Below, in pieces: positions 1-34,154 of a stretch of DNA of 34,154 nucleotides. The notes below the pieces were generated by a model, which was given only the letters and a program-made list of their open reading frames with translations, made no database searches and was not told the origin of the DNA. The stretch is from an uncultured Methanobrevibacter sp. (GTDB taxonomy: Archaea; Methanobacteriota; Methanobacteria; Methanobacteriales; Methanobacteriaceae), in contig NZ_CAMVPN010000019.1 of NCBI RefSeq assembly GCF_947169325.1, positions 1 to 34,154 on the forward strand, given 5' to 3'. The translations under genes and the position numbers were made by a program. The first letter of the stretch is position 1. Each line of letters opens with the position of its first letter.

Positions 1-207
1 CTCTGTGCTGACAGAGAAGAAGGACCTGCATGTATTAAAGCCTGTACCAAAAGAGCGATTAGCGTTGCAGACCCTGAAAAGATCCGTGCTAAAAATCAGG
101 AAAAATATCTTGCAAAAATGGCAGGATTATACGAACCTGACAGTAAAGGCGGATTTGTCCATGTTATTACAAGTCAGGCAAGAGCAAGACTTGTTTTAGA
201 TGAATAA
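1..207 (+). CDS. Ferredoxin-like 4Fe-4S protein, C-terminal part (5' truncated)
   Basis: Reading from base 1 gives an open frame to TAA at 205-207. Its first residues hold C-x8-C-x3-C (CADREEGPACIKAC), the second half of a 4Fe-4S binding loop. It is followed by TKRAI, the usual hydrophobic end of such a loop, and about 45 residues with no cluster ligands. The gene begins outside the window, so family and length are unknown. It ends 9 bases before the next small ferredoxin gene and is probably in the same operon. An electron-transfer role is inferred from the Cys pattern only. A shorter ATG frame at 5-199 in another phase lacks the motif and is a shadow. Confidence 0.7.
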   Translation, partial: LCADREEGPACIKACTKRAISVADPEKIRAKNQEKYLAKMAGLYEPDSKGGFVHVITSQARARLVLDE

Positions 208-216
208 AAAAGAATT

Positions 217-456
217 ATGTATAATATAGGAAACTGTACGGATTGTACAACCTGTGGAAGCTGTCAACAAACACCAGATGTTGACACTCCTCTTTTATTT
301 TGTATGCACTGCCAACCATCAGATGCCCCATGTTTAATTGCATGTAAAGAGAATGCCTTTGAGGTATTGGGCGGAGCCATAACATTGAATAAAGACAAAT
401 GCACACAATGCAGAGAATGTATGGATGTTTGCCCAATCAAGGTAATTAAGATTTAA
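217..456 (+). CDS. Small 4Fe-4S ferredoxin (79 aa)
   Basis: The protein has a Cys-rich N-terminal half (CTDCTTCGSC near residues 8-17, then CMHC and CLIAC) and a classical C-terminal 4Fe-4S site, CTQCRECMDVCP, near residues 62-73. This gives enough ligands for two clusters, as in HycB-like or polyferredoxin-type electron carriers. The ATG start follows the stop of the upstream ferredoxin-like gene by 9 bases, which suggests cotranscription. The fumarase alpha gene begins 50 bases downstream. The physiological partner cannot be read from sequence; an oxidoreductase subunit or dedicated electron carrier is an inference. Confidence 0.85.
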   Translation: MYNIGNCTDCTTCGSCQQTPDVDTPLLFCMHCQPSDAPCLIACKENAFEVLGGAITLNKDKCTQCRECMDVCPIKVIKI

Positions 457-506
457 ATATCTTAAAATCCAAAAATAAGATTAATTAATTTTACAGGGTT
501 TTTATT

Positions 507-1349
507 TTGATTACTAAAGATATTATTAGAGATACTGTTTATGAACTTTACAAACAGGCCGCCATCGTTCTTGGTGAAGATGTAAGGAAATCACTTGAAG
601 ATGCTCTTAAAATAGAAGACCATGACCTTGCAAGGTTAAATATTGAAGCTATCTTAAAGAATATTGAACTTGCTGAAGAGAAAGGTATTCCGATGTGCCA
701 AGATACAGGTCTGCCAGTTGTTTTTGTCAAGTTAGGTAATGTTGAAGTTGAAGACTTGCGCGGTGGAATCGAAGAAGGGATAAAAAAAGCCACTACAGAC
801 ATTCCGATTAGACCAAATATCGTAGACCCCCTAACACGTGAAAATACCAACGTTAATGTGGGAGATTATATTCCTCCAATCGATATTGAACTGATTGATG
901 AAGATTATCTTGAAATTACAATTCTACCTAAAGGATTTGGTTCAGAAAACAATAACGCATTAAAAATGGCGCTTCCTGCTGAAGGAATTGAAGGCATAAA
1001 GGAATTTGTCGTTGAATCTGTCCTTAAAGCCAAAGGAAAACCATGTCCCCCAACCGTTGTCGGTGTTGGAATTGGTGGAACCTCCGATTTATGCTTAAAA
1101 CTTGGTAAAAAAGCATTGCTTGGAAAAATAGGTGAGAGAAATCCTGACCCCCAAATTGCAAAACTGGAAGAGGAAATTTTAGAAGAAATCAATGCGTCCG
1201 GAATCGGCCCTATGGGATTGGGGGGAAAGACCACAACTCTGGACGTTAAAATCCTGAAGGCACATACCCATACTGCAGGCCTTCCTATCGGCGTTTGCAT
1301 CCAATGCTGGGCGGACAGGCATGCTACAACAAGAATATATGATAACTGA
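507..1349 (+). CDS. Class I fumarate hydratase, alpha subunit (FumA N-terminal type)
   Basis: This is the 4Fe-4S-dependent hydratase alpha subunit of the fumarase/L-tartrate dehydratase family, interconverting fumarate and malate together with a separate beta subunit. The 280-residue length is usual for the split archaeal form. Cluster-ligand Cys lie in MCQDTGLP (near residue 66), in GIGGTSDLC (near 190) and in [15 protein letters not shown] at the C-terminus. The start is a TTG at 507, with no strong ribosome binding site. The beta subunit is not in the window. In hydrogenotrophic methanogens this enzyme belongs to the incomplete reductive TCA branch. Tartrate dehydratase TtdA is the alternative name within the same family. 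Confidence 0.9.
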
Positions 1350-1379
1350 TTGAATTTCAATCAATTATCCTCTTTTTTT
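1347..1379 (+). terminator. Hairpin plus T-run after fumarase alpha
   Basis: A perfect 6-bp inverted repeat, TGATTG (1347-1352) and CAATCA (1358-1363), encloses a 5-base loop. It is followed 9 bases later by a run of seven T (1373-1379). It overlaps the fumarase stop codon and lies between convergent genes, so it probably ends the + transcript. Confidence 0.5.
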
Positions 1380-1387
1380 AAAAATAA

Positions 1388-2272
1388 TTATCTGAAAGAC
1401 CGTGGAGTAGTTGGTCTTGGAATATTATCATGGAACTCAACGGCAACATCCATCATCTCAACGGAAATATCTCCAATTCTTTCGAATGCCTTGATAACCC
1501 TGAACAAATAAATGAAATAGTTTGAACGCTCTTTTTCATCGAATGAATTTTCAGCCATCTGTGTCGCAATCAGATTAATGGATTTGGCCTGTAGAATATG
1601 AATTGAATCCTCCAATTCCATCAAATCATCCTTAAGTTCGGTTCCACCTTCAACAAATGCTTTCATGGACAGTCCAATCATGTTTTGAGCGGTCTTGTAC
1701 ATCTTCTTCAGTTTTTTCAATACATTCTCATCAATTTCATAGATGTCATTGATTACGAATTTTGCAATATGTCCACAATAATCGCCAATACGCTCAAGAT
1801 CATAAGCAATTTCATTGTAAAGAACTGATTTTGAAAATTCGGAACGTTGGTTGATGCTTAAAATGGTTTCAACTGATGTTCTGATTTTTTCAACCATGTT
1901 GTTGGTGGCATAATCCATTTCCAATGCCTTGTTTGCCATGTCCTCATCATATTCCAATACTGCATTGAATGAGGTTTCAAGCTGGGAATGAACATGTTTT
2001 GCCATATTGACGAGCATGTCATTTAACAGAACATTGCCTGTGCTGTTTTTTGGAAGTGAATATCCTGTCAGCGATTCAGTGAATTCCTCATAACTTTTCA
2101 AATCAATGATATAAGCTCTTTTAACAGTTCCTTCCTTTACCAAAGGCTGCAATAGCTGAGTGACATATCTGCGGGATATCCCTAACTTTTCAGCGATTTC
2201 ATCCTGAGTGGAGGGATTTTCATATAGTATGCAGTCCAAAATATCCCTTAAAGTTTTATCCTTCTTGCTCAT
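1388..2272 (-). CDS. PhoU-domain regulator with N-terminal winged helix
   Basis: Residues 1-60 form a winged helix-turn-helix (DEIAEKLGISRRYVTQLLQPL). They are followed by two PhoU helical repeats, recognisable by the YDLERIGDYCGHIAK (near residue 160) and AFERIGDISVEMMD (near 260) signatures. PhoU proteins control phosphate uptake. In archaea, fusion of a DNA-binding domain to PhoU is common and suggests direct transcriptional control, which is inferred here. The start ATG lies 8 bases after the stop of the upstream membrane protein, so the two form a minus-strand pair. No pst genes are in the window. At 294 residues it is longer than stand-alone PhoU (about 220) because of the HTH. Confidence 0.88.
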   Translation of the reverse strand: MSKKDKTLRDILDCILYENPSTQDEIAEKLGISRRYVTQLLQPLVKEGTVKRAYIIDLKSYEEFTESLTGYSLPKNSTGNVLLNDMLVNMAKHVHSQLETSFNAVLEYDEDMANKALEMDYATNNMVEKIRTSVETILSINQRSEFSKSVLYNEIAYDLERIGDYCGHIAKFVINDIYEIDENVLKKLKKMYKTAQNMIGLSMKAFVEGGTELKDDLMELEDSIHILQAKSINLIATQMAENSFDEKERSNYFIYLFRVIKAFERIGDISVEMMDVAVEFHDNIPRPTTPRSFR

Positions 2273-2280
2273 GTTATCAA

Positions 2281-3147
2281 CTATTTCCTGTACTCGTCCA
2301 GCAAATCATTGGACTCAAAGTGAATTTGGCCTGAAGAGGCATTTATTTTTGCAGAATCATTTTCCCCGTCAATGTCATGCCTGAATTTCACATTGGTTTC
2401 CTTTCTAGGCATTGTTGGTTTGGTCTGCCTTTTAGGCTTTTTAACCTTAATGACCTTATGCCCTTCGTCATTGTGAAAATCTTCATGCATTCTAGGCTGC
2501 CTGACTTTTCTAACCTCATCGGGATTGAAAGATTTAACCTTTTTTCTGCTTTCGCTTTCAGAGCTATATGCAGACATCAAAATTCTGATAATGACAAATG
2601 AAAGTATCAGGAATGCTATGATAGCTATCGGCAAATCAAAATGTATGAATACCCCATCATAAAGGTCTGTGATAGTGTTTCCAAGGTCTACAAAACCTCT
2701 TGCCAAAAAGATAAGTCCGACAAATATCAGCAATACGCCATGTTCCTTTTTGACAAATTCAGGTTTTAGAATCAACGGATAAACACTGATAATCAGCACA
2801 GCAATTCCTAAAATCCTATACAGATTGTTGTTTGCAAAATCCTGAATCAACAGATACACATTGATAAATTCCTGTGGCAGGAACCCTGATTCTGAAAACA
2901 GTGCAAAGATTAAAAGCAATTGAATTAAAGCTATTACAACCAACGGAAATACATATGCAATTTCCCATTCAAAATCATGGCTGAAAGTTGCTTTGGATAC
3001 AGGATTTTCTAATGCTTCTGAAAGCATATTATAGAGAACAGAAGAAATAACTGAACCTATAACGGTACCTGCAACACCTAAAACTGATGTTAATATTGCA
3101 ACAAATGCAGATATGAAACCGACAAGTACTAGCTTTTTATAATTCAT
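2281..3147 (-). CDS. Membrane protein of unknown function (288 aa)
   Basis: I do not recognise the family. About five hydrophobic segments lie in residues 1-185, followed by a charged, Lys/Arg-rich cytoplasmic-type tail of about 100 residues (KVIKVKKPKRQTKPTMPRK) that is probably disordered. I chose the ATG at 3147: it is preceded at the right distance by AAGGTGA, and the GTG at 3156 that would add three residues is part of that ribosome binding site. The gene sits 8 bases upstream of the PhoU regulator and is probably cotranscribed with it, hinting at a role around phosphate or envelope homeostasis. That link rests on context only. Confidence 0.7.
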   Translation of the reverse strand: MNYKKLVLVGFISAFVAILTSVLGVAGTVIGSVISSVLYNMLSEALENPVSKATFSHDFEWEIAYVFPLVVIALIQLLLIFALFSESGFLPQEFINVYLLIQDFANNNLYRILGIAVLIISVYPLILKPEFVKKEHGVLLIFVGLIFLARGFVDLGNTITDLYDGVFIHFDLPIAIIAFLILSFVIIRILMSAYSSESESRKKVKSFNPDEVRKVRQPRMHEDFHNDEGHKVIKVKKPKRQTKPTMPRKETNVKFRHDIDGENDSAKINASSGQIHFESNDLLDEYRK

Positions 3148-3251
3148 GATTTTCACCTTAAAAACAATTCATATTTTTTATTAAGTTATAATTTTTAATA
3201 TATTTAAACATTAACAAAACAAAAAAAAATAACAGTTAAAAATAGTCTAAG

Positions 3252-3324
3252 AGCTTTAGGGGGGATTCGAACCCCCGACTTCTACCTTACCAAGGTAGCG
3301 CTCTACCACCTGAGCCACTAAAGC
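3252..3324 (-). tRNA. tRNA-Thr(GGT)
   Basis: On the minus strand the acceptor stem GCTTTAG pairs fully with CTAAAGC. The anticodon arm is CTACC-TTGGTAA-GGTAG, giving anticodon GGT. The T arm is GGGGG-TTCGAAT-CCCCC. The discriminator base is T, and CCA is not encoded. It lies 27 bases downstream of tRNA-Leu, so both are likely to be made from one precursor. Confidence 0.95.
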
Positions 3325-3351
3325 AAAATCGGGAAAAAAATTATAAAATAG

Positions 3352-3434
<83 letters not shown>

Positions 3435-3460
3435 ATACAATAGTAATATTTGACACAATA

Positions 3461-3470
3461 GTATATAAAT
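3461..3470 (-). promoter_or_regulatory. TATA box for the tRNA-Leu/tRNA-Thr pair
   Basis: The minus strand reads ATTTATATAC, a match to the archaeal box A. It lies about 27-36 bases upstream of the tRNA-Leu 5' end, the expected TATA distance for a start at or just before the tRNA. Confidence 0.65.
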
Positions 3471-3599
3471 GTTATCATTTTCATATACTTTCAGGCAAAT
3501 ATGTCCAAAAACTATATTATTATATTATTTGACAAACTATATAAATATTTAATATTAAAAATATTAATATTCTATAAATTAAATTAGATGGTGTATCAA

Positions 3600-3767
3600 A
3601 TGCAAGTAGATATGGAAGAATGCGGAGTTTGTGAAGATTGTATTGACGTGTGCATGGAAGAGGCCATAACCAGAAGAGCTTATACAATAATTATCGACCC
3701 CAACAAATGCGATAACTGTGGGGAATGTGTTGACGTATGCCCAGTGGGCGCCATTTATGAAGACTGA
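3600..3767 (+). CDS. Small 2x[4Fe-4S] ferredoxin (55 aa)
   Basis: A 55-residue protein with two 4Fe-4S signatures: CGVCEDCIDVCME near residues 8-20 and CDNCGECVDVCPVGAI near residues 37-52. This is the compact clostridial-type dicluster ferredoxin used as a soluble low-potential electron carrier in methanogens. I chose the ATG at 3600 because GGTG (3590-3593) sits 6 bases upstream; the in-frame ATG at 3588 overlaps that site. A TATA box (TATATAAATA, 3538-3547) precedes it. The next gene starts 17 bases after the stop. The first cluster lacks the usual Pro after the fourth Cys. Confidence 0.88.
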   Translation: MQVDMEECGVCEDCIDVCMEEAITRRAYTIIIDPNKCDNCGECVDVCPVGAIYED

Positions 3768-3784
3768 ATACAATCAAGATTACT

Positions 3785-4549
3785 ATGAAAAAACGATTTA
3801 CACTAATTGACTATTTAATAATTATTTTGGTAATAGGTGCTGTAGCATTTGCATTTATACACATTACCAGTGATGACTCATCCAATATACAAAAAACTGC
3901 TTTTGATTCATCCACATTAAACAAGCTTCCTGAAACATATTTGAACTATTATAAAGACGGACATGTCATCAAGGCTACAGTCGAAGGTTTCAATTCCAGT
4001 ACCGGTGAGGAAGTGACAATCAACGGTACAGTGAAATGGGTTGATGAGGGATCTTCCGTCAGGGTTTTGGTTGAAACATCAAACGGAACTTATCTATGCG
4101 GTTTATATAAAAATACCCCATTTGCAGACATCTACCTCAAAACAATCTCAATTGAAACTGACGGAAGCGTTTATCCAAACTTATATGAATTTAAAATAAA
4201 ACCAATGAACATTACTTCATTAAACGATTTGAACAGGAATTTGTCAAACAGCAATTATGAGATTTCAACTGGAATAACTTTCGATTCCCTTGATTCCACA
4301 AAAATCCAGGAAATAGAAAACAGGATTCTATCAGACAATAAAAGGATTTCCATCAAAAGCACAAACGAATTGTCAAACCAAATTGTTCTTTCAAAAGCAA
4401 CCGACAAAAATCTAAAAGACGGAAATTCAATTTTAGGCAGCATCAATGGAGTAACTGATGAAATAACGCTTAGAATTTACAATTGCAGCCAAAGCGGCGT
4501 AGATAATATAAAAAATAACTATGAAGTTACAAACATTAGGCAATTTTAA
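3785..4549 (+). CDS. Membrane-anchored extracytoplasmic protein, possibly DUF4330-like
   Basis: A single N-terminal membrane segment (IDYLIIILVIGAVAFAFIHI, residues about 8-27) has a positively charged start, so the remaining 225 residues should lie outside the membrane. The architecture (short cytoplasmic start, IDxLIIxLVI anchor, beta-rich domain) resembles DUF4330-type proteins, but I am not certain of the family. Several NxS/T sequons are present. The stop is 3 bases before the next possible start, that of the polysaccharide polymerase. This tight spacing suggests the two act together in cell-surface glycan synthesis, which is an inference. Confidence 0.65.
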   Translation: MKKRFTLIDYLIIILVIGAVAFAFIHITSDDSSNIQKTAFDSSTLNKLPETYLNYYKDGHVIKATVEGFNSSTGEEVTINGTVKWVDEGSSVRVLVETSNGTYLCGLYKNTPFADIYLKTISIETDGSVYPNLYEFKIKPMNITSLNDLNRNLSNSNYEISTGITFDSLDSTKIQEIENRILSDNKRISIKSTNELSNQIVLSKATDKNLKDGNSILGSINGVTDEITLRIYNCSQSGVDNIKNNYEVTNIRQF

Positions 4550-4561
4550 GTTGTGTGTCCC

Positions 4562-5842
4562 ATGAGCGTGATTTATTCCACCTTGACTTCACTGATTAAT
4601 AAAATCAGCGACGAATTTCACAAATCCTTCTTATTTACAAGCATTTTTACCATTTTAGGATTTATCGAAAGCCAATGGGTTAACAGCTATTTTAAAAAAT
4701 TATATCCGAGTGAAAATTTTTTGGGATTTTTGAATAAGAATGACATTTTAAAAAACCATATCTTCAATCCACTGATTGTAATATTCCTTTTTTCAATGTT
4801 TCTACTGTTGTCTCTGAATTCGCTGACTCTCAGTTTGACAATGACACTTGCAATAGGATTTATTGCATTTTTCATCGGATGCACTGTCCTTCCAAGACTC
4901 TTTTTGAATGGCAAAGCCAACGCAATCATCAGATTTGAACGAAAGGACATTTATTCAATTGGATTTTGCATTATACTGATAAGCATCGTATTCTTCTTTG
5001 TAAGCATAGCAACTGTTGGAGGAATACCTCTTTTAAAACCATCCATCAGATACCTTTTAAAGCCAATATTTACAATGCCTGTGTTTTTGATAATTCCTGG
5101 AACATGCATGGTTGCAAGTGCATATCTGAAGGATTTCAAGGACGGCGAAATCGCCCGTTCACAGGCAAGATTCAGATTTCTGGTTTTGCTTGCAATCGAC
5201 TGTGGAATATTATTGCTTTTAGGCTACAGGACCCCCCTGCTTGCGGCATTTCTCATCATAATTATCATAGGTTTCTATGGAAATATCGTTTCACTTTGGG
5301 AAGTCGTAATAGGTGCTGCGATTGGTGTAGGTGCAATCATCGGAATCGGCTATTACAGGTCACTTGGAGAGATGACAATTACTTCATCAACAAATCCTTT
5401 CTATACACTGCAGTCAAGAGCGGACTTTACCCTGCATGTTCTTGATCTTCTTGACTTCATAGGGGGCAACTTTGGACTCACACATGGAAAGCTCCTGGCC
5501 AGTGCAATTCCCGGAAGCGATTTGGGGCCTAGAATGATGGTTGGAAAACTGATTGCATGGAGAACCGAAGTGACAGTCACCCCGACACTGCTTGGACAGA
5601 TGGTGGTTGATTTCGGCAAATTTGGCGTAGCGGTTGAAATGTGCATTTTGGGTTTTATCTTAGGCATCGGTTTTAAAATAATGCAGATGACCAAAGACTT
5701 TTTCTATATTGGAATTTACTCCCTGATTTTAACATACACAATTTTAGGCATAGAAACCGGAATTTTGGACATTCAGGTTTTGCTTTACTTTGCAGTAGCA
5801 ATTATAATCTATTTAACATGCCTTGTAAAATCAAGAAATTGA
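4562..5842 (+). CDS. Oligosaccharide repeat unit polymerase-like membrane protein (Wzy family)
   Basis: A polytopic protein of about 426 residues with roughly 10-12 hydrophobic segments and one larger external loop near residues 270-335. The GYRTPLLAA motif near residue 225, followed by a further hydrophobic pair and the loop, matches the archaeal/bacterial oligosaccharide repeat unit polymerase (O-antigen polymerase-like) families. These join lipid-linked glycan units on the outer face of the membrane. The substrate is unknown; pseudomurein or surface polysaccharide are possible. The start is either ATG 4562 or GTG 4553, and neither has a clear ribosome binding site. It is tightly coupled to the preceding anchored protein. 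Confidence 0.72.
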   Translation: MSVIYSTLTSLINKISDEFHKSFLFTSIFTILGFIESQWVNSYFKKLYPSENFLGFLNKNDILKNHIFNPLIVIFLFSMFLLLSLNSLTLSLTMTLAIGFIAFFIGCTVLPRLFLNGKANAIIRFERKDIYSIGFCIILISIVFFFVSIATVGGIPLLKPSIRYLLKPIFTMPVFLIIPGTCMVASAYLKDFKDGEIARSQARFRFLVLLAIDCGILLLLGYRTPLLAAFLIIIIIGFYGNIVSLWEVVIGAAIGVGAIIGIGYYRSLGEMTITSSTNPFYTLQSRADFTLHVLDLLDFIGGNFGLTHGKLLASAIPGSDLGPRMMVGKLIAWRTEVTVTPTLLGQMVVDFGKFGVAVEMCILGFILGIGFKIMQMTKDFFYIGIYSLILTYTILGIETGILDIQVLLYFAVAIIIYLTCLVKSRN

Positions 5843-5861
5843 ATGCTTTTTTTAACATTTT

Positions 5862-5900
5862 GTATTACTCAAATGCAAAAATAATACTAATTTGTATTAC
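5862..5900. promoter_or_regulatory. Distal GTATTAC box cluster upstream of the Ni/Co transporter
   Basis: GTATTAC occurs at 5862-5868 and again at 5894-5900, exactly 32 bases apart, with ATAATAC at 5881-5887 between them. A TATA-like TTTATATA follows at 5911-5918. The same boxes recur next to the cbiM/nikM start. A NikR-type metal regulator is the likely reader, but this is an inference. Confidence 0.55.
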
Positions 5901-6024
5901 TTTAATAACATTTATATATTCAAATATAATTATATAAATAATTGTCAAGAAATATATAGGATTTATTAACAAGTATATTTAATAAAACTCCCAGATAACT
6001 TGATATTATTAAAAATAAACGAAA

Positions 6025-6080
6025 ATAATACTTGAAAGTAATACTAATTTATAAATGGAAATAAAAAAAGTATTACTTTT
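6025..6080 (+). promoter_or_regulatory. cbiM/nikM promoter with AGTATTACT boxes bracketing the TATA box
   Basis: ATAATAC (6025-6031), GTAATAC (6038-6044) and the perfect 15-base palindrome AAAAGTATTACTTTT (6066-6080) surround a TATA box, TTTATAAA (6048-6055). The centres of the last two boxes are 32 bases apart. The predicted transcript start near 6078 lies within the palindrome, so a bound regulator would block initiation. An identical 15-mer precedes the nicotianamine synthase gene. Confidence 0.65.
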
Positions 6081-6100
6081 AGAGAAATGGAGGAATTTAA

Positions 6101-6739
6101 TTGCATATACCTGACGGATTTATACCTATTTCACAGTGCCTCATATACTATGTAATTTTAATCGTTGCATTGTACTTCTCTGTAAAATGGGCAAGATCTA
6201 ACCTAGACGAAAAACGTATACCTCTTTTAGCCGTACTCGCTGCAGGTATCTTTGCAATCATGTCCATGAACATGCCGATTCCATTCGGTACAAGTGGACA
6301 CATGGTTGGAGGAGCTCTTGTAGCCATCGTATTCCTCGCTCCTGAAGCTGCCGTTTTAGTATTTACAGTAGTATTATTAATCCAGGCATTAATCTTTGGA
6401 GATGGTGGTATCACCGCTCTCGGAGCAAACGTATTGAATATGGCAATCATAGGAGGATTCGTAGGATTATACACCTTTAAAGCACTTAAAAACATGATTG
6501 GAAAATATGCTGCAGCCGGTATTGGTGCATGGTTGGCTACTGTGCTTGCTGCTTTAGCATGTGCTATTGAAATGGCTATCGCAGGAACATTCCCAGTAAG
6601 CGTGGGTATCCCATCAATGGTATTATACCACTTCTTTATTGGAATAATTGAAGCAGTATTGACTGTCATTGTTCTTGTAGCCTTAGACAAATTCAGACCA
6701 GACCTACTCGCATGGAACAAAAGCGAAGGAGATGCATAA
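6101..6739 (+). CDS. cbiM: ECF-type nickel/cobalt transporter substrate-binding membrane subunit (CbiM/NikM)
   Basis: The S component of an energy-coupling-factor metal transporter. The protein must start MHIPDGF, because in this family the N-terminal amine and His2 coordinate Ni2+ or Co2+. This fixes the start at TTG 6101, supported by GGAGGA at 6089-6094. Six to seven membrane segments and the MNMPIPFGTSGHMVGG motif (near residues 57-72, with further metal-ligand His) are typical. Four coupled genes M, N, Q and O follow in order. Nickel rather than cobalt is favoured because the promoter shares its operator with nicotianamine synthase, but sequence alone does not separate NikM from CbiM. 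Confidence 0.92.
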   Translation: MHIPDGFIPISQCLIYYVILIVALYFSVKWARSNLDEKRIPLLAVLAAGIFAIMSMNMPIPFGTSGHMVGGALVAIVFLAPEAAVLVFTVVLLIQALIFGDGGITALGANVLNMAIIGGFVGLYTFKALKNMIGKYAAAGIGAWLATVLAALACAIEMAIAGTFPVSVGIPSMVLYHFFIGIIEAVLTVIVLVALDKFRPDLLAWNKSEGDA

Positions 6740-6740
6740 T

Positions 6741-7046
6741 ATGGATAAAAAAGATACCTATTTAATTGTAGTAGCAGTTGTCATTTGTATTGTAATATGC
6801 TGTCTTTCACCATATATTGCATCAGGTGATCCTGACGGTCTTGAAAAATCTGCAGAAGATTCAGGTCTTGCAGAAGATTTCGCTGTTGAAGAAATCAGCG
6901 GAATTCCAGAAGCAATCTTCCCAGATTATGCATTCGCAAATGATCCTGATAACCAGGCATTACAGATAGTGGCGCTGGTACTCGGTGCTATCATAACATT
7001 ATTATTAGGATACGGCGTTGCAGCAATAGTAAGGCGTAGAAATTAA
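6741..7046 (+). CDS. Ni/Co ECF transporter accessory subunit (NikN/CbiN-like, PDGLE domain)
   Basis: A 101-residue protein with two membrane helices (residues about 7-27 and 75-95) around an external loop starting with DPDGLEKSAED, the signature of the PDGLE domain. This is found in NikN or in proteins fused to CbiM/NikM. It assists metal loading into the M subunit. The start is ATG 6741, just after the cbiM stop (6737-6739), with an AAGGAG ribosome binding site inside the end of cbiM. An ATG at 6732 in the same frame overlaps cbiM and lies too close to that site. The PDGLE type is commoner with nickel systems, a mild argument for nickel. Confidence 0.88.
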   Translation: MDKKDTYLIVVAVVICIVICCLSPYIASGDPDGLEKSAEDSGLAEDFAVEEISGIPEAIFPDYAFANDPDNQALQIVALVLGAIITLLLGYGVAAIVRRRN

Positions 7047-7062
7047 ATTTTTTAATTTCTAC

Positions 7063-7074
7063 AACTTTTTTTTT
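7063..7074 (+). terminator. T-run after nikN/cbiN
   Basis: A run of about nine T follows the stop by some 15 bases, with no strong hairpin. Archaeal transcription often ends at such U-tracts. A new TATA-like stretch (AATAATATATTA, near 7112-7123) before cbiQ suggests that the QO half may also have its own promoter. Confidence 0.35.
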
Positions 7075-7157
7075 AAAAAATAATTGAAAATGATTAAAAT
7101 TAACATAAGCGAATAATAATATATTACTACTTTTTAATATTATATTAGTGAATCAAC

Positions 7158-7988
7158 ATGGCAGATATAACACAGATAATAAGATTTGATGATTTGGCAT
7201 CAAAAGACAGCCCAATACATAATTTGGAAGGGCGAATTAAGTTAATTTCCACTTTACTTATCATTATTGTATGTGTTGTGTCAAAAGAACTTTTCATACC
7301 CATAGTTTTAGAGATAATGCTATTGATTATATTAAAAATAGCAAAATTATCATATGTCGATTCATTTAAACGTTTGTTAATGTTACTTCCCTTTGGTGGA
7401 GCAATCATAATATTTCAACCTTTCATCCAGCCAGGAAACATCATCTGGAGCTATTCATGGTTACATATAACTGACTTTGGACTGAATTGGGCAATACTTT
7501 TGTTAGTTCGATTGATTGTGTCATTGACTACAATCATCATATATTCCTCAACAACACCCCTTCAGGAAATGGCAAGTTCTTTTAGAAAATTAAAGATGCC
7601 AAGGGATTTGGCCATGATATTGTCAATTATGGTAAGATTTTTATTTTTGTTTGTTGATGAGCTTGCAGCAATCAGGAAAAGCCAGAAATCAAGAAATTTC
7701 GACATCCATTCCAAAAAGGTGTCTTACAAATGGACAGTAAAGCAGGTGGGATATACTATAGGAATGATGTTTTTAAAGGCTTATGAACAGGGAGAAAGGG
7801 TTCACAAAAGTATGGTAAGCAGAGGATTTTCAGATACCTCTGAAATGTTCAATGAAAAAAAATCACCTGAAAAAAGCGACTACATTTACATAATCTCAAT
7901 CATAGTTATCATAATAATCTTGGAAATAATTGTATTCAAATACTCAGGACAACTGGGTTACTTTGGCCAAAACTTTTCAATTAATTAG
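7158..7988 (+). CDS. cbiQ: ECF transporter transmembrane (T) component CbiQ/NikQ
   Basis: The energy-coupling T subunit, 276 residues with about five membrane helices. The coupling helix motif, ending in the Ser-Arg-Gly of [10 protein letters not shown] (near residue 218), is the family's A/S-R-G signature that contacts the ATPase. AGTGA 6 bases before ATG 7158 serves as ribosome binding site. The gene follows nikN by 111 bases and precedes cbiO by 8 bases. Together the M, N, Q and O products form a complete group I ECF metal importer in the cytoplasmic membrane. Confidence 0.92.
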
Positions 7989-7996
7989 GTGTTAAA

Positions 7997-8836
7997 ATGA
8001 CAGACATTCATTTAGAGACAAAAAACTTATCTTTTACATATTCAGATGGAACAAAGGCTTTAAGAAATGTAAATATTCAAATTAAAAAAGGAGAAAAAAT
8101 AGCCATTATGGGACCTAACGGAGCCGGCAAATCCACTTTGTTTTCCCATTTCAACGGTTTAACAGAACCTACTTCAGGCCATGTTGAAATTGACGGTGAA
8201 AAGATAGTTTTCGAAAGAGAAGAACTGCTTAAGGTAAGGCAAAAGGTTGGAATAGTATTCCAGGATCCCAATGATCAGCTCTTTGCACCTACAGTTAAGG
8301 AAGATGTCGCATTCGGACCTATGAACCTGGGACTTGAATATGAAGAAGTTGAAAAAAGAATCGCAGAATCACTGGAAATGGTCGGCATGAGAGGCTTTGA
8401 AGATAAAACCCCACACCACCTAAGCGGAGGCCAGCAGAAAAGAGTCGCCATTGCAGGAATTGTTGCAATGAGGCCTGAAATAATGATTCTTGATGAGCCT
8501 ACTGCAGGTCTTGACCCTGAAGGTGTCGATAAGGTATTGGATATCTTAAACGAACTCAACAAAGATGGAATGAGCATAGTCATCTCTTCCCACGACATAG
8601 AGATGGTGAATGAATTTGCAGACAAGATCTTTGTCCTCTACAATGGTGAAATAATCGCCGAAGGAGACAAGCATCAGATATTTTCCGATAAGGAACTGTT
8701 AAAAAAAGCACACTTGAAAGCACCGGTTGCAACCGAAATACTTTATAAATTAAAAGAAAACGGATTGGATGTGGATACTGAAAAATTAAACATTGATGAA
8801 GTGGTTGAAGAAATATTGAAAGCGACAAAAAATTAA
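7997..8836 (+). CDS. cbiO: ECF transporter ATPase CbiO/NikO
   Basis: ABC ATPase of 279 residues. It has Walker [10 protein letters not shown] (residues 39-47), a Q-loop in [12 protein letters not shown] (near 88-99, typical of ECF A components), signature LSGGQQKR (near 141), Walker [13 protein letters not shown] (near 160) and an H-switch in SSHD. It energises the CbiQ/CbiM complex for Ni2+ or Co2+ uptake. GGTG lies upstream of ATG 7997. Its stop overlaps by 4 bases the end of the convergent zinc-ribbon gene on the other strand. Confidence 0.93.
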
Positions 8837-9033
8837 TTTGTAGCTTTTCTTCTATTTTTAAGTTTATCCTTGAGTTTCACAATGAACTCAAATTCGTCGT
8901 CAAGTTCCGGAGAGTTGGCAAAGCCGCAGTTTGGGCAATGTATGCTATTGCAGCCAAGTTTGCCGCAGCTGGAACATCCACGATTTTCTATTGTAGTTTC
9001 ATCAAATTCGAAACCACACATACGACATTTCAT
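8833..9033 (-). CDS. Small zinc-ribbon protein next to feoAB (66 aa)
   Basis: The protein carries CRMC near residues 3-6, CSSCGKLGC near 20-28, and HCPNCG near 32-37, enough Cys for one or two Zn ribbons or a Cys-ligated iron site. A charged helical tail follows ([18 protein letters not shown]). GGTG lies upstream of ATG 9033. It follows feoA by 52 bases on the same strand, so it is probably the last gene of the ferrous-iron cluster. I do not know a function; metal sensing, iron-chaperone or adaptor roles in Feo uptake are possibilities only. Confidence 0.8.
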
Positions 9034-9085
9034 AATAACACCGTTAATAAAATTAGTTTAAAAAAAATAAATGAAAAGATTGAAG

Positions 9086-9313
9086 TTATTCCACTTCAAT
9101 GTTTTCAGCTTCTTCTTTACGAAGACAAACATCATACCCTTTTACACTCATTTCAATAGGATCTCCTAAAGTAGCAACTTTTTTTACAGTAATTTTAGCT
9201 CCTTTTACAAAACCCATACCTAACAAGTGTCTTCTTAAATCCACGTCACCAGTATCATGGTATTTCACCAAAGTTACTGTTTCACCTGGTTTTGTATCTT
9301 TTAAGGTTTTCAT
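9086..9313 (-). CDS. feoA: Ferrous iron transport protein A
   Basis: A 75-residue SH3-like FeoA protein. LLGMGFVKGAKITVKK (residues about 30-45) and the closing GYDVCLRKEEAENIEV strand are the family hallmarks. FeoA is a cytoplasmic partner of the FeoB Fe2+ channel. It lies downstream of feoB on the same strand but has its own TATA box and iron boxes in the 135-base gap, so it can be transcribed separately. GGTGA lies just before ATG 9313. Confidence 0.95.
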   Translation of the reverse strand: MKTLKDTKPGETVTLVKYHDTGDVDLRRHLLGMGFVKGAKITVKKVATLGDPIEMSVKGYDVCLRKEEAENIEVE

Positions 9314-9332
9314 ATTATCACCATAATCAAAT

Positions 9333-9408
9333 AATTTTTAGGCATACTAAAAATTCATTGTATTATATTATGTTACAACAAGTATATAAATATTTAGTTA
9401 TGACTAAA
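9333..9408 (-). promoter_or_regulatory. feoA promoter with two iron boxes
   Basis: The TATA box (minus strand TTTATATA, 9383-9390) is bracketed by two inverted repeats. The downstream one has perfect 9-base arms, AATTTTTAG (9333-9341) and CTAAAAATT (9347-9355), placed around the predicted start. The upstream one is TTTAG (9393-9397) with CTAAA (9404-9408), next to the BRE position. This is the architecture of a metal-dependent (DtxR/MDR1-like) repressor site. Confidence 0.7.
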
Positions 9409-9448
9409 AATTTAAAAAAAAGTGAAAATCAGAAACATCCGATTTCAC

Positions 9449-11467
9449 TTATCCAAATCCTGCTAATCCTCCGATTTGGAAAATAAGGAATGAAACGATA
9501 TATGCAGTTACTAAAGTAATGGCACACATTGTTAATGCCCATCTGTAACTGTTGGTTTCCTGTTTGATTGCACCGATAGCTGCAAAACATGGAGTGTACA
9601 ATAAGGTAAACGCCATGAATGAGAATGCAGACAATGGAGTGAATGTGTCATGCACCAAACTTGTAATTCCTTCTTCATCATCCTCTTCCATACCTGCTAA
9701 AGTACCGAAGGTTGCAACTACAACTTCCTTAGCAGCCAATCCAGCAATAATAGCCACTGCAGCTTGCCAGGTTCCAAATCCTAATGGAGCAAATATTGGA
9801 GCGATAACACTACCAATCACACCTAAAAGGCTCATTTGAGGATCTGTTCCTCCCCATGGGAAGACATTCTGTAAAATCCACAATACTATAGAACAAGCAA
9901 GGATTAAAGTACCTGCTTTTCTTAAGAATCCTTTTACCTTTTCCCAGGTGTGTAAGAGTACACCTTTTATAGATGGTACCTTATATGTCGGCAATTCCAT
10001 AACAAACGGTGTGGATAATCCTTTAAACATAGTCCTTTTGAGGATTGCTGCAACAATAAGTGCCACAACGATACCCAACAAGTAAATTGCAAGCAACATG
10101 TTACCTTGGTTTTCAGCGAAAAATGCTGCAATAAAAATACCGTAAATCGGTAATCTGGCAGTACATGACATGAAAGGAACAAGCATCATCGCAAGCATAC
10201 GGTCCCCTTCGTTTTCCATGGTTCTTGTTGCCATAATAGCAGGCACACCACAACCAAATCCTAAAATCATAGGAATGAAAGCCTTACCGTGAAGACCCAC
10301 AATTTTGTGCATTACAATATCCAATGTGAATGCAGCCCTTGCCAGATAACCACAGTCTTCCAATATGCTCAAGAATAAAAACATCAGAATAATGATTGGC
10401 AAGAAAGTAAGAACACCACCTACACCTCCGATGATTCCATCACAGATGAATGATGAAAGAAGACCCTCACCGAGGTAACTTGCTACTAATCCTCCTAACG
10501 CACCAAATGCTTCATCAATCATGTCCTGGAAAGGAGCACCGATTGTAAATGTCAATTGGAACATTGCCCACATGATAATGATAAATATGAATGGGGCTAA
10601 AATCCTGTTTGTAACAATCTTATCAATTTTATCTGTTGTTGTTTCTTTTTCAACAGCAGGTCTTTTGACTGCTTCAGCCATCAAACCGTCAATGAATGCA
10701 TACCTTGCATTTGCAATAACTTCTTCGGGACCTTCATTATACACATCACGAAGGTGCGTACTCACTTTATCCACTTCAGCAAATATTTGGGAACTTTTTG
10801 AAGATCCTTGAACTTTTTCAATAACAATAGTGTCTTTTTCTAATAATTTTATTGCGGTCCATACTGACGGAACATCCAATAGACTTTTATCCTGTTCAAT
10901 AATAGCTTGCAAATCCATCAAATGACCTTTGATGTCATTTCCATAGGATAACTTTTCACTGGAGTCGATTGGACTTTTGGACTGCTTTTCAACGGTTGTT
11001 AATAATTCTTCGAAACCGTCTTTATTTTTTGCATTTATTTCAACAACAGGGAATCCTAAAAGTTCGCTCATCAAACCAATGTCAATGATATGATCCCTTT
11101 TCTTTGCAAAATCGTTCATGTTAAGAGCCATCACCATGTTGGCTCCAAGTTCCATCATTTGAACTGTTAAATATAAATTACGTTCCAAATTAGCAGCATC
11201 AACTACATTAATAATTACATCAGAGTCATCATCCACAATGAAATCCCTTGAAACGATCTCCTCCATGGAGTGAGCGCTTAATGCATAATTACCCGGCAAA
11301 TCAACAACCTCATATTCATAACTGCCGTGGGTAAAACTACCTTCTGCTCTTTCAACAGTTTTTCCAGGCCAGTTTCCGACATGTTGGCGCATACCAGTTA
11401 ATTGATTGAATACAGTAGTTTTCCCTACATTAGGGTTTCCTGCTAATCCTACAATTAATTTTGTCAT
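9449..11467 (-). CDS. feoB: Ferrous iron transporter FeoB
   Basis: The Fe2+ membrane transporter, 672 residues and close to the usual archaeal length. The N-terminal GTPase domain shows G1 GNPNVGKT (10-17), G3 DLPGNY (near 57) and G4 NMND (near 116). Then come the helical GDI region and the polytopic Gate domains with the Cys-containing GFGCGVPAIMATR and MSCTARLPIYG motifs. The C-terminal segment contains TPCFAAIGAIKQE. The gene is first in the minus-strand feoB-feoA-zinc-ribbon cluster. Iron boxes lie immediately upstream (11576-11640), so expression is probably repressed by iron. Confidence 0.97.
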   Translation of the reverse strand: MTKLIVGLAGNPNVGKTTVFNQLTGMRQHVGNWPGKTVERAEGSFTHGSYEYEVVDLPGNYALSAHSMEEIVSRDFIVDDDSDVIINVVDAANLERNLYLTVQMMELGANMVMALNMNDFAKKRDHIIDIGLMSELLGFPVVEINAKNKDGFEELLTTVEKQSKSPIDSSEKLSYGNDIKGHLMDLQAIIEQDKSLLDVPSVWTAIKLLEKDTIVIEKVQGSSKSSQIFAEVDKVSTHLRDVYNEGPEEVIANARYAFIDGLMAEAVKRPAVEKETTTDKIDKIVTNRILAPFIFIIIMWAMFQLTFTIGAPFQDMIDEAFGALGGLVASYLGEGLLSSFICDGIIGGVGGVLTFLPIIILMFLFLSILEDCGYLARAAFTLDIVMHKIVGLHGKAFIPMILGFGCGVPAIMATRTMENEGDRMLAMMLVPFMSCTARLPIYGIFIAAFFAENQGNMLLAIYLLGIVVALIVAAILKRTMFKGLSTPFVMELPTYKVPSIKGVLLHTWEKVKGFLRKAGTLILACSIVLWILQNVFPWGGTDPQMSLLGVIGSVIAPIFAPLGFGTWQAAVAIIAGLAAKEVVVATFGTLAGMEEDDEEGITSLVHDTFTPLSAFSFMAFTLLYTPCFAAIGAIKQETNSYRWALTMCAITLVTAYIVSFLIFQIGGLAGFG

Positions 11468-11544
11468 TAACCATTTCTCCCATTTTTTATTTTAAATTAC
11501 TGAATCATATTTTATCAAAATACAACTCGATATACTAAAAAAAA

Positions 11545-11640
11545 TTTTTAGTCTAAGTCTATAAATCCCTAAAAATTAGGTTAACCTAAACATAATATTA
11601 AATTGGATTTAATGCTATTTAAATATTTAGGTATACCAAA
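11545..11640 (-). promoter_or_regulatory. feoB promoter region with iron boxes
   Basis: A TATA-like element (minus strand ATTTATAG, near 11559-11566) is preceded by the perfect 14-base palindrome TTAGGTTAACCTAA (11576-11589). A second box, TTTAGGTATACCAAA (11626-11640), contains a perfect GGTATACC core. Downstream of the TATA box, TTTTTAGTCTAAG (11545-11557) supplies further partial half-sites. The far box is closer to the divergent TPR gene and could act on it. Confidence 0.65.
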
Positions 11641-11697
11641 TAAATTCAAAATTTATTTATAGTATTAAACCACCATATAATAAATTAGGTCGATATA

Positions 11698-12705
11698 ATG
11701 AGTGAAGCCATTGAAAGTGCAAAACAGTACATTGCAGATGAAAATTGCAAAGAGGCATTGCAGCTAGCCCGTAAAAGGCATGGAAAGGATGACGTTGAAG
11801 ACTATCTTGCAATTCTTGATTTGTTAATAGATGCAGACTACATACCTGCAATTGAAGAGAAAGGACTCTATTACCAATACTACGATGAAACACATGACAA
11901 TAACGATTACGGTGAAAAATACTTCAACGAATACCTTGAAAAACAGCCAAGATCAATAAATGCAATATGTGACCTTGCACTATCCAGATTCAACAAAGGC
12001 CATGTCGATGAGGCAATTGACTACATGGACAAGGCACTTGAGAAATACAAATCATATTCAAGAGTTGAAAAGCCACGTATCAGCAAAAAGGAAGTTTTGA
12101 TTGGTAAAATCGAGCTTTTGATTAAAGCCAAAAGACATGATGATGCGCTGGGCGAACTCAACAAATACGAAAACCAGTACGGAAGCAATGAAAAGCTGGA
12201 TTTGTATAAGGGACAGATGCTTCAAAAGACTGGGAAAAACCGAGAAGCGCTCGAATATCTTGAAAGATCCATTCAAAATGAGGACACCATTATCGGATTC
12301 AATGCCAAAGGCGACGCATTATTTGAACTCAAACAATACAAGGAAGCATTGAAAAACTACAAAAACTGCATCCATTATGAAGGCAAGATTGAAGATGATT
12401 TAGAACTGATTACCAATTTCAACTACAAGGCGGCATTCTGCTGCGTCAATCTGGGAGATGACCAGGAAGCCATCAAATATCTGAACAAAACCATCAGCAT
12501 GCTTAATGAACATGGCAGGCTTCCGAATGACATCGAAGCGATCTATCAGAAATGTTCCTTTGAAAAGGAAAGGATTATGAAAAAAGGCGAAGTAGAAGAC
12601 AAGGAATTCAGAAAAACCAGATTCTTTTCAACAAGAACATCACTTATAATACTGGCAGCCATTCTAGTTTTATATCTCATATTGAGATTTTTGGGTTATC
12701 ATTAA
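11698..12705 (+). CDS. TPR-repeat protein with C-terminal membrane anchor
   Basis: A 335-residue protein made mostly of tetratricopeptide-like helix pairs (recognisable AxxxxNKGHVDEAIDYMDKAL near residues 98-117, and similar units near 150-260). It ends in a single hydrophobic segment, LIILAAILVLYLILRFLG (about 315-332), so it is a tail-anchored protein with its TPR domain in the cytoplasm. TPR domains are scaffolds for protein contacts, and no partner can be named. It is divergent from feoB, with a TATA box near 11652-11661 and an iron box 12 bases upstream of it, so coregulation with iron uptake is possible. The start has AGGTCGAT upstream. Confidence 0.75.
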   Translation: MSEAIESAKQYIADENCKEALQLARKRHGKDDVEDYLAILDLLIDADYIPAIEEKGLYYQYYDETHDNNDYGEKYFNEYLEKQPRSINAICDLALSRFNKGHVDEAIDYMDKALEKYKSYSRVEKPRISKKEVLIGKIELLIKAKRHDDALGELNKYENQYGSNEKLDLYKGQMLQKTGKNREALEYLERSIQNEDTIIGFNAKGDALFELKQYKEALKNYKNCIHYEGKIEDDLELITNFNYKAAFCCVNLGDDQEAIKYLNKTISMLNEHGRLPNDIEAIYQKCSFEKERIMKKGEVEDKEFRKTRFFSTRTSLIILAAILVLYLILRFLGYH

Positions 12706-12801
12706 CCCTGATTTTTAAATGAATTCAAAAGATTTATATATCAAAAAATAACAATAGTTATATAACTAGTTATTTTTAGACCGGATGTTTCTGACTAAAA
12801 A

Positions 12802-12891
12802 TTTAGGCATGCCTAAAAATTTAGAAACATTTATATACTATGACAACCAACATCAATAACAAGTGACACATATTTAGGTACGCCTAAATAT
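12802..12891 (+). promoter_or_regulatory. Strong iron-box promoter facing a gene-free region
   Basis: TTTATATA (12830-12837) is flanked by TTTAGGCATGCCTAAA (12802-12817, a perfect 16-base palindrome) and by ATATTTAGG/CCTAAATAT (12870-12878 and 12883-12891). The second box covers about +10 to +30 of the predicted transcript. The layout is the same as at feoA, but no protein gene follows on this strand before 13663. Confidence 0.7.
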
Positions 12892-13076
12892 TCACTTGAC
12901 AAAACATATATTATCAGTCGATAATAATACAATCTCCAAAAAACATATAGAATATTAAATTAGCTTTTCACAATTTTCTAATTTAATATCGGGAAATTAT
13001 CTGCCAAAATTTCCATAAAACAAAACATTGGTGTTTATAACTCTCCAAAACATAAACACCAAAACTCTCTCTTTTT
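12860..13076 (+). ncRNA. Candidate iron-regulated small RNA
   Basis: Predicted from sequence only. A TATA box with paired iron boxes points to a start near 12860. The next 215 bases have no credible reading frame but contain three successive perfect hairpins: a 12-bp stem (12952-12963 with 12978-12989), a 7-bp stem GGAAATT/AATTTCC (12992-12998 with 13008-13014), and an 11-bp stem TTGGTGTTTAT/ATAAACACCAA (13028-13038 with 13052-13062). The last is followed by a pyrimidine and T tract (13065-13076), like a terminator. This is what an iron-responsive regulatory RNA would look like. The last hairpin could instead terminate the convergent gene at 13087. Confidence 0.45.
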
Positions 13077-13086
13077 AAAAAATTTC

Positions 13087-13587
13087 TCAATATCCTTCGC
13101 CATCGTAATTTGAGGCATCATCATAGATTTCCTCATCCCAGTAATTATACTCAATATAATCATCGATTTGCTGGTTCAAACCCCAGTTATGATTATCATA
13201 ATAATTATATGCATCAAAGCCCGAACTGACGCTTCTTAGAGTAACGTCCTTGGATTTGGAAGCGGACTTGTAATGGCTGTCCCCATAGAATTTTACTTTG
13301 ACATTATAGCTTCCCACATCATATTTCACGCGAAGACCCTTGCCGTAGGATTTGGATTTCCATTCATAATTGCCGTTGGAATCAGTGATGGTATATTTGA
13401 TTTTTCCGTTGCTTGATATTTCTCTGCCCTTGCTGTCGACAAGCTTGATTAGAATCACTCCTTTGCCGTCAAACCATTTGTCGGTAGATATTTTCACTTT
13501 AACGTTTTCCTTTGCAAATGCATGGCCTGCAAACAGTATAAAGCAAAGCCCAATAATAGCCAGAATGATGATGATTTTTCTGTTCAT
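13087..13587 (-). CDS. Small secreted surface protein with Tyr/Asp-rich tail
   Basis: A 166-residue protein with a signal peptide (IIIILAIIGLCFILFAGHAFA, residues about 4-24), a beta-sandwich-like domain of about 90 residues of the kind used in Methanobrevibacter adhesin-like proteins (VKVKFYGDSHYKSASKSKDV), and a tail of about 45 residues rich in Tyr, Asp and Asn (IDDYIEYNYWDEEIYDD). GGTGA precedes ATG 13587. It is divergent from the MarR gene across 84 bases, so the regulator may control it. The frameshifted gene at 14130 encodes a tail of the same character. Function unknown; a cell-surface role is inferred. Confidence 0.75.
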   Translation of the reverse strand: MNRKIIIILAIIGLCFILFAGHAFAKENVKVKISTDKWFDGKGVILIKLVDSKGREISSNGKIKYTITDSNGNYEWKSKSYGKGLRVKYDVGSYNVKVKFYGDSHYKSASKSKDVTLRSVSSGFDAYNYYDNHNWGLNQQIDDYIEYNYWDEEIYDDASNYDGEGY

Positions 13588-13671
13588 GATTTTTCACCTA
13601 AGGTTTAATGTGGATAATTTGTTACAACCTATATTTAAATATTAATTTTCATATATAATTAATTGATTCTT

Positions 13672-14133
13672 ATGATTGAATATGACGATATAATTAAAGA
13701 TTCCCCTTTTTTAGTAAACCATTTAATTTCATTGATTAAAACTCATGATTTTTACATGAATAAACACATTAAAAAGGAAACAGACATCCTGCCAAGCCAA
13801 TATTACATGTTGCTGTTCCTGTATTATGAAATGGGTACAAACCAGTCAGATATTGCCAAAGCATGCCTGATGGACAGAAGTGGAGTTTCAAGAGCATTCA
13901 AGGATTTTGAAGAAAAGGGATTAATCATAAGGGAAGTTGACGAGGACAACAAAAGGGCATACAAAATCACATTGACTGAAAAGGGAATTGAAACTTCTGA
14001 ATTTTTAATAAAAAAGGAAAAAGAATGGGACGATATGATCTGTGAAGAACTTGACATCTCCCGTGACGAGCTGCTTGAACTGCTGTCAAAACTATGCTTA
14101 AAATCCCTTGAGTTCAACAGAACCCATTTCTAG
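13672..14133 (+). CDS. MarR-family transcriptional regulator
   Basis: A 153-residue winged-helix protein. The QSDIAKACLMDRSGVSRAFK recognition region (residues about 58-77) and the wing KGLIIREVDEDNKRAYKITLTEKG (about 84-107) are typical MarR features, with flanking helices for dimerisation. I chose ATG 13672 rather than the TTG at 13663; a TATA element (TTTAAATA, near 13634) makes the message leaderless or nearly so. An inverted repeat ATTAATT/AATTAAT (13641-13647 with 13657-13663) over the start region is a possible autoregulatory site but is AT-rich. Its stop codon overlaps the end of the convergent frameshifted gene within a CTAG. The ligand is unknown. Confidence 0.88.
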   Translation: MIEYDDIIKDSPFLVNHLISLIKTHDFYMNKHIKKETDILPSQYYMLLFLYYEMGTNQSDIAKACLMDRSGVSRAFKDFEEKGLIIREVDEDNKRAYKITLTEKGIETSEFLIKKEKEWDDMICEELDISRDELLELLSKLCLKSLEFNRTHF

Positions 14134-14844
14134 CCATATCCTTCAACTTCAAGATAATCGTCAATGCCATAGTCATCACCGTATTCATAGTGGTCGTAAT
14201 ATGCACCTGGATCGCTTCTTGACAATGAATACCTGTCACCAACTACAGTATGATAATGATTTTGAGAACCAGAAAAAGCCGCCTGATGTGCCTGTGGGAT
14301 AGATTGTAGTATATGACATCTTAAAACCTGATGAGTTCAAATCAAGAATTTCATACATCAAATCACTTTCACCATACCATATATTGTCTGTTCCAAGAAT
14401 TATCCCGTAAACATCTTTGCTTTCATAGGAGTACTCAATGAAGCATTTTGATTTGCCGTCCTTGGCATAGTCGGAAATATACATGTTTACATCATCATTG
14501 TTGAATTCATCGTAATTGTCCTGACTCGTTTTCCAAACAATCATATATCCCCGCAGACCATTATAAGTCACATAGGATATGTTTTTTGCATCGTAATATC
14601 CGTATGTTCCATAAGTTCCTGTGAAATTACCGTCTGGAATGTCCTTTTCGTCGATTTTCAGACAGCTGTCCAATGTTGCAACCAAAAAATCGTCCCCTCC
14701 GATATCTTCAATTACCTTATCCGAATATGATGCATGAGACGGTGGAATGACCAGATGAACCAGAGACCCGAAAATAAAGCTCCTAATTAGGAATAGTACA
14801 CATACTATCACAATAATTATCAGGATATTTTTTGGTTTTGACAT
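14130..14844 (-). pseudogene. Membrane-anchored surface protein interrupted by a single-base frameshift
   Basis: From ATG 14844 the frame gives an N-terminal membrane segment (ILIIIVIVCVLFLIRSFIFG) and about 180 extracytoplasmic residues, then stops at 14236 after an odd end (FWFSKSLSYCSW). If one T is removed from the T5 run (plus-strand A5 at 14273-14277), the frame continues as GFSGSQNHYH and runs through a Tyr/Asp-rich tail (DHYEYGDDYGIDDYLEVEGYG, split by reading) to TAG at 14130-14132. That tail resembles the tail of the protein at 13087-13587, so the second frame is real coding sequence. The change is either a true homopolymer mutation, phase variation or a sequencing error. Function unknown. 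Confidence 0.65.
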
Positions 14845-14891
14845 GATAATATATTAACAGTTTACACACATTTATAATTATTGTCCCAGAA

Positions 14892-15005
14892 CAATTTTAC
14901 CAAGTGCCGTCAATTTTACACTGCCACTACAATTCCACATTACCACAACAATTTTACGAGATGACTTCAATTTTACCAAATCGCATCAATTTTACCTTAT
15001 GGCTT
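14892..15005. repeat. Degenerate tandem array with exact 19-bp period (CAATTTTAC-N10), six units
   Basis: CAATTTTAC starts at 14892, 14911, 14949, 14968 and 14987, and a variant CAATTCCAC at 14930, so all six are spaced exactly 19 bases. The 10 bases between the conserved blocks differ in every unit. The array ends about 8 bases before the TATA element (near 15012) of the TctA-like gene. Three or four more units occur at 24431-24492. It is not a CRISPR, since the spacers are too short and the repeat is only 9 bases. Confidence 0.8.
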
Positions 15006-15043
15006 AAACAAACTATAAATTAAAGTTAATACAATTAATAGCT

Positions 15044-16297
15044 ATGATAGAATTAGTTATTGCTTGTTTTATAGGAATACTCATTGGAACCACAACCGGA
15101 ATGATACCTGGAATACACGTCAATACGGCCGGCGCAATCCTATTTGCGTCCTCCACATTTCTTTTGACGTTTCTATCTCCTGAATTTCTTTGCGTTCTTA
15201 TGGTTTCAATGTCAATAGCACATGCACTGATAGAATTCGTTCCGTCAATGCTTTTGGGAGTCCCTCAGGAAGGCACAGCCACTTCCATCCTCCCAGGACA
15301 CAGAATGGTTCTTCAGGGACGGTCAAAGGAAGTCATACGTATCGTCTCTGTAGGTGGCTTTGGAGCAATTATCGTGACCATAGTGATGCTTCCGGTTTTT
15401 GCAATACTTCTGCCCATTCTGCATGACATTTCAAAGCCGTTTACATGGACAATACTTCTTGTTGCATCAATATATCTGACATACCGCCTAACAGGAAACA
15501 GGAGGGATTTCCTATGGTCCCTTCTCTTGTTTGTCCTTTCAGGAATTTTGGGTTGGATTATCTTTCAGACCCCAATTTCGTCAGGCGTGACGTTAATGTG
15601 CACCTTTTCAGGTCTTTTCGGAATAAGTACAATACTCTTCAGCCTGAATGATTCATCGACAATACCACATCAAAATCCGTTTTACGAACTCAATCTGGAT
15701 TTCGACAAGTTCAAAAGCATATTTGCAGGAGGAATTACCGGAGCCATACTGGGATTCCTTCCAGGGTTCGGCCCCGCACAGGGAACTGTTATAGCACAGG
15801 CTGCAAGTGGCACAAACGACAATGACGATGACGATACTGTGAATTTCCTTCTGGCGACATCAGGACTGAACGTTTCGGACTGCCTGTTTTCGCTGATTGC
15901 AATATACATCATTGGAAATCCAAGAAGCGGAATAGCAGTTTACATGTCATATCTGATTTCCGAGATGAACCTGAATCATCTGGCGATTTTCATTTTCGCA
16001 TCATTAGTGGCAGTTTCCATTTCATTGGTGCTTTCCTTGAAACTGGGCGATTCTTTTTCTAGACTGATGGGCGGTGTTGACTACAGGAAACTATCAATCG
16101 GAGTGATTATGCTCCAGATACTGATCCTGTACATCTTCATCTTTTATTACAAGGCCCCGCTCGGATATATGACCTTAGCTCTGATTACCTCAACCGCAAT
16201 GGGAATGCTGCCGCACTACATTGGCGTCGGCAAATCCCATCTGATGGGGATCTTAATCATTCCAGCTATTGTCATTTACATGCAGATGTTTATTTAG
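15044..16297 (+). CDS. TctA-like tripartite tricarboxylate transporter membrane protein
   Basis: A 417-residue protein with about 11 hydrophobic segments. The N-terminal GTTTGMIPGIHVNTAGAI motif (residues about 17-34) and its internal echo GAILGFLPGFGPAQGTVIAQ (about 233-252) are the paired Gly/Pro loops of the TctA family, carried in two inverted halves. TctA is the large permease of carboxylate importers. No TctB or binding protein TctC is nearby, as is usual for archaeal members, so the substrate is open. A TATA-like CTATAAATTA lies about 30 bases before ATG 15044, so the leader is very short. The HATPase gene begins 9 bases after the stop. Confidence 0.82.
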   Translation: MIELVIACFIGILIGTTTGMIPGIHVNTAGAILFASSTFLLTFLSPEFLCVLMVSMSIAHALIEFVPSMLLGVPQEGTATSILPGHRMVLQGRSKEVIRIVSVGGFGAIIVTIVMLPVFAILLPILHDISKPFTWTILLVASIYLTYRLTGNRRDFLWSLLLFVLSGILGWIIFQTPISSGVTLMCTFSGLFGISTILFSLNDSSTIPHQNPFYELNLDFDKFKSIFAGGITGAILGFLPGFGPAQGTVIAQAASGTNDNDDDDTVNFLLATSGLNVSDCLFSLIAIYIIGNPRSGIAVYMSYLISEMNLNHLAIFIFASLVAVSISLVLSLKLGDSFSRLMGGVDYRKLSIGVIMLQILILYIFIFYYKAPLGYMTLALITSTAMGMLPHYIGVGKSHLMGILIIPAIVIYMQMFI

Positions 16298-16306
16298 GTG
16301 ATTTAA

Positions 16307-17080
16307 ATGAGAAATTCATTAAAAGAAGAAATTAAAAAATTAAATTACGACATTGAGAATAGAGTTATTGTCAATCCGAATAAATTGACAATACTTCCAT
16401 TAATACAAAATCAGAACATTAAAGAGAAATTTAGTGAAGAAAAACTTAGTGAAATATTGGATTTAAGTTCAGAAGACATTAAAAAACTAAAATTTTACGA
16501 AATGAATAATTTCCTAAATGATTCAACAAAAATTGAAGAGTACCTATCTGAATTTACAGACGTTATCATTGATAATCTCCCACAAGATTCAGACATACAA
16601 AGCATCAATTTTTTACTTTATGAACTTCTAATCAATATCTACAAACATTCACAATTCAAAAATGCATATATTCAAATAAATACTACTGAAAACAATCAAA
16701 TTATTGAATTATGCATTATTGATGATGGAATTGGAATTCCTGGAAGTTTTAAAGAAGATTCAATAAAATTTGAAGATGATTGCAATGCTATTTTTGAAGC
16801 ATTGAACGGTAAAACCACCGATAAAGAAAAATACAAATTGCATGGAAGAGGATTGAACTCCAGTGCCAGAATTACAACATTAGGATTCGAAGGAGAGATG
16901 TTAATAGCTTCAGGAAAAGGCATTTGTTTAATCAATTCTGATGGAATAGAAACCTGCAAAAACAGATACGAAATTGCTGGAACATTTATAATCCTAAAAA
17001 TTCCAAATAAAAAAATTGAGAACATCTATAACTATTTAAAATATGAAAAAATAAATAAAATTCAAGGAGTGGAAGAATGA
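16307..17080 (+). CDS. GHKL (HATPase_c) ATP-binding protein
   Basis: A 257-residue cytoplasmic protein with a GHKL ATP-binding fold in residues about 95-240. The N box is ELLINIYKHS (near 108), G1 is IDDGIGIPG (near 142), and the G2-like lid HGRGLNSSARI is near 182. There is no His-kinase dimerisation domain, transmembrane region or receiver, so it resembles RsbW/SpoIIAB-type switch ATPases rather than sensor kinases. The first 95 residues are unassigned. GGTGAT precedes ATG 16307. It overlaps the DUF4325 gene by 4 bases (ATGA), so the two proteins are translationally coupled and probably interact. The gene is noticeably more AT-rich than its neighbours, consistent with transfer. Confidence 0.82.
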   Translation: MRNSLKEEIKKLNYDIENRVIVNPNKLTILPLIQNQNIKEKFSEEKLSEILDLSSEDIKKLKFYEMNNFLNDSTKIEEYLSEFTDVIIDNLPQDSDIQSINFLLYELLINIYKHSQFKNAYIQINTTENNQIIELCIIDDGIGIPGSFKEDSIKFEDDCNAIFEALNGKTTDKEKYKLHGRGLNSSARITTLGFEGEMLIASGKGICLINSDGIETCKNRYEIAGTFIILKIPNKKIENIYNYLKYEKINKIQGVEE

Positions 17081-17346
17081 GCGAATTAGAAATTAATCTT
17101 GAAGAGAAATATTCCAAAAAGTTAGGTGTAGGACCTACAGCAAAAAAACTTTTTGATGAGATAAAAAACGAATCTTCAGTAACCCTAAATTTTGAAAACA
17201 TCGAATTTATGAGCAGATCATTTGCTCAAGAGTACGTTTTTCAAAAGCACAGTTCAAAAATTGAAATTAAAGAAATCAACATGGACGATTCAATAAAAAT
17301 GTTGTTGGACGTTGTTGAAGATGACTTTAAAAAAAGTTGTTTATAG
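17077..17346 (+). CDS. STAS-like DUF4325 protein
   Basis: An 89-residue protein whose centre (VTLNFENIEFMSRSFAQEYVF, split near residues 36-56) matches the STAS-like DUF4325 pattern: a beta strand, an FxxI/V turn, then Ser-Phe-Ala at the start of a helix. STAS domains of this kind pair with GHKL kinases in partner-switching pathways, where a Ser may be phosphorylated. Here S47 or S49 is the candidate, by analogy only. The start overlaps the preceding HATPase stop. It converges on the methyltransferase gene with a single base between coding ends. Confidence 0.75.
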   Translation: MSELEINLEEKYSKKLGVGPTAKKLFDEIKNESSVTLNFENIEFMSRSFAQEYVFQKHSSKIEIKEINMDDSIKMLLDVVEDDFKKSCL

Positions 17347-18240
17347 CTAGATAATAACTACATTATCTGCTATTTTTTCTGCTTTTTCTTTAATTTCAGA
17401 AATGTCAACTCCAGGAAACGCATCAATGACACATAAATCCACATGACCCGCATCCAAATCTTCAAATGCATCGTTGTGGATTTCAAATCCATTTTTAATA
17501 CCGTTAATGTCAAGGTTGTTTTTAAGCGCCTCAATCATCTCAGGGTTGGCATCATTGAATATTACCTTTTCAAATCCAAATTTCAATAAATAAATTCCAA
17601 GCGCTCCCAAACCGCACATTGCGTCAATGGCTGTGCCTTTCTTGATATCGTTGTTTTTCAGATAATTGTGCAGCCTGACAAGTTTGTCTTCGGTTGTCAT
17701 TGCCACTTCTATGTGGTGTCTTGACTGATTTTTGACAAGAACTATCTTTTCGCCGAGCAATGTTCTCATCACGTTGATTTGAGTGTCATCGCCTACCAAA
17801 ATTTCAAAGTGATTTATCTGAGAATCCCTGTCCAGTTTTCCAACTACATTTTGAGGACTTCCCCTTAAAACGCATTTCACTTCCGGAACTTCATCGGCCA
17901 ATTTCAATGCGACTTCTTCAGTAAAATCCGGATGAAGCAATATCAAGGTGTTTTCCTGGATGAACTGAGGGTTTAGACTGCTGAAATAGAAATCAGACAG
18001 TGGAACCGGAGAGTTTCGCCTGAGCGTTGCCTTGTCGGGAACTATTTCACATTCTATCATTATCTTCAGGATGTGACTCATCACAATATCCAACGGCCTT
18101 TTCCCGCAACTGCACCTCATGTATTCCCCGTCATAGTCATCAAAGTTTATCAAATCCTTTAGCGGAGAGAATTTCTTGATTTGGATGTCTTTGCAGTTTT
18201 CACATTCATTTAGGGAATTAATTTTTTCGTCAATATCTAT
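17347..18240 (-). CDS. SAM-dependent methyltransferase of the RNA-modifying Trm type (start uncertain)
   Basis: The C-terminal half has a class I SAM fold: motif I AIDAMCGLGALGIYLLKFG, then FNDANPEMIEALKNNLDING, as in tRNA methyltransferases of the Trm1/Trm5 group; the target is unknown. The first conventional start is TTG 18153 (268 residues). However, the open frame continues upstream to a position with an ideal GAGGTGAT ribosome binding site six bases before an ATA codon at 18240. The extra 29 residues add a CENC motif that could pair with the CSC motif of the core to bind zinc. I therefore give the longer form and note that it needs a non-standard start (ATA or nearby ATT) or hides a base error. 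Confidence 0.7.
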   Translation of the reverse strand: MDIDEKINSLNECENCKDIQIKKFSPLKDLINFDDYDGEYMRCSCGKRPLDIVMSHILKIMIECEIVPDKATLRRNSPVPLSDFYFSSLNPQFIQENTLILLHPDFTEEVALKLADEVPEVKCVLRGSPQNVVGKLDRDSQINHFEILVGDDTQINVMRTLLGEKIVLVKNQSRHHIEVAMTTEDKLVRLHNYLKNNDIKKGTAIDAMCGLGALGIYLLKFGFEKVIFNDANPEMIEALKNNLDINGIKNGFEIHNDAFEDLDAGHVDLCVIDAFPGVDISEIKEKAEKIADNVVII

Positions 18241-18377
18241 GATAAAATCACCTCAAAATTGCCTTTACAATATAATATTGATTTATACTAGTATATATGC
18301 TTTCGCAGGAAATAAAAAATTTATAAATAAGCAACGCCAATGTTAAATCAACTAAAAAATCGAAAAAAGTGATAAAT

Positions 18378-19805
18378 ATGAGCAATAATGAGATTATACC
18401 ACAATATGACGTTGTCAGACAAAATTACAGCCCTAAGGAAAAATTGCTTTTAGGAGAACTTCGTGAAAATTTAGTTGACCTGGCCATATCATCAGGCGGA
18501 AATTTCCAGCCGAATGAAGACAAGCTACTGAATGACATCAGGAGCTTTTTATTTGCAAGGCTGTCACAGGACCCTCAAAATAATAAGCTCACAAATGAAT
18601 ATTTGGATACCCTGTCACTCAAGCTGCTCAGGGACATTATCGGATATGGTGAAATCGACCCTCTGATTCAGGATGACGATTTGGAGGAAATCATGATCAA
18701 CGGAATAGACAAGCCTGTCTTTGTCTACCACAGAAAATACGGCATGATGAAGACAAACATCAGATTCGACGACGAAAAGGAACTTACAGATTTAATCGAC
18801 TCAATCGCAAGGCAAATCAACCGCAGAATTGATCAGGAAACACCGATTTTAGACGGAAGGCTTGTAGACGGCTCAAGAATAAATGCAACTATACCTCCCG
18901 CATCTGCAGATGGCCCCACATTAACAATCAGGAAATTCAAAAAGGACCCTCTGACCGTGATTGACCTGATTAATTCCAAAACAATTTCAGTTGAGCTGGC
19001 CGCATTTTTATGGCTGTGCTTCGACGGACTGGGCGTGAAATCCGCAAATGCAATAATATCCGGAGGAACAAGTTCAGGTAAGACAACAACACTGAACGCC
19101 CTTTGCGCATTCATCAATCCGAAAGAGAGAATCATTACAATAGAAGACACACTGGAGCTGCAAATTCCTCATGAGCACGTCATCAGAATGGAAACAAAAC
19201 CGGCAAACATCGAAAACAAAGGGGAGCTGACAATGAACGACCTTGTTAAAAACTCTCTTAGGCAAAGGCCTGACAGAATAATCGTTGGAGAAGTTAGAGC
19301 CGACGAGGCCATTACCCTTTTTACCGCCCTGAACACTGGCCATTCAGGATTTGGAACACTTCACTCCAATGATGCAAGAGAGACAATAACAAGATTGACA
19401 AACGAACCTATGTCCGTTCCGAAGATAATGATTGGTGCAATAGATTTCATCATAATGCAGAACCGAATCTATACTCCTTCCGGAGTCTCTTTCAGAAGAA
19501 TCAGCGAAGTGGCAGAGGTGGTCGGAATAGAAGAGGGCGTTGTTCAGCTGAACAAGATTTTCGAATGGAATCCGGAAACTGACCAAATAGAGAACGTGAG
19601 CGTGTCAAGCAAGACCCTGTCCCAGATTGCAAATTTGAGCGGAAGGTCCATCAATGACCTTGGAAGGGAAATTGAAAACAGGCAAACCGTATTGAACCAC
19701 ATGGTCAAGCAGGACATCCGTTCAGTTGATGATGTGAAAGCCATTTTGGACCTGTACTACAAGGACAGTGAAAAAGTGCTGAACAGAATTCTTCTTGGAA
19801 GGTGA
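18378..19805 (+). CDS. Type II/IV secretion (Tad/archaeal pilus) ATPase, CpaF/TadA-like
   Basis: A hexameric assembly ATPase of 475 residues. The N-terminal domain is followed by GGTSSGKTT (Walker A, near residues 234-242), the Asp-box [12 protein letters not shown] (near 257), [12 protein letters not shown] (Walker B, near 303) and the His-box [12 protein letters not shown] (near 322). It powers pilus or secretion fibre assembly at the membrane. The start is ATG 18378; the GTG at 18369 is part of the AGTGAT ribosome binding site. A TATA box lies near 18318. The gene overlaps the following GspF-like gene by 4 bases. No pilin or prepilin peptidase is adjacent, so this is a minimal two-gene unit. 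Confidence 0.9.
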
Positions 19806-20725
19806 TTTCTATTTTAAACAGGTTTTTCATATTGGTTGGAGGCATTGTGCTCAGTCTGGTTTCCTTTTACAAAAACATTTCAGTAAAAGACATATTTAAG
19901 AAAAGGGAATCAAAAAACAATGACGTTATCGAAGCGATATTTTCAAAGCTTGATTATGAAACAAATCCAAAAATACCTAAAATGGAAAAGGACGTTCTCG
20001 AAGACATCCGCCAGCGGCTGAAACCTGTCATGATGAAAAAGTCTTCGATAAAATTCGTCATACTTCTAACAGTTCTTCTGTTTATCATAAGGCCATTTGA
20101 AGTAGGAGGAATGTTTTTAACAGTAGTCGTGATGTTTTACATATTCCTCATCTATTATCCGAAAATCAGGGAGCAGCAAAGCTATACCGACCTCAATCAG
20201 GAGCTGCCCTATGCATTAAGACATATGGGAATAGAGCTGAAGTCCGGAAAGGGCCTTCATGACACATTAGTGACAATCAGAGATGCCGATTACGGCACAT
20301 TTTCAAAAGAAATCCACAGAGTTCTGGAGGAAGTGAAATTCGGAAAATCCACTGAAGACTCGTTGCTTGAAATGTCTAAAAGGGTCAACTCTGAAGGCCT
20401 TACACGGGCGGTACAGCAGATTGTAGGCACTCTTAGAGTCGGAGGAAATTTGGCCAACAGTCTTGACATTATCGCAAAGGACATTTCATTTGAAATGCAA
20501 ATCAAGTTAAAGGAATATTCCCAAAGGCTGAATTCTTTTATTTTGATTTATACTTTCATTGCCATTCTAGCGCCGGTAATCAGTCTGATAATGCTGATGG
20601 CAGGCTCTACGGTAATGGGGGATGTTATTTCATCAAGCATGCTACTTGTGATGTACTCATTGTTTTTCCCGATGGTTGTAGTGTTTATGGGACTGTTCAT
20701 TAAAAAATTAGAACCGAATGTTTAA
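19802..20725 (+). CDS. Type II secretion F-domain (TadB/TadC-like) membrane platform protein
   Basis: A 307-residue protein with two hydrophobic pairs: residues about 78-120 and 240-300. Between them lies a cytoplasmic T2SF helical domain ([20 protein letters not shown], then [16 protein letters not shown]). This is the inner-membrane platform that couples the pilus ATPase to subunit assembly. Start: GTG 19802, overlapping the TGA of the ATPase gene (GTGA), which indicates coupling. It is a single-domain form, as in Tad and archaeal simple systems. Confidence 0.88.
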
Positions 20726-20747
20726 AAAAAATAAAAATCGAAAGGAA

Positions 20748-21467
20748 TTAACCGAATAAGGTTTCAATTCCTTTTGATGCCAATAATCCTACGAATGCTC
20801 CTTGCTGGTCCATTACAATGTTTCCTTTGGAGTATTGGTCAATTGCAGCATTTATCATTGCAGACTTTACTTCAGGGTCTTTAGCTGCATTGGCTGCTGC
20901 CTTAACGATTTCAAGTACTGCATCTCCTCTTGAGACACCGTTACCCCAATCCTCTTCACGAATGAAATCAATACCACTTACCTGCATTTGACTTCCATTG
21001 ACTTCCAATGGCCCTGCGGCAGCAAGTACTGCATCCAATGCTTCGGTATTGACTGCCACAACGGAATCAATGTGAGTATTTGTATTGTACTCGACAATTT
21101 CCTTTGCAAGCTGCATTGCTTCAGCATTGTTTGAACTCCAAAATGCATCGTGAAGAAGCAATCTGGCTCCAGCACCCTGTGTTTGTGCTTCCGCAGGTTC
21201 TGCGGCTGTCGGGTGAGTCATGCCCCCTGGATAAACAGCATAATAATTTTTAAGAGTACCGTTGTCCAAATGGACAATGAATGCCATGTCACAGGCCCCC
21301 ATACCTGGCCTTCTTTCACTTTCATCGATGGCACATACTAAAATATTTTTGTCACCTTCAGTAAGTTCGGAGTTACTTCCGATGAATAGTGCGCCAGCGA
21401 TTATTGCAATAAGACCTATTAAAACAATAATAATAATCGCGATAATTAACTTTTTTGTCCTATCCAT
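20748..21467 (-). CDS. DUF4012-family membrane-anchored extracytoplasmic protein
   Basis: A 239-residue protein with one N-terminal membrane helix (residues about 6-30), followed by an external domain. The domain contains NILVCAIDESERRPGMGACD and AVNTEALDAVLAAAGPLEVNG, segments typical of DUF4012, a relative of the LytR-CpsA-Psr fold. Such proteins are associated with cell-envelope polymers, but no activity is proven. AGGTAGGA lies just before ATG 21467. The end is convergent with the pilus genes, 22 bases apart. Confidence 0.72.
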   Translation of the reverse strand: MDRTKKLIIAIIIIVLIGLIAIIAGALFIGSNSELTEGDKNILVCAIDESERRPGMGACDMAFIVHLDNGTLKNYYAVYPGGMTHPTAAEPAEAQTQGAGARLLLHDAFWSSNNAEAMQLAKEIVEYNTNTHIDSVVAVNTEALDAVLAAAGPLEVNGSQMQVSGIDFIREEDWGNGVSRGDAVLEIVKAAANAAKDPEVKSAMINAAIDQYSKGNIVMDQQGAFVGLLASKGIETLFG

Positions 21468-21564
21468 AATTCCTACCTTTTTCAGTTATATACTAAACAT
21501 ATATTTTTAATTCAATATACTTAAATTTTAAGGTAAGAAAACAAAAAAAAGAAAAAAATAATAA

Positions 21565-21669
21565 TTAATGACAGTTGCATCCAAAAAAGAAACACCATAA
21601 TCTTTTAAATATTGATTTTTTCTCTTTGGATTCCTCTTTGACTTCACAACATTTTGCTTTGTTTGCCAT
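21565..21669 (-). CDS. Cys-rich 34-residue peptide under iron-box control
   Basis: A short frame from ATG 21669, preceded at the right distance by GGTG, to TAA at 21565-21567. The product starts MANKAKCCEVKEESKEKK and ends FKRLWCFFFGCNCH. It is a hydrophilic, Lys/Glu-rich half followed by an aromatic half, with five Cys in all (positions 7, 8, 26, 31 and 33) and a final His. The Cys-x4-Cys-x-Cys-His end could bind a metal or Fe-S cluster, and the aromatic stretch could touch the membrane. A promoter with two TTAGG-N4-CCTAA boxes lies upstream, like that of feoA. I know no family. It may be a metal-responsive regulator or Feo accessory peptide. Confidence 0.6.
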   Translation of the reverse strand: MANKAKCCEVKEESKEKKSIFKRLWCFFFGCNCH

Positions 21670-21858
21670 AAATAACACCAATTAAGATAGGTGAAATTAA
21701 ATAGGATTCCTATTTAATTTCTTGAGAGTAGTTATATGCATTGCCGAATCAGAAGAGAGTTAAACCAATTCAGCAATAATTGGAGAAAGTAATTTGATTC
21801 AATCAAATCACATTAGCAATTAAAATTAGATTTTTAGGTAGACCTAATTTTTATCACT
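21670..21858 (-). promoter_or_regulatory. Structured 5' leader of the Cys-rich peptide gene
   Basis: About 190 bases lie between the predicted start (near 21859) and the peptide ATG. They contain a 29-base perfect palindrome, GAAATTAAATAGGA/TCCTATTTAATTTC (21693-21721). A second inverted repeat is ATTTGATT/AATCAAAT around 21800, and CCAATT/AATTGG lies near 21756-21783. The leader is long for this genome and could be a regulatory RNA in its own right. The rest of the gap to ef1B (21908-21973) shows only AT-rich sequence. Confidence 0.5.
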
Positions 21859-21907
21859 AATGATAATGTTGTACTAAGACATATATAAATCTTTAGGTAA
21901 ACCTAAA
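21834..21907 (-). promoter_or_regulatory. Iron-box promoter of the Cys-rich peptide gene
   Basis: On the minus strand a TATA box (TTTATATA, 21882-21889) is bracketed by TTTAGGTAAACCTAAA (21892-21907, upstream) and TTAGGTAGACCTAA (21834-21847, downstream, about +12 to +25). Spacing and layout match those of the feoA and 12830 promoters. Confidence 0.7.
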
Positions 21908-21973
21908 TTTAAGTAAAAATAGAATCACAAAAAAATTGGAAAAAATAAATAAAAAAAGAAATAATGGAAGATC

Positions 21974-22243
21974 TTACATCAATCTTCCAACACCAGTGAT
22001 TTCAATACTGGCTACACCTTCAATGGCTTGAACCATTTCTTCAACAGCTTCAGATCCGCCTTCACCATCTTCAGTGATGAAATTTAAGATGATAGCAACT
22101 AAACCAAAAGCGATTGGTTCTTCTGCAATATCATGAATTTCAGCACCTTCAGGCATTGAACTTTTGATAGTTTCTTTAATAGCTTCTAAATCTATATCTG
22201 GACTGTCAGGCATAATTTTCATAGTTGTTAATACTTCACCCAT
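21974..22243 (-). CDS. ef1B: Archaeal translation elongation factor 1-beta
   Basis: An 89-residue ferredoxin-like-fold aEF-1beta, the nucleotide exchange factor of aEF-1alpha. The GEVLTTMKIMPDSPDIDL start, AEEPIAFGLVAIILNF (near 41-56) and VEEMVQAIEGVASIEITGVGR end are characteristic. GGAGGAATT precedes ATG 22243. It follows the zinc-finger microprotein gene by 23 bases on the same strand; this pairing is widely conserved in archaea. Confidence 0.95.
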   Translation of the reverse strand: MGEVLTTMKIMPDSPDIDLEAIKETIKSSMPEGAEIHDIAEEPIAFGLVAIILNFITEDGEGGSEAVEEMVQAIEGVASIEITGVGRLM

Positions 22244-22266
22244 TCTAATTCCTCCATTTTATAAAC

Positions 22267-22428
22267 TTATGGTCCTTCAAAACCACATTCGCATTTATAA
22301 GCGTGACCAAAGGTACGGCATTTTTCGCATCTTGCTATTTTTGCTCCACATTCAGGGCATTCGAATTCAACGAACGGTCCTGTTAATGGAATTTCTTGTT
22401 TACATGAAATACATTCTACAGTTTTCAT
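22267..22428 (-). CDS. HVO_2753-type zinc-finger microprotein (53 aa)
   Basis: A 53-residue protein with four CxxC-like pairs: CISC (5-8), CPEC (25-28), CEKC (34-37) and CEC (46-48). This is the double zinc-finger pattern of the HVO_2753 family. Family members are found next to EF-1beta across Euryarchaeota, as here. GGTGAT precedes ATG 22428, and the ATG overlaps the TGA of mfnE (ATGA). A nucleic-acid or protein-binding role is inferred from the fold; in Haloferax the family member affects swarming and biofilm growth. Confidence 0.88.
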   Translation of the reverse strand: MKTVECISCKQEIPLTGPFVEFECPECGAKIARCEKCRTFGHAYKCECGFEGP

Positions 22429-23099
22429 TTTATATCACCTATTATTTGTGTGTAATCGAAATTATAATCATTTACATTATCATCTATAAGAGATAACACC
22501 CTTTCGGGATATTTTCCGTTTACAACATAACAATCAGTCCCAAACCTCAATAAAAGAGAAGGTAACATTACATCAATCGATGACTCCTGAAAAGTTAGTA
22601 ACGTTTTTGCATCGATTTTACTTATGAATGTTGAACCCGGCTCCTTCGGTTCTTGGGTATATATACCATTTACATTTGTTACTATTAAAAGGTTTGCATT
22701 TAGAAGGTGTGAAATGTATGCTGCAATCGAATCTGAAGTCACATCCCATGAGCATTCGAATGGATCTTCCACCTTTAAAAATTCAGAAACAACAAAAATC
22801 GGAGTCAAACCTTCCTCTGAGATTACATTGACATCCTCTATCGAATAAGCAAGTTTTGCTGAATCGACCTTGTCATTGACAAGCTTTGCAATGATGTCCA
22901 TGCAATCGATGGCTGTCCAGTGGTTTACCTCTTCTGAGAAGTGTTGTTCGCTGTTGTATTTGCGAATAAGATTTGCAAACTCGCCTCCTCCCAGAACAAT
23001 GCATGAATCAGTGCCTTCAAGCCTGTTTGCCAATTCTATTGCATAATTTGGAAATAGGCTTCCCCCGATTTTTACAACCTGTTTTACGATGATAATCAC
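22425..23099 (-). CDS. mfnE: Amino acid kinase family protein, probable MfnE (methanofuran synthesis)
   Basis: A 224-residue member of the amino acid kinase superfamily. The Gly-rich VVKIGGSLFPNYAIELA start (residues about 8-24), CIVLGGGEFANLIRKY (near 33-48) and LLIVTNVNGIYTQEPKE (near 137-153) form the ATP and phosphoacceptor sites. In methanogens this branch includes MfnE, which phosphorylates (aminomethyl)furanmethyl phosphate to the diphosphate used for methanofuran. The assignment is by family and length, and other small-molecule kinase activities remain possible. Start: GTG 23099. It is the third gene of a minus-strand run with pth2 upstream and the zinc-finger protein overlapping its end. 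Confidence 0.7.
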   Translation of the reverse strand: MIIIVKQVVKIGGSLFPNYAIELANRLEGTDSCIVLGGGEFANLIRKYNSEQHFSEEVNHWTAIDCMDIIAKLVNDKVDSAKLAYSIEDVNVISEEGLTPIFVVSEFLKVEDPFECSWDVTSDSIAAYISHLLNANLLIVTNVNGIYTQEPKEPGSTFISKIDAKTLLTFQESSIDVMLPSLLLRFGTDCYVVNGKYPERVLSLIDDNVNDYNFDYTQIIGDIK

Positions 23100-23144
23100 G
23101 ACCCTGTTTAATTAAAAGTAGCTTTCATTAAATGATGGTTTTGA

Positions 23145-23483
23145 CTATAGAAGTTTCAAATCCCCTGTCACTTCGTCAAGGATTTCATCTTCATCAGGCC
23201 CGAGAGCCAAAACTGTAACGCTTGATGTAGGTATCTGAGTCCTTCCAGCATCAACTACCAAATAATTGGCAATGCCCTTTTCGTCGGCCAACTTCTTAAG
23301 TGCAGTCAACTCCTCCAAGGTCTGGACTTTCAAAACCACTTTGGCATAGGCCTCATTTTCCCATTTTCTGATTTTATCTGCAGGGGATTTCTTATATGCG
23401 CCAATGGCACCATGACAGCACTGTGCTGCGATTTTCCCTTTGCGCATTTTCAAATCTGTTCTGACAATCATTACCTGTTTCAT
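23145..23483 (-). CDS. pth2: Peptidyl-tRNA hydrolase, archaeal type
   Basis: A 112-residue Pth2 enzyme that frees tRNA from prematurely released peptidyl-tRNA. The motifs VRTDLKMRKGKIAAQCCHGA (residues about 7-26), with the catalytic Lys and Asp region, and DAGRTQIPTSSVTVLALGP (near 78-96) are diagnostic. It begins 8 bases after the end of the Rpn-type gene and is followed, after 45 bases, by mfnE. It is probably cotranscribed with the genes down to ef1B. Confidence 0.96.
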   Translation of the reverse strand: MKQVMIVRTDLKMRKGKIAAQCCHGAIGAYKKSPADKIRKWENEAYAKVVLKVQTLEELTALKKLADEKGIANYLVVDAGRTQIPTSSVTVLALGPDEDEILDEVTGDLKLL

Positions 23484-23491
23484 GATAACGC

Positions 23492-24325
23492 CTACAAATT
23501 GTTCCTTTCCTTAATTTCAAGAACCTTATCAAGTGAAACTCCAGATTTTTCAGCAATTATTTCTGGTTCATCCCCAGATTTTAACCAATTGACAATAATT
23601 TGCTCCATCCCATCATCTTTTCCATTTTTATATTTGTTTTCACCATACTCATCAATCAAACTCATCCTATCACCTAACCTGTCACAAATAATATTCCTTT
23701 CCAAATCATCCTCAACGAATTTGTCAGTTGTTAACCACAAAACTCCCAGTGCCAGTTCCAACTGAGAAATAGATAAATTTTTTAACCTATTAATGATTTC
23801 AATAACTCTGTAGATATACACGACAATATCCTTACCTTTTTTACTTAAGGGAACCAGCGATAACAAAACTACATCCCTGCCAGTTGGCATTTCTTTATTT
23901 TTAAGTTTAGTTTCAACATTATTAATAATTTCGCTACTGGTCAAATTATTCAGTCCGATAACCTCATATTTAAAGGAATTTAATTTGTTGTATCTGTAGA
24001 CAACAATTTTTGAATCCTCATCCGTGCTTAACACGGCCAAGTTAACCTCCTTGTCACTTTCCTTGTGTTGGTCTGTGATTGCAACATAGGAATGTGCCCT
24101 TCTTGAAAAGTCATCGTCAACTTTAGTGCTTTGAAATTCAATAATCCAAATCTCCTCATCCAATTCCAATATCAAATCCGGCTTGTATGTAGTCGGATCT
24201 AGTTGCCTTAGTTCTTTAGTCCATAATTTTACATTTTCAGACTTGATGCCCATTATCTCCAAAAGAATATGGGCATCCTCATCAGCCACGTTTTTGAACA
24301 ACAAGTCCTCCTGAAATTCCGCCAT
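23492..24325 (-). CDS. Rpn-family PD-(D/E)XK nuclease/transposase-like protein
   Basis: A 277-residue protein with the N-terminal Rpn pattern: DLLFKNVADEDAHILLEIMG, then PDLILELDEEIWIIEFQSTK (near residues 48-70). Its Asp...Glu-x-Gln is the PD-(D/E)XK catalytic set, with Gln in place of the usual Lys. The C-terminus ends in a helical domain (IIAEKSGVSLDKVLEIKE) as in related proteins. Rpn enzymes promote DNA recombination in bacteria, and some act in phage defence; the archaeal ones are little studied. The gene sits immediately upstream of pth2, and about 105 bases after its start lies the second 19-bp-period array. Its AT-rich leader and accessory character suggest a mobile origin. Confidence 0.78.
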   Translation of the reverse strand: MAEFQEDLLFKNVADEDAHILLEIMGIKSENVKLWTKELRQLDPTTYKPDLILELDEEIWIIEFQSTKVDDDFSRRAHSYVAITDQHKESDKEVNLAVLSTDEDSKIVVYRYNKLNSFKYEVIGLNNLTSSEIINNVETKLKNKEMPTGRDVVLLSLVPLSKKGKDIVVYIYRVIEIINRLKNLSISQLELALGVLWLTTDKFVEDDLERNIICDRLGDRMSLIDEYGENKYKNGKDDGMEQIIVNWLKSGDEPEIIAEKSGVSLDKVLEIKERNNL

Positions 24326-24430
24326 AATGACACCTCCAAAGTTAATTGATTATAATTAGTAGAAAATAGTTAAAAATGATTTATATCAAAATCAAAGCAT
24401 ATTAACTTAAATAATTTGTTTTTCCCACAA

Positions 24431-24492
24431 CAATTTTACAGACCTAGAGCAATTTTACGAAGTGAAAGCAATTTTAGAAAATTGAATTTTAC
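24431..24492. repeat. Second 19-bp-period CAATTTTAC array (three exact-period units plus one displaced)
   Basis: CAATTTTAC begins at 24431 and 24450, and CAATTTTAG at 24469, again exactly 19 bases apart. A related GAATTTTAC lies at 24484, out of register. The 15 bases CCACAACAATTTTAC (24425-24439) are identical to 14943-14957 in the other array. It lies in the divergent gap between the Rpn-type gene and Rli1. Confidence 0.75.
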
Positions 24493-24553
24493 AATACCTT
24501 AATTAAATAGAATAAACAAAATTATTAATGATTATATTTTTAAGGAGATAATA

Positions 24554-26332
24554 ATGACACGTATTTCAATTTTAGACAAAGACAGATGTCAACCTAAAAA
24601 ATGTGATTATCTCTGCATACATTACTGTCCTGGTGTCAGGATGGACGAAGACACCATAGTAGTTGATGAGAGCACAAAAAAACCGTTGATATCAGAAGAA
24701 TTATGTGAGGGGTGCGGTATCTGTACCAACCGTTGCCCATTTGACGCAATTACGATTATTAATTTGCCTGAAGCTGCAGAAGATCCGATTCACAGATTCG
24801 GACAAAACCAGTTTGAGCTCTTCGGCCTTCCAAGCCTTGAAGAGGGAACTGTTTTAGGGCTTTTAGGACAAAACGGTATCGGTAAATCCACAATAATGAA
24901 TATTCTCTCAGGAACATTGATACCGAACTTCGGAGACTTTGAGAATCCCCCTGAAAACTGGGACAATGTCATTGAGTATTATAAAGGTTCAGCGCTTCAG
25001 AAGTACTTCAAGGATTTATCAGAAGGAAACATCAAGACAATTCTGAAGCCTCAGATGGTCGACAAGCTTCCGAAAATCGTGAAAGGAAAAGTAAAAGACC
25101 TGCTTACACAGGTCAATGAAAGGGACAAGCTGGAATATGTCACAAAGGAGCTCCAGCTTGAAAACGTTCTTGACCGTAAGATGGAAAATCTGAGTGGTGG
25201 GGAGCTTCAAAGGGTCGCAATTGCCGCAACAGTCCTGAGGGAAGGTGACTTCTACTACTTCGATGAACCGACCTCATGGCTTGACGTGTCCCAAAGACTG
25301 AATGCCGTTAAAGTCATCAGGTCACTTGCAGAGGAAGGAAAAAGCGTTCTTGTAATTGAGCACGACCTTGCAACCCTGGACGCATTGTCAGACAACATCC
25401 ATATCCTATACGGTCAACCGGGAGGATACGGAGTAGTGTCCGGAAGAAAAGGTGTGAGATTAGGTATCAACGCATACATCAAGGGATTCCTATCAGAGGA
25501 AAACGTCAGAATCAGAAGAAATCCTATCGAGTTTACAATAAGGCCTCCAACACCGGAAGATGAAGGGGATGCACTTGCAAGCTATTCCGACTTGAGCAAG
25601 GAATACGACGGATTCACATTGACTGCCGATGAAGGAGAAATATTTTATGATGAAATCGTAACTGCATTCGGTTCAAACGGTATAGGTAAGACCACATTCG
25701 CCAAAATACTTGCCGGAGTGGAAGAGCCTACAACCGGAGAGGTCGACGAAGAGGTCACTATCGCTTATAAACCACAATATATCGTTACCAACTTTGAAGG
25801 CAGTGTCAGCGACTTCTTATATATGAACGCACCTAGTTTCGGAAGCAAAATCTTTGAAAGCGAAATCATGAACCCTCTAGGATTGAATGATATGCTGGAC
25901 AAGCCTGTCAAAGGCCTGAGTGGAGGGGAACTTCAAAGGCTGGCGATTGCAGCCACACTTTCAAAGGATGCTGAAATATATCTTTTCGACGAACCTACAG
26001 CATTTCTGGATGTTGAACAGAGACTGATTGCCGCCAGAGTAATCCGTAAGATGGTTGAAAGCAGAAATGCGGCATCACTGATTGTAGACCACGATATCGT
26101 ATTTATCGACTACATTTCCGACAGGGCAATGGTGTTCAACGGAGAACCTGGTTTAAACGGTCACGCATCAAAGCCAACTGACCTTAGAAATGCGATGAAC
26201 GAATTTTTAGGAAATCTCAACATCACATTCAGAAGGGACAAGGAAACAAAAAGGCCTAGGGTCAACAAACTCGACAGTTTCAAAGACCGTGAACAGAAAG
26301 AAAAAGGAGAATATTACTACTTATCAGATTAA
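24554..26332 (+). CDS. rli1: ABCE1/Rli1 ribosome recycling ATPase
   Basis: A 592-residue essential ABC ATPase that splits ribosomes after termination. The N-terminal Fe-S domain has two 4Fe-4S sites ([16 protein letters not shown] and [13 protein letters not shown]). NBD1 has GQNGIGKST (near residue 112), [12 protein letters not shown] and the [11 protein letters not shown]alker B. NBD2 has GSNGIGKTT (near 377), [12 protein letters not shown] and [22 protein letters not shown] precedes ATG 24554. The length is standard. The Fe-S domain makes this another iron-dependent protein, though no iron box was seen upstream. Confidence 0.97.
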
Positions 26333-26361
26333 CTATTCTCTTCCCCCATCACCCCATTTTT

Positions 26362-26404
26362 AAAAGTATTACTTTTTATACTGATTTTGACGATTTAGTA
26401 ATAC
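26362..26404 (+). promoter_or_regulatory. Paired AGTATTACT boxes upstream of nicotianamine synthase
   Basis: The palindrome AAAAGTATTACTTTT (26362-26376) is identical to the one at 6066-6080. GTAATAC (26398-26404) follows with centres 32 bases apart, and a TATA-like TTTTATAC (26375-26382) lies between. This repeats the box-TATA-box layout of the Ni/Co transporter promoter. A second TATA-like TTTAATATA lies near 26424. Confidence 0.6.
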
Positions 26405-26480
26405 TTCATTTCTAATTTAAAAAATTTAATATAGATTAAACAACAAACTTCTATTCAAGCATAATTTAAAAGTGATAAAG

Positions 26481-27302
26481 ATGAGTTGTTATAAATATTG
26501 GGGAACAATAGCTGAAATAGCTGAAAAACTTTCAAGTTATGGGGATTTAGAAAAATATGGAGATTCCGCACTCGATGATATTAATATCTACGAAATCATT
26601 GAAATATTGGATGAAGTGGAAATCATAGCTCACGACAAGGAAATTGATTTTGATTCTGCAAAACACATTCTTGATGATGAAAAAATGAATAAAGCATTGA
26701 AACTAATTCGCAAATTCTACGTATATATCGGAGCAAGGCTTGAGACAGAAAATGCGCTTAAAATTTTGGAATCAGACAATCCTACCGAAACATTGGATTC
26801 ATTTCATTTTTATGATAGATACATTGGTCTGATCAATAATGAAAGTCAACTGGCGAAATTCAATGAAAACAAGACATTTGTCTTTTTGGGAAGCGGACCC
26901 CTACCTTTGACATTGATTATGTTCAACAAAGTTTATGGCTGCAAATGCATTGGGATTGAATTGCAAGAAGAAGTGGCAGACCTTTCAAGAAAAGTATTGA
27001 AAAGATTAGGCCTTGATGAAGATATAAAAATTATAACCGGCGATGAAAATGCTATAGCAAATCTTGAATACGACATTCTGATGGTGGCTGCACTGGCTGA
27101 GCCGAAAGAAAGAGTATTTGCAAACATATGGGAATTCATAGATGAAAATACTCCCTTAATTTATAGAACATACACAGGTATGAGAGCGATATTATATGCT
27201 CCTGTCCTTGAAAAAGATACACGAAGATTCCATAAAGAAGTCATGGTATTGCCAACTGGGAAAACAAACAACACTTCAGTTTTAATTAGAAAAATAGTAT
27301 GA
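26481..27302 (+). CDS. Nicotianamine synthase family protein
   Basis: A 273-residue protein with a helical N-terminal domain (about 1-115) and a SAM-binding Rossmann domain. The latter is opened by TFVFLGSGPLPLTLIMFNKV (near 135-155), the hallmark motif of nicotianamine synthases. The family condenses aminopropylcarboxylate groups from S-adenosylmethionine; the Methanothermobacter enzyme makes thermonicotianamine, a metal chelator. A role in Ni handling here is supported by the promoter boxes shared with the Ni/Co transporter. The start is ATG 26481; GTG 26472 belongs to the AGTGAT ribosome binding site. It is monocistronic and convergent with the DGC gene. Confidence 0.85.
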   Translation: MSCYKYWGTIAEIAEKLSSYGDLEKYGDSALDDINIYEIIEILDEVEIIAHDKEIDFDSAKHILDDEKMNKALKLIRKFYVYIGARLETENALKILESDNPTETLDSFHFYDRYIGLINNESQLAKFNENKTFVFLGSGPLPLTLIMFNKVYGCKCIGIELQEEVADLSRKVLKRLGLDEDIKIITGDENAIANLEYDILMVAALAEPKERVFANIWEFIDENTPLIYRTYTGMRAILYAPVLEKDTRRFHKEVMVLPTGKTNNTSVLIRKIV

Positions 27303-27314
27303 AAGGAGATATTA

Positions 27315-27692
27315 TTAAATATTCTCCAATTCTTTTAGAATGAATTTTTTTAAAATCTCAACAGCTTTCTCACCATCTTCATCGAGACGAACAGCATCCA
27401 ATGGATTTAAATCAAAGGTTTTAACAACGGCATCTGCTGAAATGTTTTTAATTGCATCAATATCCTTTTCATTCAGGATTACTGATGCACAATCATCGGC
27501 GCACCCTGTTATTGTAACGATTTTTGCATCATCCAAAATAGGTGAGCAACTGTTAGGCTGTGCTGAATATTCTGTGATGCATGCCGCAACAATATTATCG
27601 TTTTCCAAAGCCAACTCTACACTAGCTGCCCTTACGACCAAACCAAGCGGACTTAATCCGCTACATGAAACCAATGCTATTTTATCACTCAT
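27315..27692 (-). CDS. Putative zinc-binding DGC-domain-like protein
   Basis: A 125-residue protein with conserved Cys in VSCSGLSPLGLVVRAAS (C10), CSPIL (near 49) and TGCADDCASVIL (near 62-71). This pattern fits the putative zinc-binding DGC-domain family of small methanogen and clostridial proteins. Function unknown. It overlaps the upstream QueG-like gene by 4 bases and so is the last gene of a three-gene coupled operon with an aminotransferase. Confidence 0.72.
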   Translation of the reverse strand: MSDKIALVSCSGLSPLGLVVRAASVELALENDNIVAACITEYSAQPNSCSPILDDAKIVTITGCADDCASVILNEKDIDAIKNISADAVVKTFDLNPLDAVRLDEDGEKAVEILKKFILKELENI

Positions 27693-28426
27693 TTTTTAAC
27701 CATCCTATCATATCTTTTTTTAACTTTATCGTAACCCCTTTTGTAAAACGGACATCTCAAAAGACATTCATTGCAGCCTTCCCTGTGGGCGGTGCATAAC
27801 TTTCTTAAAAAGTTCTCATCTTCATCGAATGCTCCTTCAGGACATCTGTCAATGCAAACTCCGCATGTGGAGCAGAAATCCTTAACCCACAGCATGTCAT
27901 TTTCCTCTTTAAAGGGCAAGTTTTCAATTGAAGTGTGAATCATGAAAAAACCAACAGTAATTCCCTCTTTGAAAAGACACATGTTACTTCGTGTAATCAT
28001 ACAATCATTAGATTGCATGGCTATTGCTCTCATGCTCAAATCATCCGCCAAAGGATGAATCAACTCTGCAGCAAATCCGTTTTTTCTGAGGAAATCTGCA
28101 AATTCATAAACGTGAAGTCCATATTCCTGAAATTCCTCATCCATCAGCCTGCATTTTTCAGGCGACTGTTCCATTTCAATCAAATCGTCACCCATCAAAA
28201 ACTTAAAGATTATTACATTATCAAAATCAATTTCAAACTCCTTTTTAAAATCATCGGATAATTTTGAATAGCTAATTCCTGAAAAATTATATCTTAAAGC
28301 CAAATCCAACAATCCATCAACTAATTCCTCAGTAATTTCTGATTTGGGATTTTTAGGATTTTCAATTTTGTAAAAATTAGGTAGAGGTTTATGGTATCTA
28401 AACCCCTCAAAAGTAGTATCAATCAT
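27689..28426 (-). CDS. Epoxyqueuosine-reductase-like double 4Fe-4S protein
   Basis: A 245-residue protein whose C-terminal part has CSTCGVCIDRCPEGAF and CNECLLRCPF, two 4Fe-4S sites of the type found in QueG and reductive dehalogenase-like proteins, with an additional CTAHREGC between them. The N-terminal 170 residues resemble the QueG-like fold, but without a cobalamin motif that I can confirm. It overlaps both neighbours by 4 bases, so it is translationally coupled to the aminotransferase and the DGC protein. An electron transfer or reductase role is inferred. Confidence 0.75.
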   Translation of the reverse strand: MIDTTFEGFRYHKPLPNFYKIENPKNPKSEITEELVDGLLDLALRYNFSGISYSKLSDDFKKEFEIDFDNVIIFKFLMGDDLIEMEQSPEKCRLMDEEFQEYGLHVYEFADFLRKNGFAAELIHPLADDLSMRAIAMQSNDCMITRSNMCLFKEGITVGFFMIHTSIENLPFKEENDMLWVKDFCSTCGVCIDRCPEGAFDEDENFLRKLCTAHREGCNECLLRCPFYKRGYDKVKKRYDRMVKK

Positions 28427-29595
28427 TTTCTTAAAGCTTCAACGGCTTTAGGGAACTCTTCACAGAATACTTTGATTTCTTCTGTTGGAATTGAGAAGCT
28501 TATACGCAAGTATCTGTCTCCAAAGTCTTCAGAAGTGTATTCCCCTTCCCTTGTGAACAGTTTTTTATCAATCAGATAGTTTGACATTTCTTTCGGATTG
28601 ATTCCTGCACCGGACAAATCGACTGCCATCATGTTTGCATCAGACGGATAGACAGGCAGGAAAACCCCTTCAATAGGTTCAATCATTTCACTGATTAACC
28701 TTTGGTTTTCAAAGCAGGTTTCCCTCATCTCTTCAAACCATTGAGGTTTTGATTTCAAACCTGCGATTGCACCGTATTGGGAAATGATGTTTACTCCAAG
28801 GTCGTTTACAACAGCGTTTTTGATGGCATCTATGATTGGTTTTGATGATATTACACCACCAATTCTTAAACCTGCCATTCCGAATATCTTGGAAAAGCTG
28901 TAGATTGTCAATGTCTGGCCTGGAGCATAGTTTTCAACAAGGAAATGCTCTCTTGCAAAGTCCTTATAGGTAATGTCGTGCAATAAGTATAAGTCGTTTT
29001 CCTTTGCAATTTCTGCAAATTCTTTCAATTCCTCTTCAGTGTATGAGGAACCTAACGGATTTAAAGGATCGATTAAAATAACCATACGTGTATTCTCATC
29101 CATATTCTCCCTGAGCAAATCAGGAGTCAGCTTATAGTTATTCTCTTCAAAATAAATTGGAACATATCTCACTTCACCGGCAAACCTGTTTGCAAAGTCT
29201 CCGATGATGAAGTATCCCGGATCTGACAGGATTACATTGTCCTCAGGTTCCAATAATGCCTGCATACATAAGTATAATGATTCGGTTGCACCTGAAGTCA
29301 GCAAAACTTCCAGGTCCTTGAAGCCCAAATCGTCCAAAATCAGCTGTTTTAATTCTGAAAATCCTTCTGGGGCAGGATATCTGCAAAATGTCTTTTCCTT
29401 TATGGCTTCAATCATGGCATCGGCTATAATATCTCCATGAAGATGGTTGGTGTTCTGGCCCATCCATATCATGTCCTTGTCCATATACATATCTTCAAAA
29501 AAGTCATTTGCACATTCATAGCCTTCCGGAGGCACCCTTTCAGTTTTTTGAAACTTTTTTCTCGGGTTTTTAATATCGAAATCCTTATCCCTCAT
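28423..29595 (-). CDS. PLP-dependent class I/II aminotransferase
   Basis: A fold-type I aminotransferase of about 390 residues. TSGATESLYLCMQALL marks the PLP phosphate region. DPLNPLGSSYTEEEL has the conserved Asn that contacts the cofactor. SFSKIFGMAGLRIGG (near residue 235) carries the Schiff-base Lys and the following Arg. The substrate is not evident; aspartate- or histidinol-phosphate-type activity are both possible. I prefer ATG 29595, which has GTGAT upstream, over the TTG at 29616, which has none. It is the first gene of the operon with the QueG-like and DGC proteins. Confidence 0.85.
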   Translation of the reverse strand: MRDKDFDIKNPRKKFQKTERVPPEGYECANDFFEDMYMDKDMIWMGQNTNHLHGDIIADAMIEAIKEKTFCRYPAPEGFSELKQLILDDLGFKDLEVLLTSGATESLYLCMQALLEPEDNVILSDPGYFIIGDFANRFAGEVRYVPIYFEENNYKLTPDLLRENMDENTRMVILIDPLNPLGSSYTEEELKEFAEIAKENDLYLLHDITYKDFAREHFLVENYAPGQTLTIYSFSKIFGMAGLRIGGVISSKPIIDAIKNAVVNDLGVNIISQYGAIAGLKSKPQWFEEMRETCFENQRLISEMIEPIEGVFLPVYPSDANMMAVDLSGAGINPKEMSNYLIDKKLFTREGEYTSEDFGDRYLRISFSIPTEEIKVFCEEFPKAVEALRK

Positions 29596-29652
29596 AATAT
29601 CACGCAATAATTCCAAAGTAAATATTTATTGTTAATTATTAATAAAAGTAAC

Positions 29653-30357
29653 TTAAACAATTCCACTTGAAGTGATTGAAAACGTTACCTGCTTTCCTTC
29701 AGGAATGCTTCTGTGGCGAACTAAAGTGGCTACACGCTTGTTTACTGCATCGCCACGATCCAGCTGGATTATGACCTTGCTCCAGTACTGCAGGATTGTT
29801 CCTCCAACTGCCCTAATGTCACTGTTTCCTTCATCATCAAAGGCATTGTAAATCTGGTTTGTCAAAACCACTGCCACATCATATTTACGGGCCACTTTAG
29901 ACAAAATTCCCATCTGCTTTCCCAATTCCTTATTGAGCTTGGATGATTTCATGTCATCAACCCTGTACAATGCAACGGCAGAATCCAAAATAAGCAAATC
30001 CACATCGGAGTGGTTTTTTCTAAGCCATACCTCTATTGCCTTGAGATTATCATTCTGCTCAAGGAAGTTGGTTGGCTCAAAGACTATGATATTATTAGCT
30101 ACTCTTGTAAAGTCCGGACCTGAAATCTGTTTGATTCTGTCAATTGATATTCCCCCTTCCGTATCGATATATATTACCTTCTTATTATTTCGGGCCACAT
30201 TAACGGCCAGAGCCAAGGCAATATTACTTTTACCGGAACTTGGCGGTCCGAATATTTGAGTGATTACTCCCTTTTCAAAACCTCCTCCCAACAGTGCATC
30301 CAGTGAGGAGTTGGATGGGATTTTGTGATTGTCCTCAAAATTAGCTAATACTTTCAT
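29653..30357 (-). CDS. radB: DNA repair and recombination protein RadB
   Basis: A 234-residue RecA/RadA-family core with no N-terminal HhH domain, as in RadB. Walker A is FGPPSSGKSNIAL (near residues 35-47), Walker B LLILDSAVALY (near 120), and there is a Q-rich LTNQIYNAF segment. RadB is an accessory to RadA-driven homologous recombination. The start is ATG 30357; a TTG at 30396 would add 13 residues but lies within the TATA-like promoter (TTATATATTTT). The message is thus leaderless or nearly so. Confidence 0.92.
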   Translation of the reverse strand: MKVLANFEDNHKIPSNSSLDALLGGGFEKGVITQIFGPPSSGKSNIALALAVNVARNNKKVIYIDTEGGISIDRIKQISGPDFTRVANNIIVFEPTNFLEQNDNLKAIEVWLRKNHSDVDLLILDSAVALYRVDDMKSSKLNKELGKQMGILSKVARKYDVAVVLTNQIYNAFDDEGNSDIRAVGGTILQYWSKVIIQLDRGDAVNKRVATLVRHRSIPEGKQVTFSITSSGIV

Positions 30358-30445
30358 GAGTTTATATTTATTTTTATAAAATATATAATTTAACAAAATT
30401 TTATTAAGTGTGAAGTTATATTATCAAATAACCAGGTGATTAAAT

Positions 30446-31432
30446 ATGCACAAAAAAATAATTACATTACTGATTGTCTTGATTTTTTCACTCAGCTGTC
30501 TTGTGGTTGTTGCAGCCGACAATAACACCACCGACAATGCGACATACAGTGAAGAAATTGAAGATTTGATGGATTACATAATTCCGATTTCATTTACGGA
30601 TAAAGGAATTGAGTTCAGCGACGGGTTTACCGGATTTTGCCTTGATTCAACAAAGACCGGCGTTAATGTAGATGATAAATTCACATCAACACACACCCAG
30701 AATGAAGAAGTTGAAAACAATGCGAAATGGGCAATAATCGAATGGTATAAATCAGGAAAGCAAGACAGTATTGAAGATGCGGTTTCACAGGCCATCAACG
30801 GAAACAAGAAATATGATGCTGCAAACACATTATTCGAATCCGGCGACATAAGCAATGACAAAATAGTGGTGAAGATTGACAACACTACAGAGGCCACATT
30901 CGAATTTGAGCTTTTGAAATCAGCAAATGATGGAGTGTCCGACTGTCTGGCATACAAAGTATCCATGAAAACCGTGCCTAATGACGACGTCTTATCTTCA
31001 AGCGATGATGATATTGTCAATACAAGTGAAGTCGAAAATGACACAGTAATCGATAAAACAGACAATGCTGCAAATGAGAAAACAGGAGAGGCCAGTGGCG
31101 GAGAACTAATCAATGATACTGATAAAAAAACAGATGCAAACAGTGATAAAAAAACAAATACTACAAACGATGAACAATCAGATGATGAAACAGTCGTGAA
31201 TGAAACAAACAAGACCATCGTGAACAAGACCAATGTTGTTATTGTCAATGAGACAAACACCACCCTCATTCACAAGAACAATACAAAGGTCATAAACAAA
31301 ACAAACGAAACACCGCAGAATGCAACAGTTCAGGACACAATAATGAAAACAGTTGGAAATCCTATTTTCCTGTTGGCTATCGTAATTGTGATTATTGCAG
31401 TTGTTGCAGTCGTAATGCGCAGAAGAGATTAA
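30446..31432 (+). CDS. Cell-surface protein with Asn/Thr-rich stalk and C-terminal anchor
   Basis: A 328-residue protein. A signal peptide covers residues 1-24 (ITLLIVLIFSLSCLVVVAA), and an ordered domain of about 150 residues follows. Then comes a low-complexity linker rich in Asp, Asn, Thr and Lys with many NxT sequons (NETNKTIVNKTN), and finally a membrane helix with a charged end (FLLAIVIVIIAVVAVVMRRRD). This is the plan of an archaeal surface glycoprotein with a flexible stalk. GGTGAT precedes ATG 30446. It is monocistronic, followed by T-runs. Function unknown. Confidence 0.78.
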   Translation: MHKKIITLLIVLIFSLSCLVVVAADNNTTDNATYSEEIEDLMDYIIPISFTDKGIEFSDGFTGFCLDSTKTGVNVDDKFTSTHTQNEEVENNAKWAIIEWYKSGKQDSIEDAVSQAINGNKKYDAANTLFESGDISNDKIVVKIDNTTEATFEFELLKSANDGVSDCLAYKVSMKTVPNDDVLSSSDDDIVNTSEVENDTVIDKTDNAANEKTGEASGGELINDTDKKTDANSDKKTNTTNDEQSDDETVVNETNKTIVNKTNVVIVNETNTTLIHKNNTKVINKTNETPQNATVQDTIMKTVGNPIFLLAIVIVIIAVVAVVMRRRD

Positions 31433-31437
31433 ATTTA

Positions 31438-31468
31438 ATCTTTTCTTTTTTTATTTTCTTATTATTTT
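31438..31468. terminator. T/A-rich convergent terminator region
   Basis: Runs of T (TTTTCTTTTTTTATTTTC) follow the surface protein stop and extend into the end of the convergent Sua5 gene. No clear hairpin is present, as is usual for U-tract termination in archaea. Confidence 0.35.
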
Positions 31469-32032
31469 TGGGTTTCTGCGAGTCAAATCAATGATTTTTG
31501 ATGCATGATTTGATTCTAAATCGCCAACATCAATAACCAAATCAACATCCATTTCCAATTGGTCCAAAATATCTGCCGGATTTGACAATACCTCTTCGTC
31601 TGAAAGGTTTGCGCTGGTTGTGGTTATCGGGAAAATGCCAGCCAACCCGCAGGCAATCTGATTGTCAGGCACCCTGACTCCAACATATTTGGATCCGCTT
31701 GTCACCGCTCTCGGCACTATTTTCCTTTTATCCAAAATGAATGTATAGGGTCCCGGAAGATGGGAATTGATGACCTCTTTTTGGGCAATTGATACCTTCG
31801 CAACTAGGTCAATGGCATTAACATCGCTGACCAGAATTGACAATGGCTTTAAGGGACTTCTCTGTTTGATTTCAAAAACCTTTTTAACAGCCTTGTTGTC
31901 AAATATGTTGGCGCCTAATCCATAGACGGTGTCTGTCGGATATAATATGACGCCGCCCCTTGCCAATACATCAATAGCTTCGCCAATGATATTCTCATCA
32001 ATTTCATCAATGCCTGTTTTTAGAACTTTCAT
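31451..32032 (-). CDS. Threonylcarbamoyl-AMP synthase (YrdC/Sua5 family)
   Basis: A 193-residue YrdC-domain protein that makes threonylcarbamoyl-AMP from Thr, bicarbonate and ATP for t6A modification of tRNA. GGVILYPTDTVYGLGANIF (residues about 26-44), FEIKQRSPLKPLSILVSD (near 53-70) and TTSANLSDEE are family motifs. It lacks the Sua5 C-terminal domain, so it is the short YrdC/TsaC type. Divergent from the phosphatidyltransferase gene with only 37 bases between starts. Confidence 0.92.
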   Translation of the reverse strand: MKVLKTGIDEIDENIIGEAIDVLARGGVILYPTDTVYGLGANIFDNKAVKKVFEIKQRSPLKPLSILVSDVNAIDLVAKVSIAQKEVINSHLPGPYTFILDKRKIVPRAVTSGSKYVGVRVPDNQIACGLAGIFPITTTSANLSDEEVLSNPADILDQLEMDVDLVIDVGDLESNHASKIIDLTRRNPKIIRK

Positions 32033-32069
32033 TATAACTTTATATTGGATAAGATATCTAATATAAATT

Positions 32070-32636
32070 ATGCTTCAAAGTTTAAGACCCCTATTGACAA
32101 AAATACTGAATCCGCTTGCTAAACACTTAAACATAAATCCGAATATCGTTACGGTAATCTCACCATTTGTTGCGCTTCTTGCGGCATACGGCTTTGCAAA
32201 CCACATGTTAATACTGGGAACAATTGCAATTCTATTTTCAGGATTTCTTGATGTGGTTGACGGTGCAGTTGCAAGATATCATGGCAGATCATCCAAGTTC
32301 GGAGCGTTTCTCGACTCAACAATGGACAGGTTTGCAGATGCAATAATCTACATCGGAATCATATTTGGAGGATACTGCGACTGGTTTGTTGGAGTTCTGG
32401 CAATCCATTCAGCAATCTGCGTCAGCTATGTGAGGGCAAGGGCGGAATCACAGGGAGCGGAATGCAATATCGGAATAGCCGAAAGGGCGGTCCGAATGGT
32501 AATCCTAATGGTTGGAGCATTAATCGGATACTTTGCAGGAGACATATACTTTACATACATCATCTACATCCTGGTAATCTTATCATATTTCACTGTTGGA
32601 CAGAGAATACTACACGTTTGGAGGCAATTGAAATGA
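32070..32636 (+). CDS. CDP-alcohol phosphatidyltransferase, probable archaetidylinositol phosphate synthase
   Basis: A 188-residue membrane enzyme with about six helices and the signature D-x2-DG-x2-AR-x8-G-x3-D-x3-D, read here in DVVDGAVARYHGRSS and KFGAFLDSTMDR (near residues 61-88). It joins CDP-archaeol to an alcohol phosphate. In methanogens the inositol-phosphate branch is most likely, but glycerol or serine cannot be excluded. Its last codons overlap the DUF357 start (ATGA). Confidence 0.85.
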   Translation: MLQSLRPLLTKILNPLAKHLNINPNIVTVISPFVALLAAYGFANHMLILGTIAILFSGFLDVVDGAVARYHGRSSKFGAFLDSTMDRFADAIIYIGIIFGGYCDWFVGVLAIHSAICVSYVRARAESQGAECNIGIAERAVRMVILMVGALIGYFAGDIYFTYIIYILVILSYFTVGQRILHVWRQLK

Positions 32637-32875
32637 GTGAACTTGAAAGTCCTGAAAAAATAGCAAAGGACATTGCAAAACTGGAAAGAAACCTGAATCA
32701 GGTGGCTGACATTACCTTTGAAGGAAAGGAAAAAGAGGTCTATGACAGGGCTGTTGACTACTGGAACGATTCCAAATATTATCTTGAAAAAGAAGATATG
32801 CGGACTGCATTCGGCTGCATTGAATACAGCCACGGCCTTTTGGATGCATTGAGGATGATTCATGGAATCATCTAG
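32633..32875 (+). CDS. DUF357 family protein (80 aa)
   Basis: A short all-helical protein of 80 residues. KDIAKLERNLNQV and YDRAVDYWNDSKYYLEKEDMRTAFGCIEYSHGLLD (in two halves) match the archaeal DUF357 pattern, a helical hairpin with a conserved Tyr/Trp/Asp face. Translation starts inside the stop of the preceding gene. The function is unknown. The neighbour suggests a link to lipid synthesis, but the family has varied contexts. Confidence 0.85.
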   Translation: MSELESPEKIAKDIAKLERNLNQVADITFEGKEKEVYDRAVDYWNDSKYYLEKEDMRTAFGCIEYSHGLLDALRMIHGII

Positions 32876-33180
32876 TTAATACATTCAAGCATCATTATTC
32901 AAATTAATTTATAAACGCCATATTGATAATCCTATCCATAACAACATTGAATTTTTAATATTTTTAAAAGAAATCCTATAGATTAGTCTGTTGAAAAAGC
33001 AAATATTCTGAATAGAACATCACCAGAATTACAAAACGATTAATTAAAAAGGACACATCGCCATCAAATGCTAAAATTATAAATGCTGAAAGCAAAATAA
33101 AAGAAGGTTTTGCACTCACATCAGGGAGTCAGTTATCATTAACAAAAAAAAAAAAGAAAAAAAAGAAAAAAGTGGTTTAA
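32876..33180. other. 305-base gene-poor stretch with a possible gene remnant
   Basis: No intact gene. On the + strand an open stretch from 33016 reads NITRITKRLIKK, then SPSNAKIINAESKIKEG and FALTSGSQLSLTK, with protein-like composition but no start codon, promoter or ribosome binding site. It runs into the poly-A tract at 33143-33170. It could be the end of a decayed gene, for example one with a DUF4357-like domain, but this is weak. The rest is AT-rich. Confidence 0.3.
33143..33174 (-). terminator. Poly-T terminator of the DUF4013 gene
   Basis: The minus strand carries three long T-runs broken by single C bases just after the DUF4013 stop codon. Such U-tracts end transcription in archaea. 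Confidence 0.5.
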
Positions 33181-33900
33181 TTATGCTGCTTTAGAGTATA
33201 ATAAACCAATAGCTCTGTTGTAGAAGAACATGAAGTATACAGAGAAGATACCTAATAAGATATTACCAACAGTTTCGTTTAATCCGGAAATCCAAGCAAG
33301 AATAAGTGAAACAACAATTAAAATAATTGCAACAACAATAACGGTTCCGATAATACTGCCGAGACCTACTCTGGAAATGTCTCCGATTGCTTCTCCAATA
33401 GCTAAAGCATCACCTAAATTATCGCTTTTTGCTAATCTGCATTTAGCCATAAAGTTAGCTAAAGCAAATACAATGAATAAGATAAGACTAATTATGATAA
33501 GTAACCAGTCTCTGAGGAATAATCCTAAAACGAAAGCGATAATGATAGGGATGATGAAGTAAACGATATCAACAATGATTAATTTGATAGCGTTTGAGAT
33601 TTGTCTTGCGATGTCAATACTAGGACCGTCATCTCTTCTTTCAATACCGTATTTGATAACGTCCAAAGTGTATCCTGAAATTAAAAACATTACAAGAATG
33701 AAAACAATAATTCCTACAATACTTAAACCTGTGAAAGCAGCACCGCCTAAACCAGTACTACTGAAAGCAGCTGCTAAACTAAGTATTGCAGCCCCTCCAA
33801 TAAGAGCACCTATAATTCCTAAAATTACATATATGACTAATGCTTTAATATTGTTAAAAGGATATACTAAAGCATCACTAATTATTTCTCCTATATTCAT
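33181..33900 (-). CDS. DUF4013 family membrane protein
   Basis: A 239-residue integral membrane protein with about six hydrophobic segments. The cytoplasmic loop SGYTLDVIKYGIERRDDGPSIDI (split near residues 75-97) contains the DUF4013 pattern GY-x6-G-x3-DDGP. Members are common in methanogens and often multicopy, with no known activity. GGTGAATAATTT lies just before ATG 33900, and a TATA element (near 33970-33980) lies upstream. The remaining 254 bases to the window end are AT-rich and show no gene. Confidence 0.8.
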   Translation of the reverse strand: MNIGEIISDALVYPFNNIKALVIYVILGIIGALIGGAAILSLAAAFSSTGLGGAAFTGLSIVGIIVFILVMFLISGYTLDVIKYGIERRDDGPSIDIARQISNAIKLIIVDIVYFIIPIIIAFVLGLFLRDWLLIIISLILFIVFALANFMAKCRLAKSDNLGDALAIGEAIGDISRVGLGSIIGTVIVVAIILIVVSLILAWISGLNETVGNILLGIFSVYFMFFYNRAIGLLYSKAA

Positions 33901-34154
33901 AAATTATTCACCTTTTTAATTTAATAAAAAACTCTACAATTGAGTTATATTGTATTTTTATTAAATAAACTATATATATGTTAACATTGTTTAATTTGGG
34001 ATTTTAAGGAATTTATGCAATATTTTATCAATTGTTTCCCCATTATAGCATATGATTTAAGCAAAATGGGGCGGATTAAATGCAAATCAGCAGAACCAAT
34101 TATAGTAAATTGCATATTTAATTTTATTTATTTAAATATAATTTATTCTATTTT

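Follow-up and report, generated by a model that had tools for sequence, protein, structure and literature searches.

The 34,154-nucleotide stretch of DNA that was analysed (the window; contig NZ_CAMVPN010000019.1 of an uncultured Methanobrevibacter sp., assembly GCF_947169325.1) carries a CbiM-PDGLE-CbiQ-ABC operon (6101-8836) downstream of both a proximal and a distal paired box, as well as a nicotianamine synthase (NAS) gene with a paired box of its own. The features are as follows.

5862..5900, plus strand: distal paired box GTATTAC-N25-GTATTAC of the nikM operon (pattern match)
5911..5918, plus strand: TATA-like element just 3' of the distal pair (read from the sequence; the layout is alike in other nikM promoters)
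6038..6076, plus strand: proximal paired box GTAATAC-N25-GTATTAC of the nikM operon, with the TATA-like TTTATAAA within it at 6048-6055 (pattern match)
6066..6080, plus strand: near-palindrome AAAAGTATTACTTTT, 15 bases (word search)
6101..6739, plus strand: nikM-type CbiM (short type), passing NF004902 and failing TIGR00123 (PF01891, NCBIfam)
6732..7046, plus strand: PDGLE protein (PF13190), which we take to be of the NikN type
7158..7988, plus strand: CbiQ/NikQ permease (PF02361)
7997..8836, plus strand: CbiO/NikO ATPase (PF00005)
26362..26376, plus strand: near-palindrome AAAAGTATTACTTTT, 15 bases (word search)
26366..26404, plus strand: paired box GTATTAC-N25-GTAATAC upstream of NAS, with a TATA-like element within it at 26374-26380 (pattern match)
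26481..27302, plus strand: nicotianamine synthase-like protein, ATG start, GTG at 26472 also possible (PF03059, 80.6 bits)

The best solved relatives of the window NAS were 3fpe (E 2e-87) and 3o31 (E 3e-86), the latter named thermonicotianamine synthase, and the protein is accordingly a homologue of the solved archaeal enzyme and a predicted thermonicotianamine synthase; we know of no physiological role shown for an archaeal nicotianamine synthase. After the nik operon, feoA (by Pfam) and the gene of a FeoB-like protein (by eye) occupy 9086-11467 on the minus strand, and none of the window pairs at up to one mismatch is near them.

Paired boxes in the window and the source genome

The 15-base near-palindrome AAAAGTATTACTTTT had been reported by the first-pass annotation in only two perfect copies, and the word search returned exactly these (6066-6080 and 26362-26376). 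With up to two mismatches there were four matches in the window, which are the same two places on both strands each (0.60 expected), and no shuffle gave four. The annotation had also placed a second box with its centre exactly 32 bases away and a TATA-like element between the boxes at both sites, and had added a third pair at 5862/5894. All of this proved accurate: the window has three GTAWTAC-N25-GTAWTAC pairs (box starts 5862/5894, 6038/6070 and 26366/26398) with a centre spacing of exactly 32, and the TATA-like elements at 6048-6055 and 26374-26380 lie within their pairs. In each nikM pair, one box has a third, weaker box (ATAATAC, 5881-5887 and 6025-6031) beginning 13 bp ahead of it, and in several genomes of the genus (e.g., G048, G069, G030, G004 and G054) AATAATAC stands at the equivalent place of the distal pair.

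A genome scan for pairs at the 32-base spacing, which the annotation had named as a check on its reading, showed that the motif extends well past the window. The source genome held eight perfect gap-25 pairs, against ~0.13 expected per gap (P for at least eight pairs at one gap, ~2e-12); over gaps of 12 to 41, 14 pairs were found (eight at gap 25, three at gap 26, and one each at gaps 12, 22 and 34), and the reversed control gave four pairs summed over all 30 gaps. Gaps of 24 and 26 are in use besides 25, and since either A or T stands in the middle of a box, the boxes are nearly symmetric and their orientation is variable.

Of the other perfect pairs in the source genome, two precede the gene of a 1,687-residue CobN/magnesium-chelatase protein, and the rest precede two genes of nikA-like binding proteins or separate a NikD ATPase gene from a GNAT gene. 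Pairs that are weaker or have a gap of 26 accompany the third nikA operon, the gene of a large surface protein and that of a P1B metal ATPase. The 1,687-residue protein is CobN/HmuS-like (PF02514, 758 bits) and putatively exported to the surface, its signal-like N terminus having been judged by eye. On contig C29 of the same genome (L077, 1-12662), genes for DUF2162, MotA/ExbB-like, DUF2149 and large surface proteins lie around the CobN/HmuS-like gene; CobN and one of the surface proteins have box pairs upstream, and the locus resembles an hmu-type module, here in an archaeon, controlled by the proposed nickel operator. On contig C56 (L112, 7806-7919), two gap-26 pairs lie between the P1B metal ATPase gene, whose product has a His-rich C terminus, and another GNAT gene. 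P1B metal ATPases are usually exporters; this target is not predicted by a simple low-nickel regulon and does not fit simple repression.

The pair and its target genes across the family

Gap-25 pairs numbered 227 in 79 genomes of the family and were present in 66 of them, with three pairs for the reversed control, CATWATG, which is itself influenced by ATG codons. Among 137 loci fetched by protein (NAS, CbiM, Hmd and NikR) and not by motif, gaps of 24, 25 and 26 occurred 14, 26 and 5 times, respectively, and the reversed control gave one pair over gaps 0 to 80; other gaps (31, 33, 45, 62 and 64 to 67) recurred 4 to 9 times (maximum 9, gap 33), as expected, since promoters hold several boxes and the sequences are related. 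Outside open reading frames lay 118 of 119 distinct pairs, from loci fetched mostly by motif. The box consensus, drawn from 198 distinct pairs, was A-GTAWTAC-T, 9 bp long and symmetric, with the 7-bp core fixed by the search and only the flanks free (A in 87%, T in 86%); beyond it there was little signal, save for an A/T-rich stretch towards the middle.

The commonest neighbour families of the 119 pairs, labelled by Pfam/NCBIfam or by eye, were NikA-type binding protein (27), NikM-type CbiM (18), GNAT (15), a QueG-like iron-sulfur protein (12; labelled by eye), CobN (8), NikD (8), large surface protein (7), P1B ATPase (6), NAS (3) and FecB-like binding protein (3); five pairs had no neighbour within 500 bp. 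Apart from the P1B ATPase, GNAT, QueG-like and surface proteins, which have no known nickel role, the members are nickel-uptake or nickel-sparing genes, and it is because the pair recurs before such genes in many relatives that a nickel regulon is the most likely reading.

The family genomes have at least two kinds of CbiM: a short one (match of at most 609 nt), whose window copy has PDGLE next to it and fails TIGR00123, and a long one, whose copy in the source genome passes TIGR00123. A perfect pair lies 196 to 228 bp before short-type cbiM in 11 of the 14 other same-genus genomes that have this gene (G004, G020, G030, G043, G048, G051, G054, G060, G069, G075 and G078). Among the matches listed, a perfect pair was present within 700 bp of 31/47 short (nickel-type) versus 0/40 long (cobalt-type) cbiM genes (P 4e-12, a value that, like the other P values given here, is too small because orthologous promoters are not independent). 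This count covered the 52 of 79 genomes with a complete set of pairs (39 with pairs, 13 with none) and left out the last 15 matches, which are weaker relatives (E 2e-44 and worse). At up to one mismatch, a pair was likewise found in none of 22 long cbiM upstream regions.

These counts bear on the metal. A cobalt signal in place of nickel would be in keeping with two sets of targets, a CobN-family protein and cbiM-family transporters, the latter labelled cobalt transporters by NCBIfam; we give this very little credence, and a cobalt regulon was rejected on the absence of a pair from all 40 long, cobalt-type cbiM genes. In addition, hmd is a target and the Hmd protein is nickel-responsive, and CobN1 of M. 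marburgensis is reported to be high solely under nickel limitation, cobalt being absent from the limitations described (PMC12350162).

A pair at up to one mismatch was present in 17/25 hmd upstream regions of relatives, against 0/25 at control gaps of 18 to 20 and 5/25 at gaps of 29 to 31, the latter because hmd promoters hold several boxes; hmd was not found in the source genome. One further hmd pair (L254) lies at -439, beyond the 400-bp limit, and hmd, NikR and cbiM loci were dropped where the start was unplaceable or identity was low. In the scoring of NAS, hmd, NikR and long cbiM, 0 to 0.7% of shuffled sequences had a pair. The proteome of M. marburgensis, which belongs to another genus, shows Hmd, CobN1 and transporters up under nickel limitation (PMC12350162).

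For NAS, 15/43 upstream regions had a pair at up to one mismatch (4 of 47 loci were dropped), compared with 0.4% of shuffles, 1/43 at gaps of 18 to 20, 1/43 at gaps of 29 to 31, and 0/63 control genes (NikR 0/41 and long cbiM 0/22; P 2e-7). Eight genera (g1, g3, g6, g10, g13, g14, g16 and g17) are represented among the NAS genes that have a pair, and 28/43 regions were without one. The first-pass annotation had let its regulon hang on boxes upstream of NAS in close relatives, where the outcome was mixed, with a pair in 4 of 11 genus members (G000, G048, G043 and G054) and none in the other 7 (G030, G051, G060, G069, G072, G075 and G078). Membership of NAS in the regulon is patchy across genus and family.

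Twenty NAS neighbourhoods were chosen by hand: 10 belong to the same genus and were taken regardless of pair, and 10 belong to other genera, where most of those chosen have one. NAS lay beside a nikA operon in six of them (nikABCDE in G048, G069, G006, G022 and G052; nikABC, as far as read, in G010), and this clustering is support independent of the motif; in the source genome, NAS and the nikA operons are on different contigs. GNAT was present in nine neighbourhoods, a P1B ATPase in three and a MATE-like gene in three. GNAT is divergent from NAS, with the pair between the two, at L407, L413, L417, L418, L421, L424 and L425 (genera g1, g3, g6, g13 and g16), and a GNAT protein adjoining NAS may modify the chelator. 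In G016 and G026, a pair lies ~360 bp from NAS, that of G026 being nearer to a GNAT gene.

The 28 NAS regions without a pair, together with the 7/20 neighbourhoods in which the pair also faces a divergent GNAT gene, would suit a NAS that stands outside the regulon, its pair being due to chance or serving a neighbour such as GNAT. We consider this quite improbable, given 15/43 against shuffles and control genes, the clustering with nikA operons in 6/20 neighbourhoods, and the window itself, where NAS starts 68 to 76 bp after the pair and there is no divergent gene. The earlier claim that the nickel importer and NAS form one regulon is well supported by its members (nikM and not cobalt cbiM, nikA operons, CobN, hmd and NAS).

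NikR and the geometry of the candidate operator

NikR_C was detected in 72/79 family genomes. The source-genome NikR has a ribbon-helix-helix head and a NikR_C domain, and scores above the NCBIfam cut-offs of NF002169, NF003381 and NF002815 and below those of NF001884 (by 0.5 bit) and TIGR02793. Its QH, HxH and C align with the nickel ligands of 2bj1, which we take to be Pyrococcus NikR, and 2wvd, and presumably correspond to H76, H87, H89 and C95 in the E. coli numbering. HxH..C was present in 50/50 NikR loci read, and the reading head RISMS was identical in 43/50, the other seven being divergent or partial copies, among them the sole NikR found in genus g11. Autoregulation of NikR in the family was rejected, as 0/41 NikR upstream regions had a pair at up to one mismatch.

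With a width of 9 bp, about one major groove, the box would suit one ribbon-helix-helix dimer. NikR operators have spacings of N13-16 (N16 by another half-site count), whereas the gaps here are 24 to 26, the exception being hmd of six genomes outside the family (N14). Because the spacer is ~11 bp, or one turn, longer than in the published operators consulted, we treat this DNA as NikR-like but stretched, and not as a site proven to bind NikR. In composition, the two half-sites are of the GTRTTAC/GTAAYAC type; the published delta-proteobacterial NikR half-sites are GTGTTAC/GTAACAC at N13/14 and in either orientation (reported for D. psychrophila) (PMC545781). The attribution to NikR in the first-pass annotation is thus supported in part, by the presence of a NikR with nickel ligands and by a half-site like the published one, and the spacing counts against it; NikR as the binder of the paired boxes is what we infer from the sequence. 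Two further points against the NikR reading are that NikR genes lack a pair even though the NikR1 protein is up under nickel limitation in M. marburgensis (PMC12350162), and that one Methanothermobacter NikR homologue may respond to zinc (PMC3087415).

Beyond the family, 13 genomes of families f2 to f4 held six exact pairs at gaps of 24 to 26, versus one for the control. Short cbiM of f2 and f3 had a gap-26 pair with one or two mismatches just before the TATA element in 12/12 loci (0/1 locus read in f4), so the three-turn layout is probably older than the family. In three genomes of f3, which we take to be Methanothermobacter, a pair at gaps of 24 to 26 (up to two mismatches) lies 66 to 265 bp before 10/20 CobN genes, CobN1 not being singled out (reversed control, 0/20; gaps of 18 to 20, 1/20); these 20 upstream stretches were hand-picked, some are mutually orthologous, and the start of some reading frames is uncertain, length having been the sole criterion for choosing frames that run off the end. 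Another 30 CobN loci from f2 to f4, extending at most 1.5 kb past the domain match, had no pair at up to one mismatch, and 4 of them had a pair at two mismatches.

No hmd of f2, f3 or f4 (0/10) had a pair at gaps of 24 to 26 with up to two mismatches. In six f3 genomes (L365, L366, L368, L372, L374 and L376), hmd is preceded by GTACTAC-N14-GTATTAC, 46 bp before the start codon; here the box is of the same kind but at the spacing published for NikR, which counts in favour of NikR. Yet another CbiM type of f3 genomes, the third and with weaker scores (L303 to L305), has TTATTAC-N25/26-GTAATAC ~500 bp upstream. Five short-cbiM promoters listed from genus g4 (L313 to L315, L317 and L318) were without a recognisable pair; an altered NikR reading head was rejected as the cause, since the head is unchanged in the four read.

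The regulon might also be real and nickel-linked with another regulator on the boxes, e.g., an Lrp-type protein or another metal sensor binding as dimers three turns apart. Archaeal Lrp proteins go with regularly spaced palindromes three turns apart, and g4 combines the same NikR head with short cbiM genes lacking recognisable pairs, both in favour of such a regulator; winged-helix dimers usually need 13 to 20 bp, and the conserved box here is only ~9 bp, one major groove. The box spacing is unlike that of the published NikR operators consulted but the half-site resembles theirs (PMC545781), and with NikR in 72/79 genomes, we regard a different binder as unlikely.

A predicted nickel regulon and its place among known systems

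Nickel has a central part in methanogenesis (MCR, [NiFe]-hydrogenases). We assign a probability of roughly 70% to a NikR regulon with a stretched operator in most genera of the family, in a weaker form in two sister families, and with NAS as a member in some species; the parts of this explanation that we infer are NikR binding, repression, and a chelator that handles nickel. The boxes would be half-sites of a NikR operator with centres 31 to 33 bp apart, three helical turns. With nickel sufficient, NikR-Ni would sit on both boxes, next to the TATA element or spanning it, and keep transcription factors from binding, the tetramer that holds both boxes hindering TBP/TFB or polymerase. With nickel short, repression would lift and the importers NikMNQO and NikABCDE and the surface CobN/HmuS-like chelatase would be made, along with the nickel-free hydrogenase Hmd in relatives and thermonicotianamine synthase in some species. 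In the window, 10 bp separate the end of the distal nikM pair from the TATA element, and several other nikM promoters are alike; in promoters of other genes, the TATA element is inside or before the pair. Such a layout agrees with repression in the presence of nickel and its relief when the metal is lacking, as does the rise of CobN1 and Hmd in the relative.

A further, tentative proposal, which we find possible yet doubtful, is that Methanobacteriales secrete a nickel-controlled nickelophore of the thermonicotianamine type: NAS would build it, GNAT may modify it, MATE may export it, NikABCDE would reimport it, and a surface CobN/HmuS-like chelatase would strip metal from tetrapyrroles, all under the three-turn NikR operator. 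The basis of this putative pathway is co-regulation and clustering, not chemistry. If true, the nickelophore would be the archaeal counterpart of staphylopine, and two enzyme families would gain functions in archaea. Once NAS and CobN/HmuS are placed under an operator that nickel importers and hmd also have, their roles can be tested directly, and if NikR binds half-sites 32 bp apart, the known geometry of its operators is extended.

A literature search, covering few subscription journals, returned no paper combining NikR, methanogen and nicotianamine, and among the matches listed, no title or abstract start linked nicotianamine to nickel control in methanogens. Within the reach of that search, apparently new are the three-turn spacing, the membership of NAS, GNAT and the HmuS-like CobN cluster, and the same boxes at hmd.

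The staphylopine system cnt consists of CntKLM, CntABCDF and CntE. It is alike in having a NAS-like enzyme (the CntL chain matches the window NAS) near a NikABCDE-type importer, as in 6/20 neighbourhoods here, and putative metal control. It differs in that the enzyme here is of the archaeal thermonicotianamine synthase type, the neighbours include GNAT and MATE-like genes, and the binding protein of the importer scores far below the CntA cut-off. With HmuS and the hmu operon of Bacteroidota, the C29 locus shares a CobN-family protein with a signal-like N terminus and ExbB-like, DUF2149 and DUF2162 genes nearby, while the nickel-type operator assigned to it here sets it apart; the 2025 source describes archaeal species without a complete hmu operon and regards the use that archaea make of CobN/HmuS homologues as unclear (PMC12583661).

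Proteobacterial NikR regulons (E. coli nik; PMC545781) resemble the one proposed here in their nickel importers, GTRTTAC/GTAAYAC half-sites in either orientation and NikR ligands. They differ in spacing (N13/14 there, N24-26 here), in that the promoters here are archaeal, and in that NAS, the CobN/HmuS-like chelatase, GNAT and hmd are new targets here. Closest in organism, NikR control of nikMNQO was proposed for eight methanogens by Rodionov 2006, as cited in PMC10617489, and the regulon predicted here likewise places NikR over nikMNQO in methanogens.
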